Source: Malaciobacter molluscorum LMG 25693 (GTDB lineage Bacteria; Campylobacterota; Campylobacteria; Campylobacterales; Arcobacteraceae). Taken from it: a stretch of DNA of 64,000 nt. Shown here piece after piece: positions 1 through 64,000 of the stretch. The stretch lies in NCBI RefSeq assembly GCF_003544935.1, contig NZ_CP032098.1, positions 1-64,000 on the forward strand. The letters run 5' to 3'. The first letter of the stretch is position 1, and every line of letters begins with the position of its first letter. The notes under the pieces were generated by a model, which was not told where the DNA came from, did no database searches, and worked only from the letters and a program-made list of their open reading frames with translations. Both the position numbers and the translations under genes were made by a program.

Positions 1-1317
1 ATGACAAATAAAGAGTTTTTAGCAATTATAAAAGAAGAATCAAATTCTATAGATTATAACAGATATTTAAAACAGCTTGTTTATAAAAAAATTTCATCAG
101 ATGAAAATATTGCTGTATTTGAAGTATCAAATAAATATATTGCATCTTGGATAAAAAGTAAATATAGAAATCTTATTCAACACTGCTTAGAGACTATTGA
201 TGGAACTAAACCAGAAATAGAAATAAAAGTTGCTGGAGAAAAAAAGAGTAAAAAAGAGATAATTACAGAAAAACTTAAAAATGATACAGCAGAAAGCACT
301 ATTTTAAATCCATCCTATACATTTGATTCATTTGTAGTTGGAAGTTCTAATCAAATGGCCTATAATGCATCTTTAGCAGTATGTAAAAAACCAGGTATTC
401 AATATAATCCTCTATTTATTTATGGTGGTACAGGTCTTGGAAAAACTCACCTTTTACAAGCAATAGGAAATGATGCTATAGATCAAGGTAAAACAGTAAT
501 ATATGTAACAATTGAACAATTTATGAATGATTTTACATTTTCTATTAAAAATAAAAATATGGAACATTTTAGAAACAAATATAGAAAATGTGATGTTTTA
601 CTTATTGATGATATTCAATTTTTAAGTGGAAAAGAACAAACACAAGAAGAATTTTTTCATACTTTTAATGAATTACATAATGCAAAAAAACAAATTGTAA
701 TGACAAGTGATAGACTTCCATCACAAATTGCAGGACTTGTTGATAGATTAAAGTCTAGATTTGAATGGGGTTTAACAGCTGATATTCAAATACCTGGGTT
801 AGAGACTAAAATAGCAATTATTGAGAAAAAAAGTGAATTAAATGGTATTCATTTAAGTAGAGAAATTATTAATTTTATTGCAACTAATTTGGATAACTCA
901 ATTAGAGAAATTGAGGGTGTTTTAATTAGAATTAATGCAAGTGCGTTATTACTAAATCAAGAAATAAATCTTGAATTAGTTCAAGGTTTATTAAAAGAGC
1001 AAATAAAAGAGACAAAAGAAAATATTAAATTGCCAGATATTATAAATGTTGTGGCAAGAGAATTAAATATCAAACCAAGTGATATAAAATCAAGAAAAAG
1101 AACTGCAACTGTAGCAAATGCAAGAAGAGTTGTAATATATCTTGCAAGAGAACTTACACATAACTCAATGCCAGATATTGCCAAGTTTTTAGGAATGAAA
1201 GATCACAGTTCTATTTCACATAATATTAGAAAAGCAAATGAATTAATAGAAAAAGATGAAAACTTTAAATTAATCATTGAAAATTTAAAAAATAAAATCA
1301 TAAATAAGGAGTGGTAA
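1..1317 (+). CDS. dnaA: Chromosomal replication initiator DnaA
   Basis: Binds DnaA boxes at the origin and opens DNA for helicase loading. The 438-residue length is normal for the family. Visible are an N-terminal helicase/DnaA-interaction domain (about 1-75), a short linker, the AAA+ domain with Walker A GGTGLGKT near residues 142-149 and Walker B LLIDD near 200, and a C-terminal box-binding domain with the DnaA signature around KDHSSISHNIRK. It opens the window at base 1, the usual numbering start of a bacterial chromosome, and is followed by a box-rich gap and dnaN. The start cannot be tested because upstream sequence is absent, but the N-terminus looks complete. Confidence 0.98.
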   Translation: MTNKEFLAIIKEESNSIDYNRYLKQLVYKKISSDENIAVFEVSNKYIASWIKSKYRNLIQHCLETIDGTKPEIEIKVAGEKKSKKEIITEKLKNDTAESTILNPSYTFDSFVVGSSNQMAYNASLAVCKKPGIQYNPLFIYGGTGLGKTHLLQAIGNDAIDQGKTVIYVTIEQFMNDFTFSIKNKNMEHFRNKYRKCDVLLIDDIQFLSGKEQTQEEFFHTFNELHNAKKQIVMTSDRLPSQIAGLVDRLKSRFEWGLTADIQIPGLETKIAIIEKKSELNGIHLSREIINFIATNLDNSIREIEGVLIRINASALLLNQEINLELVQGLLKEQIKETKENIKLPDIINVVARELNIKPSDIKSRKRTATVANARRVVIYLARELTHNSMPDIAKFLGMKDHSSISHNIRKANELIEKDENFKLIIENLKNKIINKEW

Positions 1318-1476
1318 TAAAAAAGTTTTAGAAGCTTGTGTGAAAAGGTGTGAATATAATCGTTTTATTATTCACTTTCATTTCGTACGATGAAATAGAA
1401 GTTCGTAATATATTTTCATCTTTTCACACGCTCTACTGCTACCACTAATTTAAAGAAATAATAAGAGGAGATTAAA
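1318..1476. other. Candidate replication origin region with DnaA-box-like motifs
   Basis: The 159-base gap between dnaA and dnaN holds four motifs with the TTCAC core reported for Campylobacterota DnaA boxes: GTGTGAAAA at 1338-1346 and GTGTGAATA at 1348-1356 (both reading TTCAC on the minus strand), TTATTCACT at 1368-1376 and TTTTCACAC at 1421-1429. The outer pair forms a perfect 10-base inverted repeat (1338-1347 with 1420-1429). A palindrome TCGTACGA lies at 1383-1390, near the centre. The arrangement is symmetric, two boxes facing each way. That this is oriC, or one half of a bipartite origin, is inference from position and motif. Confidence 0.6.
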
Positions 1477-2550
1477 GTGAGATTTATCATCACAAAACAT
1501 ATCATTGAAAATATCGTTTCTTCAATGCAACCGTTTTTAGAAAAAAAAGATGCTAGTTCAATTACTTCACATATTTATTTAGAAGTGAATAATGATAAAT
1601 TAATTATGAAAGCTACTGATTATGAGATAGGATTAGAATCTCAAATCGATGAACTAAATGAAAGCGTAAATGGTAAAGCAACAGTTAATGGAACTAATTT
1701 ATTAGGAATATTAAAAAGATTAAAAGATTTAGAAATAATAGTAGAAACTGAAAATAATAATCTAATCATCAAACAAAATAAATCTACTTTTAAATTACCA
1801 ATGTATGATCCAGAAGAATATCCAGCTTTACCAAAAGCTCAAAGTGATAATAAATTAGATATTAGTATGTTAAATCTTATTAATTCAATTAGAAAAATTA
1901 CACCTGCTATTGATAATAACAATCCTAAATTTGAATTAAATGGTGCATTAGTAGATGTTAAAAATAGTAAAATTAATTTTGTAGCAACTGATACTAGAAG
2001 ATTAGCAGTATCACATTTACAAAATATCTCTAATAACACAGAAAATCAATTTATTATTCCTAAAAAAGCTATAATTGAAATTCAAAAACTATTTTTAGAT
2101 GATGCATTAATTTCATATGATGAAACAAATTTAGTTATTTCAAATGAAAAAATGACTTTCTTTACAAAATTAATAAATGGTAAATTTCCAGATTATGATA
2201 GAATTATTCCAAAAAGTTTAAAATATAATTTCTCTTTACCTAAAAACATGTTAATTGAATCAATTAAACTAGTTACTTCATTATTTTCAAACATAAAAAT
2301 TACATTTAATAATGATAATATTATATTTGAAAGTTTAGATGAAGATAGTGAATCAAAAACTCAAATTGATATTAATTTAAATATTGAGAAATCATTTTAT
2401 TTAGCAGTAAATGCAAAATATCTATTAGATTTTTTAAGTTTAACAAACAACGAAAATATTATTATTGGATTTAATGAATCAAATTTACCATTTTATTTAG
2501 AAGATGAAAAATTCTTCACAATAGTAATGCCAATTGTATTAGAAAAATAA
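1477..2550 (+). CDS. dnaN: DNA polymerase III subunit beta (sliding clamp)
   Basis: Forms the dimeric ring that tethers the replicative polymerase to DNA. The 357-residue length and the three repeated clamp folds match the family, and the C-terminal ...MPIVLEK resembles the usual clamp end (MPMRL type). The start is a GTG at 1477 with an AGGAG ribosome site at 1466-1470; no better ATG is nearby. It sits between the candidate origin and gyrB, the standard order. Only 27 bases separate it from gyrB, so the two are probably co-transcribed. Confidence 0.97.
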   Translation: MRFIITKHIIENIVSSMQPFLEKKDASSITSHIYLEVNNDKLIMKATDYEIGLESQIDELNESVNGKATVNGTNLLGILKRLKDLEIIVETENNNLIIKQNKSTFKLPMYDPEEYPALPKAQSDNKLDISMLNLINSIRKITPAIDNNNPKFELNGALVDVKNSKINFVATDTRRLAVSHLQNISNNTENQFIIPKKAIIEIQKLFLDDALISYDETNLVISNEKMTFFTKLINGKFPDYDRIIPKSLKYNFSLPKNMLIESIKLVTSLFSNIKITFNNDNIIFESLDEDSESKTQIDINLNIEKSFYLAVNAKYLLDFLSLTNNENIIIGFNESNLPFYLEDEKFFTIVMPIVLEK

Positions 2551-2577
2551 AAGAAACAAAATTAAGGATATAGATAA

Positions 2578-4888
<2,311 letters not shown>

Positions 4889-4890
<2 letters not shown>

Positions 4891-4920
4891 AAAAGAGGAT
4901 TTTCCTCTTTTTTACTTTTT
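4889..4920 (+). terminator. Rho-independent terminator after gyrB
   Basis: Arms AAAAGAGGA (4891-4899) and TCCTCTTTT (4903-4911) pair perfectly around a three-base loop, followed by a T-rich tail. The hairpin begins at the gyrB stop codon. Confidence 0.85.
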
Positions 4921-4954
4921 TAAACTATCCTTTTAAGTATAATTTGGAGACTTT

Positions 4955-5476
4955 ATGAGAAAAAAAAGAGGCTTGTCTTACGAGGCTAAAGTAATTTTAA
5001 TTATTATTGCTATTTTAGTGCTTATTTTTGCACCTATTAATATTTTAGATGATATTTTATCAACTGAAAATAGCATTAAAAATTTTTATGAAAAAAATAT
5101 AAATATTTATCCCTTATATTTACAAATAACTATTGTTTTATTACCTTTTTTTATATTTTTTATAGTAAAACAAATTAGAAAAAATAGATGTTCATATAAA
5201 GAAGATATTATTTATAATTTAAAATGGAAATGGGACTGGTCAAAAGATAAAATTGTAAATTTACAATGTTATTGTCCTTCTTGTGATAGTGAAGTATATT
5301 ATGATGATACAATTTCAAATTATGATAAATTTGCTATTAATAAATTAGAATTTATTTGTGATAATTGTAATAAGGTAGTTGCATCAATTCCAAATACTAA
5401 TAGCACTAAAAGAAATGCTGCAAATATACAAAATGAAATACAAAGAATTATTAATATTAGAGTAAGTAAAATGTAA
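4955..5476 (+). CDS. Two-helix membrane protein with cysteine zinc-ribbon-like motif
   Basis: Function not recognised. The 173-residue protein has a basic N-terminus, two hydrophobic segments (about 12-31 and 53-73) and a soluble C-terminal part with Cys105, Cys107, Cys110 (CYCPSC) and Cys135, Cys138 (CDNC), spaced like a zinc ribbon. A TTGGAGA ribosome site precedes the ATG. It stands alone after the gyrB terminator and ends in a hairpin shared with the convergent LysE gene. The metal site is inferred from cysteine spacing only. Confidence 0.7.
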   Translation: MRKKRGLSYEAKVILIIIAILVLIFAPINILDDILSTENSIKNFYEKNINIYPLYLQITIVLLPFFIFFIVKQIRKNRCSYKEDIIYNLKWKWDWSKDKIVNLQCYCPSCDSEVYYDDTISNYDKFAINKLEFICDNCNKVVASIPNTNSTKRNAANIQNEIQRIINIRVSKM

Positions 5477-5487
5477 ATTTTACTTAC
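5462..5487. terminator. Perfect hairpin at convergent gene ends
   Basis: Eleven-base perfect arms (GTAAGTAAAAT at 5462-5472 and its complement at 5477-5487) around the loop GTAA. The stop codon of the upstream plus gene is in the loop and that of the minus-strand LysE gene is in the right arm. It probably terminates transcription from both sides, though the T tract is short. Confidence 0.6.
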
Positions 5488-6121
5488 AAAATATATCTAT
5501 TAAAATTAAAATAGCAATAAGTAGAAGAATAAATCCAGATATTTTTTCTATTTTATTAGAATATTTTTGAATATATATTCTATTTTTCTTATGACTTACT
5601 AAATATACAATAAAAATATCCCATATTAAAACAGCAAAAAACATCCATGAAGCATAAAAATATTGATATTGTAGAGATATGTGTTCATTTGATGAAATAG
5701 AAAACATAGTAAAATAAAAAATAGAATTTTTTGGATTTAAAATTGCGGATAAAAAGCCTTTAAAAAAATTATTTAAAAGTTCTTTTTTTCTTTGTTTTTC
5801 TGTTTGTATATTTTTAAATAATTCTCTTTTTTTAGAATTTATTAGGTGGTATGAAATATATATTAAATATAAAGAACCTAATAATTTTATACTCTCAAAT
5901 AAAAATTGATTATTTGTTATGAACATAATACCAAATAAAGCCAATAAAATATATATACCATTTGATATTGCTATTCCAAATGCAGTTAAAATTCCAGCTA
6001 ATTTACCCTGTTTTGATGAAGTTGATAAAAGTATAAAAAAATCTGCGCCAGGACTTAATAAAGCTATAAAATGAGCAGTAGCTAAAGGTATAAAACCTTG
6101 TAAAAAAATCTCTAAATCCAT
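5480..6121 (-). CDS. LysE/RhtB family amino-acid exporter
   Basis: Inner-membrane protein of 213 residues with about six hydrophobic segments and the family motif LLSPGADFFILLSTS near residues 22-36, which matches the SPGP-type signature of LysE/RhtB exporters. Such proteins expel amino acids or related small molecules; the substrate cannot be told. A clear AAAGGAG site precedes the ATG. The AraC-type regulator gene lies just upstream on the same strand (45-base gap), a common pairing in which the regulator controls the exporter. Confidence 0.85.
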   Translation of the reverse strand: MDLEIFLQGFIPLATAHFIALLSPGADFFILLSTSSKQGKLAGILTAFGIAISNGIYILLALFGIMFITNNQFLFESIKLLGSLYLIYISYHLINSKKRELFKNIQTEKQRKKELLNNFFKGFLSAILNPKNSIFYFTMFSISSNEHISLQYQYFYASWMFFAVLIWDIFIVYLVSHKKNRIYIQKYSNKIEKISGFILLLIAILILIDIFCK

Positions 6122-6165
6122 AAAACTCCTTTGAAAGAAGAATTTTATAAAAAATAGAAAATTAA

Positions 6166-6960
6166 TTATTGTACAAAGTTGTCTTTATACTCTTTAGGAG
6201 TAGATGCAGTTATTTTTAGAAAATTCCTGTGAAAATGACTTTGATCATAGAATCCACACTCTAAAGCAACTTCTACTATTGTTAAATCTTTTTTTAGTAA
6301 TTTTTTGGCAAGTTCTATCTTTAAATTTAGAAAAAATGAATAAACAGATATTCCAAACTCTTTTTTAAATAATTTTATAATATAAAATTTTGATAAATTA
6401 AAATTTTTTGATAATTGTTCTAGAGTTATATTTTCTTTTACATTTTCTTCTAAAAATTTAACTAAAGAATCTATTTTTGTATTATTTTTTATTTTTGATG
6501 ATTTTACTTCTGAATAATTTTCATATATTTTACTAATAAAATCTATTAATTTTAACTCCTTTTCTAAATAAAGTCTATTAGAAAAAATAGTTTCACAAAC
6601 ATTTATAAACTCATTAAATAGTTTATCATCATGTATTAATTCATCTTTAAAATCTAGATATTCTTTGAAATTTAATATGTCACAAATCCAATGTTTATTT
6701 ATATAAAGCATATAATATTCGCTTTTATGCGATTGTAAACAATTGCAACTATGTATTACATTGGGATTTACTATTGCTAAATCATTTTTTGAAATTTCAT
6801 ATAAATTATCTCTATTTTTATATTCTCTTTTTCCTCTAATTACTGCACCAATAGAAAAAATATCATGATGAAAATGTTCTTTATAAGATAAATCAGAAAA
6901 AGAGTATCTTAATTCTAAAAAAGGTAAATTTTTGTCTATGTATATTTTTGTTTTACTCAT
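6166..6960 (-). CDS. AraC family transcriptional regulator
   Basis: 264 residues: an N-terminal cupin-like sensing half (HFHHDIFSIGAVIRG near residue 29, typical of AraC ligand-binding domains) and a C-terminal pair of helix-turn-helix motifs over about the last 100 residues, ending in the AraC signature ALECGFYDQSHFHRNFLK. It probably regulates the adjacent LysE-type exporter and itself. The effector is unknown. Confidence 0.9.
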   Translation of the reverse strand: MSKTKIYIDKNLPFLELRYSFSDLSYKEHFHHDIFSIGAVIRGKREYKNRDNLYEISKNDLAIVNPNVIHSCNCLQSHKSEYYMLYINKHWICDILNFKEYLDFKDELIHDDKLFNEFINVCETIFSNRLYLEKELKLIDFISKIYENYSEVKSSKIKNNTKIDSLVKFLEENVKENITLEQLSKNFNLSKFYIIKLFKKEFGISVYSFFLNLKIELAKKLLKKDLTIVEVALECGFYDQSHFHRNFLKITASTPKEYKDNFVQ

Positions 6961-7080
6961 AATCTTGCATTATATAAAAATTTACATAAGGAATAATTAT
7001 GTTAGATTTATTCTCATTGTTATATTTGTAAGTATTTTTTTGATAGAATTGGCAAAAATTAATATTTAAAAGGTTATTTT

Positions 7081-7464
7081 ATGGAAATGAAATATGGTGA
7101 AAAAGAGATTGTTGAATTTGATATAAATAACAGTGAACATTACTGGCCAAATAACAATGAAAAAAATTATAAAATAGATATTGAACTTCCTGAATTTATG
7201 GCAAAATGTCCAAGAAGTGGCTACCCAGATTTTGCTACAATAAAATTAGAATATATTCCAAATAAAAAATTAATTGAATTAAAAGCTATAAAAATTTATA
7301 TTAATACTTTTATGTATAGAGAAATTTCACATGAAAATTCTGCAAATGAAATATTTGATACATTATATAAAAATTTAGAGCCTAGATGGATGAAAGTTAC
7401 AGCAGATTTTAAACCAAGAGGTAATGTTCATACTGTAATAGAAATAGATAGCTCAAAAATGTAA
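7081..7464 (+). CDS. queF: NADPH-dependent 7-cyano-7-deazaguanine reductase (preQ1 synthase)
   Basis: Reduces preQ0 to preQ1 in the queuosine tRNA-modification pathway. The 127-residue size is that of the short (type I) QueF. The catalytic cysteine is Cys43 in CPRSGYPDF, with the catalytic Asp50, and the substrate-binding SHE motif is at 83-85. An AAAGG site lies upstream of the ATG. The next gene begins 9 bases downstream and is probably co-transcribed. I saw no convincing preQ1 riboswitch in the 120-base leader. Confidence 0.95.
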   Translation: MEMKYGEKEIVEFDINNSEHYWPNNNEKNYKIDIELPEFMAKCPRSGYPDFATIKLEYIPNKKLIELKAIKIYINTFMYREISHENSANEIFDTLYKNLEPRWMKVTADFKPRGNVHTVIEIDSSKM

Positions 7465-7473
7465 GGATAAGTC

Positions 7474-8094
7474 TTGGAGAGATTAGTAACTACATCTCAA
7501 GCTGCACAAATTTTAGGCTTATCTCTTCAAGGTGTACACTATAGAATTAAAAATAATCAATTAAAATCAATAAAAAAATCTGGTAAAACATATGTATATA
7601 TTAGTGAGTATGTAGAAGATAAATCAAATAATAATACACAACCTCAAATTGTAGAAATAAAAGAGATAATAAAAGCAAAAGATGAACAAATTAATCTACT
7701 TAAGAAAAATATAAAGTGGATGAGAAAGCAATATAGTTCTGAAATAAATAGGCTTGAAAGAAATCAAAAAAAAATTATAACAGTATTTAATAGAGAAATT
7801 GAATTATTGCAAAGTGCATTTAATGAAATGCGTTCAATTTATAAACCCCAAATTGTAAATAATAAAGATAATCAAAAACAAGACGCTAAATCAGAAATAA
7901 AAGAAAATGTAAAAGAAGTTAATTATCTTAGTTTGCAACAATTTGCAAAGATGATGAAAGCTTATGGTAAAAATGACTTAGAAATTAAAACAATAATACT
8001 TACAGCTATTAAATCTCAAGATTCAAGATTTTTATATAATAAAAAAACAAAAAAGATTTTAATTAGAGATACTGATTTTAGGGACTTTTTATAA
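7474..8094 (+). CDS. Helix-turn-helix and coiled-coil protein, function unknown
   Basis: 206 residues starting at TTG with AAGGATA just upstream. The N-terminus (about 4-48, TTSQAAQILGLSLQGVHYRI) looks like an excisionase/MerR-type DNA-binding motif. A long charged coiled coil follows (about 60-125), then a linker and a conserved-looking C-terminal region (about 150-206, LSLQQFAKMMKAYGKND). The layout suggests a DNA-binding structural or regulatory protein, not an excisionase, since no mobile element is nearby. The link to queF is only co-directional spacing. Confidence 0.65.
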   Translation: MERLVTTSQAAQILGLSLQGVHYRIKNNQLKSIKKSGKTYVYISEYVEDKSNNNTQPQIVEIKEIIKAKDEQINLLKKNIKWMRKQYSSEINRLERNQKKIITVFNREIELLQSAFNEMRSIYKPQIVNNKDNQKQDAKSEIKENVKEVNYLSLQQFAKMMKAYGKNDLEIKTIILTAIKSQDSRFLYNKKTKKILIRDTDFRDFL

Positions 8095-8120
8095 AAATTC
8101 TAAAACTTTCTTTTTTTTTC

Positions 8121-8150
8121 TTGACATTTATTACTAATTAGTAGTATAAT
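8121..8150 (+). promoter_or_regulatory. Sigma-70 promoter with palindromic operator upstream of marR-type gene
   Basis: TTGACA at 8121-8126 and TATAAT at 8145-8150 are both consensus, with an 18-base spacer. The spacer contains a perfect 12-base palindrome, TACTAATTAGTA, at 8132-8143. The same palindrome recurs at 8642. Placement between -35 and -10 is what a repressor site would need. Assignment to the adjacent MarR protein is inference. Confidence 0.85.
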
Positions 8151-8168
8151 TTTACAAATGAAAGGAAA

Positions 8169-8624
8169 ATGATGCAAAAAACAAGTCTTATAAGTTATGG
8201 AAAAAGAACTGATAAAGTTATGAAGACTGTTTTAAGATTAGAAAGAACAAGTCTTAAGCTTCACAATATGACTGTAAATTATTTAACAAATCATAACCTT
8301 ACATTTAATCAGTTTAAAGTTTTAGAAGTGCTTTATCATAGAGGTGATTTAAATGTAAGCTCAATTACAAAACTTACAATGAGTACACCAGGAAATATAA
8401 CAGTTGTAATTAAGAATTTAAAAAGAGATGGTTGGATTACATCAGTTAAAGATCCAAATGATAGTAGATCTTCTATTTTAACTATTACATCTAAGGGAAA
8501 AGATATTATAGAAAGTGTATTTCCTACTCATGCTCAAAATCTTTATAATTCTCTTGAAGTGTTAGATGATAATGAGTTAGATAATTTATATGAACTTTTA
8601 AATAAAGTATATAAAGCAAATTAA
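8169..8624 (+). CDS. MarR family transcriptional regulator
   Basis: 151 residues with the MarR winged-helix core (FNQFKVLEVLYHRGDLNVSSITKLT, then the wing with VIKNLKRDGWI and DPNDSRSSILTITSKG). These proteins bind palindromes as dimers and release on small ligands or thiol oxidation; no cysteine is seen here, so ligand sensing is more likely. GGAAA precedes the ATG at 8169. It lies between two identical palindromes and upstream of the YceI gene, so it probably represses itself and yceI. Confidence 0.9.
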   Translation: MMQKTSLISYGKRTDKVMKTVLRLERTSLKLHNMTVNYLTNHNLTFNQFKVLEVLYHRGDLNVSSITKLTMSTPGNITVVIKNLKRDGWITSVKDPNDSRSSILTITSKGKDIIESVFPTHAQNLYNSLEVLDDNELDNLYELLNKVYKAN

Positions 8625-8641
8625 AAAATTAAAATAAAAAT

Positions 8642-8653
8642 TACTAATTAGTA
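8642..8653 (+). promoter_or_regulatory. Second copy of the TACTAATTAGTA operator, before yceI
   Basis: An exact repeat of the 12-base palindrome found in the upstream MarR promoter, here ending 13 bases before the yceI start and next to its ribosome site (AAAGGA at 8655-8660). Its last bases overlap a possible -10 (TATAAA). Confidence 0.75.
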
Positions 8654-8666
8654 TAAAGGAAAAAAT

Positions 8667-9236
8667 TTGAAGAATTTAATAAAAATAGGTTTAGTTTCGA
8701 TAATAACAGCTGGTTCATTATTTGCAGGAACATATAATGTTGATACAACACATTCAAATGTTGGGTTTAAAGTAAAACATATGATGATTTCAAATGTAGT
8801 AGGTAAATTTGATAAATTTAACGGCTCATTTGAATATGATGAGAAAACAAAAACATTAAAAAGTTTAACTGGTAATATAGATGTAAACTCTATTAACACT
8901 GAAAATGAAAAAAGAGATGGGCATTTAAAATCAAAAGATTTTTTTGATGCAAAAAAATTTCCTAAATTAACTTTTAAATTAGAGAAAGTTAAAGATGATA
9001 AAGCATACGGCGTATTAACTATGAAAGGTGTTTCAAAAGATGTAGTTTTAGATTTTGAAAATAATGGAATTATTACAGATCCATGGGGAAATCAAAGAGT
9101 TGGTTTAGAATTTAGTGGAAAAATAAATAGAAAAGATTTTGGATTAAATTGGAACAAAACATTAGAAGCTGGTGGTGTAGTTGTATCAGAAAAAGTTAAA
9201 TTAAATATTCAAGTAGAAGGTATCAAAGCAAAATAA
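8667..9236 (+). CDS. YceI family periplasmic lipid-binding protein
   Basis: 189 residues with a signal peptide (about 1-20, cleavage near LFAG|TYN) and the YceI beta-barrel pattern: YNVDTTHSNVGFKVKHMM at the start, then DFFDAKKFPKLTF and the C-terminal VKLNIQVEG. YceI proteins bind isoprenoid lipids such as quinones in the periplasm. It starts at TTG with AAAGGA upstream. It follows the MarR gene and its operator copy, suggesting ligand- or stress-induced expression. Confidence 0.92.
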   Translation: MKNLIKIGLVSIITAGSLFAGTYNVDTTHSNVGFKVKHMMISNVVGKFDKFNGSFEYDEKTKTLKSLTGNIDVNSINTENEKRDGHLKSKDFFDAKKFPKLTFKLEKVKDDKAYGVLTMKGVSKDVVLDFENNGIITDPWGNQRVGLEFSGKINRKDFGLNWNKTLEAGGVVVSEKVKLNIQVEGIKAK

Positions 9237-9262
9237 TTAAAGGAGTTAGTCTCTTTTAATTA
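9234..9262 (+). terminator. Hairpin after yceI
   Basis: Twelve-base arms (9234-9245 and 9251-9262, with one G-U pair) around TTAGT. It starts at the yceI stop codon. With no strong T tract it may only partly stop transcription into the dioxygenase gene. Confidence 0.5.
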
Positions 9263-9276
9263 TAAAAGTAAAAATT

Positions 9277-10038
9277 ATGATACCTTCTTTATTTATATCT
9301 CACGGTAGTCCTAATACAATTTTATATGATAATACTACAAAAGAAACTTTAAATAATCTAACAAAAAATTTTAAAGATCCAAAATATATAGTTATTGTTT
9401 CTGCACACTGGTCAACTAGAAGTTTAGAGATAATAAGTCCTAGTGCAAATAAAATAATGTATGATTTTTATGGTTTTGAAAAAGAGTTATATGAATATAA
9501 ATATGATATAAAAAGTGATTTAACATATACAAACAAAGTATTAAATACTTTAAAAATATTTGATATTAAATTAAGTAACAAAGATAGTTTTGATCATGGT
9601 GTATGGACAGTTTTATCAATGATGTATAAAAAACTTGAAATACCTGTAATAAATATTAGTTTACCACTTGGTTATAGTGCTGAAAAACTATTTTTATTAG
9701 GACAAACTTTAAAAAGTTTAAGAGGTGAATCTCTTCTAATATTTAGTGGTTCAATAACTCATAATTTATATGATTTATATCCAAGTTTAGATGCTCCTGT
9801 TAAAAAGTATGCATATACTTTTAATGAAAAAATAAAACAGATTTTAAAAACAGGTGACAAAGAACAGTTATTGGATTATGAAAGTATAGAATACTTCAAA
9901 CAAAATCATCCTACAAAAGAGCATTTTCTTCCAATGTTAATTGCTTTAGGTACTTCAAAAAGTTATAAAGCAAAAAGTTTTAATAATAAGATTGTTTATT
10001 CTAATTTATCGATGCAAAGTTTTATTTTTGAAGATTAG
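9277..10038 (+). CDS. DODA-type extradiol dioxygenase (YgiD/LigB family)
   Basis: 253 residues with the class III extradiol (LigB) pattern: FISHGSP near residue 6, VSAHW near 43, FDHGVW near 108 and SGSITHN near 167, which supply the metal-binding histidines. Family members open catechol rings, for example 4,5-DOPA. The real substrate is unknown. Downstream of MarR and YceI, the context fits handling of phenolic or quinone compounds (inference). Confidence 0.88.
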   Translation: MIPSLFISHGSPNTILYDNTTKETLNNLTKNFKDPKYIVIVSAHWSTRSLEIISPSANKIMYDFYGFEKELYEYKYDIKSDLTYTNKVLNTLKIFDIKLSNKDSFDHGVWTVLSMMYKKLEIPVINISLPLGYSAEKLFLLGQTLKSLRGESLLIFSGSITHNLYDLYPSLDAPVKKYAYTFNEKIKQILKTGDKEQLLDYESIEYFKQNHPTKEHFLPMLIALGTSKSYKAKSFNNKIVYSNLSMQSFIFED

Positions 10039-10042
10039 TAGA

Positions 10043-10070
10043 CAAAAAAAAAGAGTGCTATAAAGCACTC
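10043..10070 (-). terminator. Terminator of the SRP RNA gene
   Basis: Read on the minus strand, GAGTGCT, a four-base loop and AGCACTC are followed by a run of at least eight T. Its first arm overlaps the 3' strand of the SRP terminal helix. Confidence 0.85.
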
Positions 10071-10171
10071 TTCTCCAGATACCCAAACACACCACTAAGT
10101 AAGGTGCCTTGCTGTGTTCCCACCCTGGGGCGTTGTCTTAAATAATGATTGCAAGGGTCTAAAGAAGAGCA
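10066..10171 (-). ncRNA. ffs: Small signal recognition particle RNA (4.5S type)
   Basis: Read on the minus strand, the region has the SRP domain IV core GGGTGGGAACACAGCAAGG (plus strand about 10108-10126), matching the conserved symmetric loop and GNAR-type tip region of the bacterial small SRP RNA. The ends pair: CTCTTCT (10163-10169) with AGAAGAG (10068-10074), giving a rod of about 105 nt. A U-rich terminator follows. The RNA binds Ffh for co-translational targeting. End positions are good to a few bases. Confidence 0.85.
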
Positions 10172-10315
10172 CTCAAAATATTAAAATATTCTCAGTGCTA
10201 CTCTTTAGAATGCGTAGTATAACTAAAAAAGCTTAAAACAACTTTTAACTAAAAAGTATAATTTAAGAATTTTTGGATATAACTTCATTTTTAAATATAT
10301 AATAAAGAGTATAAA

Positions 10316-11230
10316 TTGAATAAATATAATTTACTTGGAATTTTTTCATTAATTTTTGCAATGTTTATTTGGGGAAGTTCTTTTGTAGGACTAAAGATCG
10401 CACTTGCATCATATAATCCATATACAATTATTTTTATAAGAATGGTTTTTGCTTCATTATGTTTTTTATTTTTTATTAAAGAGTTTTTGAAATATAAAAT
10501 TACAAAAAAAGATTTTTTTTATATAATATTATTATCTCTTTTTGAACCTTGTTTATATTTTGTATTTGAAGTAAATGCATTACAATTAACAACTGCTTCT
10601 CAAGCTGGTATGATTACTTCTTTGATGCCTTTAATTACATCAGTAGCAGCAGTATTTATTTTGAAAGAGTTAATTTCAAAACAGTTTATTTTAGGTTCTT
10701 TTTTAGCTGTATTTGGTTCTATTTGGTTAAGTTTAGAAGCGACATCATCACTAAGTGCTCCAAATCCTATTTTGGGTAACTTTTTAGAATTTTTAGCGAT
10801 GACTTGTGCAGCAGGATATACAATAATTGCAAAACATTTAACATATAAATTTTCTGCACTTTTTATTACAGCAAGTCAAGCATTTATAGGTGCAATTTTC
10901 TTTTTGCCTTTTGCATCATATGAGTTTGCCACAAGTGAGTTTGTATTTAATTTAGAAGGTTTTTTATGGATAATGTATTTAGGTGTAGTAGTAACTCTTG
11001 GAGGTTATGGTTTATATAATTTTGCATTAACAAAAATAAATGCTTCAAAAGTATCAATTTATATAAATTTGATACCTGTATTTACTTTAATTTTAGCCTT
11101 TTTTATACTTAAAGAGCAGTTATCTTTTAGTGAGATTTTTGCATCTTTTATAATTTTATTTGGTGTTTTTGTATCTCAAATTAAGATTATTATACCACGT
11201 AAAATTTTTAATTTTTTTAATAAAGTATAA
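10316..11230 (+). CDS. EamA/DMT family transporter
   Basis: 304 residues with about ten hydrophobic segments in two EamA repeats (first about 10-145, second about 155-295). Repeat starts such as FIWGSSFVGLKIAL and the GYTIIAKHLTY region are typical of drug/metabolite exporters. Substrate unknown. The start is TTG at 10316. It overlaps the next gene by one base (TAATG), so the two are translationally coupled. Confidence 0.88.
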   Translation: MNKYNLLGIFSLIFAMFIWGSSFVGLKIALASYNPYTIIFIRMVFASLCFLFFIKEFLKYKITKKDFFYIILLSLFEPCLYFVFEVNALQLTTASQAGMITSLMPLITSVAAVFILKELISKQFILGSFLAVFGSIWLSLEATSSLSAPNPILGNFLEFLAMTCAAGYTIIAKHLTYKFSALFITASQAFIGAIFFLPFASYEFATSEFVFNLEGFLWIMYLGVVVTLGGYGLYNFALTKINASKVSIYINLIPVFTLILAFFILKEQLSFSEIFASFIILFGVFVSQIKIIIPRKIFNFFNKV

Positions 11231-11649
11231 TGGTTTACATTACTCTATTTTTTGTAAGTTTAATATCTGCAACTTTATTTCCTTTAGGTAGTGAAGGTTT
11301 GCTTATTTTTAATATAAATGAAGGATATAATTTATATGCTCTTTTGATATTTGCAACACTTGGAAATGTTCTTGGTTCTATCATTAATTATATTTTAGGC
11401 TTTAAAGGTGAGCAATTTTTACAAAATAAAAAGATTTTAGATGAAAATAAAATATTTAAATATAAAAAGTTTTTTGAAAAATATGGTTTTTATTCTCTAT
11501 TTTTGTCTTGGGCTCCAATTATTGGAGATCCTATTACATTAATTGCTGGTGTTTTTAAATATAGTTTTAAAAAGTTTATTTTTATTGTATTGATTTCAAA
11601 ATTTTTAAGGTATTTATTTTTAAGTTTTGTAACCTTATATTTAATATAA
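11230..11649 (+). CDS. YqaA/DedA-like small membrane protein
   Basis: 139 residues with about four hydrophobic segments and the SNARE-associated/DedA-like pattern FPLGSEGLL, GNVLGSIINYILG and FFEKYGFYSLFLSWAPIIGDP. This matches the YqaA branch. Function is poorly defined, possibly lipid or membrane homeostasis. Its ATG overlaps the EamA stop; its 3' end overlaps the convergent sensor kinase by nine bases. Confidence 0.8.
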   Translation: MVYITLFFVSLISATLFPLGSEGLLIFNINEGYNLYALLIFATLGNVLGSIINYILGFKGEQFLQNKKILDENKIFKYKKFFEKYGFYSLFLSWAPIIGDPITLIAGVFKYSFKKFIFIVLISKFLRYLFLSFVTLYLI

Positions 11650-13536
11650 AGGAAGCTTGATTATAAAATTTGCTCCATAATATTTTTTTTGTTTTATTTC
11701 AAAGTTTGAATTTTTTACAATTAATTCTCCTCTCATATGTCTAGAAATTATCTCTTTACTCATATAAAGCCCTATTCCTGTACCATTTTCTGTCTCTTTA
11801 GTTGTGAAGTATGCATCAAAAATTTTATCTATTATCTCTTTATTTATGCCACCTGCATTATCTTTTATAGAAATAATTAATTGCTCATCTTTTTTATATG
11901 TTTTTATAAATATAATTTTATGTTCAATATCTTTTATTGTTAATTGATCTTTTGCATTATTTAATATATTTATTAATACTTGAATCAATTCATTTTCAAG
12001 TTGAAATAGTTCAATATTTTCTATTTGTTTTATAATCTCAATATTTTTAAATTTAAATTGTGCAGATATTAAATTTATACTTTTTTCTAAAATGTATGTT
12101 GTTGTGAAGTAACTTTTGTTTTTATTTGGTTTAAAGAAATTTTTGAAATCATCAATTGTTTTTGATAGATGTATAGTAGCATCAGTTATCATTTTTAAAT
12201 CATCATTAAGATCTTTATCATTTAGTATTCCAAACTCTTTTTGAATTTTTATACTAGAAGCTGCTGTTGAAATTAAAGATAATGGTTGCCTCCATTGGTG
12301 TGTAATATTTCCTATCATCTCTCCCATTGTTGCCATTTTTGATTGTTGTGTTAAAAGATTATCTTTTTGTTTATTTTTATCTATTTCTTTATAAATTATT
12401 TCTTTATATTTTATAAATTTCTTTTTTATTTGATTAGATATATAACACGAAATAAGTAATAAAACTAATGTTATAGTGATACTTATTAATAATATATTAA
12501 TAATATATTGTTTTTTTATTTTATTTGCTTCTTTCTTTTTTTGTTTTATTATAATTTCTAATTTATCTTTATAAAATCCCATTCCAATTGCCCAATGCCA
12601 TTTTGGTATATTTTTTATAAATGAAGTTTTTTCTCTTTTTTTATCAGTAATAAAACTTTCGCTATATGTTAAAAATCCTTCTTTTTTATTTTTTGCAATA
12701 TTAATTATTTTTACTATAATATCATCGTTTAATATTTCAGATTTTTTATTTATTTTTTCTAATGCTTTATGTCCTAAAATATTCTTTTTATAATCAACTA
12801 TAAAAAGGTATTTATCGTTTATTTTATTTATTTTATTTATATATTTTAAAATATCTCTTTTAATACTGTTTTCAAAATCATTTAAATATTCACCTGTTCC
12901 TATTGATATATTTAAAACAGGAAAATATTTATAAAATGATACTTTTTTATGAACTCTATTTTCTTCTTTTGAGGGTTTACTCCAATAGTATGTGTCAAAT
13001 GATTCTGTTTTATTTTTTATTGTTTCAACTATTTTTTTTACAAAAAAATACTCTTTCTTATCTTTTAAATTAATATAGTTTTTATTTTCAAGATTTTGAT
13101 TTAATGGATAAAGTAGATTATTGCCTTTTATATCATGTATGAAGTAATATCCTCTTCCTTCATTAAATCTGATATTTCTAAGTGCATCTTTTATCATTTT
13201 TAATATTATTTTTTTATCTTTATCTTTATTTTCTAAATAAATATTATGTGCTATATTATATGCTTCATTTACTCTTTCTTTTAATTCATGCTTTAATTTA
13301 TCTTCGCTTTTATTTTTTTGATAAATTATATATTGATAAAATTTTTCAACTTCCAATTTAATTTCTTCTTTTTTCTGATGAGTAAAAGAAGTCTCTATTT
13401 TTCTTATCTCTTTTTTGTAATAAGCTTGATTATTTAATAATAGAATATAGGTAATTAACAGTGATAAGGAAATTATAAAAATTATTGGTGCATATTTTAT
13501 AAGCTGCAATAATCTTTTTTCACTTTTTCTTAACAT
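11641..13536 (-). CDS. Cache-domain sensor histidine kinase
   Basis: 631 residues: a transmembrane helix (about 13-33), a large extracytoplasmic part with two Cache-like units (about 60-225, with GRGYYFIHD and IGTGEYLNDF; about 240-325, with WHWAIGMGFYKD), a second helix (about 343-367), a short coiled linker, and the kinase core. The phospho-accepting His413 lies in ITHQWRQPL. The ATPase has NILNNAKD (N box), IKDNAGG (G1) and GTGIGLYMSK (G2). The Cache pair suggests sensing of a small external molecule. No response regulator is adjacent, so it is an orphan kinase here. Confidence 0.92.
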   Translation of the reverse strand: MLRKSEKRLLQLIKYAPIIFIISLSLLITYILLLNNQAYYKKEIRKIETSFTHQKKEEIKLEVEKFYQYIIYQKNKSEDKLKHELKERVNEAYNIAHNIYLENKDKDKKIILKMIKDALRNIRFNEGRGYYFIHDIKGNNLLYPLNQNLENKNYINLKDKKEYFFVKKIVETIKNKTESFDTYYWSKPSKEENRVHKKVSFYKYFPVLNISIGTGEYLNDFENSIKRDILKYINKINKINDKYLFIVDYKKNILGHKALEKINKKSEILNDDIIVKIINIAKNKKEGFLTYSESFITDKKREKTSFIKNIPKWHWAIGMGFYKDKLEIIIKQKKKEANKIKKQYIINILLISITITLVLLLISCYISNQIKKKFIKYKEIIYKEIDKNKQKDNLLTQQSKMATMGEMIGNITHQWRQPLSLISTAASSIKIQKEFGILNDKDLNDDLKMITDATIHLSKTIDDFKNFFKPNKNKSYFTTTYILEKSINLISAQFKFKNIEIIKQIENIELFQLENELIQVLINILNNAKDQLTIKDIEHKIIFIKTYKKDEQLIISIKDNAGGINKEIIDKIFDAYFTTKETENGTGIGLYMSKEIISRHMRGELIVKNSNFEIKQKKYYGANFIIKLPLY

Positions 13537-13567
13537 AAATAATATTATATAAAATTTTATTAAAATT

Positions 13568-14467
13568 TTATATAAAAAAATGATTTTTCAGTGAGTTATT
13601 TTTAGAATATAACTTAAAAATAATATTTTTATAACAAAATTCTAAATAGTTTGCATGTAGCCATAATCTGAAGCTACCAGTAATTTCTTCTCTTTGTTTT
13701 TTATCTAATGTTTTATTTAAATAATTTTCTGCACTTCTATCATCTACTCCATAAATCGGATCTCCTAAAATCCTATGCCCTATTGAATATAAATGAACTC
13801 TAATTTGATGTTGTCTTCCTGTATATGGAATTGCTTCTATTAAAGTTAAATTCTTTTTTTCATTATAAGATATTGGTTTTATTATTGTTAAAGATTCTTT
13901 TCCTTCTTTTTGTGAAGTTTTCATTCTTACTCCAATATTTTTACCCTCTTTTGTTATTTTTTTATCAATTTTTATTTCTTTAGTGATTTTTCCTTCTACA
14001 ATTGCTAAATATGATTTTTTATATTTTTTTTCTAAAAACATATTTTTTAATTCAATTTCACTTTTTTTATTTTTGCCTACAATAACAAGTCCCGAAGTTT
14101 CAGCATCAATTCTATGTGCAAGATTTGCATCTTCTCCAAAATGATACCTAATCTCATCTAATAATGAATATTTTGTATTTTTTGAAATAGGATGAACCAT
14201 AAGATTTGATGGCTTATCAAAAAGGGCAAATTCTTTAAATTCAAGTAAGGGTTTAAGACCTTGTGTATGTCCCTCAAATTGTGCAATATATATACTGTTT
14301 CCTCTAATTAATTCACTTTGGTTATAAGGAATTTGATTTTCATCAAAAACTCTAGATTTAGATAGATACTTTTGCGATAACTTAGGGCTTAAAGCTAAAT
14401 CTTGTAATAAAAATAGTTGTATTTTTTTGCCACTAATAGCATTATATTTTTTTAAAATAAAAGGCAC
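13568..14467 (-). CDS. RluA family pseudouridine synthase
   Basis: Converts specific uridines in rRNA or tRNA to pseudouridine. 299 residues, with the catalytic aspartate motif AHRIDAETSGLVIVGK and the downstream YTGRQHQIRVHLYSIGHRI block. There may be a short N-terminal S4-like region, partly degenerate. The exact target (RluA, RluC or RluD type) cannot be told. It is preceded by a divergent purB promoter region. Confidence 0.93.
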   Translation of the reverse strand: MPFILKKYNAISGKKIQLFLLQDLALSPKLSQKYLSKSRVFDENQIPYNQSELIRGNSIYIAQFEGHTQGLKPLLEFKEFALFDKPSNLMVHPISKNTKYSLLDEIRYHFGEDANLAHRIDAETSGLVIVGKNKKSEIELKNMFLEKKYKKSYLAIVEGKITKEIKIDKKITKEGKNIGVRMKTSQKEGKESLTIIKPISYNEKKNLTLIEAIPYTGRQHQIRVHLYSIGHRILGDPIYGVDDRSAENYLNKTLDKKQREEITGSFRLWLHANYLEFCYKNIIFKLYSKNNSLKNHFFI

Positions 14468-14594
14468 AAACTTTTCCTAAAAATTAAGTTTAAATTAACC
14501 AAATTTTAATAAAAAATTTTGGCTAACTTAGTTAATATATCATACAAAAAAAAGCAATAAATATTCATAAAAAAAGAAAATAAGGGACTATTAA

Positions 14595-15923
14595 ATGGTT
14601 GAAAGATATGCAAGAGAAGAGATGAGTTCAAAATGGACTATGCAAGCAAAATATCAAGCATGGTTAGATGTAGAAAAAGCAGTTGTTAAAGCTTGGAATA
14701 AATTAGGTCTTATCCCTGATGAAGATGCAAAAAAGATTGTAGAAAATGCAGGTTTTTCAGTAGAAAGAATTGATGAAATTGAAGCAGTAACAAGACATGA
14801 TTTAATTGCTTTTACTACAAGTGTATCTGAAACACTTGGTGAAGAATCAAGATGGTTTCACTATGGTATGACTTCTTCTGATACTGTTGATACAGCAGTT
14901 GCTTTACAAATGAAAGACTCTTTAGAACTAATCATTAAAGATGTAAAAATGATGATGGAATCTATTAAAAAAAGAGCCGAAGAACATAAATATACTTTAA
15001 TGGTAGGTAGAAGTCATGGTATTCATGGTGAACCTATAACATTTGGACTTGTTCTTGCAGTATGGTATGATGAAATGGCAAGACATTTAGAAAACTTAGA
15101 ACAAACAATGAAAGTTATAAGTGTTGGTCAAATTTCAGGTGCCATGGGTAATTTTGCACATGCTCCTTTAGATTTAGAAGAGTATGCTTGTGAAGAGTTA
15201 GGTCTTCAACCAGCTCCTGCATCAAATCAAGTAATTCAAAGAGATAGATATGCAAGACTTGCATCGGCACTTGCATTATTAGCTAGTTCTATTGAAAAAT
15301 TTGCTATTCAAGTTAGACATTGGCAAAGAACAGAAGTTTATGAATGTGAAGAGTATTTTGCAAAAGGTCAAAAAGGATCTTCAGCGATGCCTCATAAAAG
15401 AAATCCAATATTAACAGAAAATATAACTGGACTTGCAAGAATTATCAGAGCTTTTGCTACTCCTGCAATGGAAAATGTTGCATTATGGCATGAAAGAGAT
15501 ATATCTCACTCTTCAACTGAAAGATTTTGGTTACCAGATGCATTTATAACAACTGATTTTATGCTTCATAGAATGAATAACGTTATTGCTAATTTAACAG
15601 TAATGCCAGAAAATATGATGAAAAATCTTAATTTAACTGGTGGATTAGTATTTTCTCAAAGAGTATTATTAGAGTTACCAAAAGCAGGTGTAAGTAGAGA
15701 AGATGCATATAAAATTGTTCAAAGAAATGCAATGAAAGTTTGGGAAGAAATCCAACATGGAAAACCAACAACAAATGAAAAAGGTGAATCTATTTATTTA
15801 GGTCACTTATTAGCAGATGAAGATTTAAGAGCAAAATTAAGCGAAGAGCAAATTAGAGAGTGTTTTAACTATGAATATTACACAAAAAATGTAGATGCAA
15901 TTTTTAAAAGAGTATTTAAATAA
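14595..15923 (+). CDS. purB: Adenylosuccinate lyase
   Basis: Cleaves SAICAR to AICAR and adenylosuccinate to AMP in purine synthesis. 442 residues, with the fumarase/aspartase superfamily signature SSAMPHKRNPI around residues 263-273, the early TSSDTVDTA motif and the catalytic histidine in GRSHGIHGEP. AAGGGA upstream of the ATG. First gene of a co-directional nucleotide-metabolism run with nrdA and nrdB (32-base gap to nrdA). Confidence 0.97.
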   Translation: MVERYAREEMSSKWTMQAKYQAWLDVEKAVVKAWNKLGLIPDEDAKKIVENAGFSVERIDEIEAVTRHDLIAFTTSVSETLGEESRWFHYGMTSSDTVDTAVALQMKDSLELIIKDVKMMMESIKKRAEEHKYTLMVGRSHGIHGEPITFGLVLAVWYDEMARHLENLEQTMKVISVGQISGAMGNFAHAPLDLEEYACEELGLQPAPASNQVIQRDRYARLASALALLASSIEKFAIQVRHWQRTEVYECEEYFAKGQKGSSAMPHKRNPILTENITGLARIIRAFATPAMENVALWHERDISHSSTERFWLPDAFITTDFMLHRMNNVIANLTVMPENMMKNLNLTGGLVFSQRVLLELPKAGVSREDAYKIVQRNAMKVWEEIQHGKPTTNEKGESIYLGHLLADEDLRAKLSEEQIRECFNYEYYTKNVDAIFKRVFK

Positions 15924-15955
15924 TTAAAAAATTTCACAGTAAAAAGGCAACAAAT

Positions 15956-18340
15956 ATGGGAATAATGATTCAAAAAAGAAATGGTAGAAAAGAGGTCTTA
16001 GATATTACTAAGATTCAAAAAATGACAATAGATGCTACAAAAGATTTAGATGGGGTAAGTCAAAGTGAATTAGAATTAGATGCACAAATTAAATTTGTAG
16101 ATGGAATGAGTTCATCAGATATTCAAGATGCATTAATTAAAACTGCTGTTGAAAAAATTGATATTGATGTTCCAAATTGGACTTTTGTTGCTGCAAGACT
16201 ATTTTTATTTGATTTATATCATAGAGTTGGAAAAGAGACACATGGTGTAAAAGGTGAACCATATTGTCATATTTCAGAGTATTTAAAGTTCGGTAAAAAA
16301 GCAGAAAGATTACTTCCTGCACTTGGTGAAGGTTATGATTTAGATGATTTAAATAACTATATCAAACCAGAAAGAGATCTTTTATTTAATTATCTTGGAA
16401 TTAAAACACTATATGATAGATACCTAATCAAAAATAAAAAAGGTGAACCAATTGAGTTACCACAACATATGTTTATGGCAATAGCAATGTTTTTAGCTCA
16501 AGAAGAAGATAATAGACAAGAAAAAGCAAAAGAGTTTTATGATGTAATCTCAAAATTTGAAGTAATGTTAGCAACTCCAACACTTTCAAATGCAAGAACA
16601 AATAGACATCAACTTTCATCTTGTTATATTGGGTCAAGTCCTGATAATATTGAAGGTATTTTTGATGGATACAAAGAGATGTCATTACTTTCTAAATATG
16701 GTGGTGGTATTGGTTGGGATTGGAACCAAATAAGAGCTTTAGGTGGAGTTATTGATAATCATAAAAGTGCTGCTGGAGGAATTATTCCTTTCTTAAAAAT
16801 CACAAATGATTTAGCAATTGCTGTTGATCAATTAGGAACTAGAAAAGGTGCGATTGCTGTTTATGTTGAGCCTTGGCATATGGATATTGTAGATTTCGTT
16901 GATTTAAAGAAAAACTCTGGTGAAGAAAGAAGAAGAACACATGATTTATTCCCAGCACTTTGGATAACTGACTTATTTATGGAAAGAATTTTAGAAGATT
17001 CACATTGGACTTTATTTGATCCATATGAAGTAAAAGACTTAAGTGAACTTCATGGTGAAGAGTTCAAAAAAAGATATGAAGAGTATGAAAAAGATGAATC
17101 TATCACAAAAGATACGATGAAAGCAAAAGATTTATGGAAAAAAATCTTAACTTCATATTTTGAATCTGGAAGTCCATTCTTATGTTTTAAAGATAATGCA
17201 AATAGAGCAAATCCAAATAATCACGTAGGACATATTAGAAGTTCAAATCTTTGTACAGAGATATTCCAAAATACAAACCCTAATCACTATAAAATTAAAT
17301 TAGAGTTTGAAGATGGAACTATTGAGACTTATGAAGAAAATGAAATAGTAAAAGTAGATGCAGGTCAAGAGAAAAAAGCAAATAAAATTACTGCACTTGA
17401 TTCTATAAACGGAAAAAGAGTATTTATAGTAGAAAAAGAGAAAATTGATGGAGATACAGCAGTTTGTAATCTTGCTTCAATCAACCTTTCTAAAATAAAT
17501 ACAAAAGAAGATATAGAAAGAGTTGTACCAACAGCAATTAGAATGCTTGATAATGTAATTGACTTAAACTTCTATCCATTAAGAAAAGTAAAAGCAACTA
17601 ACTTAAAATCAAGAAGTATTGGTCTTGGTGTTATGGGTGAAGCACAAATGTTAGCAGAGCATCAAATTATGTTTGGTAGTGAACAACACCTTAAGAAAAT
17701 TGATGCAGTAATGGAAGCAATTTCATATAATGCAATCAAATCTTCAAGTGAACTTGCAGTTGAAAAAGGAATTTATCCTACATTTGAAGGTTCAAATTGG
17801 TCTAAAGGTATAATGCCTCATGATCATGCACCTCAAGCAGTACAAGCTTTAATAAATAAAGATTTATTTGATGGTGGATATGATTGGGAAGAATTAAGAC
17901 AAAAAGTTAAAAAAGATGGCATGAGAAATGGTTACTTGATGGCTATTGCTCCAACATCATCTATTTCAATTTTAGTTGGAACAACTCAAGCAATTGAGCC
18001 AGTTTATAAAAGAAAATGGTATGAAGAAAACTTAAGTGGTCTTATTCCTGTTGTTGTTCCAAAGCTTAGTCCAGAAACATGGCAATATTATATTCCTGCA
18101 TATGAAGTTGAACAAACTGATATTATTAAAGCAGCTTCAATTAGACAAAAATGGATAGATCAAGGTCAAAGTACAAATATTTTTATGAGCTTAGAAAAAG
18201 CAAGTGGTAAACACTTACATGAAATATATACATTAGCTTGGAAATTAGGACTTAAATCGACTTATTATTTAAGAAGTCAATCTCCTGAAGCAAGTAATGA
18301 TGTAGAAGATAGAAGTATGGAGTGTGCAGGTTGTCAATAA
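15956..18340 (+). CDS. nrdA: Ribonucleoside-diphosphate reductase alpha subunit (class Ia)
   Basis: Catalytic subunit reducing ribonucleotides to deoxyribonucleotides. 794 residues: an ATP-cone at the N-terminus (about 5-95), then the ten-stranded barrel. The catalytic cysteines are all present: SSCYIG (about 224), the thiyl-radical cysteine in SNLCTEI (Cys433), the partner in AVCNLAS (Cys504), and the C-terminal pair CAGCQ. The two barrel cysteines are 71 residues apart, against 23 in the E. coli enzyme, because of a charged insert. nrdB follows after 86 bases. Confidence 0.97.
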   Translation: MGIMIQKRNGRKEVLDITKIQKMTIDATKDLDGVSQSELELDAQIKFVDGMSSSDIQDALIKTAVEKIDIDVPNWTFVAARLFLFDLYHRVGKETHGVKGEPYCHISEYLKFGKKAERLLPALGEGYDLDDLNNYIKPERDLLFNYLGIKTLYDRYLIKNKKGEPIELPQHMFMAIAMFLAQEEDNRQEKAKEFYDVISKFEVMLATPTLSNARTNRHQLSSCYIGSSPDNIEGIFDGYKEMSLLSKYGGGIGWDWNQIRALGGVIDNHKSAAGGIIPFLKITNDLAIAVDQLGTRKGAIAVYVEPWHMDIVDFVDLKKNSGEERRRTHDLFPALWITDLFMERILEDSHWTLFDPYEVKDLSELHGEEFKKRYEEYEKDESITKDTMKAKDLWKKILTSYFESGSPFLCFKDNANRANPNNHVGHIRSSNLCTEIFQNTNPNHYKIKLEFEDGTIETYEENEIVKVDAGQEKKANKITALDSINGKRVFIVEKEKIDGDTAVCNLASINLSKINTKEDIERVVPTAIRMLDNVIDLNFYPLRKVKATNLKSRSIGLGVMGEAQMLAEHQIMFGSEQHLKKIDAVMEAISYNAIKSSSELAVEKGIYPTFEGSNWSKGIMPHDHAPQAVQALINKDLFDGGYDWEELRQKVKKDGMRNGYLMAIAPTSSISILVGTTQAIEPVYKRKWYEENLSGLIPVVVPKLSPETWQYYIPAYEVEQTDIIKAASIRQKWIDQGQSTNIFMSLEKASGKHLHEIYTLAWKLGLKSTYYLRSQSPEASNDVEDRSMECAGCQ

Positions 18341-18426
18341 GATAACCTTACACTTTTTATATACAAATTAGAAAAAATATATAATAAAATCAATTAGATT
18401 TAAAAATTTTCATAGAGGAAATCCAA

Positions 18427-19458
18427 ATGGATAGAAAAATAATATATAACCCAGATTCAAAAGAGAACTTAAATGATAGAAGAATGTTTGGTGGAAACCC
18501 AGATGGTATGATAAACTTCACAAAGATGAAATACCAATGGGCACTAAACCTTTGGGACATGATGGAAGCAAATACTTGGTTCCCAAGAGAAGTTCAAATG
18601 ACAAATGATGCAAAAGATTATAAATATTTAACTGCGCCAGAAAAAAGAATGTATGATTTAGTTCTATCTCAACTTATCTTTATGGATTCACTACAAACAA
18701 ATAACTTAATGGATAATATAAATCCATATATTACTGCACCTGAAGTAAATGCTTGTTTATCAAGACAATCATATGAAGAAGCAAATCACTCTAAATCATA
18801 TGCAGTAATGGTAGAATCAATTTCTGATAATACAGATGAAATCTATGATATGTGGAAAACAGATGCTAAACTAAGAGAAAAAAATACATTTATTGCAGAA
18901 ACATATAGAAGTTTAGCTGCTGGTGATGGTGAGATGATTTCTGATGAAGAGATTTTACTTGCAATGTTTGCAAATCAAATCTTAGAAGGGTTATATTTTT
19001 ATGCTGGATTTGCAGCAATTTATGCACTTGGGAAATCAGGTAAAATGCTTGGAAGTTCTCAAATGATTAGATTTATTCAAAGAGATGAAGTTACACACCT
19101 TTTATTATTTCAAAATATGATTAATTCTACAAGAAAAGAAAGACCTGATTTATTTACTCCTGAATTAGAAGTAAAAGTTAGAGATATGTTTAAAAAAGCA
19201 GTAGAACTTGAAGCTTCATGGGGTGCTTATATTACTCAAGGACAGATTTTAGGATTTACTGATGCAATTATTTCTCAATATATTCAATATTTAGCAGATA
19301 AAAGATTAGAAGCAGTTGGATATAAACCAATGTATAATGTAAAACACCCTATTCCTTGGGTTGATGGTTATGCTTCATTTAATGACCAAAGAACTAACTT
19401 CTTCGAAGGGAATGTTGTAAATTATTCGAAAGGTTCGATTAACTTTGATGACTTCTAA
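18427..19458 (+). CDS. nrdB: Ribonucleoside-diphosphate reductase beta subunit
   Basis: Holds the di-iron centre and tyrosyl radical that start catalysis in NrdA. 343 residues. Iron ligands and radical tyrosine are visible: EANHSKSY (Glu, His and the radical Tyr in the E. coli spacing), [11 protein letters not shown], and [10 protein letters not shown] (Glu and His). So it is a normal class Ia, tyrosine-bearing subunit. GAGGAAA upstream of the ATG. A hairpin terminator follows directly. Confidence 0.97.
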
Positions 19459-19466
19459 AAAAAGAT

Positions 19467-19493
19467 AAAAGAGATTTTCTAAAGTCTCTTTTT
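19467..19493 (+). terminator. Rho-independent terminator after nrdB
   Basis: Arms AAAAGAGA (19467-19474) and TCTCTTTT (19485-19492), extended inward by further A-T pairs, followed by T. It ends the purB-nrdAB run. Confidence 0.8.
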
Positions 19494-19585
19494 GCCAATC
19501 TCTGCGTTGGAGCTGAATTTTTGCAAAGTCATTTACTTCAAGTAAACTCCTTCGCACTCATTCACCTCCTGCCTTGACTTTAACA
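19494..19585. other. Unexplained intergenic element downstream of nrdB
   Basis: More GC-rich than the surrounding spacers. It has TTTACTTCAAGTAAA at 19531-19545, a seven-base inverted repeat. On the minus strand it carries AGGAGGTGA (an exact anti-Shine-Dalgarno match) immediately before an ATG that opens a seven-codon frame (MSAKEFT), then a second AAGGAG. I know no feature class that fits. From memory, similar strings occur between genes in other proteobacteria, but this is not verified here. Confidence 0.4.
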
Positions 19586-19647
19586 AAAATAAAAATTATA
19601 AAATCTCTTTTGTTATAATGTATCAAATTTATTAGAAAGGAATTTTA

Positions 19648-20259
19648 ATGTTATGTAGTAGTGAACCAAATATACGTAATATTCCAACTAAATGTCCAAG
19701 ATGTCATCATGCAATTAATCCAAATTATGTAGGTGCAGTAAAAGGTAAATATAATGAATATGATTTGTTTTTTAACTGTCCTCATTGTGATAGAGGATTT
19801 ATAGGTGAATACAAAGATGGCTATGTTCAATTTGTTAGTCCTTTATCATACCAAAAAGAGTCATTTGAAAAAGAAATAGAAGAGCTAAGTCCAAATTTTG
19901 TTGAGATTTATAATCAATCAATAGAAGCAGAAAGTCAAAATCTTAATCAATTAACAGGAATTGGACTAAGAAAGTCATTTGAGTTTCTTATAAAAGATTT
20001 TTTAGTTTATAAGAATCCAGATATTGAAGAAAAGATAAAGAAAACACAATTGTCTAGATGTATTAATAATTATATTGAAGATGTAAAATTGAAACAAATA
20101 TCAGAGAGAGCAACTTGGTTAGGTAATGATGAAACTCATTATGTAAGAAAATGGGAAGATAAAGATATAAAAGATTTAAAGTTATTAATTCAAGTAACAG
20201 TAAATATGATACATAATGATTTATTGACTGAGAAATATTTATCAGACATGACAAATTAA
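19648..20259 (+). CDS. DUF4145 domain protein with N-terminal zinc ribbon
   Basis: 203 residues. The N-terminus has two CxxC pairs (CPRCHH near residue 15 and CPHCDRGF near 47) forming a probable zinc ribbon. The rest (about 70-200) matches DUF4145: LSPNFVEIYNQSIEAE, GIGLRKSFEFLIKDFL and the C-terminal VNMIHNDLLTEKYL. DUF4145 is often found as a stand-alone or fused domain in restriction and other accessory genes, but its function is unknown. AAAGGA precedes the ATG. It sits between two structured intergenic elements, suggesting a later insertion (inference). Confidence 0.8.
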   Translation: MLCSSEPNIRNIPTKCPRCHHAINPNYVGAVKGKYNEYDLFFNCPHCDRGFIGEYKDGYVQFVSPLSYQKESFEKEIEELSPNFVEIYNQSIEAESQNLNQLTGIGLRKSFEFLIKDFLVYKNPDIEEKIKKTQLSRCINNYIEDVKLKQISERATWLGNDETHYVRKWEDKDIKDLKLLIQVTVNMIHNDLLTEKYLSDMTN

Positions 20260-20607
20260 GATTTTAGATTCCAGCATTTGTTAAAGCTGAGTTATTTTAA
20301 ATTTTTTTCGAAATAGCTGAGGACTGTTTGAGTAAGTAAAGTGCTAAATGCACTTTTGCTTACGAGTTCCGCAAGCAGAAAATAAATTTATAATAACGAA
20401 GGAAGTTTACCTTTAACAATTAGCTGGTTGCTTTTTGCAATACTTTTTTCAATAAAAAAGTATTATATAAAGTAAAGTATTCTAGTTCTTTCGTTACTCA
20501 TAAAATAAGCCATTTTAATACTTACCTTAACAAAACCATTAAATCCACATAATAATCACTTTAAAAGCTATTTATGTTTAAAATAATACATATTTAAAAG
20601 GATATAA
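20260..20607. other. 348-base non-coding stretch with several inverted repeats
   Basis: No credible gene. It holds: (a) AGCTGAGGACTGTTTGAG (20315-20332) and CGAGTTCCGC (20363-20372), flanking (b) an imperfect hairpin at 20332-20363 (GTAAGTAAAGTGC against a near complement); (c) a perfect 11-base inverted repeat at 20439-20449 and 20454-20464 with loop CAAT; (d) near-inverse copies TAACGAAGGAA (20394-20404) and TTCTTTCGTTA. Part (a) resembles, from memory, a short element found at the edges of mobile regions in many bacteria; this is not verified. Confidence 0.45.
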
Positions 20608-20865
20608 ATGCTAAAAGAAAAAACACAAGATTTTTTAAGAGTTCAGATTATGGATTTGAATGATTTTAACTATTCATTTGAAGAAGATGGTGAATATTTA
20701 CATGTAATTTTTGATGAAGTTTTTTCAAAAAAAATACAAAAAGAGTTTACATTTAAAGTTTTAAATGATACTTTATATATGCACTCTATTTCATATGGTT
20801 GGAAACCTGTGCAAAAAGGTGCTTCAAATAAATATTTTTGGATAGATTTATTATATGAGGATTAA
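20608..20865 (+). CDS. Small hypothetical protein (85 aa)
   Basis: Not recognised. Acidic, mixed alpha/beta in appearance, with no signal peptide or membrane segment. AAAAGGATATAA gives a good ribosome site before the ATG, and codon use looks like that of its neighbours. Two bases separate it from the nitroreductase gene, so they are almost certainly co-transcribed. Confidence 0.7.
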   Translation: MLKEKTQDFLRVQIMDLNDFNYSFEEDGEYLHVIFDEVFSKKIQKEFTFKVLNDTLYMHSISYGWKPVQKGASNKYFWIDLLYED

Positions 20866-20867
20866 AT

Positions 20868-21626
20868 ATGAATGAAATTATAAAACAGTTATCAAATAGA
20901 CATTCCATTAGAGAATTTACAGGTGAGTCTGTAAGTGATGAAGATTTAAATCTTATATTAAAAACAGCACAAAGATGTCCTACTTCAGTAAATGGACAAC
21001 AAGTTTCAATAGTTTATACGCGAGATAAAGAAAAATTAAAAAAAATAAGTGAACTTTGTGCAAATCAAGAGCATATTAAAAATTGTGATGTATTTTTTAT
21101 GTTTGTTATAGATTATAATAGAATCTCTCATGCTTTAGACTCAATTGGGCAAGAGCAGATGATTCAAAAATCAGCAGAAGGAATTATTGTTGGTTCTGTT
21201 GATGCTGGTATTATGCTAAGTTCATTACAAACAGCTGCTGAATCTTTAGGATATGCAACTACAGCAATTGGTGCAGTTAGATTAAATCCAGATGAATTTA
21301 TAAAGCTTTTGGATTTACCTAAAAATACTTATCCTTTAGTTGGTTCAACTTTAGGTGTTCCTACACAAAGTGCAAAAGATGCACCTCTTAAACCAAGAAT
21401 TCCACTTGATTCTTTTGCTTTTGAAGATAAATATGATGATGAAAAAGCAAAAAAAGGTATTTTTGAGTATGAAAAAATGCTAAAAGATTTTAGACAAGCA
21501 AATGGTATGGATTATAAAACTTCATACAATCTTGATATGGCAAGATTCTATACTAAAAGTTATACAAGAAATGTACAAAAAACTTTTGAGAAACAAGGAT
21601 TTATTTTTAAAGATAGTGATAAGTAG
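20868..21626 (+). CDS. NfsA-like FMN nitroreductase / NAD(P)H oxidoreductase
   Basis: 252 residues. RHSIREFTGE at the N-terminus and CPTSVNGQQVSIV near residue 37 are FMN-binding patterns of the nitroreductase superfamily; the length and the LVGSTLGVPTQ block with extended C-terminus point to the NfsA/flavin reductase branch. Likely two-electron reduction of nitro compounds, quinones or flavins with NADPH; substrate not known. Follows the small 85-residue protein. Confidence 0.88.
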   Translation: MNEIIKQLSNRHSIREFTGESVSDEDLNLILKTAQRCPTSVNGQQVSIVYTRDKEKLKKISELCANQEHIKNCDVFFMFVIDYNRISHALDSIGQEQMIQKSAEGIIVGSVDAGIMLSSLQTAAESLGYATTAIGAVRLNPDEFIKLLDLPKNTYPLVGSTLGVPTQSAKDAPLKPRIPLDSFAFEDKYDDEKAKKGIFEYEKMLKDFRQANGMDYKTSYNLDMARFYTKSYTRNVQKTFEKQGFIFKDSDK

Positions 21627-21643
21627 CTTTAAAGCTACCTATC
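21618..21643. terminator. Near-perfect palindrome between convergent genes
   Basis: Thirteen-base arms (21618-21630 and 21631-21643) with one mismatch; the inner 16 bases GTAGCTTTAAAGCTAC are perfect. It contains the stop codon of the nitroreductase and lies three bases from the hcp stop codon. Probably a shared terminator. Confidence 0.55.
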
Positions 21644-21645
21644 AT

Positions 21646-22971
21646 CTAAGCAATTAGCAATTTTTTCAAATCATCTTTTACATTTGTTGTAAGTGTAAGA
21701 TTAAATGTCTGACTTAAAAATTCAAAAATATCTTCATTTACAAATTGAGGAGGTTTTGGACCTAAATAGATATTTTTTACTCCCAATGAAAATAAAGCTA
21801 ATAAAATAACAACTGCTTTTTGTTCCATCCAAGAAAGTACAATTGATATTGGTAGGTCATTTATTGGTGTTTGTAAAGCTTGGCCTAATGCTTTTGCTAT
21901 CTCTACTGCACCATTACTATCATTACATTGACCTAAGTCTAAATATCTAGGAATATCAGTTCCTTCAATATTCCCAAAATCTATATCATTAAATCTAAAT
22001 TTTCCACAACTTGATGTTAAAATTACAGTAGTTTTTGGAAGGTTTTGTGTTAGTTCTCTATAATATTCTCCTGATTTTCCTGGTGCATCGCAACCTGCAA
22101 CTACAAAAAACTGTTTTATTTTTTTAGTTTTAATTGCTTCTAAAATTTGTGGTGCTAGTGTTAATACTGTTTTATAATGATGTCCTGTAACTAATGAACT
22201 ATCCTCATTTAAATCAATTCCATTTGCATCTTTACATTCAAGTGTTCTTTTGATTAGTTCATCAAAGTTATCATTTTGAATTTTTGTTGCACCTTCTACT
22301 CCTACAATTTTATATGTAAATAATCTATCTAAATAATTACAATTTTTCTTTGGAGGAACAATACAGTTTGTATTAACTACAAATGTACCTGTAAATTTTT
22401 TCATTAATTCTGCTTGATCAAACCATGCTTTTCCTACATTTCCTTTTAGATGTTTGTATTTTCTTAATTGGGGATATCCATGTGCTGGCAACATCTCTGA
22501 ATGAGTATAAATATTTATACCTTTGTTTTCTGTAGCAATTAATAGTTTTTCTAACATATCCAAGTTATGGCCACTAACTAAGATTGCTTTTCCTTCTACT
22601 TTGTTTTGAGATACTTTTATAGGTGTTGGTGTACCAAATTTTGAAGTATGGCTATTTGATAATTTATCCATAACTTCAACAGCTGCACTTCCTATTTTCA
22701 TAAGTTGATTTATATGATCATTAAAATTAAAATTAACATTAGTTAAAGTAAAGTATAAAGTCTCACTTATAATATCATCTATTTTTTTTGTTTGATCAGG
22801 ATTTAATTCGTTTAAATGCTCTCTATAAGCACTTAAGCCTTTTAATCCAAAAATCATAATATCTTGTAATTTTGATAAGTTTTCATCTTTACCGCAAGTG
22901 CCTATAGTTGAACCACTACTTCCACAGCCATTTTTTTGACTCATCTCACATTGATAGCAAAACATACTCAT
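21646..22971 (-). CDS. hcp: Hybrid-cluster protein (Hcp), short class III-like form
   Basis: Hcp reduces nitric oxide or hydroxylamine using a 4Fe-4S-type and a hybrid iron-sulfur-oxygen cluster. I place the start at the ATG at 22971 (MSMFCYQC), which has AAGGAA upstream, giving 441 residues; an upstream in-frame ATG lacks this. The first cysteines are spaced C-x2-C-x7-C-x9-C, unlike the usual class I (x8, x5) or class II (x11, x6). Hybrid-cluster regions are present: SGHNLDMLEKLL, NTNCIVPPK, GCDAPGK, SSCGKFRFND, DLGQCND. It is about 100 residues shorter than class I because one helical bundle is missing. An FNR-type site lies upstream. Confidence 0.9.
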   Translation of the reverse strand: MSMFCYQCEMSQKNGCGSSGSTIGTCGKDENLSKLQDIMIFGLKGLSAYREHLNELNPDQTKKIDDIISETLYFTLTNVNFNFNDHINQLMKIGSAAVEVMDKLSNSHTSKFGTPTPIKVSQNKVEGKAILVSGHNLDMLEKLLIATENKGINIYTHSEMLPAHGYPQLRKYKHLKGNVGKAWFDQAELMKKFTGTFVVNTNCIVPPKKNCNYLDRLFTYKIVGVEGATKIQNDNFDELIKRTLECKDANGIDLNEDSSLVTGHHYKTVLTLAPQILEAIKTKKIKQFFVVAGCDAPGKSGEYYRELTQNLPKTTVILTSSCGKFRFNDIDFGNIEGTDIPRYLDLGQCNDSNGAVEIAKALGQALQTPINDLPISIVLSWMEQKAVVILLALFSLGVKNIYLGPKPPQFVNEDIFEFLSQTFNLTLTTNVKDDLKKLLIA

Positions 22972-22989
22972 TTTAAGTTCCTTAATTTT

Positions 22990-23038
22990 TTTATTTATTA
23001 TATAAATTAAGGATATTTTATTCATTGATTTTTATCAA
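22990..23038 (-). promoter_or_regulatory. hcp promoter with perfect FNR-type operator
   Basis: TTGAT-N4-ATCAA at 23025-23038, inside a larger perfect inverted repeat (23023-23040), equals the FNR consensus. On the minus strand, TATAAT lies at 22997-23002, which predicts a start near 22990. The operator centre is then at about -41.5, the classic position for FNR/CRP activation. Which CRP/FNR protein acts (FNR-like or a nitrosative-stress type) is not known. Confidence 0.8.
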
Positions 23039-23154
23039 TGACAAAGGTTTTTCATATTTTATAATAAACTAATTTATTAATTTTCTATTTTCTTTTACCT
23101 CTTCTTATAAAATTTAAGATATAATAATTAAATTTCGTAGAAAGAGTGACACAT

Positions 23155-23919
23155 ATGAATTTAGGTAAGAAAGTTTTTTTATTATCTTTATTGTTACTAT
23201 TATTGATTGTGACATGTGTATATAAACACACAAAAGAGTTTATGAATGAAGTCTCAATTACACAAGGGCAAGTAGCAAATAAAGAAGAAAAAGTACAAGC
23301 TAGTGAGATTAAACAGAGTCAAAAAAAGGCTGAATCTGAGCAAGTTACATCAGAAAATAATGAAAAACATGAAGCAAATTTAGATGAAAGCATTCAATCT
23401 AATAACAAAACTACAAATGATAAAATAACTAAATTTGAAGAACAAAATCAACAAATAGAAGAGATTAAACAGCCTGATCTTATCATCTTAAAAAGAAAAG
23501 ATGAAGGATATAGAAGATCTAATGGCGAGTTTTTTTATTATGAGTTGTCACCAAAATCAAAAGAAATACAAGATAAACTATATACTATTATGAAAAATGA
23601 ACCATTTATTTTTGGTAAAGATGATGGAATTGACTACTTGAAAATAAATGATGATTTATTAAATAAAATAATAAAAATTATGCAAGATAATCCAAACTTA
23701 AAATTTGAAATTGCAGGTCATGCTAGTATCAGATCTGATGATGATAGATATAATAAATATATTTCTGTTATGAGAGCTGCAAATATCAAAAAAGAACTTA
23801 TTGCTAGAGGAATCTCAAAAAGAAGAATGAAAGCAAGAGGTTATGGAGATAAGATACCTTTAATACAAGATCAAATTAAATTATTTAATAGAATTGAATT
23901 TAATATCATAGGAGAATAG
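23155..23919 (+). CDS. OmpA-family C-terminal domain envelope protein
   Basis: 254 residues from the ATG at 23155 (MNLGKKVF), chosen because AAAGAG lies 10 bases upstream; a GTG nine bases earlier is too close to it. One N-terminal membrane anchor (about 5-20), a long Gln/Glu/Lys-rich linker, then an OmpA-like peptidoglycan-binding domain (about 160-254) with FEIAGHASIRSDDDRYN, MRAANIKKELIARGI and RMKARGYGDKIP. Probably an inner-membrane-anchored peptidoglycan-binding protein. The next gene starts two bases after its stop. Confidence 0.85.
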   Translation: MNLGKKVFLLSLLLLLLIVTCVYKHTKEFMNEVSITQGQVANKEEKVQASEIKQSQKKAESEQVTSENNEKHEANLDESIQSNNKTTNDKITKFEEQNQQIEEIKQPDLIILKRKDEGYRRSNGEFFYYELSPKSKEIQDKLYTIMKNEPFIFGKDDGIDYLKINDDLLNKIIKIMQDNPNLKFEIAGHASIRSDDDRYNKYISVMRAANIKKELIARGISKRRMKARGYGDKIPLIQDQIKLFNRIEFNIIGE

Positions 23920-23921
23920 TT

Positions 23922-24314
23922 GTGATAGAAATAGCTTCGAAAATTGTAATATGTTTAGCACTTGCAGCATTTATAGGATTTTTAATAGGATTTATTATCG
24001 GGAAAGCTACAAGAAGACAAGAGTATGCAACAGTTACAGAAAACCCAACAAAAAAAGTTGGAAATATTTATAATAAACCACTAATTTTTAGTTGTCCAAG
24101 ACCTGCTGGAAAGGATAATTTAAAACAAATAGAGGGTGTAGATTCTTTTATTGAAGCTCAATTAAATCATTTAGGTATTTTTCATTTTGATCAAATTTCG
24201 AACTGGACTGATAAAAACTGCGAATGGATAGAGAATTATCTTGATATTAATGATAGAATAAGAGAAGAAAACTGGGTAGAACAAGCAAAAGCTTTATCAA
24301 AAACAACAGTTTAA
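23922..24314 (+). CDS. Membrane-anchored protein with helix-hairpin-helix-like domain
   Basis: 130 residues, GTG start at 23922 with AGGAGAA just before it. One transmembrane helix (about 8-28, with glycine-rich FIGFLIGFIIGKA), a short linker, and a C-terminal domain (about 65-125) with LKQIEGVDSFIEAQLNHLGI, which resembles the HhH-like 'flap endonuclease-1-like' domain found in many small bacterial membrane proteins. Real function unknown. Two-base spacing puts it in one operon with the OmpA-like gene. Confidence 0.75.
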   Translation: MIEIASKIVICLALAAFIGFLIGFIIGKATRRQEYATVTENPTKKVGNIYNKPLIFSCPRPAGKDNLKQIEGVDSFIEAQLNHLGIFHFDQISNWTDKNCEWIENYLDINDRIREENWVEQAKALSKTTV

Positions 24315-24383
24315 ATGTTAAATGTAATTAAATTGAAACCTTTTTAATATAAACTTACTTTATATTAATACAAAGGTGAAATT

Positions 24384-24482
24384 ATGTTTACTGAATACTC
24401 TTTTTTATATTTAGCTACAGTTGGATTTCATTTGACAGGATTATCTGTGATTTATTATTTACAAAGACATAATCTTATATAA
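24384..24482 (+). CDS. Small membrane peptide (32 aa)
   Basis: ATG at 24384 with AAAGGTG five bases upstream, 32 codons, TAA at 24480-24482. The peptide begins MFTEYSFLYLATVG and is one hydrophobic helix with a basic tail (QRHNLI). The stop codon enters a perfect hairpin. A weak -10-like TAATAT lies about 35 bases upstream. The good ribosome site, the single-helix composition and an otherwise empty gap support it; no homology can be claimed. Confidence 0.55.
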   Translation: MFTEYSFLYLATVGFHLTGLSVIYYLQRHNLI

Positions 24483-24504
24483 ACAAAAGTTAACACTTTT
24501 GTTT
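24481..24504. terminator. Perfect hairpin shared by two convergent genes
   Basis: AAACAAAAGT (24481-24490), loop TAAC, and ACTTTTGTTT (24495-24504): ten perfect pairs. It contains the end of the small-peptide stop and the stop of the phosphatase gene. Confidence 0.65.
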
Positions 24505-24939
24505 AAGTAACTCTTTTACACAAGTGTCTATCATAGAATAGACTTTGTCAAAGCCTTCAAATCCATCAAAAAAGAATGGATCAGGCACATCTTCTCCGTT
24601 AAAACCAAATGAACCTAGTTTTACAGGATTTTTACAACCTACTTTTTTTAAGTTATTTATATTACTATCATCTAAACCAACAACTAAGTCATATTCATAA
24701 AAATCTTCTAATCTAACTTGTCTTGCTATTTGTCTTGAGATATCTATACCATTATCTAAAGCAACTTTTATAGAATTATCGCAAGGATTCTCTCCAATAT
24801 GCCAACTTCCTGTTCCTGCACTATCTATTTTCAATGTTATGTTATTATCTTTTGCATATTTTTCTGCGATTCCCTGTGCTATAGGAGATCTACATATATT
24901 ACCTAAACAAACAAAAATAATTGATTTCACTTTTTCCAT
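24490..24939 (-). CDS. Low-molecular-weight protein tyrosine phosphatase
   Basis: 149 residues with the active-site loop VCLGNICRSP (C-x5-R) near residues 10-19 and the late catalytic aspartate motif VPDPFF near 119. The family removes phosphate from tyrosine, often on proteins controlling polysaccharide synthesis; no tyrosine kinase is nearby. Three bases downstream of the nitrilase-like gene on the same strand, likely one operon with it and the phosphohexomutase. Confidence 0.93.
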   Translation of the reverse strand: MEKVKSIIFVCLGNICRSPIAQGIAEKYAKDNNITLKIDSAGTGSWHIGENPCDNSIKVALDNGIDISRQIARQVRLEDFYEYDLVVGLDDSNINNLKKVGCKNPVKLGSFGFNGEDVPDPFFFDGFEGFDKVYSMIDTCVKELLKQKC

Positions 24940-24942
24940 AAA

Positions 24943-25659
24943 TTATATTCCTACGTTTATATATCTTCTCATCTGTTTTATATCAGATTTATTGAATTCT
25001 AAAGATAATAGTTCTTTTGAATCATCTATAATTACTTCCCCAAAAGGATTGATAATAGCACTACTTTTACAGTATTGTTTATAGGCACTATTAGCTGCAA
25101 CAACAAAGCATTGATTTGATATTGCTAAAGCTTTTGTTAGTGTTTCATAATGTTCTTTTCTATCTTTGCCCCACATGGCAGGAACTAAGACAATATCTGC
25201 GCCTTTTAATCTTTCCCAATATTTTGTAAATCTAAGTTCAAAACAGATTAATGTAGCAATTTTTAATCCTTCAACTTCATAAATTTGTATCTTTTCATCA
25301 GTTGTTGGTTTATTGAAATATTTCGTTTCATTCCCTAATTCAAATAGTTTATATTTATCTTGATAATAAATAATTTTTTTATTTGAAAAAAGAAAAAACC
25401 TATTAAAGTAGTTACCCTTTTCTTTTATAATCATTGTAATAGCAATTTTTTTGTTCAAAGATTCTTCTAAAAGCCTTTTTATTGCGTATTCTGAAAAAAT
25501 TGAAGCTTCTTCAAAGTTATCATAAGAGTAACCAGTCAATGCAAGCTCACTTGTAAGAATAAGGTCACTATTTTCACAAGTTCTAATGAGCTTTATAATA
25601 TTTGTAAGATTTTTTTCAAAATCTTGATTTATATTAGTTTGAAGAGTTACTAAGTTCAT
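24943..25659 (-). CDS. Carbon-nitrogen hydrolase (nitrilase superfamily)
   Basis: 238 residues. The Glu-Lys-Cys triad is visible: Glu in LTSELALTGY (about 40), Lys in YQDKYKLFELGNE, and Cys in TLICFELRFTKYW (about 140). The length fits a single amidase-type domain without fusion. Hydrolyses an amide or nitrile of unknown identity. Its start lies 26 bases inside the upstream phosphohexomutase gene, so the two are coupled. Confidence 0.9.
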   Translation of the reverse strand: MNLVTLQTNINQDFEKNLTNIIKLIRTCENSDLILTSELALTGYSYDNFEEASIFSEYAIKRLLEESLNKKIAITMIIKEKGNYFNRFFLFSNKKIIYYQDKYKLFELGNETKYFNKPTTDEKIQIYEVEGLKIATLICFELRFTKYWERLKGADIVLVPAMWGKDRKEHYETLTKALAISNQCFVVAANSAYKQYCKSSAIINPFGEVIIDDSKELLSLEFNKSDIKQMRRYINVGI

Positions 25660-27031
25660 CTTTTGCTAATTTTATCAATTTATTAACTTCTTCTTCATAC
25701 TCTATTGCTATTTTTTTATCAGTTGATTCAAATCTTGTAACTAATACAGGAGTTGTATTTGATGCTCTTACAAGTCCCCATCCATGTCTAAAGTTTATTC
25801 TAACACCATCTACATCAATAATATCTAAAATCTTTGGAAAACTTGCTGGAGGATTTTGCAATAATTGTTTAATTTTATCAATCAATAGGAATTTTTCTTC
25901 TTCTGTTGTTTTAACTTTTATCTCTTCTGTTGAGTAAGTTTTAGGAAGTTTTTCTATCTCTTTATCTATATTCATTCCATTTTTGATAAGTTCTAAAATT
26001 CTAAATGTTACATAAATAGCATCATCAAAACCAAAAAATCTATCATTAAAAAAGATATGTCCTGATACTTCTGCTGCAAGATGCGCATTTACCTCTTTTA
26101 GTTTTACTTTTAAGTTACTATGTCCAGTTTTATACATAATGGCTTTCCCCATTTCATTGATTAAATCATACATAACTTGTGTACATTTAACTTCACCAAC
26201 TACTACAGGTTTTTTCATTGTTTTTGCAAATAGCAGTGCCAGTATATCACCTTTTACATTGTATTTTTTTGTTAAAAATGCAATTCTATCTGCATCACCA
26301 TCATATGCAAATCCATATTCTGCTTCTTTTTCTAAAACTTTTTTTAAATCTTTTAGATTTTCTTCTACACTTGGATCTGGATGGTGGTTAGGAAATGTTC
26401 CATCTGGATCACAATATAAACCTTCATATTTTAATTCAAGTTTATCTAAAATCTCACATAAAACAGTATTTGCTACACCATTTCCACAGTCAATTGCAAA
26501 AGGTACATCAAATCCTTTTAATTCTTTAAATTCATTTACCATATATTTTACATATAAAGATTTCGCATTTATTTTTTCATATTGTTTGTTATCTTCTATT
26601 TTTAAATCTTGATTTTTTATAATCACATCACCAAGTTTATAAATATCATCTGCAAAGAATGGCTTATTATTTATGGTTATTTTAAACCCATTATATTCAC
26701 TAGGATTGTGGCTCCCTGTTATCATAACAGAAGCATTTGGTCTAATCCCATTAAACTCTTGATAAGATGCAAAATAATTAACTCCAGTTGCAACTAATCC
26801 TATTCCAAGAACTTTCACTCCTGCTTTATTAAAACCACTTGTTAAATACTCAAATAGTAATGGTGAATGTGTTCTTGCATCATAACCAATAACAACATAT
26901 GGTTGTTTATTTGTTTTTTTTATTACTTCTAAACCAAGATAATATCCAATAAGTTTAACACTTTGTTCGTTTAATTCTTGCTCAACAATTCCTCTAATAT
27001 CATATTCTCTAAAAATTGACTTGTTTATCAT
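25634..27031 (-). CDS. Phosphomannomutase/phosphoglucomutase
   Basis: 465 residues, four-domain alpha-D-phosphohexomutase. The phosphoserine loop is TGSHNPSEYNG (about 106), the metal loop DGDADR, the sugar-binding region AEVSGHIFF and the phosphate-binding RASNTTPVLVTRFE. It interconverts hexose 1- and 6-phosphates for surface polysaccharide and nucleotide sugars. First gene of a three-gene minus-strand unit with the nitrilase and tyrosine phosphatase. Confidence 0.95.
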   Translation of the reverse strand: MINKSIFREYDIRGIVEQELNEQSVKLIGYYLGLEVIKKTNKQPYVVIGYDARTHSPLLFEYLTSGFNKAGVKVLGIGLVATGVNYFASYQEFNGIRPNASVMITGSHNPSEYNGFKITINNKPFFADDIYKLGDVIIKNQDLKIEDNKQYEKINAKSLYVKYMVNEFKELKGFDVPFAIDCGNGVANTVLCEILDKLELKYEGLYCDPDGTFPNHHPDPSVEENLKDLKKVLEKEAEYGFAYDGDADRIAFLTKKYNVKGDILALLFAKTMKKPVVVGEVKCTQVMYDLINEMGKAIMYKTGHSNLKVKLKEVNAHLAAEVSGHIFFNDRFFGFDDAIYVTFRILELIKNGMNIDKEIEKLPKTYSTEEIKVKTTEEEKFLLIDKIKQLLQNPPASFPKILDIIDVDGVRINFRHGWGLVRASNTTPVLVTRFESTDKKIAIEYEEEVNKLIKLAKDELSNSSN

Positions 27032-27127
27032 AATGCCCTCAGCAAAATTTTTTTATAATTATATCGTTTGAAACTTTAATAGTGATAACTTTTTATATGT
27101 TATAATCAAATCTTTCGAGGAGAAAAA

Positions 27128-27757
27128 ATGATTGAGTTATCTAATTTATATATGTTTATCTTGGCCTCTTTTTTATTATGTTTAGCTCCAGGTCCTGACA
27201 ATATTTATGTTATAACACAAGGTATGACAAAATCAAAAAAAGCAGCTGTGGTTACTACTTTAGGATTATGTACAGGACTTATTATTCATACAAGTGCAGC
27301 GGCATTTGGAATATCAGTAATATTTAAAACTTCGCAAATTGCTTTTGATATTGTTAAGTATTTAGGTGCTGCATATTTACTTTATATTGCATATCAAGTA
27401 TTTATTCATAGAAATGAACCACTTGATTTAACAGCACATAGTTCCAAAAAAGGATTAAAAGCATTATACTTAAAAGGATTTGTTATGAATATCTTAAATC
27501 CAAAGGTATCAATATTCTTTTTAGCTTTTTTACCACAATTTGTAAGTGTAGAGAATGGAAATATACCTTTACAGATGATTATATTAGGATTGATTTTTAT
27601 GTTGCTAACTGTTATAGTATTTTCTTCAATTGGAATTGTTAGTAATATGCTAAGTTCAAAATTACTTAAAAATCCTAAAATTGTTTCATATATGAATATT
27701 GTTACTTCATTTGTATTAATTAGTTTAGGAATAAAATTAGCTCTATCTCAAAAATAG
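27128..27757 (+). CDS. LysE family translocator
   Basis: 209 residues with six predicted membrane segments and the family motif LAPGPDNIYVITQGM near residues 19-33. Exporter of amino acids or derivatives; substrate unknown. CGAGGAG precedes the ATG. After the stop, an imperfect hairpin (ACACAAT ... ATTGTGT, about 27761-27781) may end transcription before the peroxidase gene. Confidence 0.9.
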   Translation: MIELSNLYMFILASFLLCLAPGPDNIYVITQGMTKSKKAAVVTTLGLCTGLIIHTSAAAFGISVIFKTSQIAFDIVKYLGAAYLLYIAYQVFIHRNEPLDLTAHSSKKGLKALYLKGFVMNILNPKVSIFFLAFLPQFVSVENGNIPLQMIILGLIFMLLTVIVFSSIGIVSNMLSSKLLKNPKIVSYMNIVTSFVLISLGIKLALSQK

Positions 27758-27806
27758 TGACACAATTGTGATGATTGTGTTATCTTATTTATGATAGAAT
27801 AATTTT

Positions 27807-28730
27807 ATGAAATACTTAATTATATTTTTTTTAGTTATAAACACATTAAATTGCAAAGAACTCATCCTTCCTATAAACTCAGAAATTAATTATAATATAC
27901 AAAAGGCTCTTTTAGGCAAAAAGCTTTTTTTTGATAAAAGGTTAAGTAAAGACAATACAATATCTTGTGCATCGTGTCATGATATTAGTAATGGAGGGGC
28001 TGATAATAAGGATTTTTCTATTGGGATTAATAATAGAAAAGGAAATGTAAATTCTCCTACAGTTTTAAATTCAAAATATAATTTTACTCAGTTTTGGAAT
28101 GGAAGAGCAAGAGATTTAAAAGAACAAATAAATGGTCCTGTACATAATCCTATGGAAATGGGTTCTACTTTAGATAAAATTATAGACAAAATATCAACCG
28201 ATAATTATTATAAAAAGCAATTTGAACTTATATACAAACAGGGTCTAACAAAAAAAAGTTTAGTTGATGCAATTGCAGAGTTTGAAAATGCTTTAATAAC
28301 ACCTGATTCAAGATTTGATAAGTATCTAAAAGGTGATAAAAAAGCTTTAAATAAAGATGAAATAAAAGGTTATAATCTTTTTAAACAGAATGGATGTATC
28401 TCATGTCATAATGGAGTGAATATTGGTGGAAACTTATTCCAAAAAATGGGTATATTAAAAGAGTACAAATCTAAAATAGATAATCTTGGAAGATATAATA
28501 TTACTAAAGATGAAGAGGATAAAAACTATTTTAAAGTACCAACTTTAAGAAATATAGATAAAACTGCTCCATATTTTCATGATGCTTCTGCAAAGACTTT
28601 ACATGATGCAGTATCTGTAATGATGGAGTATCAACTTGGGATTGAACCAAATGAAGATGAAGTTAATAAAATTGTAAAGTTTTTAAAAACTTTAGATGGA
28701 CAAACACCAAAAATAATGGATGAAAAATGA
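27807..28730 (+). CDS. Di-heme cytochrome c peroxidase (CcpA/MauG family)
   Basis: 307 residues with an N-terminal signal segment (about 1-16). Two c-type heme sites: Cys54-x2-Cys57-His58 (CASCH) and Cys197-x2-Cys200-His201 (CISCH). The first is followed by FWNGRARDL and NPMEMGS, typical of bacterial peroxidases that reduce periplasmic hydrogen peroxide with cytochrome c electrons. The ATG overlaps nothing upstream and has a weak ribosome site. The stop overlaps the next gene (ATGA), tying it to a sensor kinase. Confidence 0.93.
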   Translation: MKYLIIFFLVINTLNCKELILPINSEINYNIQKALLGKKLFFDKRLSKDNTISCASCHDISNGGADNKDFSIGINNRKGNVNSPTVLNSKYNFTQFWNGRARDLKEQINGPVHNPMEMGSTLDKIIDKISTDNYYKKQFELIYKQGLTKKSLVDAIAEFENALITPDSRFDKYLKGDKKALNKDEIKGYNLFKQNGCISCHNGVNIGGNLFQKMGILKEYKSKIDNLGRYNITKDEEDKNYFKVPTLRNIDKTAPYFHDASAKTLHDAVSVMMEYQLGIEPNEDEVNKIVKFLKTLDGQTPKIMDEK

Positions 28731-30613
28731 AAAAAATATTTTTAGTAGTTTTTATTTTCATCTCTCTTTTATTTTTATTGATTTTTACTACAAATCAATC
28801 AAATAGAAAAATAGATAATTTTTTTAAAATACAAAAAAATATATCTCATCTTATCTATACAAATAAGAATTTCGATATTTTTATGTCAAGTAGTATTTCC
28901 TATAATAATTTTGATGTTATTCAAAAAGATATTTTTAAAATAAAAGATATTTTAAGACAGATGAGTAATAATGATTTTTTTAATACACAATTAAGCATAT
29001 TAAGAAAAGATTTTGATGAAATAAGGAATCTTTTCAATCAAAAAATGCAAAATATTGAAAGATTAAAATCTACAAGTGCAGTTTTAAATAACTCATATAG
29101 ATATATTCAAACTATTTATGAAAAAGTATCAAATAAAAAGTTCAATAGTATATATGCAAGGCTAATAGGCTTAGAATACAATAGTGAATTAAGTATTAAG
29201 AAATTAGAAAATGATATAAACATTTTAAAAACAAATACAAATCAAGAGAAGATATTTATTAAGCATGCAAAAAATATACTGCATTATTATAAAAGATTTG
29301 ATGAATTAAAAAATAGAATTAACTCATTAAATATAGATATAAAATTAGAAAGTTTTGAACAAAAATATAATAACTCATCAGATATTTTTATAAGAGATAT
29401 TAAATTTGTATTATGGAATGTTATTATTTTATTAAGTATTAGTTTATTGGTTTTTTTATATTACTATTCAAGAATTGCTTATCAAAAAATACAATTAAAT
29501 AGATTTAAATTAGCAGTTGAGAATAGTGATAATATCATTATGACAACAGATTATAATAAAAAAATTAAATATGTAAATGATAACTTTATTAAACATAGTG
29601 GATATACATATAAAGAACTTATTGGACAAAAAGCGTCAATTTTAAAATCAGGACTTAATAGTAAAAATTTTTATAAAGAGTTAAACGATACTATTTATAG
29701 TGGAAATAGATGGTTTGGTGAGTTTATAAATAAAAGAAAAGATGGACAATTAAGTTATGAAAAAGCATCAATCTCTCCTATTTTTGATGAAAATGGTAAG
29801 ATTATTGAATTTTTGGCAATTAAACTTGATATTACAAAAGAAAGAACAATAGAAAAGGATTTGAAAAATAAAGAGCATATTTTGATGCAACAAGCAAAAA
29901 TGGTAGCTTTGCATGAAATGCTTGATAGTATATCTCATCAATGGAGACAACCTTTATCTTCTATTTCAACTGCGGCTAGTGGTATGAAATTAAATAAAGA
30001 GTTTAATTCATTGGATGATGAAACGTTTAATAAGCTAATAGATTCAATTGTAGAAAATTCATTGTATTTATCAAAAACTATTGATAATTTTAAAAGCTTT
30101 TTTAAAACAAACAGTGAAAATGTATTGTTTAATATAAAAAATACAGTAAATAAAGTTTTTAATCTTATGAGTTATAAGTTCAATGAAAATAAAATAGAGT
30201 GCATAATAAATGTAATTGATAAAAATATTGAAGGTTTAGAGCATGAACTTATTCAATCTTTAGTAAATTTACTAAATAATGCACAAGATGTAATAGTTAA
30301 AAAATTAATAAATGAAGAAAAAAGATTAATATTTTTAGATGCGTATAGTGATGAAAAAAATAATTTGATTATCAAAGTAAGAGACAATGCAAATGGTATT
30401 GATGAAAAGATTATAGACAAAATTTTTGAACCTTATTTTACTACAAAACATCAAAGTCAAGGTACAGGAGTTGGACTTTATATGACTTATGAAATTATTT
30501 CAAAACATTTTAATGGAATAATTTATGTAAAAAATGTATCATATACATATGAAAATAAAGAGTATAAAGGTGCAGAATTTATAATAAAAATACCTATAAA
30601 AATTAAATATTAG
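28727..30613 (+). CDS. PAS-domain sensor histidine kinase with helical periplasmic domain
   Basis: 628 residues: membrane helix 4-21, an all-helical periplasmic domain (about 25-225, resembling the DAHL type), second helix 228-247, a PAS domain (about 256-372, NIIMTTDYNKKIKYVND and GRWFGEF-like features), then the kinase core with His404 in ISHQWRQPL, N box LLNNAQD, G1 VRDNANGI and G2 GTGVGLYMTYE. Start overlaps the peroxidase stop by four bases. Probably signals to the response regulator next downstream. Confidence 0.92.
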   Translation: MKKIFLVVFIFISLLFLLIFTTNQSNRKIDNFFKIQKNISHLIYTNKNFDIFMSSSISYNNFDVIQKDIFKIKDILRQMSNNDFFNTQLSILRKDFDEIRNLFNQKMQNIERLKSTSAVLNNSYRYIQTIYEKVSNKKFNSIYARLIGLEYNSELSIKKLENDINILKTNTNQEKIFIKHAKNILHYYKRFDELKNRINSLNIDIKLESFEQKYNNSSDIFIRDIKFVLWNVIILLSISLLVFLYYYSRIAYQKIQLNRFKLAVENSDNIIMTTDYNKKIKYVNDNFIKHSGYTYKELIGQKASILKSGLNSKNFYKELNDTIYSGNRWFGEFINKRKDGQLSYEKASISPIFDENGKIIEFLAIKLDITKERTIEKDLKNKEHILMQQAKMVALHEMLDSISHQWRQPLSSISTAASGMKLNKEFNSLDDETFNKLIDSIVENSLYLSKTIDNFKSFFKTNSENVLFNIKNTVNKVFNLMSYKFNENKIECIINVIDKNIEGLEHELIQSLVNLLNNAQDVIVKKLINEEKRLIFLDAYSDEKNNLIIKVRDNANGIDEKIIDKIFEPYFTTKHQSQGTGVGLYMTYEIISKHFNGIIYVKNVSYTYENKEYKGAEFIIKIPIKIKY

Positions 30614-30622
30614 GCAGTTATA

Positions 30623-31279
30623 TTGAAGATACTTTATGTTGAAGATGATGAGATTGCAAGAGTAAATGCAGTTGAATTTTTAGAAGATTATTTTGAAAGT
30701 ATTTATAGTGCTAAAGATGGACTTGAGGCTTTAAGTCTTTATGAAAAATTTCATCCAGATATTATAATCACAGATATTCAAATGCCAAAAATAAATGGTT
30801 TAGAGTTTATAAAAAAAGTAAGAAAAAATGATTTAAATACTCAAATCATAATAATAAGTGCATATAGCACTAAAGATTACTTACTTCAAGCTGTTGAGTT
30901 AAGACTTATAAAATATCTTATCAAACCAATAAAATTTGATGAATTGTTAAAAGTAATAGAAGAATCAAAAGAGTTTTTACAAAATAATAGTTCAAATATT
31001 ATCAACTTTTGTGATAATTTAACTTTTGATATGTTTAACAAAGTTGTAAAAAGAGACAACACTCTTATAAAAATAACTATGAAAGAGTTACTTCTTTTAG
31101 AACTATTACTTAAAAATAAAAACCGTTATGTTACTTATCAAGAGATAGAAAATTATGTTTGGGCAGATGATATGATGAGCAAAGATGCTTTAAAATCACT
31201 AATCAAAAGATTGAAAAATACTCTTGAGTGTGAGTGTATAAATAATCTTTCTGGATATGGCTATAAAATAGATGTATGA
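30623..31279 (+). CDS. OmpR-type response regulator
   Basis: 218 residues. Receiver domain 1-118 with the acidic pair Asp8/Asp9, the phospho-acceptor Asp51 in IITDIQMPK and the lysine in YLIKPI. A winged-helix DNA-binding domain follows (about 130-218), with MKELLLLELLL, and the ending INNLSGYGYKI typical of OmpR/PhoB regulators. Start is TTG at 30623; the ribosome site is weak. It lies between two kinase genes, either or both of which may phosphorylate it. Confidence 0.93.
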   Translation: MKILYVEDDEIARVNAVEFLEDYFESIYSAKDGLEALSLYEKFHPDIIITDIQMPKINGLEFIKKVRKNDLNTQIIIISAYSTKDYLLQAVELRLIKYLIKPIKFDELLKVIEESKEFLQNNSSNIINFCDNLTFDMFNKVVKRDNTLIKITMKELLLLELLLKNKNRYVTYQEIENYVWADDMMSKDALKSLIKRLKNTLECECINNLSGYGYKIDV

Positions 31280-32588
31280 TATAAATATAGTATTGGCATA
31301 TGGTGTAACCTTTGGAATACTTATTATGAGTATTTTATATACTTTAGTTAGATATATTTATCTAAAAGAGTTTTTTTATTTAGCTTACTGTTTTATGCAG
31401 ATATTCTCTTTAGGTTTTATTATAATTTATAGTCAATTATTTGGTATTACAGATTTTTATAAAGATATTTGCATTGTATTTGCATCTTTTTTTGCAGTAG
31501 CTTTTGCATTTGGATTTTTCAAAGGTCAGATTTTGCCCTCTATTGATAGTAAAAAAGAGTTATTTTTAATAAGTTCTTTGACTATTTTTGCGATTGTTAT
31601 TGTATTTTATCACTATATGCTTTTTTCATATCTTCCTTATACAATTATTTATTTATTACTTCTATTGTCTGTTATTTTTAATATAAAAGAGGGAATAAAA
31701 TCTACACTTTTACATATTCTTGCATGGTCTTTAGTGTGTTTATTTTTGTTTATTTTACAAATAAAAAGTATTTATATTAAAAGTGGTTATGTAGATTTGA
31801 TTCTTATTGCTTTTATGCTTGAAGCTGTTTTATTTACTATAAATCTTGCAAATAAATATAAAGAATTAAAAATGGCAAATGAAGATTATGAAAATATGTT
31901 ACTACAGCAAACAAAACTTGCAAAAACTGGTTCAATGATAGGAAATATTGCCCATCAGTATAGACAACCACTAAATAATATTTCATATATTTTAATAAAT
32001 TTAAGAAATAAATATGAAAAAGATAAATTAACAAAAGAGTTCTTTTATACAAAATATAATCAAATAGAAGAACAATTACACTTTATGTCCAAAACAATTG
32101 ATGATTTTAAAGAGTTTTACTCTCCAAATAAAGAAAAAGAGAACTTTTTACTAATAGATTCAATTAATCGTGCAGTAAATATACTCCAATCACTTATCAA
32201 GCAATATAATGTAGAGCTAAATATAAATTTTAATACAAGCGAAGGTACAAAAGTATATGGAGTTGCAAATGAGTTCTCACAAGTTATTCTTGTTTTGCTA
32301 AAAAATGCAATAGAAGCTTCAAAAGATGAAATAAAACCTACTATTAATATAAATATTTCTTCTAAAAATGGGTTAATAGAAATTGAAATTATTGATAATG
32401 GAAAAGGTATTTCAAAAACAACTTTTTCAAAACTTTTTAAACCATATTTTTCTACAAAAAAAGAAGGCTTTGGAATAGGTCTTTATATGGTAAAACTCAT
32501 AATAGAAAAAAGTTTCAATGCAGAAATAAAAGCTTACTCTTTAGAAAAGGGAATGAAATTTACCATTTTTCTAGAGAAAAGCTTTTGA
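31272..32588 (+). CDS. Seven-helix membrane sensor histidine kinase
   Basis: 438 residues. The first about 195 residues form seven hydrophobic helices, like the 7TM region of DISM-type receptors but without a periplasmic domain. The kinase core has His228 in IAHQYRQPL, an N box VLLKNAIEAS, G1 IIDNGKGI and G2 GFGIGLYMVK. It overlaps the response regulator gene by eight bases. So one regulator is flanked by two kinases in a single operon with the peroxidase. Confidence 0.9.
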   Translation: MYDINIVLAYGVTFGILIMSILYTLVRYIYLKEFFYLAYCFMQIFSLGFIIIYSQLFGITDFYKDICIVFASFFAVAFAFGFFKGQILPSIDSKKELFLISSLTIFAIVIVFYHYMLFSYLPYTIIYLLLLLSVIFNIKEGIKSTLLHILAWSLVCLFLFILQIKSIYIKSGYVDLILIAFMLEAVLFTINLANKYKELKMANEDYENMLLQQTKLAKTGSMIGNIAHQYRQPLNNISYILINLRNKYEKDKLTKEFFYTKYNQIEEQLHFMSKTIDDFKEFYSPNKEKENFLLIDSINRAVNILQSLIKQYNVELNINFNTSEGTKVYGVANEFSQVILVLLKNAIEASKDEIKPTININISSKNGLIEIEIIDNGKGISKTTFSKLFKPYFSTKKEGFGIGLYMVKLIIEKSFNAEIKAYSLEKGMKFTIFLEKSF

Positions 32589-32609
32589 TTAGAGTGTTAT
32601 AAGATAAGA

Positions 32610-33467
32610 CTACACTTCCTTTTTAGTGTTATTTTTAATAGCTTCGTATGCAACTAAAACTTTTTTTCGCTCTATTCCCCATCTATATCCTGTCATAGCT
32701 CCTGATTTACCTAAAACTCTATGACAAGGAATTAGATACCCAATAGGATTAGAGCCTATTGCATTTGCTACGGCTCTTACTGCTTTTGGATTGTCTAAGT
32801 ATTTTGCAACATCTTGATAAGTAGTAATAGATCCATCTGGAATATTTATAAGCGCTTTCCATACATTTATTTGAAAGTTTGTTCCTTTTACATAAAGATT
32901 AAATTTTTTATCTTTTTTTATGAAAATACTATCTAACATTGAACTAGCTCTTTCATTATCTTTTATAAGTTTTGCATTTGCCCAAATTTGTTTAAATCTA
33001 TCATAAACACTATCTTTTTCTTTGTCATAAAAACCAAGAAAACATATACCTCTTTTTGTTGTTGCAATTAGTGCATTTCCAAATGGTGTATATCCATAAC
33101 CATATGTTATTTCAACATTTTGTCCTAAATCTTTATACTCTTTTGGTGTTACTCCAATAATATTTACAAATAAGTCATGTAATCTACTAGGACTTGATAA
33201 TCCTAAGTCAAGTGAACTTTCAAGTAGAGAGCTTGATTCTTTTAAATGTTCTTTTGCATAGTTTAATGTAACAGATTGTAAAAATTGAATAGGAGTAACT
33301 CCAACATACTCTTTAAATACTCTAATAAAGTGGTATTTACTCATACCTATATGTTGCGCAATAATATCAATAGAAGGCTGTTCTTTAAAATTTTCATCTA
33401 TATATTTTATAGCTTTGACAATTTTATTGTAGTTTTCATTTTGTAAATATAGTTTATTTTTACTCAT
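32610..33467 (-). CDS. AraC-MGMT fusion (Ada-like DNA repair methyltransferase)
   Basis: 285 residues. An AraC-type helix-turn-helix region (about 14-112, HIGMSKYHFIRVFKEYVGVTP) is fused to an O6-methylguanine-DNA methyltransferase domain (about 125-275) with the acceptor Cys248 in IPCHRVLG. The zinc-binding methylphosphotriester domain of full Ada, with its four cysteines, is absent, so this form cannot sense phosphotriesters in the classical way. Repairs alkylated guanine; regulation of its own gene is possible but not shown. Confidence 0.92.
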   Translation of the reverse strand: MSKNKLYLQNENYNKIVKAIKYIDENFKEQPSIDIIAQHIGMSKYHFIRVFKEYVGVTPIQFLQSVTLNYAKEHLKESSSLLESSLDLGLSSPSRLHDLFVNIIGVTPKEYKDLGQNVEITYGYGYTPFGNALIATTKRGICFLGFYDKEKDSVYDRFKQIWANAKLIKDNERASSMLDSIFIKKDKKFNLYVKGTNFQINVWKALINIPDGSITTYQDVAKYLDNPKAVRAVANAIGSNPIGYLIPCHRVLGKSGAMTGYRWGIERKKVLVAYEAIKNNTKKEV

Positions 33468-33479
33468 CTTATATCTTAT

Positions 33480-33520
33480 ATAAAAAGGTTTAAGTTAGTA
33501 AAGTATACCACTTAAACCTT
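33480..33520 (-). terminator. Rho-independent terminator after glyA
   Basis: On the minus strand, AAGGTTTAAGT (33510-33520) pairs with its exact complement (33485-33495), 11 pairs, followed by TTTTT. It lies 18 bases after the glyA stop. Confidence 0.85.
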
Positions 33521-33537
33521 AAATATATTCATATAAA

Positions 33538-34800
33538 TTAGTAAGTAGATTGAGAGTAAATAACAAAGTTAGAAGCTAAAGCTTCAAGTTCTTTGTTAAC
33601 ATTAGCTTGAAGTTCACTGTTTTCAATGTCATCTAAAATATCACAAATTTTATTTGCAATAAATTCAAACTCATTTTCTTTCATACCTCTTGCAGTTAAA
33701 GCAGGACTTCCTATTCTAATACCAGAAGTAACAAAAGGAGATCTAGTCTCACCTGGAACTGTGTTTTTATTTACAGTAATACCTGCATTACCAAGTGCTG
33801 CATCAGCATCTTTACCTGAAAAGTCTTTATTTAAAAAAGATACTAATACAAGGTGATTATCTGTACCACCTGAAACAATATCATAACCTCTTTTAACAAG
33901 AACCTCACCTAAGATTTTTGCATTAGCTTTAACTTGTTTTGCATAATCAATCCATTCTGGTTTAAGAATTTCACCAAATGCAACAGCTTTTGCAGCAATT
34001 ACATGAACTAAAGGACCACCTTGTAATCCAGGGAAAATTGCAGAATTTATTTTTTTAGCTAACTCTTCATCATTTGTCATAATCATACCACCTCTTGGAC
34101 CTCTTAAAGTCTTATGAGTTGTAGTAGTAACTATATGTGCATGAGGGAAAGGACTTTGATGTTCACCTGCTGCAACTAAACCAGCAATGTGAGCAATATC
34201 AGCAAAAAGATAAGCTCCAACTTCGTCAGCAATTTCTCTAAATCTTTTAAAATCTATTTCTCTTGCATAAGCAGAAGCACCACAAACAATAATCTTAGGT
34301 TGAACAATTTTAGCAATCTCCAAAACTTTGTCATAGTTAATTCTACCATCTAACTCAACACCATAATAAAATGCAGAGTAGTTTTTACCAGAAAAAGATG
34401 GTTTAGAACCATGAGTTAAATGTCCACCATGAGATAAGTCCATACCTAAGATTTTATCACCAGCTTTTAATAATGCTGCATATACTGCACCATTTGCTTG
34501 GCTACCAGAATGAGGTTGAACATTTGCATATTTACAATTAAAGATTTTACACGCTCTGTCAATAGCTAATTGTTCAACTTGATCTGCAAATTCACAACCA
34601 CCATAATATCTTTTATTTGGATAACCTTCAGCATATTTGTTTGTAAATACAGAACCCATTGCTTCCATTACTGCTGGAGATGTAAAGTTTTCACTTGCTA
34701 TCATCTCTAAATGATTTGTTTGTCTTTCTAGTTCATTCTCTATTATTGAAAATACTTCTTTATCTGCTTCTTTTAATCTTGCATTTGTTATGTAATTCAT
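33538..34800 (-). CDS. glyA: Serine hydroxymethyltransferase
   Basis: PLP enzyme converting serine and tetrahydrofolate to glycine and methylene-tetrahydrofolate. 420 residues, normal length. The PLP-binding lysine is in [15 protein letters not shown] (about 226-240); [13 protein letters not shown] and [13 protein letters not shown] are the standard N-terminal motifs. AAGGAGAA precedes the ATG, and a strong terminator follows, so it is probably transcribed alone. Confidence 0.98.
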
Positions 34801-34891
34801 ACTTCTTCTCCTTATGCTTATTTCTTATTAAATTTCAATTTTTGCAAGTATAACTAAATTATTTTTTTAGAACAACCCAGATATTGCTAAA

Positions 34892-36238
34892 TTATTTAAA
34901 AGCATCATTTCTTGGATAAATAAATGATAAATATTTTTCTTTATATATTTCTTTTGGGTCTTCTTTTGCATACATTATAATTTTTACTTTTATAGGTGTT
35001 GTTTTCAAATCAGATAAAAACAGTCTCTTTTTTGTTTTTAGAATTAATACTTTTTTTACCCTTTGATTTGGTTTTAGATTGAATGATTTAAATCTTTTAA
35101 TCTCAAATGTTTTATTATCTTCTATTTTTAAAGCAAAAGTATAATCATTTTTTGTTCTATTTTGTATAGTAAGTATATAGTTATTTGTTACAAATTTATT
35201 ATCTTTTATTTCATACAAATTTGTAGTTTTATTTACATTTAAAAGAAAATGCTCTTTTTTTGAAGTTGAAATAACCAATAATATTATACAAATTACAATA
35301 CTTAGGTAATACATAATATTTTTAAAAGTGAAGTGTTTACTTTTTCTATTTTTTAAAACTGAATTTGTACTTCCCCAATCAACTAAAGTCTTTTTGCTAA
35401 GTTTTCCCATAACATTTGTGCATGCATCAACACATTCAAGGCAGTTAATACACTCAACTTGTAACCCTTTTCTAATATCTATGTGTGTAGGACAAACTGT
35501 AACACAAGCTTCACAAGTTGTACATTCATTATCTTTGTTTAAATCTTTTGCTTTAAATATAACTTTTTTTGAGTCTTTATATATTTCTCCACCTCTATTT
35601 GTATTATAAATAGCTTGTATTGTATTATCATCATATAGTGATGATTGAATTCTTGAATAAGGACAAACATATGTACAAAAATGCTCTTTTGTAAAAATAA
35701 TATCATACACTAAAAATAATGCAACAGTTATAATAAACATATACATAAAAACATGATCATTTGGATTTTGTAAATATGTAAAAAAGTCTTTTGGTGGAAT
35801 AAAATACCACATAAAATTTGATGCGATTATAAGTGAAAGTATTGAAAATAATCCTATCGAAAGTATCTTTTTTATTTTATTTTCAAGTGTTGAATAATTA
35901 ATATCTTTTTGTTTATTTGATATTTTTCTTAGATTAAATATTTTTGATTCAATTAAATCTCTATATATTACTCTAAAAATAGTTTGTGGACAAGCCCATC
36001 CACACCATACTCTACCTGCTATTGATGTCATTGCAAATATACCAATAAATAGTATTATTAGCAAAAAAGGCATTATGTAAAGCTCTTGCATCTCAAATGC
36101 TAATCCTAAGAAATGAAATTGCATTTTATCAAATGAAAGTAGTAAAATCTGATTACCATTTATTGTAATAAAAGGTAAACAAAAAGTAAAAATTGTAATT
36201 GCAAAGAAATTAATATATCTTTTTTTTGCATAACTCAT
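34892..36238 (-). CDS. ccoG: Cytochrome c oxidase accessory protein CcoG (RdxA/FixG)
   Basis: 448 residues. Several membrane helices in the N-terminal half, the CGWACPQ motif near residue 86, and a ferredoxin-like 4Fe-4S pair (CTTCEACVTVCP and CINCLECVDAC, about 245-280), then a further helix and a C-terminal Ig-like FixG domain. CcoG helps mature the cbb3 oxidase, probably as a copper reductase. The ccoNOPQ genes are not in this window. Confidence 0.93.
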   Translation of the reverse strand: MSYAKKRYINFFAITIFTFCLPFITINGNQILLLSFDKMQFHFLGLAFEMQELYIMPFLLIILFIGIFAMTSIAGRVWCGWACPQTIFRVIYRDLIESKIFNLRKISNKQKDINYSTLENKIKKILSIGLFSILSLIIASNFMWYFIPPKDFFTYLQNPNDHVFMYMFIITVALFLVYDIIFTKEHFCTYVCPYSRIQSSLYDDNTIQAIYNTNRGGEIYKDSKKVIFKAKDLNKDNECTTCEACVTVCPTHIDIRKGLQVECINCLECVDACTNVMGKLSKKTLVDWGSTNSVLKNRKSKHFTFKNIMYYLSIVICIILLVISTSKKEHFLLNVNKTTNLYEIKDNKFVTNNYILTIQNRTKNDYTFALKIEDNKTFEIKRFKSFNLKPNQRVKKVLILKTKKRLFLSDLKTTPIKVKIIMYAKEDPKEIYKEKYLSFIYPRNDAFK

Positions 36239-36313
36239 AATATCTCCTAAAGTTTTAATAATAACACTTTAGTGACATTTGGTGGCAAGAAAGTAATATG
36301 AAGTAATTATTTT

Positions 36314-36341
36314 AATAAGATAGAGATAACTCTATCTTATT
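36314..36341 (-). terminator. Perfect hairpin at the proA stop codon
   Basis: Twelve perfect pairs (36314-36325 with 36330-36341) around the loop ATAA. The proA stop codon (36332-36334) is inside the arm. No T tract follows, so it may act as an RNA-end stabiliser or weak terminator. Confidence 0.5.
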
Positions 36342-37564
36342 TGACCATTTCCTAATATTTTGTATTTAAACGTAGTTAAATCATTTATGCCCATAGGACC
36401 TCTTGAATGAAGTTTATTTGTAGATATTCCAACTTCTGCTCCAAGTCCAAAAGCTCCCCCATCAGTGAATCTTGTGCTAGCATTTGCATAAACACAGGCA
36501 GCATCAACTTCATCTAAAAATCTAGTTATATTTGAATAGTTTTCACTTATGATACATTCAGAGTGTCCTGAACCATGTAGATTTATATGATCAATTGCTT
36601 GATGAATATCTTCTACTACTTTAATAGATAAAATATTTGCAAGGTATTCTGTATCAAAATCTTCATCACTTGCAGGATTTACATCTATATATTTTTGTGT
36701 TTCTTTACAACCTCTTAATTCTGTTTGTTCATAAACAAATGCTTCTTGCAGTGGAGGTAGTACATAGTTTGCAACTTCTTGGTGTACTAATAATGTTTCC
36801 ATTGAATTACAAACACCTGGTCTAGAACATTTTGCATTTATACATATTTCTAATGCTTTTTTACCATCTGCAAATTTATCTATATACGTGTGACAAATTC
36901 CTTTATCATGTTTAATTACTGGAACACTTGAGTTTTGACTAATAAATCTAATAAGTGATTCTCCACCTCTTGGTACAATTAAATCTACATATTTATCTTG
37001 TTTTATAAGATTTGCTACGCCTTCTCTACTAGAATCAGGTAATAATGAAATTGCTTGCTCGGGAAGTTTATTTATTGCTAATACATTTCTTAATATGTCT
37101 GCTATTGCTTTGTTACTGTGTTGGGCTTCTTTTCCACCTTTTAATACACAAACATTTCCACTTTTAAAACATAGTGCAGCTGTATCACTAGTAACATTTG
37201 GCCTACTCTCATAAATTATACCAATTACACCAATAGGTATAGAAACTTTTTGTATATTTAAACCACTTTCAGTAACCCAACCTTCAAGTGTTCTTCCTAC
37301 TGGTTCTTTTTGGGCTGCTATTTGTCTAATTGCAGCTGCCATCGCTTCAACTCTAGTACCGTCTAAAAATAATCTATCTTTTAAATCATGACTTAAATTG
37401 TTTTTTTCTGCTTCTTGCATATCTTTAGAGTTATTATGGACTATAAAGTCACAATGCTCAATCAGCGCATCAGCCATTTGATTTAAGATTTTATTTTTAA
37501 CATCAGTTTTTAAAGTTGCAATCTCTCTACTAACTTTTTTGCATTCTTTTAAAAATTGTTGCAT
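36332..37564 (-). CDS. proA: Gamma-glutamyl phosphate reductase
   Basis: Reduces glutamyl-5-phosphate to the semialdehyde in proline synthesis. 410 residues, normal length. The catalytic cysteine lies in KCSRPGVCNSMETLLVH; YESRPNVTSD and LKGGKEAQHSN are also family blocks. It stands alone; proB is not adjacent. It ends within a hairpin. Confidence 0.96.
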   Translation of the reverse strand: MQQFLKECKKVSREIATLKTDVKNKILNQMADALIEHCDFIVHNNSKDMQEAEKNNLSHDLKDRLFLDGTRVEAMAAAIRQIAAQKEPVGRTLEGWVTESGLNIQKVSIPIGVIGIIYESRPNVTSDTAALCFKSGNVCVLKGGKEAQHSNKAIADILRNVLAINKLPEQAISLLPDSSREGVANLIKQDKYVDLIVPRGGESLIRFISQNSSVPVIKHDKGICHTYIDKFADGKKALEICINAKCSRPGVCNSMETLLVHQEVANYVLPPLQEAFVYEQTELRGCKETQKYIDVNPASDEDFDTEYLANILSIKVVEDIHQAIDHINLHGSGHSECIISENYSNITRFLDEVDAACVYANASTRFTDGGAFGLGAEVGISTNKLHSRGPMGINDLTTFKYKILGNGQIR

Positions 37565-37646
37565 TTTTCTTTCCCTAAGCTTGAAATGAGTGCTATTTTA
37601 TCGTAATTTGTGTTATAGTTTAAATAAATTTAGAGTAAATGTGTAG

Positions 37647-37675
37647 AAATAAAAGCAGATAAACTGCTTTTATTT
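37647..37675 (-). terminator. Terminator of trxA
   Basis: Twelve perfect pairs (37647-37658 with 37664-37675); on the minus strand the second arm ends in a T-rich run. It begins at the trxA stop codon. Confidence 0.75.
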
Positions 37676-37991
37676 ATGATAATGAGTTTAATTTTTCTAC
37701 TAAAGCCTGTTTTGAAGATGCTCCAACAACTTGATCTAGGATTTCACCATCTTTCATAAAAATTATTGTAGGAATTGATCTAATTCCATATTTTACTGCT
37801 AAATCTTGTTGTTCATCAGTATTTACTTTACAAATATTTGCTTTTCCTTCAAACTCTTCTGCTAATTCCTCAATAACAGGAGCTAACATTCTACAAGGTC
37901 CGCACCAAGGTGCCCAAAAATCTACTAAAGATATTCCATTTGAAACTGTATTATCAAAATTTTCTTGTGTTAATTCAATATATTTTCCCAT
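37674..37991 (-). CDS. trxA: Thioredoxin
   Basis: 105 residues, with the redox-active Cys30-Gly-Pro-Cys33 in FWAPWCGPCRML and the cis-proline loop IRSIPTIIFM. Reduces protein disulfides and feeds ribonucleotide reductase. AAGGAAA precedes the ATG. It diverges from an HxlR regulator gene; the shared 139-base gap contains two inverted repeats, so co-regulation is possible. Confidence 0.97.
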   Translation of the reverse strand: MGKYIELTQENFDNTVSNGISLVDFWAPWCGPCRMLAPVIEELAEEFEGKANICKVNTDEQQDLAVKYGIRSIPTIIFMKDGEILDQVVGASSKQALVEKLNSLS

Positions 37992-38048
37992 AATTTTTTC
38001 CTTTTATTTATTGTAGGTGAAATTTTATCTATTTAGAAACCAAATGTC

Positions 38049-38092
38049 AAGTATGTACTTTTTAGTTTTATAGTTACTTTTAAGTAACTATA
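38049..38092. promoter_or_regulatory. Inverted repeats between trxA and an HxlR gene
   Basis: A perfect repeat with 11-base arms and two-base spacer at 38069-38092 (arm TATAGTTACTT), and a smaller AAGTA-TG-TACTT at 38049-38060. Both share the TACTT/AAGTA half-site. They lie upstream of the HxlR gene start (38131) and of trxA. Binding by the HxlR protein is inference. Confidence 0.6.
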
Positions 38093-38130
38093 AGGTATTA
38101 TTAAAAAAAATTAGAGATTAAAGGCTACTT

Positions 38131-38493
38131 ATGGAAACAAATAATAAACGTTATAGTTGTTTTTTTCAACTAGCTACAGATATTATTGGAGGAAAATGGA
38201 AGAGTATGGTTCTTTGGACTTTAAAAAAAGATGTAAAAAGAAATGGTGAATTAAAAAGATTAATTCCTAATATTTCTCAAAAGATGCTAACACAACAATT
38301 AAGAGAGTTAGAAGATGCAGGTATTGTGGAAAGAATAATCTATCCTGTAATCCCTCCTAAAGTTGAGTATAAATTAACAACTGCAGGTGAAAAGTTGATT
38401 CCCATTTTATATGATTTACATGACTGGGGAAAAGAGTATGCACAAAATCATAATATAGACTTTGGTGAAGAAGCCCACTGTGTTATAGACTAA
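38131..38493 (+). CDS. HxlR family regulator (possible redox sensor)
   Basis: 120 residues. Winged-helix of the DUF24 type, IIGGKWKSMVLWTL, ISQKMLTQQLRELEDAGI and VEYKLTTAGEKLIPIL. Cys10 sits at the N-terminal position where redox-sensing HxlR/YodB/QorR proteins carry their sensor cysteine. Divergent from trxA with strong inverted repeats between. A role in thiol or quinone stress is likely but not shown. Confidence 0.88.
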   Translation: METNNKRYSCFFQLATDIIGGKWKSMVLWTLKKDVKRNGELKRLIPNISQKMLTQQLRELEDAGIVERIIYPVIPPKVEYKLTTAGEKLIPILYDLHDWGKEYAQNHNIDFGEEAHCVID

Positions 38494-38520
38494 GAAAGGA
38501 GTTTTCCTTTCTTATATTTT
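38492..38520. terminator. Convergent terminator between HxlR and oxidoreductase genes
   Basis: AAGAAAGGA (38492-38500), loop GTTT, and TCCTTTCTT (38505-38513), followed on the plus strand by ATATTTTT. The stop codons of both flanking genes lie in or against the arms. Confidence 0.75.
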
Positions 38521-39486
38521 TACTAAATATCTTCCTATTGATTTTGAAGATAATATATTTTCATAAGCTTGTTTTATATCACTTAAATCTATTTTTGTAA
38601 CTAATTTATCTATATTTGTAATTTTGTATTCATTTGCAATTTTATTCCAAATTTTTTCTTTTTTCTCAAGTGCTATTTCAACTGAATCAATTCCAATTAA
38701 TCTTATACCTCTTAATATAAAAGGAAATACATTTGTATTTAACTCGAATGAAGATGTAAGACCACAACAAGTTGCAACACCACTATGTTTTATTAATTTT
38801 AAACTATGTGCTAAAAAATCTCCACCTACTGTATCAATTACACCATCAAACTCTTCACTCAATAAAGGTTTTCTATTTTTTATATCAAATTCATCTCTTA
38901 ATATTACTTTATTTGCTCCAAGTGTTTTTAAAAACTCTTCTTTGTCCTTTTTCCCTGTAATTGCAACAACTTCATAATTTAGTTTCGAAAGAATACTAAC
39001 AGCAATACTTCCAACTCCACCTGTTGCTCCTGTTACTAATATCTTCCCACTTTTTATTCCATTTTCTTCTAATTCATTTATACTAAGTGCTGCTGTTAAT
39101 CCAGCAGTACCATAAGTCATTATCTCTTCTTCTGTAAGATTGTCTGGAATTTTTATTACCCATTTTGCAGGAACTTTTACATACTCTTGATGACCTCCAT
39201 TTGTATTCATTCCTAAGTCATATCCTGTTACTAATACTTTATTTCCTCTAATAAAATCTTTACTATTTGATTTTTCAATTATTCCTGAAACATCTATACC
39301 TGTTACATGAGGAAATACTTTTGTTACTCCAGGATTTCCTACTGAGCTTAATGCATCTTTATAATTTAAAGATGAGTATGATGCTTTAATTAAGACTTCA
39401 TCCTCTCCAATCTCTGGGATATCAATTTCTTTTATTGAACTTGTAAATTTTTTGTCTTCTAATTTTTCTACTACAAATGCTTTCAT
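38512..39486 (-). CDS. YhdH/AcuI-type NADPH-dependent quinone/acrylyl oxidoreductase
   Basis: 324 residues, zinc-free medium-chain dehydrogenase fold: N-terminal GroES-like part with YSSLNYKDALS, and the nucleotide-binding VTGATGGVGSIAVSIL near residue 150. AcuI-like members reduce acryloyl-CoA; YhdH-like ones act on quinones. I cannot separate these. It diverges from a second HxlR regulator gene with a 106-base gap, which fits redox-responsive quinone reductase control as in QorR systems. Confidence 0.9.
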   Translation of the reverse strand: MKAFVVEKLEDKKFTSSIKEIDIPEIGEDEVLIKASYSSLNYKDALSSVGNPGVTKVFPHVTGIDVSGIIEKSNSKDFIRGNKVLVTGYDLGMNTNGGHQEYVKVPAKWVIKIPDNLTEEEIMTYGTAGLTAALSINELEENGIKSGKILVTGATGGVGSIAVSILSKLNYEVVAITGKKDKEEFLKTLGANKVILRDEFDIKNRKPLLSEEFDGVIDTVGGDFLAHSLKLIKHSGVATCCGLTSSFELNTNVFPFILRGIRLIGIDSVEIALEKKEKIWNKIANEYKITNIDKLVTKIDLSDIKQAYENILSSKSIGRYLVKI

Positions 39487-39592
39487 CTCAATCCTTTAGT
39501 AAATTTAAATAAGTTTAGCTAAAATAAAAATATTACACAAGAACTTACAAATATGATATATAGTTTCAAAAAAGATACTCTTGGATAAAGTT

Positions 39593-39946
39593 ATGAATAA
39601 AAATATTGATTTAATTATAGATGATGAAAATGAAAAATGTCCAGTTGAAACTGCACTGGAAGTAATGGATGGAAAATGGAAAGTTTTAATACTTTGGTAT
39701 TTAAGAAGAGATAAAAAAAGATTTAATGAATTTCAAAAATTAATGCCGAAAATTACACAAAAGATGTTATCTTTAAAACTAAAGGAATTGGAATCTGATG
39801 GATTAATAATAAGAAAAGTTTATCCAGTTATTCCACCTAAAGTTGAATACAGTATGAGTGAATATGGTGAGAGTTTGAAGCCTATTTTAAAGCAGTTATA
39901 TCTTTGGGGAGAAGAACATAAAAAATTAAGAAGTAAAGAGTTATAA
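39593..39946 (+). CDS. HxlR family regulator (QorR-like context)
   Basis: 117 residues from the ATG at 39593, preceded by GGATAA; an upstream TTG (39581) has no good ribosome site. Winged-helix DUF24 domain with Cys16 in the conserved ENEKCPVETALEVMDGKWK region, the sensor-cysteine position in redox-sensing members. Divergent from the YhdH-like oxidoreductase, its probable target. Ends within a perfect palindrome shared with gltX. Confidence 0.88.
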   Translation: MNKNIDLIIDDENEKCPVETALEVMDGKWKVLILWYLRRDKKRFNEFQKLMPKITQKMLSLKLKELESDGLIIRKVYPVIPPKVEYSMSEYGESLKPILKQLYLWGEEHKKLRSKEL

Positions 39947-39953
39947 CTCTTTA
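39934..39953. terminator. Twenty-base perfect palindrome at convergent stops
   Basis: TAAAGAGTTA followed directly by its complement. It contains the stop codon of the HxlR gene (39944-39946) and that of gltX (39951-39953). The plus-strand side is followed by T-rich sequence. Confidence 0.6.
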
Positions 39954-41354
39954 TTCTTCTTCTTTATCAAAGTTTTTTTCTAAAGCTGTTCTGATTCTTA
40001 AGTTTATTTCATTATAACCTAATATAGCCATAAGATCATAAACTGATGGTGCTTGAGTTCCACCTGTTAAAGATATTCTAATAGGTTGGAATAATTGTGG
40101 AAATTTTAACTCAAACTCTTCAATAAAAGGTTTTGTGATCTCTTCAAAATCACAAGCTAAATGTAATGAGTCTTTTTTCTCTTCTAACGTTCTTAAATAT
40201 GTATCTAAAAGTTTTGGTGTTTCTTCTTTTATGAATTTTTTCACACCTTTTTTATCATAAGTTTCTGGTCTATTTACTATTTTCTCGATTGCTTCTTTTA
40301 ATTCAATTAGAGTTTGCGCTCTCTCTTTTGATAAATCAAGTAACATCTCTTTTTTATCATGTCCGCTAATGTGGCAATCAAAAAACTCTAACTCATTTGC
40401 TAATCTTTCATTTGAAACATTTTTGATATAGTGTGCATTTAGCCATAAAAGTTTTTCTTGATTATATGATGATGCAGATTTATTTATATTTGATGGATCA
40501 AATAATTGTAGCATCTCTTCCATTGAGAAAATCTCTTGGTCTTTATTTGACCAACCAAGTCTAACTAAAAAGTTTAATAATGCTTCAGGAAGGTATCCTT
40601 GATTTTTATATTCCATTACATCCATGGCACCATCTCTTTTTGATAGTTTTTTCCCTTGAGGATTATTTATCATTGGAACATGATAAAACTTTGGAATATC
40701 AAATCCTAGTGCTTCGTAAATTATAATTTGTTTAGCGGTATTTGTTAAGTGATCATCTCCTCTAATTACATCAGTCATTCCCATTAATGCATCATCAATT
40801 GTTACAACAAAATTATATGTAGGATTCCCATTACTTCTTGCAATTACGAAATCATCTACTTCATTACAATTAATATTTATAATTGATTTGATTCCATCAA
40901 CGAATGTGATTTTACCTTCACGTGGAGCTTTGATTCTTACAACTGGCTCTACACCTTCTGGTGGAGTTCCTGTAAAATCTCTATATCTTCCATCATATCT
41001 TGGAGTTTGTTTATTTGCCATTTGCTCTTCTCTTAAAGCATCTAGCTCTTCTTTACTCATATAACAATAGTAAGCTTTACCTTCATCTAAAAGTTGTTGG
41101 ATATATTTTCTATAAATATCCATTCTTTTTGATTGATATTCAACCTCTCCATCATAATTTAATCCAACCCATTCAAAAGCATTTATTATAGCTTTCATTG
41201 CATCTTCATTATTTCTTTGAGTATCTGTATCCTCAATTCTTAATCTAAATGTTCCGTTTGTTTTTCTTGCCCATAAATAATTGTATAATGCTGTTCTTAG
41301 TCCACCAATATGTAAATATCCAGTTGGACTTGGCGCAAATCTTGTAACTGCCAT
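39951..41354 (-). CDS. gltX: Glutamyl-tRNA synthetase
   Basis: 467 residues, class I synthetase. HIGH-type motif in PSPTGYLHIGGLRTAL (residues 8-23) and KMSKS-type KKLSKRDG (about 238). Length is normal for a discriminating or non-discriminating GluRS; Campylobacterota often have two copies and which one this is cannot be told. Its ATG overlaps the stop of a 32-residue small gene upstream, showing translational coupling. Confidence 0.96.
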   Translation of the reverse strand: MAVTRFAPSPTGYLHIGGLRTALYNYLWARKTNGTFRLRIEDTDTQRNNEDAMKAIINAFEWVGLNYDGEVEYQSKRMDIYRKYIQQLLDEGKAYYCYMSKEELDALREEQMANKQTPRYDGRYRDFTGTPPEGVEPVVRIKAPREGKITFVDGIKSIININCNEVDDFVIARSNGNPTYNFVVTIDDALMGMTDVIRGDDHLTNTAKQIIIYEALGFDIPKFYHVPMINNPQGKKLSKRDGAMDVMEYKNQGYLPEALLNFLVRLGWSNKDQEIFSMEEMLQLFDPSNINKSASSYNQEKLLWLNAHYIKNVSNERLANELEFFDCHISGHDKKEMLLDLSKERAQTLIELKEAIEKIVNRPETYDKKGVKKFIKEETPKLLDTYLRTLEEKKDSLHLACDFEEITKPFIEEFELKFPQLFQPIRISLTGGTQAPSVYDLMAILGYNEINLRIRTALEKNFDKEEE

Positions 41355-41452
41355 TATTTGTTTTCCTTATTATTACTTTTTAAAAATCCAATTGCTGCAA
41401 CTATAGCAACACATGCTAAAAATACTATCATTACAATATCAAGAGTTCCCAT
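41354..41452 (-). CDS. Small membrane peptide (32 aa) between rlmN and gltX
   Basis: ATG at 41450-41452 lies inside the last codons of rlmN, and its TAA overlaps the gltX ATG (TAATG). The peptide begins [15 protein letters not shown], is one hydrophobic helix (about 5-24) and ends in a charged tail (KSNNKENK). AAGGAAA lies just upstream. Overlap at both ends is strong evidence of a real, coupled gene. Function unknown. Confidence 0.7.
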
Positions 41453-42509
41453 TCATTTCCTTTTCTTTTAATTGTCCACATGCTGCTGAAATATCAAGAC
41501 CTTTTGATTCTCTAATAGTACAAAGCAATCCTCTTTTAATTAAATATTCTTGGAATTTTACCATATCTTTACTTTCTGGTCTTTGATATGATGTTCCTGG
41601 ATATGGATTAAAATAGATTAAATTGACTTTAGCTTTAATTCCATTTAAAAGTTTAATTAATTTATCTGCTGATTTTAAGTCATCATTTTTATTTTTTATA
41701 ACTAAATATTCAAACATAACTTTTTTTCTTGTATCAACAGGAAATTTTTTTACTGCATCAATAATACTTTCAATATTATATGCTTTATTCATTGGAATCA
41801 ATTCACTTCTCAATTCATCATCAACTGCATGTAAAGATATAGCTAATTGAATACCTAAATCTTCATTTCCTAATTTTTCAATTTTGCTACTTATTCCAGA
41901 TGTAGATACAGTTTGTCTTCTTCTACTTATTGCTAAACCATCTAGTTCACTAAAAATCTTTACGGCTTTTATAAAGTTTTTATAGTTATCAAGAGGTTCT
42001 CCCATTCCCATATAAACAATATTTAATGATTTATTCTCTGGAATGTTGTTGTCTCTTTTTATATTTACTATTTGTGAAATATATTCACCTACAGTAAGAT
42101 TTCTAACAAAACCACCCTTTGCAGTAAGACAGAATGTACACCCTACTTTACATCCAACTTGTGAAGATATACAAACAGTATATTTTTCACTTTTTTCAAT
42201 AGACCCATCTTCAGCTATTTGTTTTTTCTTCATAAGAAGTAATACTGCTTCAACTGTAAGACCATCTCTTAATTTAAATAGATATTTTATACTTCCATCT
42301 GTACTTATCTCTTTTTTTACTATTTGCATTAATTGAATATCATAATTCTTTTCAAGGTTTTCTTTTAAATCTTTTGGAATATTTTTCATCTCTTCAAAAG
42401 AAGAAGCATACTTTTTATAAAGCCAGTTATAAACTTGTTTTGCTCTAAAAGAAGGTTTTAGCTGTTCTTTTAATTCATCTAATGTAAAATCATATATTGA
42501 TTGTTGCAT
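41439..42509 (-). CDS. rlmN: Dual-specificity 23S rRNA/tRNA methyltransferase RlmN
   Basis: Radical-SAM enzyme methylating A2503 of 23S rRNA and A37 of some tRNAs. 356 residues, with the cluster motif CKVGCTFC (about 112-119) and the C-terminal catalytic cysteine in ISAACGQL near the end. AAGG precedes the ATG. First gene of a coupled unit with the small peptide and gltX. The parS pair lies directly upstream. Confidence 0.96.
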
Positions 42510-42590
42510 TAATACCTTTCTTTTTATTGTAAGTTATTTTATATTATACAACTTTTCTACCCTAAATAAGCTTTTGTAGAAATAAATTTT

Positions 42591-42606
42591 TGTTTCACGT
42601 GAAACA
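42591..42606. other. parS centromere-like site 1
   Basis: TGTTTCACGTGAAACA, an exact match to the bacterial parS consensus for ParB (Spo0J) binding. It is in the gap between rlmN and the phosphorylase gene, about 42.6 kb from dnaA, a normal distance. parA and parB are not in the window. Confidence 0.9.
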
Positions 42607-42636
42607 ATAAAATCTAATATAAGTTTTTATATTAAA

Positions 42637-42652
42637 AGTTTCACGTGAAACA
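42637..42652. other. parS centromere-like site 2
   Basis: AGTTTCACGTGAAACA, 15 of 16 bases of the consensus with the 14-base core perfect. Its centre is 46 bases from that of site 1. Confidence 0.88.
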
Positions 42653-42669
42653 TTAAAAAAGTTATATTT

Positions 42670-43218
42670 TTAATGATTAGTTAATTTGATTATATTTTTA
42701 TCAATAAGATATTGAGTAAGTTTAGACATAGCTTCTTTATGATTTTTTAAGAAGTCCTCATGTGCAGTTTCATTTGTATAATTTGTAACGATGAAAATTC
42801 CAGCTGCTGGAATCTCAAACTCTTTTGCAATTTGTAAAACAGAAAAAAATTCCATATTTTCTATACCTATTCCATATACATTAAAATTCTTACTTAATGA
42901 AAAATTTGATGATATATAATTGGAACTATTAACAATAGTATCATTTTTAGCTAAGTTATTTTCTGATTCAATAACATTATCTAACGGAGTATAAGAATCA
43001 TTATTTAAAAATGATAGCTCAATATTTGAAGCTCTTTTTGATTCTAAAATATCAAAAATATTATGTTCTCCATAAGATCCAGCTGTTCCTATAAAAAGTA
43101 AATAATCAGGCTTGTCAAAAAGACATTTTCTAGTCAAGTTTATAGCACTTTCTATTAGACCTACCCCCATTGGTTGAGCGAAGTTAAAAACTTCTTCTCT
43201 TCCTGCACATATGATCAT
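42670..43218 (-). CDS. Purine-nucleoside phosphorylase-like protein
   Basis: 182 residues, shorter than standard PNP (about 235). It has PNP/UDP family features: MIICAGREEV at the start, YLLFIGTAGSYG near residue 38 and GIGIENMEFFSVLQIAKEFEIPAAGIFIVTNYT, where the ENMEFF motif holds the ribose-binding glutamate. Probably cleaves a nucleoside with phosphate, or is a nucleosidase. Its start overlaps the stop of the SIMPL-domain gene by one base. Confidence 0.8.
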   Translation of the reverse strand: MIICAGREEVFNFAQPMGVGLIESAINLTRKCLFDKPDYLLFIGTAGSYGEHNIFDILESKRASNIELSFLNNDSYTPLDNVIESENNLAKNDTIVNSSNYISSNFSLSKNFNVYGIGIENMEFFSVLQIAKEFEIPAAGIFIVTNYTNETAHEDFLKNHKEAMSKLTQYLIDKNIIKLTNH

Positions 43219-43892
43219 TAATTACACTCCAATGTATAACTTGCATCAAGTTGTACTTTTTGTTCACTATTATCAGGAATAGGAACTGTATTAGTTTTTG
43301 TTTTTACACTCATTAGTGAAGATTCCATTCTTAATACATTTGGATTATAGTTAGAGTTTATATGAATATTTTTGATTTTACATACAGAGTTTAGTTTTTT
43401 AGATAATATATTTGTATAATCTTTTGCCCAAACTATAGATTTAATTCTTAGATTAGAAATAACATTATTAGAACTCTCTTCACTTACTTTCCATGTTAAG
43501 TTTGATATTCTAATTGAAGTATTTTGATTTTTTTTCATAGAGAGTATGTCTGATAAAAAGTCATTTATTTTTTTTGAATTTTTAGATGAAATAATATAAT
43601 TTAGCTCTCCTACATATCCATCAATTCTTGATGTATTATCTTTATAAATATATTTTGGTCTTATATATAAAGAACCATTGTTCTTTTTAATACTATCAAC
43701 TTTTTTAATATGAGAATTAAAATTTGATAAAGTATTAGAAATCAAATTCTCTTTTTTTGACTCAACTATAACTGATAATCTTGTTGTAAGCATATCAGGT
43801 TTAATATTCTCTTCAAATGATTTATTAAAATGAATATCATAAGAAAAAAGTGGTAAAACACTAAATGCTGCTGATAATAAAATTTTTTTCAT
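43218..43892 (-). CDS. SIMPL (DUF541) domain periplasmic protein
   Basis: 224 residues with a signal peptide (about 1-18, LPLFSYD) and the DUF541 pattern: an early conserved strand pair, GYVGELNYIIS near residue 93, RISNLTWKVSEE, the helix SIVWAKDYTNILSKKL, and the C-terminal QKVQLDASYTLEC. Function unclear; oxidative-stress links are reported for relatives. Two bases upstream of it is hisF, so these genes form a run. Confidence 0.8.
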   Translation of the reverse strand: MKKILLSAAFSVLPLFSYDIHFNKSFEENIKPDMLTTRLSVIVESKKENLISNTLSNFNSHIKKVDSIKKNNGSLYIRPKYIYKDNTSRIDGYVGELNYIISSKNSKKINDFLSDILSMKKNQNTSIRISNLTWKVSEESSNNVISNLRIKSIVWAKDYTNILSKKLNSVCKIKNIHINSNYNPNVLRMESSLMSVKTKTNTVPIPDNSEQKVQLDASYTLECN

Positions 43893-43894
43893 AA

Positions 43895-44656
43895 TTAGAT
43901 CCTTACTGGTATATTATTGTCTCTCAAGTATTTTTTTAAATCCATAATATCAATCTCTTTAAAATGAAAGATTGATGCTGCTAAAGCTGCACTTGCTCCA
44001 TGTTCAAAAGCTTCTTTTATATGCTGCATTGTTCCAGCTCCACCACTTGCAATAACAGGAATATCAACTAATGATGATACCTTTTCTGTAATATTTAGTT
44101 CAAATCCAGTTTTTGCTCCATCTGTATCCATAGATGTCAAGAGAATTTCACCAGCTCCTCTATCATAGACTTCTTTTGCCCATTTTAAAGCATCAAGTCC
44201 TGTATCTTCTCTTCCACCTTTTACAAAAACATGATAACTTCCATCTTGAACTTTTTTTACATCAATTGCAACAACTATACATTGACTACCAAATCTTTTT
44301 GCACTTTCATCAATAAAATTTGGATTTACAACTGCTGAAGAATTAACTGATACTTTATCACATCCTACATTTAATAGATTATAAATATCATCTAATTTTC
44401 TAATTCCTCCACCAACAGTTAAAGGTATAAAAACTTCTTTTGCTACATTTTTTACAATATCAACAATTGTATCTCTATTTTCATGACTTGCAGTTATATC
44501 AAGAAATGTTATTTCATCTGCACCTTCATCATTGTATCTTTTTGCAACTTTTACTGGATTTCCTGCATCTCTTAACCCAACAAAATTAACTCCCTTTACA
44601 ACTCTTCCATCTTTTACGTCTAAGCAAGGGATTATTCTTTTTGCAAAATTACTCAA
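43895..44656 (-). CDS. hisF: Imidazole glycerol phosphate synthase subunit HisF
   Basis: Cyclase half of the glutamine-dependent synthase in histidine synthesis. 253 residues, TIM barrel. Starts with [18 protein letters not shown], with the catalytic Asp in PCLDV and the second in [12 protein letters not shown]. HisH is not adjacent. Diverges from rsmA. Confidence 0.97.
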
Positions 44657-44727
44657 AATTTATCCTTGAATTTAATATGAAAAAATATTATCTAAATGTA
44701 AGTTAAAAATAGATATACTATCTGAAT

Positions 44728-45537
44728 ATGGAAAATATTAAAGCTAAAAAAAAATATGGACAAAATTTTTTAATTGATTCAACTGTATTAAATAGAATCA
44801 TCCAAGCGATGCCCAAAGGCGATAATTATGTGGTTGAGATTGGGCCTGGCTTAGGTGATTTGACAAAAAATTTAGTCAAGTACAAAGATATGACTGCTTA
44901 TGAAGTAGATACTGATTTAATTGGTATCTTAGGGTCTAAATTCGAAGAAGAGATAGTTAGTAACCGATTAAAAATAGTACATAAGGATGTATTAACTGCT
45001 TGGGATGAGCAAAAAACGTTACACGAAGGTAAATATGATTTAATTGCAAATTTACCTTACTATATCGCAACAAACATTATATTAAGAGCACTAGAGGATG
45101 CTAATTGTGAGCATATAATTGTTATGATTCAAAAAGAAGTAGCAGAAAAATTTACTGCAAAAGTAAATAATAAAGAGTTCTCTTCATTAGGAATCATTGC
45201 ACAGTTATTGACAACCGATTCAAAGATACTTTTTGATGTACCTCCTGAATCATTTAACCCTGCTCCGAAGGTTGTTTCCTCTGTTTTATATCTAAAGAAA
45301 GATTTGACTAAATCTATTAGTAAAGATTTTAAAAAATTTTTGAAAGCTTGTTTTTCTCAACCAAGAAAAAAACTTTTAAAGAATATATCTTCATTAATAG
45401 ATAAAGAGATCTTGCATAAGATATTTATAGAACTTAATATAGATGAAAATACTAGACCTCATGAAGTTAGCGCATCTTTGTATAGCCAAATGTATACAAA
45501 GGTAAAAAATGGAAGAAACGAAAGTACAAGAGGATAA
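44728..45537 (+). CDS. rsmA: 16S rRNA dimethyladenosine transferase RsmA (KsgA)
   Basis: Dimethylates two adenines near the 3' end of 16S rRNA. 269 residues, with KKKYGQNFLIDSTVLN, the SAM loop VEIGPGLGDLT (about 37) and the catalytic NLPYYIA. Its last 29 bases overlap the RNase J gene in another frame, showing tight coupling at the head of a long plus-strand run. Confidence 0.97.
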   Translation: MENIKAKKKYGQNFLIDSTVLNRIIQAMPKGDNYVVEIGPGLGDLTKNLVKYKDMTAYEVDTDLIGILGSKFEEEIVSNRLKIVHKDVLTAWDEQKTLHEGKYDLIANLPYYIATNIILRALEDANCEHIIVMIQKEVAEKFTAKVNNKEFSSLGIIAQLLTTDSKILFDVPPESFNPAPKVVSSVLYLKKDLTKSISKDFKKFLKACFSQPRKKLLKNISSLIDKEILHKIFIELNIDENTRPHEVSASLYSQMYTKVKNGRNESTRG

Positions 45538-47506
45538 AGTAGTAGAACAAAAAGCACCTACTACTAATAAACCAGTAAGGCAGAGTAAGCCTAGAAATAC
45601 TCGAACTAAAAATACAAACAATAGAAATAATACAAATACAGATACTTCTAGTTCTACTCAACAAGAAAGAAAAAATAGTAATCAAACAAATACACAACAA
45701 AGAAAAAAAAGACCAATTACCAATAAACAAAAGATTCCTGTTCAAAAAGGTGAAGGTTGGATTAGTGATTTAAAAAAAGCACATCAAATAAATGAAAAAA
45801 TTCATAGAGATAGGTTAAATCCTCACTATAAATTAAATCTAAATACAAATGCAAAAGTTAGAATAACTCCATTAGGTGGTTTAGGTGAGATTGGCGGGAA
45901 TATGATGGTAATGGAAACAGAAACATGTGCTATTATTATTGATGTTGGTATGAGTTTTCCTGATGAAGATATGCATGGTGTAGATATATTAATACCTGAT
46001 TTCTCATATATTAGAGAAATTAAAAATAAAATTGCAGGGATTGTTATAACGCATGGACATGAAGATCATATTGGTGCTATGCCATATCTATTTAAAGAGA
46101 TGCAATTTCCTGTATATGGAACGTCATTACCTTTAGAAATGATTGGTTCTAAGTTTGATGAACATAAAATGAGAGAACATAGAAAATATTTCAGAGCTAT
46201 TCAAAAAAGAGTACCTATTAAAATTGGTGAATTTGAAGTAGAATGGATGCATATAACTCACTCTATTATTGATTCATCTGCAATTGCAGTTACGACTGAA
46301 GCTGGTACAATTATTCATACAGGTGATTTTAAAATTGACCATACTCCAATTGATGGATATCCAACAGATTTACATAGACTTGCATATTATGGTGAACAAG
46401 GTGTTTTACTTTTAACAAGTGATTCAACTAATTCACACTCTCAAGGATTTACAAAATCTGAAAAAACAGTTGGCCCTACTTTTGATAAGATATTTCAAAG
46501 TGCAACTGGTAGAGTTATTATGTCAACTTTCTCATCTAATATTCATAGGGTTTCACAAGCAATTGAGAGAGGACTTGCATTTAATAGAAAGATTTGTGTT
46601 ATTGGAAGATCAATGGAAAAAAACCTTGAACTTGCAATGAGTTTAGGTTATATTAAATTCCCAAGAGATCAATTTATTGATGCACATGAAGTAAATAAAT
46701 ATAATGATAATGAAGTATTAATTGTAACAACTGGAAGCCAAGGTGAATCAATGAGTGCTTTATATAGAATGGCAATTCATGAGCACAGACATATAAAAAT
46801 TAAACCAAGTGACCAAATTATTTTATCTGCAAAAGCAATTCCTGGTAATGAAGGAAGTGTTTCAGGTATTATAAATCACTTATTAAAAGCTGGTGCAAAA
46901 GTAGCATACCAAGATTTTAGTGATATTCACGTATCAGGACATGCTGCACAAGAAGAACAAAAACTTATGTTAAGACTTATTAAACCAAAATTCTTTATGC
47001 CAGTACACGGTGAGTATAATCATGCTTTAAGACATGGTCAAACAGGTATTGATTGTGGTATATTAGAAAGAAATTTATATATCATGAGTGATGGAGAGCA
47101 AATTGAAGTAACGCCAAAATATCTTAAAAAAGTTAAAACTGTAAAAACAGGAAAAGTTTATATTGATAATCAACTAAACAATAAAATTGCTGATGATATT
47201 GTAATTGATAGACAAACTATGGCAAAAGAAGGTGTAGTTGTAATCGTAGCACAAGTAAATGCAGATGATAGAACTATGGCTCATAAACCAAAAGTTAGCT
47301 CATTTGGATTAGTGCCAAATAAACTTGATAGAGTATTTAGTAAAGAGATTGAAGATATTTTAAATACTGCATTAAAAAATGCAAGACCTGGAATATTTAA
47401 AAATAGTAAAATTTTAGAAGATGAAATTAGAAAAGTAGTAAGAAAACATTGCATTAGAAAATATAAAAAATATCCAATGATTGTGCCTACTATTTTTGTT
47501 CAGTAA
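45509..47506 (+). CDS. rnj: Ribonuclease J with long N-terminal extension
   Basis: 665 residues. A basic, Asn/Thr/Arg-rich, low-complexity N-terminal extension (about 1-112) precedes the metallo-beta-lactamase core with THGHEDHIGAMPY (metal ligands about 182-187), a beta-CASP domain and a C-terminal domain. Such extensions are known in Helicobacter RNase J. The enzyme does 5'-exonucleolytic and endonucleolytic RNA decay; no RNase E is in the window. Eight bases separate it from kdsD. Confidence 0.95.
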   Translation: MEETKVQEDKVVEQKAPTTNKPVRQSKPRNTRTKNTNNRNNTNTDTSSSTQQERKNSNQTNTQQRKKRPITNKQKIPVQKGEGWISDLKKAHQINEKIHRDRLNPHYKLNLNTNAKVRITPLGGLGEIGGNMMVMETETCAIIIDVGMSFPDEDMHGVDILIPDFSYIREIKNKIAGIVITHGHEDHIGAMPYLFKEMQFPVYGTSLPLEMIGSKFDEHKMREHRKYFRAIQKRVPIKIGEFEVEWMHITHSIIDSSAIAVTTEAGTIIHTGDFKIDHTPIDGYPTDLHRLAYYGEQGVLLLTSDSTNSHSQGFTKSEKTVGPTFDKIFQSATGRVIMSTFSSNIHRVSQAIERGLAFNRKICVIGRSMEKNLELAMSLGYIKFPRDQFIDAHEVNKYNDNEVLIVTTGSQGESMSALYRMAIHEHRHIKIKPSDQIILSAKAIPGNEGSVSGIINHLLKAGAKVAYQDFSDIHVSGHAAQEEQKLMLRLIKPKFFMPVHGEYNHALRHGQTGIDCGILERNLYIMSDGEQIEVTPKYLKKVKTVKTGKVYIDNQLNNKIADDIVIDRQTMAKEGVVVIVAQVNADDRTMAHKPKVSSFGLVPNKLDRVFSKEIEDILNTALKNARPGIFKNSKILEDEIRKVVRKHCIRKYKKYPMIVPTIFVQ

Positions 47507-47514
47507 GGAAAGAT

Positions 47515-48486
47515 ATGAATTATAAAGAGCTTGCAAAAGAGGTTTTATTAACTGAAGCAAATGAGTTGGAAATTGCTGCACAAAAGTTAGATAATGATGA
47601 AATTGATTTTGAAAAGGTAGTTGATCTAATTGTAAACTGTAAAGGGAAACTAATAGTAACTGGTGTGGGAAAATCAGGTTTAGTTGGAACAAAAATAGCA
47701 GCAACTTTAGCAAGCACAGGTACAAGTTCTTTTTTTCTTCATCCTACTGAAGCAATGCATGGCGATTTAGGGATGATTGGAAAAGAGGACATTGTTTTAG
47801 GAATTTCTTATAGTGGTGAAAGTGAAGAACTTATCCAAATTCTTCCTCACCTTAAAAGATTTGATATTCCTTTGATTGCGATGGCAAGACATAAAGAATC
47901 AACACTTGGAAAATATGCTGATTTTTTTATAAATATAAATGTTACAAAAGAAGCATGCCCTTTAGATACTGCACCAACTTCTTCTACTACATTGACAATG
48001 GCAATGGGAGATGTCTTGGCTGTATGTCTTATGAAAAAAAGAGAATTTAAAAAAGAGGATTTTGCTTCCTTTCATCCTGGTGGAAGCTTAGGTAAACAAC
48101 TTTTTGTAAAAGTTGATGATTTATTAAGAAAAGAGAATCTTCCTGTAGTTTCACGTGAAACAAAACTTAAAGATGCAATTGTAACAATGAGTGAAGGTAG
48201 AATTGGGAGTGTTATTGTAGTTGATGAAAATCAAAAAGTTATAGCCCTTTTAAGTGATGGAGATTTAAGAAGAGCACTAATGAGTGATGACTTTTCTTTA
48301 GATTGCTCTATTGAAAAAGTTGCAACAAAAAATCCAAAGTTAATAAATGACAAAAATTTATTGGCTAGTGATGCATTACATATAATAGAAGATTATAAAA
48401 TACAACTTCTTATTGTAGTTGATAGTAGTGAAAACTTAGTTGGAGTTTTACACATACATGACTTAATTGAAGCTGGTATAAAATAA
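47515..48486 (+). CDS. kdsD: Arabinose-5-phosphate isomerase (KpsF/GutQ family)
   Basis: 323 residues. SIS domain (about 35-180) with VTGVGKSGLVGTKIAATLAST and HPTEAMHGDLGMI, then two CBS domains (about 205-320). Makes arabinose-5-phosphate for Kdo in lipopolysaccharide. AAGGAAAG precedes the ATG. A parS-like sequence lies within the linker region, encoding Val-Ser-Arg-Glu-Thr. Confidence 0.94.
   Translation: MNYKELAKEVLLTEANELEIAAQKLDNDEIDFEKVVDLIVNCKGKLIVTGVGKSGLVGTKIAATLASTGTSSFFLHPTEAMHGDLGMIGKEDIVLGISYSGESEELIQILPHLKRFDIPLIAMARHKESTLGKYADFFININVTKEACPLDTAPTSSTTLTMAMGDVLAVCLMKKREFKKEDFASFHPGGSLGKQLFVKVDDLLRKENLPVVSRETKLKDAIVTMSEGRIGSVIVVDENQKVIALLSDGDLRRALMSDDFSLDCSIEKVATKNPKLINDKNLLASDALHIIEDYKIQLLIVVDSSENLVGVLHIHDLIEAGIK
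48147..48162. other. parS-like site 3 inside kdsD
   Basis: AGTTTCACGTGAAACA, the same 16 bases as site 2, with a perfect 14-base core, within the coding sequence of kdsD about 5.5 kb from the intergenic pair. Confidence 0.85.
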
Positions 48487-48494
48487 GGAAAATC

Positions 48495-49301
48495 ATGCCA
48501 ACTGAAAATAAAAAAAATGAAACAGTAGAGTTAATAAGACTTAATAAATTTCTTTCTCATAATAGCAAATATTCAAGAAGAGAAGCAGATAAACTTATTG
48601 AAGATGGAAGAGTTAGTGTAAACTCTAAAGTTGTAAAAAATCTAGCAACTAAAGTTACAGAAAATGATCTAGTAAAAATAGATAAACAAGTTATTAAAAT
48701 AGATAAAGAAAGAATGTACACTGTAATTGTATATAATAAACCAAAAGGTGAATTAGTTACAAAAAATGATCCTCAAGGTAGAAGGACTATTTATCATACT
48801 TTGGGAAGCAAATATAAACATTACTTGCCAATAGGAAGACTTGATTATGCAAGTGAAGGTGTAATTTTATTATCTGATAGTGTAGATGTTGTAAATGCAT
48901 TAATGCACTCTAATTTAGAAAGAGTTTATAAATTAAAAGTTGATGGTGAAATAAATTACAAAGTCGAGGAAGCCATGAAAAATGGTTTAGATTTAGATGA
49001 TGCAACATTAGGCGCACATGAAGATACAAAGATTCAATCAATGAGTTTTTCTCCTTTTGTTGCTTACCAAATATTAACTAATAATCATAACTTCTCAAAG
49101 ATAAAAGTTGTAATTAGTGAAGGTAAAAATAGAGAACTAAGAAGATTCTTTTCTCACTTTGGTTTAAATGTTATGGATTTAAAAAGATTAGATTTTGGTG
49201 GAGTTTCTTTAAACAATTTGCCAACAGGTAAAAGTAGATTCCTTTCAAAAGAAGAGTATAGAAATTTAAGAGAGTATTTAAAAACATTAGATAATGATTG
49301 A
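48495..49301 (+). CDS. Pseudouridine synthase, RsuA/RluB family
   Basis: 268 residues. N-terminal S4 RNA-binding domain (about 13-60, RLNKFLSHNSKYSRREADKL) and a catalytic domain with the aspartate motif IGRLDYASEGVILL (about 113) and KNRELRRFF. Acts on the large or small subunit rRNA; the RluB branch (23S U2605) is likely. Overlaps rarA by eight bases. Confidence 0.93.
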   Translation: MPTENKKNETVELIRLNKFLSHNSKYSRREADKLIEDGRVSVNSKVVKNLATKVTENDLVKIDKQVIKIDKERMYTVIVYNKPKGELVTKNDPQGRRTIYHTLGSKYKHYLPIGRLDYASEGVILLSDSVDVVNALMHSNLERVYKLKVDGEINYKVEEAMKNGLDLDDATLGAHEDTKIQSMSFSPFVAYQILTNNHNFSKIKVVISEGKNRELRRFFSHFGLNVMDLKRLDFGGVSLNNLPTGKSRFLSKEEYRNLREYLKTLDND

Positions 49302-50478
49302 TTTAGCAAACCAATTAAGACCAACAAGTTTAGATAACTTTGTTGGTCAAAGCCATATAATTGGAAAAGATAAAGCTTTATATAAACTATTAATGAAAAA
49401 AGAGATTCCACATCTTTTTTTTTATGGAAAGCCAGGAACTGGAAAAACTACACTTGCAAAAATTATTGCAAAGCATATAAATAGTGATTATTATTATTTT
49501 AATGCAACTTCTATTAAGGTTGAAGAATTAAGGAAAGTATTTGACAAATACAAGAATTCATTAATAAAACCTATAGTATTCATAGATGAAGTACACAGAC
49601 TCTCAAAAAATCAACAAGAAGTTCTTCTTCCTATTATGGAAAATTATGCTGCTATTATTATAGGTGCAAGTACTGAAAATCCATTTTTTACTTTAACTTC
49701 TGCTATTCGTTCACGATCATTTTTATATGAATTTTTACCATTAACAAATGAAGAGTTAGATGGAATTATAAATGAAGCGATAGAAAATAGTGAAATAGAG
49801 TTAAATAAAGAAGCAAGAGAGTATTTAATAGCTTCAAGTAGTGGTGATGCAAGGGCAATGCTGAATTTGCTAAATTTTGCTTCTAAAGTAGAAAATAATA
49901 TATCTGTAGATTTATTGAAACAATTAAGAAGCAATATTATAGGAGATGGTATAAGTTCAAGTGATTCTCACTATGATTTAGCAAGTGCGATGATTAAATC
50001 ATTAAGAGGTTCAGATGTTGATGCTGCTTTATACTATTTAGGAAGATTAATAAATGGTGGAGAAAGCGTTGATTTTATAACTAGAAGAATGGTAATTTTT
50101 GCAAGTGAAGATATAGGAAATGCAAATCCAAATGCTTTAAATCTAGCAGTAAGTACAATGCATGCCTGCAATAAAATTGGCTATCCAGAGGCTAGAATAA
50201 TATTAGGTCAATGTGCAATATATTTAGCATCAAGTCCAAAATCTAATAGTTCATATATGGCAATTAATAAAGCAGTAGCTGATATAAAAAATGGTAGAAT
50301 CTTACAAATACCAAAACATATTGATTCTTTACATAATGGATATAAATATCCACATGATTATGGGGGTTGGGTAGAACAAGAGTATTTACCTGAATCTTTA
50401 GTTTATTATGAAAATTATGGTGTTGGTTTTGAAAAAACACTAAATGAGTGGTTACGAAAAATTAAGAGGAAAGATTAA
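49294..50478 (+). CDS. rarA: Replication-associated recombination protein RarA (MgsA)
   Basis: AAA+ ATPase acting at stalled forks. 394 residues. RPTSLDNFVGQSHIIG at the N-terminus, Walker A FYGKPGTGKTT (about 45), Walker B VFIDEVHRL, and the C-terminal RarA block SLHNGYKYPHDYGGWVEQ. Its TAA overlaps the hemJ ATG (TAATG). Confidence 0.96.
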   Translation: MIDLANQLRPTSLDNFVGQSHIIGKDKALYKLLMKKEIPHLFFYGKPGTGKTTLAKIIAKHINSDYYYFNATSIKVEELRKVFDKYKNSLIKPIVFIDEVHRLSKNQQEVLLPIMENYAAIIIGASTENPFFTLTSAIRSRSFLYEFLPLTNEELDGIINEAIENSEIELNKEAREYLIASSSGDARAMLNLLNFASKVENNISVDLLKQLRSNIIGDGISSSDSHYDLASAMIKSLRGSDVDAALYYLGRLINGGESVDFITRRMVIFASEDIGNANPNALNLAVSTMHACNKIGYPEARIILGQCAIYLASSPKSNSSYMAINKAVADIKNGRILQIPKHIDSLHNGYKYPHDYGGWVEQEYLPESLVYYENYGVGFEKTLNEWLRKIKRKD

Positions 50479-51011
50479 TGGATTTACTTCTAAGTTACTA
50501 TTTATGGATTGTAATTTTCCATATTATGGCAGTTCTATCGTGGATGGCAATGCTTTTTTATCAGCCAAGACTATATGTTTATCATACAGAACACAAAAAT
50601 AAACCAGATTTTGTTGAAGTTGTAAAAATACAAGAGTATAAAATGTATAAATATATAGGATTACCAGCAATGTGGGCTACAATTATAAGTGGAATACTTA
50701 TGATTATTTTAAGACCTGATCTACTTAATCTCAATGACCCATGGCTATATGCAAAACTTTTTTTTGCAGGCATTTTAGTAGTCTATTCTTTTTCTTTAGA
50801 ACACTTTAGAAAAAGATTAGAAATGGGAATCTATCCTAAAAGTGGGAATATATTTAGAGCATATAATGAAGTTCCAACAGTATTATCTCTTTTAATTGTA
50901 GGATATGTTATTACAAAAACATTTTCTTTAGCTTTTACTTTAATTACTCTTTTAATAGGAGCATTTATTATATATAAAGTATTAAAACAAACACCAAAAG
51001 ATGCTTCATGA
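50478..51011 (+). CDS. hemJ: Protoporphyrinogen oxidase HemJ
   Basis: Heme-synthesis step from protoporphyrinogen IX to protoporphyrin IX. 177 residues, four or five membrane helices. The conserved histidine is in WIVIFHIMAVLSWMAMLFYQPRL, shared with HemJ; FNEVPT-type RAYNEVPTVLSL also matches. Overlaps both neighbours (one base with rarA, four with the PhoH gene). Confidence 0.93.
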   Translation: MDLLLSYYLWIVIFHIMAVLSWMAMLFYQPRLYVYHTEHKNKPDFVEVVKIQEYKMYKYIGLPAMWATIISGILMIILRPDLLNLNDPWLYAKLFFAGILVVYSFSLEHFRKRLEMGIYPKSGNIFRAYNEVPTVLSLLIVGYVITKTFSLAFTLITLLIGAFIIYKVLKQTPKDAS

Positions 51012-52420
51012 ATTTTGAAAAAGTTTATATATTAGATACAAATATTTTACTTGGTGACGCCCAAAATATATTTAAATTAAGTGATGATAATAAAAATTTA
51101 ATTGTTTTACCAGAAACAGTATTAGATGAAATAGATACTAAAAAAAGTGGTTTTGATGAGATTAATTTTCAAGCAAGAGAGTTTGCAAGGATTTTAGAAA
51201 ACTCACAAATAATTAAAAGTGATAAAGTTGAAGATTATAAAGTAGTTAGAGTAAAAATAGAAGATATAACTACAGTAACTATAGATATAATTTCAAAAGA
51301 TGAATATAATATTAATTCAAAAAATAGTGCAATAAATATAATAAACGATAGAAAAATTTTAGAAATAGCAAAATTTACACAAAAATATTATAAAAACATA
51401 GAGTGTAGCTTTTTATCATTAGATATTATGGCAAGAACAAGAGCAATTTCCCTTGATATCAATACAAATGCCCTACTTGGTTCAAATGAAGATGATTTTA
51501 ATTATGAGTTTATAAAAACAATACAAATACAATTTGAAGATCTTGGAATAATTGATAATTCTAATATTTTAGAATATGATAAAGATCATAAGCCATATAA
51601 CTTTGCATATTGTTTTAAAGTAAAAGGTTCAGATCAAGTATTACTTGCATGTATAAAGAATAATAAGATTTCTATACTTGATGAAACGGAAATTAGAAAT
51701 CAAACTATTACTCCATTAAATAAAGAACAATTATTTTTTTCAAATGCTATTTTAAGTCATTATTTTAATGTTTTAATAATCGAGGCAAAAGCTGGAAGTG
51801 GTAAGACTTTATTGGCTTTAAGTGGAGCTTTAAAATTAGTAAGACAAAAACATTTTCAAAGAATAATTTATATTAGAAACTCTATTGAGTCTTTAGATAA
51901 AGGTGAAGATATAGGCTATTTACCTGGTCTTGAGGAAAAATTTAGAATATATAATCATCCTTTAATGGATAGTTTAGATTATATTATAAGAAGTGAACAT
52001 AAAAGAAGAGCTTTCAAAAAGAATAATCAAGTTGAAGAATTAGATGATTCAGAAGTAAGCACAAGAATAGAACAATTAATTCAAAACTACTCAATTGAGA
52101 CAATGTGGGTAGGAGAGATGAGAGGTAGAACTTTATCAAATGCTTTTGTAATAATTGATGAAGCCCAAAATATGTCAAATAAAACAATGCAAATGGTACT
52201 TTCAAGAATAGATAACAGTTGTAAAGTAGTAATCTTAGGAAGTAATAAACAAATTGATAATTTTTATGTAAATAAACATACAAATGCATTAACAACACTT
52301 TTAAAATCTACACAAAATAAAAGTGATTTAGTAAAACCATTTGCAATTAAACTTGAAAAAGTTTTAAGAGGTCCAATTACAGAATGGGCTGAACAAATCT
52401 TTAGCACTGACAATAAATAA
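51008..52420 (+). CDS. PIN-PhoH family ATPase
   Basis: 470 residues. A PIN-type nuclease domain at the N-terminus (about 5-150, YILDTNILLGD and LPETVLDEID supplying acidic residues) joined to a PhoH ATPase with Walker A AKAGSGKTLLAL (about 262) and Walker B FVIIDEAQNM. PIN-PhoH proteins are toxin-like RNases/helicases in some bacteria. Here it is an operon member, not an obvious toxin. The start overlaps hemJ by four bases. Confidence 0.93.
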   Translation: MNFEKVYILDTNILLGDAQNIFKLSDDNKNLIVLPETVLDEIDTKKSGFDEINFQAREFARILENSQIIKSDKVEDYKVVRVKIEDITTVTIDIISKDEYNINSKNSAINIINDRKILEIAKFTQKYYKNIECSFLSLDIMARTRAISLDINTNALLGSNEDDFNYEFIKTIQIQFEDLGIIDNSNILEYDKDHKPYNFAYCFKVKGSDQVLLACIKNNKISILDETEIRNQTITPLNKEQLFFSNAILSHYFNVLIIEAKAGSGKTLLALSGALKLVRQKHFQRIIYIRNSIESLDKGEDIGYLPGLEEKFRIYNHPLMDSLDYIIRSEHKRRAFKKNNQVEELDDSEVSTRIEQLIQNYSIETMWVGEMRGRTLSNAFVIIDEAQNMSNKTMQMVLSRIDNSCKVVILGSNKQIDNFYVNKHTNALTTLLKSTQNKSDLVKPFAIKLEKVLRGPITEWAEQIFSTDNK

Positions 52421-52487
52421 ATCATTTTAAACAAATTTTAGCAATATTTAGATACCTTTACATAATATAATATGTAAAGGTGTACAA

Positions 52488-53414
52488 ATGAAACTAGTAT
52501 TTTTAGATAGATCAACTTTAGGGTTTGATATTAATTTAGAGCAATTTAATCAATTTGGTGAAGTGGTACTATATGATAGTACAAAACCAACTGAAACGCT
52601 AACTAGAGTAAAAGATGCTGATATAGTAATAACAAATAAGGTTATTATTGATAAAGATATTATGGATAATTCTGATATAAAATTAGTATGCATTGCAGCT
52701 ACAGGAATGAACAATGTTGACCTAGAATATGCAAAAGAAAAAGGTATCGTTGTTAAAAATGTAGCAGGATACTCAACTAATAGTGTAACTCAATTAACAT
52801 TTGCATATGTATTCCATTTTATTCAAAAACTTAGTTACTATACATCATATGTAAATAATGGTCATTGGCAAAAATCAGAGATCTTCACACATATTGACAA
52901 ACCATTTTTTGAATTAAAAGACAAAAACTGGGGAATTATTGGATTAGGAAATATTGGAGAAAATGTTGCAAGAATTGCACAGTCATTTGGATGTAATGTT
53001 AGTTATTATTCAACTAGTGGTAATAATACAAATACAAGTTATGAACAAAAGAATTTAGAAACTTTATTGAAAGAATCTGATATAATTTCAATACATTGTC
53101 CATTAAATGAAACAACTACTAATTTGTTAAATAAAACAAATTTACCTTTGATTAAAGATGGTGCAATTTTAATGAATTTAGGTCGAGGTGGAATTATAAA
53201 TGAATTAGATTTAGCTACTATTATTGATACTAAAGAACTATATTGTGGTATTGATGTTGTATCTAAAGAACCAATAGAACAAACTTCTCCTCTACTTAAA
53301 GTACAAAATAAAGATAGACTAGCTTTAACTCCACATATTGGTTGGGCATCAGTTGAATCTAGAAATGAGTTAATTAAACTTATTGTTATGAATATACATG
53401 AATTTGTAAATTAA
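52488..53414 (+). CDS. D-2-hydroxyacid dehydrogenase (glycerate dehydrogenase-like)
   Basis: 308 residues. Rossmann NAD-binding motif IIGLGNIGENVARIAQSFG (about 146), with the arginine of LGRGGIINE and catalytic His in LTPHIGWASVES. Reduces a 2-oxoacid such as hydroxypyruvate; hprA-like identity is likely. AAAGG precedes the ATG. Confidence 0.92.
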   Translation: MKLVFLDRSTLGFDINLEQFNQFGEVVLYDSTKPTETLTRVKDADIVITNKVIIDKDIMDNSDIKLVCIAATGMNNVDLEYAKEKGIVVKNVAGYSTNSVTQLTFAYVFHFIQKLSYYTSYVNNGHWQKSEIFTHIDKPFFELKDKNWGIIGLGNIGENVARIAQSFGCNVSYYSTSGNNTNTSYEQKNLETLLKESDIISIHCPLNETTTNLLNKTNLPLIKDGAILMNLGRGGIINELDLATIIDTKELYCGIDVVSKEPIEQTSPLLKVQNKDRLALTPHIGWASVESRNELIKLIVMNIHEFVN

Positions 53415-53443
53415 TACATATTGTAATTTGTATTGGAGTAAAA

Positions 53444-53902
53444 ATGAACTATTTGCAATATACATCAAAAGAGATGTACTCTTCTACGGAACTTATTCGT
53501 AAAAGTAAATATATTTTTGAGAAATTAAATAAAAAAGAGATTGAAAAAGCTGTGATTTTAAGAGATGGAAAACCAAGTTTCATGTTACTTGATTTTGAAA
53601 GTTATGAAAAAATCATGGAAGAATATATGAACTTAAAGAATTCAAATCTCAATGTTCAAAATGAAAATCAATCTAAAAATAAAATTCAAAAAGTAAATGA
53701 AGAAAAAATAGAAATTCAACCCCAAACACAAGAAAGTTTGGATGAACAAGAACTAAAAAAAGCTTTAGATGAGATTGATAATATTTCATTTGATGATATA
53801 ATTTCTAAAGATAAAGATAAAGATGAAGATCTTGAAGAAGTCTATATAGAAGAAAGACCTATTGATAAAAATGAAAAGTCATTAAAAGAGTTTTGGGAAT
53901 AA
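53444..53902 (+). CDS. Phd/YefM antitoxin-like protein with acidic tail
   Basis: 152 residues. The first about 65 (YTSKEMYSSTELIRKSKYIF, then AVILRDGKPSFMLLDFESYEKI) resemble the Phd/YefM DNA-binding antitoxin fold. The rest is a charged, mostly acidic tail (DIISKDKDKDEDLEEV) ending KSLKEFWE. No toxin gene is adjacent. Could be a repurposed regulator. TTGGAGTA precedes the ATG. Confidence 0.7.
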   Translation: MNYLQYTSKEMYSSTELIRKSKYIFEKLNKKEIEKAVILRDGKPSFMLLDFESYEKIMEEYMNLKNSNLNVQNENQSKNKIQKVNEEKIEIQPQTQESLDEQELKKALDEIDNISFDDIISKDKDKDEDLEEVYIEERPIDKNEKSLKEFWE

Positions 53903-53932
53903 TTACTGTTTGATATAATTGTAATAGGTTCT

Positions 53933-53958
53933 ATTGCAGCTGTTATAACAGCTGCAAT
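53933..53958. terminator. 26-base perfect palindrome between convergent genes
   Basis: Thirteen-base arms with no spacer (left arm ATTGCAGCTGTTA). Plus-strand T run follows at about 53971. Lies between the antitoxin-like gene and bluB. Terminator is the simplest reading, though the palindrome also sits in an open frame. Confidence 0.5.
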
Positions 53959-53978
53959 CTATGTATTTAATTGTTTTT

Positions 53979-54602
53979 TTATTTTAAAATACAATTTTTT
54001 AAATTTTTTTCTTTCTCCCAACCAAGTTTTTTTAATTCAGGTTCATCTAAAAAGTTGTTTGTGTAACCAATACATAAATAACCAATTAGTTTATACTCTT
54101 TAGATACTTTTAAAGCTTTTCTAATTTTTTTTGGTTTAATAATAGATACCCACCCTATTCCTATATTCAAAGCTCTTGCAGTTAGCCACATATTATGTAT
54201 CGCACAAACTACAGAGTATTCTCCACTTCTCTTCATATAGGTTTGTCCTAATACTTCTTTGTTATTTTTTTTATAAAAAACAGCAATATTTATAGGTGAT
54301 TCTTTAATACCTTCAAGTTTTAGTTTTTTGTAAAGAGGTCTATCTTTAAATTTTTTAAAACTTTTTAAATAGTTCTTTTTAAAGTTTTTATATATTTCAT
54401 TTTTTTGTTTATTTTTTTTAACTATTTTAAAATGCCAAGGTTGAGAATATCCTACTGAAGGTGCTTTAAGAGCAGCCTTTAGAATTATTTTTAACTTTTT
54501 TTTAGATACTTTTTTATCAATAAAGTTATTACCTCTTATATCTCTTCTTGAGGTAATAATTTTATTTAAAGTCTTTAACTCTTTTTTTTTGAACTTTAAC
54601 AT
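53979..54602 (-). CDS. bluB: 5,6-dimethylbenzimidazole synthase (BluB family)
   Basis: 207 residues, nitroreductase fold. BluB-type features: SRRDIRGNNF at the start, APSVGYSQPWHF (about 49), YSVVCAIHNMWLTARALNIGIGWVSI and the late PELKKLGW. BluB breaks down reduced FMN to the lower ligand of vitamin B12. No cobalamin genes are near. A general nitroreductase is the alternative. One base separates it from the upstream 100-residue gene. Confidence 0.82.
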   Translation of the reverse strand: MLKFKKKELKTLNKIITSRRDIRGNNFIDKKVSKKKLKIILKAALKAPSVGYSQPWHFKIVKKNKQKNEIYKNFKKNYLKSFKKFKDRPLYKKLKLEGIKESPINIAVFYKKNNKEVLGQTYMKRSGEYSVVCAIHNMWLTARALNIGIGWVSIIKPKKIRKALKVSKEYKLIGYLCIGYTNNFLDEPELKKLGWEKEKNLKNCILK

Positions 54603-54603
54603 A

Positions 54604-54906
54604 TTAAGGTTTTAATTTTGTTAGTTTATTTAGTAAAAAAGCTTCAATTATCTCATCAATACTTTTTTGTGTAGTTGTTTTTAAAATAGAATAATCTTTT
54701 TGTTTAAATTCTTTAATATAATCATTTTTATCTATAATTATTATATGATCAATCCAACAGTTTGTCTCTTCTTTATTTTTAAGAAATTCACAATTAATAA
54801 TTTGTCCTTCATCAAGTTCAATATAAGCCCAATATTGTGACTCTTCAATTGAAGATATAACCGCTTCATATCTACTATTCATATCTACTGGAATAAGTAT
54901 ATTCAT
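54604..54906 (-). CDS. Small protein, NifX/NifB-like fold suspected
   Basis: 100 residues. MNILIPVDMNSRYEAVISS and WAYIELDEGQI at the start, and KSIDEIIEAFLLNKLTKL at the end, follow the layout of dinitrogenase iron-molybdenum cofactor-type proteins (strand, E/D-rich loop, final helix). Similarity is weak, no nif genes are present, so function is unknown. It precedes bluB by one base on the same strand. Confidence 0.5.
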   Translation of the reverse strand: MNILIPVDMNSRYEAVISSIEESQYWAYIELDEGQIINCEFLKNKEETNCWIDHIIIIDKNDYIKEFKQKDYSILKTTTQKSIDEIIEAFLLNKLTKLKP

Positions 54907-54977
54907 GTTTTCCTCGCTTTTTCGTTAGCTTTTGGAATAATATCTAATATTGAGTTAAAAATATATATTACATATTT

Positions 54978-56756
54978 TTATAAATACTGTTTTTTGTACC
55001 ATCTTGAAAAGACATATAAAGACCAAAGGTGTTGTTTGAATTTTCTTGTTTTGGCTAAATCGTATATATGTTTAATATATTGATTATTAAAAAGATTTGT
55101 TTGATTATTTACTTCTAAAATTGTATTTAATATTGAGTCTTTGTATTCATTATGAATCCACTCATTAAATGGTGAATTAAATCCTTTTTTCGTTCTATTT
55201 ATTATCTCTTTAGGAATGTATTTTAAAGCTATTTTTTTTAGTAAATATTTATTTGTATTTCCAACTTTTATTTGTGAATCTACACTAAACATATAATCAA
55301 CTAATCTATAATCTAAAAATGGTGTCCTAACTTCTAAAGAGTTTGCCATAGAAATTTTATCAACTTTATTTAATAAAGATTGTCCTAACCAAACTTTTAA
55401 ATCTATATAACTCATCCAATCAACTGGATCTTTTTTTGTAGTTTCTGTTTTAAAAGTGGGTACTTTTTTAAAAAGTCTTTTCTTTTGAATTGAAGTAAAA
55501 ACTTCACCAAAACCATTATATAAACTCTCTTTTTTTATAATTCGTCTTAAGTATTCACTCTCTTTTGTATTGTTTTGTAGTGCTGAAATAATAGAGTCTA
55601 GAAATTGTATTTGGTTCGATTGTAGAGTTTTTTCAAAATCATAATATTTTAAAAATTTAGCATAATTATCATATCCTAAAAATATTTCATCACTCCCTTC
55701 TCCACTAAGAACTGTTTTTATTCCTTGCTTTTTAATTTTATTTGTTAATAAATATAAAGGAAAGGCAGCACTATCTCCATGTGGCTCTTCTAATGCATCT
55801 AAAACTGTTTCAAAACAGTTTATAAACTCTTTTTGTCCTACAACTAAAGGATGATGATTTGAGTTAATATGTTTTGCTGTAATTAAAGCATAATCCAGTT
55901 CACTATAATTTTTATAATCTTCATAACCTACACTAAAAGTATTTATTCTTTTTCCAGATATTTTTGTATAAAGTGCAGATATTAATGAACTATCAATTCC
56001 ACCACTAAGTAATGAACCCACTTCTACATCAGAAGTTAATCTTTGTTCTACACTATTTATTAATAATTCTTCAATATCTTTTAAAGCAATATTTTCATTT
56101 TTGATTTTTTTATATGTATTTATTTTATAATATTTTTTTATAGAAAGATTTTTATTTTCAAGGATTAAAAAATTTGAAGCTTCAAGTTTTTTTATATCTT
56201 GATAAAAAGTATTTTCACCCAAACTTACAAAATATTGCATATATTGAGATAATGCAACTTTATTTAATTTTGGAGTAGTTTTTAATATTTCAAGAATAGA
56301 TTTAATTGATGATGAAAATATAAATTTATTATTTTTAAAATAGTAAAAAAAAGGTTTTTTCCCATATCTATCTCTTGCACAAAAGAAACTATCCTTTTTC
56401 ATATCATAAATACAAAAGCTAAACATTCCATTTAAATAGTGCAAAAAGTCTTTTCCATACTTTAAATAAAGTCTTATTAGAACTTCTGTATCTGATTTTG
56501 TTTTACAGTATAAATCATGTTGTTTTATCAATTCTTGGTAATTGTATATCTCACCATTAAATACTATTAATATTTCATCAAAAATCATAGGTTGATTAGC
56601 TTCATTATCTAGATCAATAATAGATAATCTTGTATGTGCAAAACTATTTTTATTTATAGTTTTTATTGCTTGAAAATCAGGCCCCCTATTCTCAATGTAT
56701 CTAATTGCATCTTTAAAATTCTTAACTTCAAAATTTGCACCTAAAATACCGCACAT
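54978..56756 (-). CDS. asnB: Asparagine synthase (glutamine-hydrolysing)
   Basis: 592 residues. N-terminal glutaminase with nucleophile Cys2 (MCGILG), RGPD and FNGEIYNY, and C-terminal ATP-dependent synthetase with LLSGGIDSSLISAL (about 250) and LSGEGSDEIFLGYD. Makes asparagine from aspartate; some AsnB relatives modify surface sugars or peptides. The AEC transporter gene ends directly before its ATG. Confidence 0.94.
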   Translation of the reverse strand: MCGILGANFEVKNFKDAIRYIENRGPDFQAIKTINKNSFAHTRLSIIDLDNEANQPMIFDEILIVFNGEIYNYQELIKQHDLYCKTKSDTEVLIRLYLKYGKDFLHYLNGMFSFCIYDMKKDSFFCARDRYGKKPFFYYFKNNKFIFSSSIKSILEILKTTPKLNKVALSQYMQYFVSLGENTFYQDIKKLEASNFLILENKNLSIKKYYKINTYKKIKNENIALKDIEELLINSVEQRLTSDVEVGSLLSGGIDSSLISALYTKISGKRINTFSVGYEDYKNYSELDYALITAKHINSNHHPLVVGQKEFINCFETVLDALEEPHGDSAAFPLYLLTNKIKKQGIKTVLSGEGSDEIFLGYDNYAKFLKYYDFEKTLQSNQIQFLDSIISALQNNTKESEYLRRIIKKESLYNGFGEVFTSIQKKRLFKKVPTFKTETTKKDPVDWMSYIDLKVWLGQSLLNKVDKISMANSLEVRTPFLDYRLVDYMFSVDSQIKVGNTNKYLLKKIALKYIPKEIINRTKKGFNSPFNEWIHNEYKDSILNTILEVNNQTNLFNNQYIKHIYDLAKTRKFKQHLWSLYVFSRWYKKQYL

Positions 56757-57674
56757 TTAAAAATCTCCTAAAAAATATTTTATTATATGTATATAAAAAT
56801 ATAAAAGTAATGAAAATGTAATTGTTGATATTAATACGCTAGCTGTAACATCATGTGGTTTACAGTTATATAAAGCCGCTAAATTAACATTATTTACAGC
56901 AAGTGGTATCATTAGTTGCATTAATATAACTGAGCCTACAAATGAGCTTAAATCACTTTGTAAAACAAAAAAGATTCCTACTATTGGGAGGATAAAATGT
57001 TTTACTAATGAAATATGTAAAGATAGTTTCCAATTCATTGTTTTTATTTTTACTTCACTTAAATAAACACCAAATATAATTAATTGTATAACCATAGATG
57101 AATATGCACCCATTTCAAGCACTTTTGAAATATCTTTATGAATAGGAACATTAAAATAATTTATACCAATTGCAAAAAATGCAACCCAAAGACCTGGAAG
57201 TTTTAAAATAGAATAAACTGATTTTTTTATTGTAAATGTATCTTTTGCAAAAAAATATATACTAAAAATATAAATAAAAAACATATTTGCAATATTTATA
57301 ATACTTGTATAAGCAACAGATTGTTCTCCAAATAATGCAATACCAAGTGGTACGCCAATATTACCAGTATTCCCTACTAATGAAACAGCGATAAATATTG
57401 TTCTATCTTTTGAGTCAGTAAATATTTTTTTTGAAATAATAATTAAGAAAAATATAACACTTAATATAGCATAAAGATATATAGTTGGAGACATAATAAA
57501 TGCATAATCAATTGGTGCTCTTGTTAATCCCCAAAAGACTAATATAGGCTGCAGAAAATAGAAAGATAAAATTACATAACTTTTTTCATCTATTTTTTCT
57601 TTAAAACTTTTTTTTAGAATTAGACCAATTATGATAAAAAAATAAACAGGAAGTACAGAGATTAAAGTTTCTAT
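56757..57674 (-). CDS. AEC family transporter, apparent ATA start
   Basis: Membrane carrier of the auxin efflux/malate type. The first ATG (57494) would give only 245 residues, lacking the first helices. The frame remains open upstream to 57674, with typical AEC sequence (ETLISVLPVYFFIIIGLILK), then a stop. The first codon is ATA, with AAAGG seven bases ahead, giving 305 residues, the normal family length. METL... would be the usual form. Either ATA is used as a start or a start mutation has occurred. Substrate unknown. Confidence 0.8.
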   Translation of the reverse strand: METLISVLPVYFFIIIGLILKKSFKEKIDEKSYVILSFYFLQPILVFWGLTRAPIDYAFIMSPTIYLYAILSVIFFLIIISKKIFTDSKDRTIFIAVSLVGNTGNIGVPLGIALFGEQSVAYTSIINIANMFFIYIFSIYFFAKDTFTIKKSVYSILKLPGLWVAFFAIGINYFNVPIHKDISKVLEMGAYSSMVIQLIIFGVYLSEVKIKTMNWKLSLHISLVKHFILPIVGIFFVLQSDLSSFVGSVILMQLMIPLAVNNVNLAALYNCKPHDVTASVLISTITFSLLLYFYIHIIKYFLGDF

Positions 57675-57759
57675 TTAAAAGCCTTTATAAAATATAAATG
57701 TCATTTTAACATAAAGTAGGAAAATATAAGAATAAGTAGTTAAAGGTATTATGCCGTAA

Positions 57760-59340
57760 TTACGACATAATACCTTTTATCATAAAGAAAATAGATGCAG
57801 ATAATAATGCAGCTGCTGGTACAGTAATTACCCATGCTGCAATGATTTTTTTTACAGCATCTCTTTTTACATATTTTACGCGTTTTTTTGCTTTAAAGTC
57901 TCTTTTTTCAATTCTAACTTGTTCAACTTTTTCTTCTATTAGTTTATAAAGTTCAACAATTCTAATATAGTCAGATTTACTTTTTTTCTCTTTATCTTCA
58001 ATTTCTATTAGTTCTTCTTCATATTTTTCTAATATTTTTTTATCTTTTTTGAATTTTTTTCTAATATCACTTAGGATTTTTGCTTCACTTGAATCTAAAA
58101 ATTCTCTTAAAAAACCTACTCCAAAAACTCCCCCAACTGCAATATGAGTTGAAGATACAGGAAGACCTAATTGACTAGCAATAATAACAGTAACTGCTGC
58201 TGCCATTGCTATTGAATAAGCTCTTACTTGATCTAGTTCAGTTATCTCTGAACCTACAGTTTTTATAAGTTTTGGTCCATACAATGCAAGACCAATCGCA
58301 ATACCCACTGCACCAACAAACATTACCCAAAAAGGAATACCAACTTTTGATGCAATTTCAGCATTCATTACAGCATCATTAATAGCTGCTAGTGGTCCAA
58401 TTGCATTTGCAACATCATTTGCGCCATGAGCAAATGATAAAAGTGCAGCTGCAAAAATTAAAGGAATAGTAAATAATGAGTTGATACCAATTCTGTTATT
58501 ATCAATTTTATTAGAGGCTTTTAAAATTAAAGGTTTTACAAGAAAGAAAGTAATAATTGCAATAATAAAACCAAGTATTAATGCAATAGAGAAGTCTAAT
58601 TTTATTAGTTTTTTTACACCTTTCAAAATTAAATATGTTGAAAAGGCCCATGCCATAAAGGCAACAAGATAAGGAACAAATTTATTGGCTGCTTTAATCA
58701 TATCTTTTTGGAACATTATTTTCTTTTTTATAAAAAAAAGAAATGCTGCAGCAATTATTCCACCTAAAATAGGGGAAATTATCCACGAAGCTGCAATTTT
58801 ACCCATTGTTCCCCATGAAACAATACTAAATCCAGCAGCTGCAATTCCAGCTCCCATTACACCTCCTACAATAGAGTGAGTTGTTGAAACTGGTGCACCA
58901 ATTGAAGTGGCAAAATTTAGCCATAATGCAGCTGATAAAAGCGCAGCTGTCATTGCCCAAATAAAAATATCAGGATTTGATATTAACGCTGGATCAATAA
59001 TCCCTTTTTTAATTGTCTTAACAACATCTCCACCTGCAATTAAAGCTCCAAGTGCTTCAAATGTTGCTGCTATTACTATGGCCCAAAACATTGTCATTGC
59101 TTTTGAACCAACTGCTGGTCCAACATTGTTTGCTACATCATTTGCCCCAATATTCATAGCCATATAAGCACCAAAAACAGCACCTATAATTAAAAATGAA
59201 TTATTTGGAACATTACCATGAGAAGTATAACTCCATAAGAATACAACTACTATAAATAATAGTCCTAATGAAAGTTTTGCAAAGCCAGGAAGTGTTTTTT
59301 CAGCAGCTTTATCCATTTTATTGATTGTTTCAAAATCCAA
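57760..59340 (-). CDS. Inorganic phosphate transporter (PiT family)
   Basis: 526 residues, about ten or more membrane segments. The two internal PiT repeats are visible: GANDVANNVGPAVGS (about 65) and GANDVANAIGPLAAI (about 305). A charged cytoplasmic loop (about 420-490, rich in Lys and Glu) lies before the last helix. Low-affinity phosphate or metal-phosphate uptake driven by an ion gradient. A 260-base gap upstream holds an inverted repeat. Confidence 0.93.
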   Translation of the reverse strand: MDFETINKMDKAAEKTLPGFAKLSLGLLFIVVVFLWSYTSHGNVPNNSFLIIGAVFGAYMAMNIGANDVANNVGPAVGSKAMTMFWAIVIAATFEALGALIAGGDVVKTIKKGIIDPALISNPDIFIWAMTAALLSAALWLNFATSIGAPVSTTHSIVGGVMGAGIAAAGFSIVSWGTMGKIAASWIISPILGGIIAAAFLFFIKKKIMFQKDMIKAANKFVPYLVAFMAWAFSTYLILKGVKKLIKLDFSIALILGFIIAIITFFLVKPLILKASNKIDNNRIGINSLFTIPLIFAAALLSFAHGANDVANAIGPLAAINDAVMNAEIASKVGIPFWVMFVGAVGIAIGLALYGPKLIKTVGSEITELDQVRAYSIAMAAAVTVIIASQLGLPVSSTHIAVGGVFGVGFLREFLDSSEAKILSDIRKKFKKDKKILEKYEEELIEIEDKEKKSKSDYIRIVELYKLIEEKVEQVRIEKRDFKAKKRVKYVKRDAVKKIIAAWVITVPAAALLSASIFFMIKGIMS

Positions 59341-59384
59341 TGTAACCCTTTATGTAACCATTTCGTAATCTAATGTTATTAATA

Positions 59385-59407
59385 TTGTAATGGATAATTC
59401 ATTACAA
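59385..59407 (-). promoter_or_regulatory. Inverted repeat upstream of the phosphate transporter
   Basis: TTGTAATG and CATTACAA, eight perfect pairs separated by seven bases. It lies about 45-67 bases before the transporter start. Further TGTAAC motifs occur at 59341 and 59353. Candidate operator; the protein is unknown. The rest of the 59341-59600 gap is AT-rich with nothing else clear. Confidence 0.5.
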
Positions 59408-59600
59408 AAACTTTAATTAAGCTTAATCTTTATATAACTAAAGGAGTTATTTTATTTAATTTCTCTATAAAATGTTCTTAATTTTTTTATAAATTTAACC
59501 TATATATACGTATTAATGAACTCTAATAAAAATAAAAATTAATTAATATTTAAGTATTTATATATATAATAGTAATATAATATAGATAAAAGGAGTAAAA

Positions 59601-59819
59601 ATGTTAATTATAAAAATCTTAACATCATCAGATATTCCAAAAATAAGTAAAATTAAAAAAGAGTTTGACGTATTTAGAGTTGTAGATATAAACCAAGGAA
59701 AACTTAAAATGGTGGAAATGTTTAACAAAGATGGAGTTTTTAGAGGTTTTGGTAAGGATACTAAAGCAGCTTTTAAAAAAGCTAAAAAGGTTTTAATAAA
59801 CTTTTATAAAAATAAATAA
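59601..59819 (+). CDS. Small basic hypothetical protein (72 aa)
   Basis: Not recognised. AAAGGAG precedes the ATG. The protein is lysine-rich, with a short strand-like start (MLIIKILTSSDI) and a helical C-terminus (TKAAFKKAKKVLINFYKNK). No signal or membrane segment. It ends inside a perfect 14-base-arm hairpin shared with the helicase gene. Confidence 0.65.
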   Translation: MLIIKILTSSDIPKISKIKKEFDVFRVVDINQGKLKMVEMFNKDGVFRGFGKDTKAAFKKAKKVLINFYKNK

Positions 59820-59840
59820 GTGAAAATTCACTTATTTATT
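59811..59840. terminator. Perfect 14-base-arm hairpin between convergent genes
   Basis: Arm AATAAATAAGTGAA (59811-59824), two-base centre, and its exact complement (59827-59840). It includes the stop of the small plus gene and lies seven bases before the helicase stop. Very likely a bidirectional terminator. Confidence 0.75.
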
Positions 59841-59846
59841 CTTCCT

Positions 59847-61331
59847 TTAGTGTTTTCTTCTATTTGAAGAAGATGATGATGAGTTTGATCTATTTCTAGA
59901 ACCTGCTCCACCATTTCTATTTCTTCCACCATTTCTACTTCCGCCTCTTGGTCTTCTTCTATTTCCACTTCTATCATTTCCACTTCTATCATTTCCACCA
60001 GTTCTTGCAATATTAGCAATTAATCTTTCAATATCTTTTTTAGATTTACCAATATTGTTATTACCTTTAACAAATGTAGAGTTTGTAAGCATAGATGCAA
60101 GTTTAAAAGCGATTGTTGAAATATCATACTCTTCTTTTAAAGACTCAACAACTTCTAAAGCTGAATCATAAACCTTTTGTTCTTTAATTTTTGATACTAA
60201 TTTATTTGTTTTAATATCTTTTACTGATTTGATATCAGGAATAATTTTTGCTTCTAATTTTCCACCAGTAGCTTTTTGGATTTTTTGAATCATTTTAAAC
60301 TCATGTGGAGAAACTATTGAAATAGCAGCACCTTCTTTACCCGCTCTACCAGTTCTTCCAATTCTGTGTACATAACTTTCAGAATCAAATGGCATATGGT
60401 AATTAAATACATGTGTTACATCATTTACATCAAGTCCACGTGCAGCAACATCAGTTGCAATTAAAATTTCTAATTTATCTTTTTTAAATGCATTAATAAC
60501 TTCTTCTCTTTGTCTTTGTTCCATATCACCATGAAGACCTTTTGCACTATATCCTTGAGATACTAGGAATGTAGATAATCTATCTACTTCCTTTTTTGTG
60601 CGACAGAAGATGATTGATTTTTCTGGATTTTTAAAATCATATAATCTAATTAATGCAGCATCTCTTTCATACTCATCAACTACATAATATGTTTGTTTAA
60701 TTTTAGAGTTTGTAACTTCACTTTTTGTAATTGTTACAAATTCTGGTTCTTTTAAAATTGTTTTTGCTAATTGCTTAATGGCATTTGGCATTGTTGCAGA
60801 AAATAGAAGAGTTTGTCTTTCTTCTGGCATAAATGTAAATATCTCTTTAATATCATCTAAAAATCCCATGTCTAGCATTTCATCTGCTTCATCAAGAATT
60901 ACATATCTTGGTTTGATATTGATTTTTTTATCTCTTAAAAGATCTAAAAATCTTCCTGGAGTTGCAATTAAAACTGAAGCATTTGCAATGTGTTTTAATT
61001 GTCTGCTATATGATTGTCCACCATAAACTGTCGCTGTGTTAATACCTAAGTTTTTACCAAATTTAAAGATTTCATCAGAAACTTGCATAGCAAGTTCTCT
61101 TGTAGGAACAACAACTACTGCTTCTACTTCATTGTTGCATGTCATCATATTTAAAATTGGTAAAGCAAATGCTGCTGTTTTCCCTGTTCCTGTGTGAGCT
61201 TGTCCCACTATATCTTTACCATTTAGAATTACAGGAATTGCATCTTGCTGTATAGGGCTTGGTTCTTTAAAACCAGCATCATCGATCGATTTTTGTAAAT
61301 TGTTTTTAAAATTGAACTCTTGAAAAGTCAC
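59847..61331 (-). CDS. DEAD-box RNA helicase
   Basis: 494 residues, GTG start with AAGG upstream. Motifs in order: Q-motif PSPIQQDAIP, I AHTGTGKTAAF (about 40), Ib, II DEAD (about 147), III SAT, IV, V, VI HRIGRTGR (about 324). The C-terminal tail (about 445-494) is Gly/Arg/Asn/Ser-rich with NDRSG repeated, an RNA-binding tail. Likely helps ribosome assembly or mRNA decay at low temperature, perhaps with RNase J. Confidence 0.95.
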   Translation of the reverse strand: MTFQEFNFKNNLQKSIDDAGFKEPSPIQQDAIPVILNGKDIVGQAHTGTGKTAAFALPILNMMTCNNEVEAVVVVPTRELAMQVSDEIFKFGKNLGINTATVYGGQSYSRQLKHIANASVLIATPGRFLDLLRDKKINIKPRYVILDEADEMLDMGFLDDIKEIFTFMPEERQTLLFSATMPNAIKQLAKTILKEPEFVTITKSEVTNSKIKQTYYVVDEYERDAALIRLYDFKNPEKSIIFCRTKKEVDRLSTFLVSQGYSAKGLHGDMEQRQREEVINAFKKDKLEILIATDVAARGLDVNDVTHVFNYHMPFDSESYVHRIGRTGRAGKEGAAISIVSPHEFKMIQKIQKATGGKLEAKIIPDIKSVKDIKTNKLVSKIKEQKVYDSALEVVESLKEEYDISTIAFKLASMLTNSTFVKGNNNIGKSKKDIERLIANIARTGGNDRSGNDRSGNRRRPRGGSRNGGRNRNGGAGSRNRSNSSSSSSNRRKH

Positions 61332-61565
61332 TTTTTACCTTCGTATATTTGAATTTAAAATACACTGTTATATAACTTTTTGTTCTATTTAAAAATAATG
61401 ATAAATAATTGGAAGTCAAAAATTTAAAATCGTTTGATTCGTAGCTGTCACGTTAACAGTAAATTGTATATAATTGTGTATAATAATTAACGCGAGTATA
61501 TCTAATTTAATATAAATATAAGCTTTATAGACTAGAGTAATTTTCTAGTCTATAATAAAAAGGAA
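61332..61565 (-). promoter_or_regulatory. Leader and promoter region of the helicase
   Basis: 234 bases without a gene, upstream of the helicase and downstream of accC. It holds several -10-like AT motifs (TATAAT near 61478), and the accC hairpin at 61526-61554. A long leader would fit cold-inducible helicases, but no specific element is recognised. Confidence 0.35.
61526..61554 (-). terminator. Hairpin downstream of accC
   Basis: Arms TATAGACTAGA (61526-61536) and TCTAGTCTATA (61544-61554), 11 perfect pairs around GTAATTT. It lies 12 bases after the accC stop but no T run follows on the minus strand. Confidence 0.5.
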
Positions 61566-62906
61566 TTAACCCTTGTAGTTTTCTAAGTATTTAGTATCGT
61601 AATTATTGTTTTTGAAGTCTTCATTATTCATCATTTTCATATGAAATGGAATTGTTGTTTTAATTCCTTCAACTTCAAATTCATTTAACGCTCTTTTCAT
61701 AATATTAATAGCTTTATCTCTATCTCTTCCCCAAACAATTAGTTTTCCTATCATTGAGTCATAATATGGAGGAACAACATAGTTTGTATAAACATGAGAA
61801 TCAACTCTTACATTTCTACCACCTGGTACCATCCATTGTTTTACTTTTCCTGGACAAGGTAAGAATGAAATAGGATCTTCTGCTGTAATTCTACACTCAA
61901 TGGCATGTCCTTTAAAAACAATACTTTCTTGAGGTGGAACTTTTTCACCCTCTGCTACTTTAATCATAAGTTCAATAATATCAATTCCTGATACCATTTC
62001 AGAAACTGGATGTTCAACTTGAAGTCTTGTATTCATTTCCATAAAATAGAAGTTTTGTTGGTCATCTGCTAAAAATTCAAATGTACCTGCACCTTCATAG
62101 TTTAAGTATTTTGTAGCTTTTACAGCAACTTCATGAAGTTTTGCTCTTGTCTCATCATTTAATAAAATAGCAGGAGATTCTTCAATTACTTTTTGATGTC
62201 TTCTTTGTAAAGAACAATCTCTTTCACCTATATGAATAGCATTACCATGTGAATCACCAACCACTTGAACTTCAATGTGTCTTGGGTTATTGATAAATCT
62301 CTCAAGGTACATAGTTCCATCACCAAATGCCGCAAGAGCTTCAGATGAAGCTGCCATAAATAAATGGTCAAATTCTGATTCTTCATTGATAAGTCTCATA
62401 CCTCTACCACCGCCACCAGCAGCAGCTTTAGCCATAATAGGGTAACCAATTTCTCTAGCTACTTTTCTACCCTCTTCTACAGAGTGTACAGAACCTTCAC
62501 TACCTGGAACAACAGGAACCCCTGCTCTTACCATTTCATCTTTTGCTTTAGATTTGTCAGCCATTTTTTCCATTACTTCAACAGAAGGACCAATAAATTT
62601 GATATTATGTAATCTACAAATCTCTACAAAATCTTGATTTTCTGATAAAAATCCATAACCAGGGAAAATAGCATCACATCCAGTCATTTCTGCTGCAGTT
62701 ATAATTGCTGGTATATTTAAATACGAGTCAATTGATTTTGCTCCACCAATACATACAGCTTCATCTGCATGTTTTAAATATGAAGCTTCTTTATCACCTG
62801 CACTATAAATTGCAACTGATTTTTTTCCCATCTCTCTTATTGTTCTAATAGCTCTTTGAACAATTTCACCTCTATTAGCTATTAAAATTTTCTTAATTTC
62901 AGCCAT
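61566..62906 (-). CDS. accC: Acetyl-CoA carboxylase, biotin carboxylase subunit
   Basis: Carboxylates biotin on AccB using ATP and bicarbonate, the first step of fatty-acid synthesis. 446 residues. ATP-grasp fold with glycine loop AAAGGGGRGMR (about 161), ERFINNPRHIEVQV, and the catalytic MEMNTRLQVEHPVSE. Located 13 bases downstream of accB, the classic pair. Confidence 0.97.
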   Translation of the reverse strand: MAEIKKILIANRGEIVQRAIRTIREMGKKSVAIYSAGDKEASYLKHADEAVCIGGAKSIDSYLNIPAIITAAEMTGCDAIFPGYGFLSENQDFVEICRLHNIKFIGPSVEVMEKMADKSKAKDEMVRAGVPVVPGSEGSVHSVEEGRKVAREIGYPIMAKAAAGGGGRGMRLINEESEFDHLFMAASSEALAAFGDGTMYLERFINNPRHIEVQVVGDSHGNAIHIGERDCSLQRRHQKVIEESPAILLNDETRAKLHEVAVKATKYLNYEGAGTFEFLADDQQNFYFMEMNTRLQVEHPVSEMVSGIDIIELMIKVAEGEKVPPQESIVFKGHAIECRITAEDPISFLPCPGKVKQWMVPGGRNVRVDSHVYTNYVVPPYYDSMIGKLIVWGRDRDKAINIMKRALNEFEVEGIKTTIPFHMKMMNNEDFKNNNYDTKYLENYKG

Positions 62907-62919
62907 ATTTAGCTCTTTC

Positions 62920-63390
62920 TTATAGTTTTTCTATAGTAAACAGTGGCATATCGTATTCTACTGGGTCAGCATCATTTACTAATACTTCCAAAATTTTGCA
63001 ATCACACTCTGCTTCTACTTCATTCATAATTTTCATAGCCTCTAAAATACATAGAGTTTGTCCTTTTCTTACTGTATCCCCAGCTTTTACAAATGCTGGT
63101 GAATTAGGTGATGGAGCAGCATAGTATGTTCCTACCATTGGAGAATTTATAGTATCAGAACAAGTTTGATTTCCTTTTTCTGTTGTGCAAGATGTTTCAG
63201 TTGGAGCACTAATAGATGAAGCTGAAGCTGGTGCAGTTTGTTGTACTGCAGTAGCAACAGGAGCCATCTCTACTGTTCCGTCAAAACCTCTCCCTATAGA
63301 AATCTCAAAATCGCCCTCTTTTATTTTTAATTTATTAAGTTCGCTTTTGTCAAATACTTTAATAAGTTCTTTAATTTCTTTAAAATCCAT
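62920..63390 (-). CDS. accB: Biotin carboxyl carrier protein of acetyl-CoA carboxylase
   Basis: 156 residues. N-terminal dimerisation region (1-35), an Ala/Thr/Pro-rich linker (about 42-75), and the biotinyl domain with the lysine acceptor Lys120 in LEAMKIMNEV. Carries biotin between AccC and carboxyltransferase. First gene of the accBC operon; promoter in the divergent gap to the deaminase. Confidence 0.97.
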   Translation of the reverse strand: MDFKEIKELIKVFDKSELNKLKIKEGDFEISIGRGFDGTVEMAPVATAVQQTAPASASSISAPTETSCTTEKGNQTCSDTINSPMVGTYYAAPSPNSPAFVKAGDTVRKGQTLCILEAMKIMNEVEAECDCKILEVLVNDADPVEYDMPLFTIEKL

Positions 63391-63467
63391 ATGACGTACC
63401 TTTTTTATAAAATTTCGCTATAATATAGCAAAAAAATGATTATAAGCTAATTTAAAATGGAGAATAT

Positions 63468-63902
63468 GTGTTAAATGATAGAAATTTTATAAATATTGCA
63501 CATGAAATTGCAAGTGCTTCAAAGTGCGTATCAAAGCAAGTTGGTGCAGTTATTGTAAAAGATGGAAGAATTTTATCTACAGGATATAATGGAACTCCTT
63601 CTGGATATATAAATTGTAGTGAACATTGGCATGATGAATATACAAGTAATCATCATGAGTGGTCAAAAACTTATGAAATCCATGCAGAGATGAATGCTAT
63701 AATTTGGGCAGCAAGAAAAGGTATAAGTATAGAAGATGCCACTATTTACGTGACTTTAGAACCATGTTCTGAATGTTCAAAGAATTTGATAGCAAGTGGA
63801 ATAAAAAGAATTGTTTATGATAGAGCTTATGAACATACAAATTCTGAAGTAGTAGCAAAGTTCATTAAAGAAAATGGAGTAATCATAGAGCAAATAAAAT
63901 AA
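63468..63902 (+). CDS. dCMP deaminase family protein
   Basis: 144 residues, GTG start at 63468 with GGAGA a few bases upstream. Zinc cytidine/deoxycytidylate deaminase motif HAEMNAI (about 67) with catalytic Glu, and PCSECSKNLI (about 99). Makes dUMP from dCMP for thymidylate synthesis; ComEB relatives share the fold. Its TAA overlaps the ATG of the next gene. Confidence 0.93.
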   Translation: MLNDRNFINIAHEIASASKCVSKQVGAVIVKDGRILSTGYNGTPSGYINCSEHWHDEYTSNHHEWSKTYEIHAEMNAIIWAARKGISIEDATIYVTLEPCSECSKNLIASGIKRIVYDRAYEHTNSEVVAKFIKENGVIIEQIK

Positions 63903-64000
63903 TGCAAATAGATAATCATATTTTTTATAAAGAGGCTTTAAAAGAGTATGGCATTACTGCAAGAGGTGTTCATTGGAACTCTCAATTCTCCCAATATGTT
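63902..64000 (+). CDS. Partial gene, possible SAM-dependent methyltransferase
   Basis: The ATG at 63902 overlaps the deaminase stop (TAATG), and the frame runs open to the window end, 33 codons (MQIDNHIFYKEALKEYGITA...). The YGITARGVHW start reminds me of class I methyltransferases next to dCMP deaminase in related genomes, but the catalytic motifs lie outside the window, so this is tentative. Confidence 0.5.
   Translation, partial: MQIDNHIFYKEALKEYGITARGVHWNSQFSQYV

Follow-up and report, generated by a model that had tools for sequence, protein, structure and literature searches.

A cross-phylum family of folding intergenic repeats of about 200 bases that may be mobile

REPs are short palindromes of 20-40 bp that carry a GTAG or CGTC foot and are associated with RAYTs; their dimers occur both head-to-head and tail-to-tail, with spacers mostly of 20-100 bp (PMC3733652, PMC3116915), and the head-to-head form is thus known for REPs (PMC3733652). 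The element described here, which we call E, resembles REPs, BIMEs, and REPINs in being a dispersed intergenic palindrome, present in many copies, frequently as head-to-head dimers, and non-autonomous; dispersed extragenic palindromes that often lie in inverted pairs, the mark of a REP, are what we found. It differs from REPs in its length of about 200 nt, in a fixed internal core that occurs in at least 11 phyla, in dimers that are head-to-head only with spacers of about 200 bp, and, by direct reading, in a foot that carries neither the GTAG nor the CGTC tag. MITEs and other non-autonomous IS derivatives share with E a palindromic unit (about 520-620 nt), long inverted ends, empty sites in relatives, and possible cargo, but in E no target duplication was seen, conservation is highest inside the element instead of at its ends, and no transposase was identified. 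The attC sites of integrons, also folded single-strand sites with a variable apical part that may directly follow an accessory gene, conserve their ends and vary inside, whereas E conserves the inside, varies at its ends, and has no R boxes. Finally, some Rfam RNAs with orphan copies, such as HEARO, are likewise structured, dispersed, and often without a gene, but E matches no Rfam 15 model, HEARO included. E functions most like REP/BIME or MITE repeats, yet lacks the foot tag and the RAYT link of REPs, and is a new variant among dispersed folded repeats, outside any named family. The core sequence as such was not found in open-access literature text, where the few matches were unrelated primers, and a search by topic found no description of E; this large family of about 200-base elements has apparently not been described before. 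We consider it somewhat probable that E is a non-autonomous, REP/MITE-like mobile folding repeat that is recognized as a folded single strand.

The window, i.e., the whole stretch of DNA that was analyzed, is the first 64 kb of the 2.80-Mb single-contig genome of Malaciobacter molluscorum LMG 25693 (G000). The single copy of E in it has the following parts and neighbors.

19648-20259, + strand: 203-aa accessory gene, with a weak DUF4145 match below the Pfam cut-off
20260-20607: gap bounded by the 203-aa ORF (19648-20259) and the 85-aa ORF (20608-20865)
20271-20475, + strand: whole element E, about 205 nt, with the interrupted long stem SL1, a T-run, and the second hairpin SL2 (fold and consensus structure)
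20271-20284, + strand: 5' outermost arm of SL1, CCAGCATTTGTTAA, partner of 20413-20427 (fold)
20292-20309, + strand: inner part of the outer stem, 5' arm, TTATTTTAAATTTTTTTC, partner of 20378-20396, with double compensatory changes
20319-20332, + strand: invariant core, 5' half, GAGGACTGTTTGAG, in at least 120 contigs and at least 11 phyla
20333-20362, + strand: variable inner hairpin of 30 nt (5-32 nt between copies), with a stem that covaries
20363-20373, + strand: invariant core, 3' half, CGAGTTCCGCA, as widely distributed as the 5' half
20378-20396, + strand: inner part of the outer stem, 3' arm (fold and consensus structure)
20413-20427, + strand: 3' outermost arm of SL1, TTAACAATTAGCTGG (fold)
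20428-20475, + strand: T-rich run and second hairpin SL2, in the same layout in other phyla
20608-20865, + strand: 85-aa gene on the 3' side of E, conserved in Arcobacteraceae (34 of 104 genomes) and used as the orthology reference for the site

When 20268-20484 is folded, the motif comes to lie close to the apex of SL1, a single long stem with interruptions; TTGCTTTTTGC comes immediately after this stem, and then SL2. None of 200 shuffles equaled this fold (z of -4.3 for RNA and of -5.3 for DNA). An earlier note on this DNA had reported the split motif GGACTGTTTGAG / CGAGTTCCGC around a hairpin and at least three inverted repeats in the gap. Both are there: AGCTGAGGACTGTTTGAG at 20315-20332 precedes a 30-nt hairpin and then CGAGTTCCGC at 20363-20372, and folding together with the consensus structure locates three inverted repeats, namely the interrupted outer stem (20271-20309/20378-20427), the inner hairpin, and a hairpin at about 20439-20464. 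The structured unit begins at CCAGC, the point where the likeness among congeners ceases abruptly, and stops near 20475, so that the final ~130 nt of the gap lie outside E; the 64-kb window holds no second copy. At the gathering score, Rfam 15 had no match to this copy or to 19 other E loci, and an E value of up to 10 yielded sub-threshold noise alone. The sole above-threshold Rfam match in the window is a bacterial small SRP RNA (10069-10165, minus strand).

We scanned the GTDB contig collection for exact matches to the pattern GGACTGTTTGAGN{2,32}CGAGTTCCGC. At least 120 GTDB-species contigs, which represent at least 11 phyla, contain the exact split motif, GGACTGTTTGAG-hairpin-CGAGTTCCGC, contrary to the possibility, allowed for earlier, that it is unique to this locus, and the reversed control pattern had no match in any genome tested, which shows that the motif is not due to chance. 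Among the matches listed, the 22-nt core occurs in Pseudomonadota, Campylobacterota, Patescibacteria, Bacillota, Actinomycetota, and Bacteroidota, and further in Nitrospirota, Myxococcota, Omnitrophota, Desulfobacterota, and Melainabacteria; the lineages among them include Beta- and Gammaproteobacteria, Coriobacteriia, Gastranaerophilales, and several Patescibacteria. The same exact pattern had no match in IMG/VR viral contigs. A proteobacterial copy had none in phage records and one partial match among plasmids, on a 2.5-Mb Variovorax replicon, and the window copy had none among plasmids. As far as these motif, phage, and plasmid searches reach, E is a chromosomal element.

Copy numbers obtained with a covariance model range from 1 in M. 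molluscorum to 79 in a myxobacterial MAG, with 26, 36, and 15 copies in Patescibacteria, 26 in an Eggerthellaceae MAG, 30 in Cellvibrionales, and 16 in Nitrospirales. The Patescibacteria with 26-36 copies have genomes of 0.8-0.9 Mb (36 copies in 0.8 Mb). These counts should stand, although weak scores from the first model (R1) carry little weight: in the one genome rechecked (G119), the revised model (R2) returned the same 16 copies. Most relatives of E-bearing genomes lack the element. The exact motif is present in 2 of 287 sampled Patescibacteria, the query genome being one of the two, and the covariance model matches in 11 of 299 Campylobacterales, a lower bound given the strict filters. 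The distribution of E is thus one of patchy bursts. Most genomes sampled were MAGs; many copies lie at contig ends, and E repeats seem to break MAG assemblies. The repeats probably also give rise to spurious annotated ORFs.

The stems of E differ freely in sequence between copies and yet remain paired. Of 135 comparisons of native arms with arms exchanged between copies, 131 show better pairing of the native ones, and 89% of the cells pair in an alignment of 44 sequences, whose covariation score of 0.331 compares with 0.096 +/- 0.013 for shuffled alignments (0 of 500 reaching it) and with at most 0.072 when the alignment is slid. Double compensatory changes affect 30 of 47 consensus pairs among 20 Campylobacterales copies. 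A stem without covariation, which would have told against the earlier note, is therefore not what we see. The invariance of the core pairs GGAC/GUUCC is uninformative, because the sequences were selected as exact matches to these pairs. Proteobacteria, Nitrospirota, CPR, Phascolarctobacterium, and a Paraprevotella copy again show the T-run and SL2, and in many cases a third hairpin as well. Two copies from different genera (L134 and L137) have in common an insert of about 23 nt, TCAAAGAGAGTGCAAGCACAAGC, in the linker before SL2.

Such helix covariation is that of a structured RNA, and it is also expected of a fold in single-stranded DNA. E could function as a structured RNA, either a small RNA in dispersed copies or an element of UTRs; a widely conserved protein would then bind its core, and its spread would be secondary. 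We find this rather unlikely. In its favor are an invariant internal-loop core flanked by covarying helices, the tandem GA/GA beside the inner helix, the T-run behind the main stem, and the tolerance of G-U pairs on the motif strand. Among isolated non-Watson-Crick arm pairs, this strand has 241 G-U versus 131 A-C (p about 1e-8, an optimistic value because the copies are related), which makes it the likelier folding strand and also speaks for our preferred reading. The ratio is 44:3 in Cellvibrionales, 29:11 in Bacillota, and 28:9 in Arcobacteraceae; it is not significant in Actinomycetota, other Proteobacteria, Bacteroidota, and Patescibacteria, which counts against our preferred reading. However, no upstream sequence is conserved before the 5' edge in the congeners and other E loci compared, which implies that E carries no promoter; the gene context is not fixed, and E lies in both orientations to genes. 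The exception is Patescibacteria, where E is antisense to both neighbor genes in 10 of 13 compact contexts (e.g., L003, L021, L031, L064, L089, L114), a rule that other lineages do not follow. Moreover, 59 of the 67 apical triloops are GNA, compared with 66 of 473 background hairpins at the same loci, and only one loop is GNRA/UNCG-like. C-GNA-G triloops form extra-stable mini-hairpins in DNA. The loops thus lean toward single-stranded DNA as the folded form, without proving it.

Of the two earlier suggestions, a mark of mobility or a structured RNA, the first agrees with the preferred reading of a mobile repeat. Support for it comes from the many copies and patchy occurrence of E and from an insertion polymorphism among relatives. 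In Rhodocyclales the repeated unit is a head-to-head pair of E. In a Dechloromonas genome (G112) this unit lies directly after a conserved gene and is shared by the nearest relative (G868). At the empty site of another relative (G818), the matches to the two flanks are 3 nt apart, compared with about 629 nt in G112, and three more relatives (G759, G842, G787) also lack the unit there; a copy of about 520 nt is found at another place in G112, G868, and G818. The comparison with G818, which concerns one site, shows inverted ends and no visible target duplication, and sites with empty relatives are few (two). In a pair of orthologous copies (L124/L125), the stem and hairpin were replaced as a block between flanks that are 93% identical, which indicates conversion between copies.

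The mover of E is a separate question. RAYT/Y1 is excluded as a general one: Y1 was found in 10 of 20 E-bearing genomes, not in the one with 36 copies, and none of 29 Y1 loci is flanked by E. No replication-strand bias is apparent (8:8 in one complete chromosome), which argues against lagging-strand insertion as in IS200/IS605, and the E loci read include no autonomous, transposase-encoding relative. Spread through host recombination and repair is an alternative to a moving enzyme. The outermost arms also count against mobility, since they are locus-specific and up to 31 bp long, sometimes perfect (Eggerthellaceae, Cellvibrionales), which is unusual for a transposable end; the feet of E are locus-specific too in G111 and G106. 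Insertion into pre-existing host palindromes, an idea raised by such arms, is unsupported at the site tested, where relatives have just 12-45 nt and no palindrome. One possibility is that fold-back template switching lengthened the palindrome.

The home locus varies at the 5' side. Within the genus, M. molluscorum and three congeners (G078, G079, G082) carry E at one and the same site; G081 has a 5'-truncated copy at this site, and G080 has none there. The sequences that adjoin the 5' edge of E are not related to one another: M. molluscorum has an orphan gene there, G082 a different gene of 70 aa, and G078 and G079 no gene. The foot reads ATT/CCAGC in the window and differs among those three congeners. 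The 203-aa gene, whose stop lies 11 nt before the 5' edge, has no homologue in 298 other Campylobacterales and is absent at the same place in congeners. The earlier statement of a close motif beside genomic islands in many phyla, with a variable hairpin, holds for the phyla and the hairpin; for the islands it holds weakly, inasmuch as single accessory genes lie 5' of E. Downstream of nrdB, at 19495-19590, the intergenic DNA includes another repeat-like sequence, CTGCGTT...TCATTTACTTCAAGTAAACTCC...GCCTTGACTTT; three congeners have a diverged version of it at the corresponding position, and its exact short consensus occurs twice elsewhere in M. molluscorum and in 8 of 31 relatives. The congener G080 has five near-identical copies of E, one of them (L341) directly after a 5S rRNA gene. 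We rejected these as a clean transposition series, since they have long flanks in common and duplicated flanks confuse the picture; duplication of rRNA flanks may have multiplied them.

Pairs of E have a marked orientation. Among copies within 3 kb of each other, 25 of 27 pairs are head-to-head, i.e., with the 5' sides facing, none is tail-to-tail, and 2 are direct; the 27 pairs span several unrelated lineages and are not all independent. Most head-to-head pairs are spaced by 190-350 bp, and five, 1.25-1.7 kb apart, enclose genes. The products include a DUF3800 protein (54 bits, above the Pfam cut-off), a protein slightly below the DUF2971 cut-off of Pfam, an 8xMP protein together with another small protein, and two proteins that have no match in Pfam. 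PADLOC found nothing in these cargo proteins or the 203-aa gene, and no neighbor gene family is common to E loci beyond orthologous loci and spurious ORFs from E itself. In Gallionellaceae/Nitrosomonadales, cargo between head-to-head pairs is bordered by palindromes of another dispersed repeat, of the GGGTGGGCAC..GTGCCCACCC type (L018, 80-210 and 1290-1320; L065, 3130-3200).

These arrangements raise the question of whether E could be the recombination site of a gene-cassette system, with genes captured at or between copies as attC follows integron genes. We judge this quite improbable. In its favor, different accessory genes stop 11 nt (M. molluscorum) and about 10 nt (G082) before the 5' edge, the 203-aa gene is unique in its order, and accessory genes sit inside five of the head-to-head pairs, 25 of 27 close pairs having this one orientation. 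However, most copies adjoin housekeeping genes, the enclosed genes end roughly 85-300 nt from E and not at its edge, and no recombinase came up. By direct reading, the attC boxes GTTRRRY / RYYYAAC are absent from 20271-20427, where the nearest sequences, GTTAAAG and CTTTAAC, are each off by one and are absent from E in other lineages. That E consists of ordinary transcription terminators or palindromes with a mere resemblance to one another is very improbable and largely refuted. A long hairpin followed by a T-run would fit, as would the excess, on the 3' side, of genes that end toward E over genes that start there (66 versus 33). But convergence cannot yield a 22-nt core that has internal loops and is common to several phyla, relatives have empty sites, and on the 5' side the genes directed into E do not outnumber those directed away from it (41 versus 45).

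We thus return to E as a mobile folding repeat, a reading built on the observed structure, covariation, distribution, and pair orientation, on one inserted unit with its empty site, and on the unrelated DNA at the 5' edge. The + strand of E would fold into the long stem, in which the fixed internal-loop core GAGGACTGTTTGAG / CGAGTTCCGCA would be the recognition element, the arms and the apical hairpin needing only to pair. An enzyme would then move E by recognizing the folded single strand, probably of DNA; no transposase was found for E, and Y1 is excluded. In Rhodocyclales, a head-to-head pair of about 520-620 nt with the 3' ends outward is inserted as one unit into intergenic DNA; in other lineages, some pairs of this kind enclose single accessory genes. 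The copy of the window, which stands alone, could be what is left of a pair or a form that is solitary by nature, and the 203-aa gene may have reached its 5' edge as an accessory insertion. Such strong conservation of the core could also mean a host function. A bolder version, which we think unlikely, is that E is the recognition site of a gene-capture system outside integrons and known transposons, acting across phyla on a folded single strand, whose head-to-head pairs insert as a unit and capture single accessory genes between or next to them.

If E is so wide in distribution and outside Rfam, it would rank among the most widely shared intergenic elements. Its core would be recognized by something present in very different cells, and finding this recognizer would reveal either a trans-acting mobilizing enzyme or a shared host factor.
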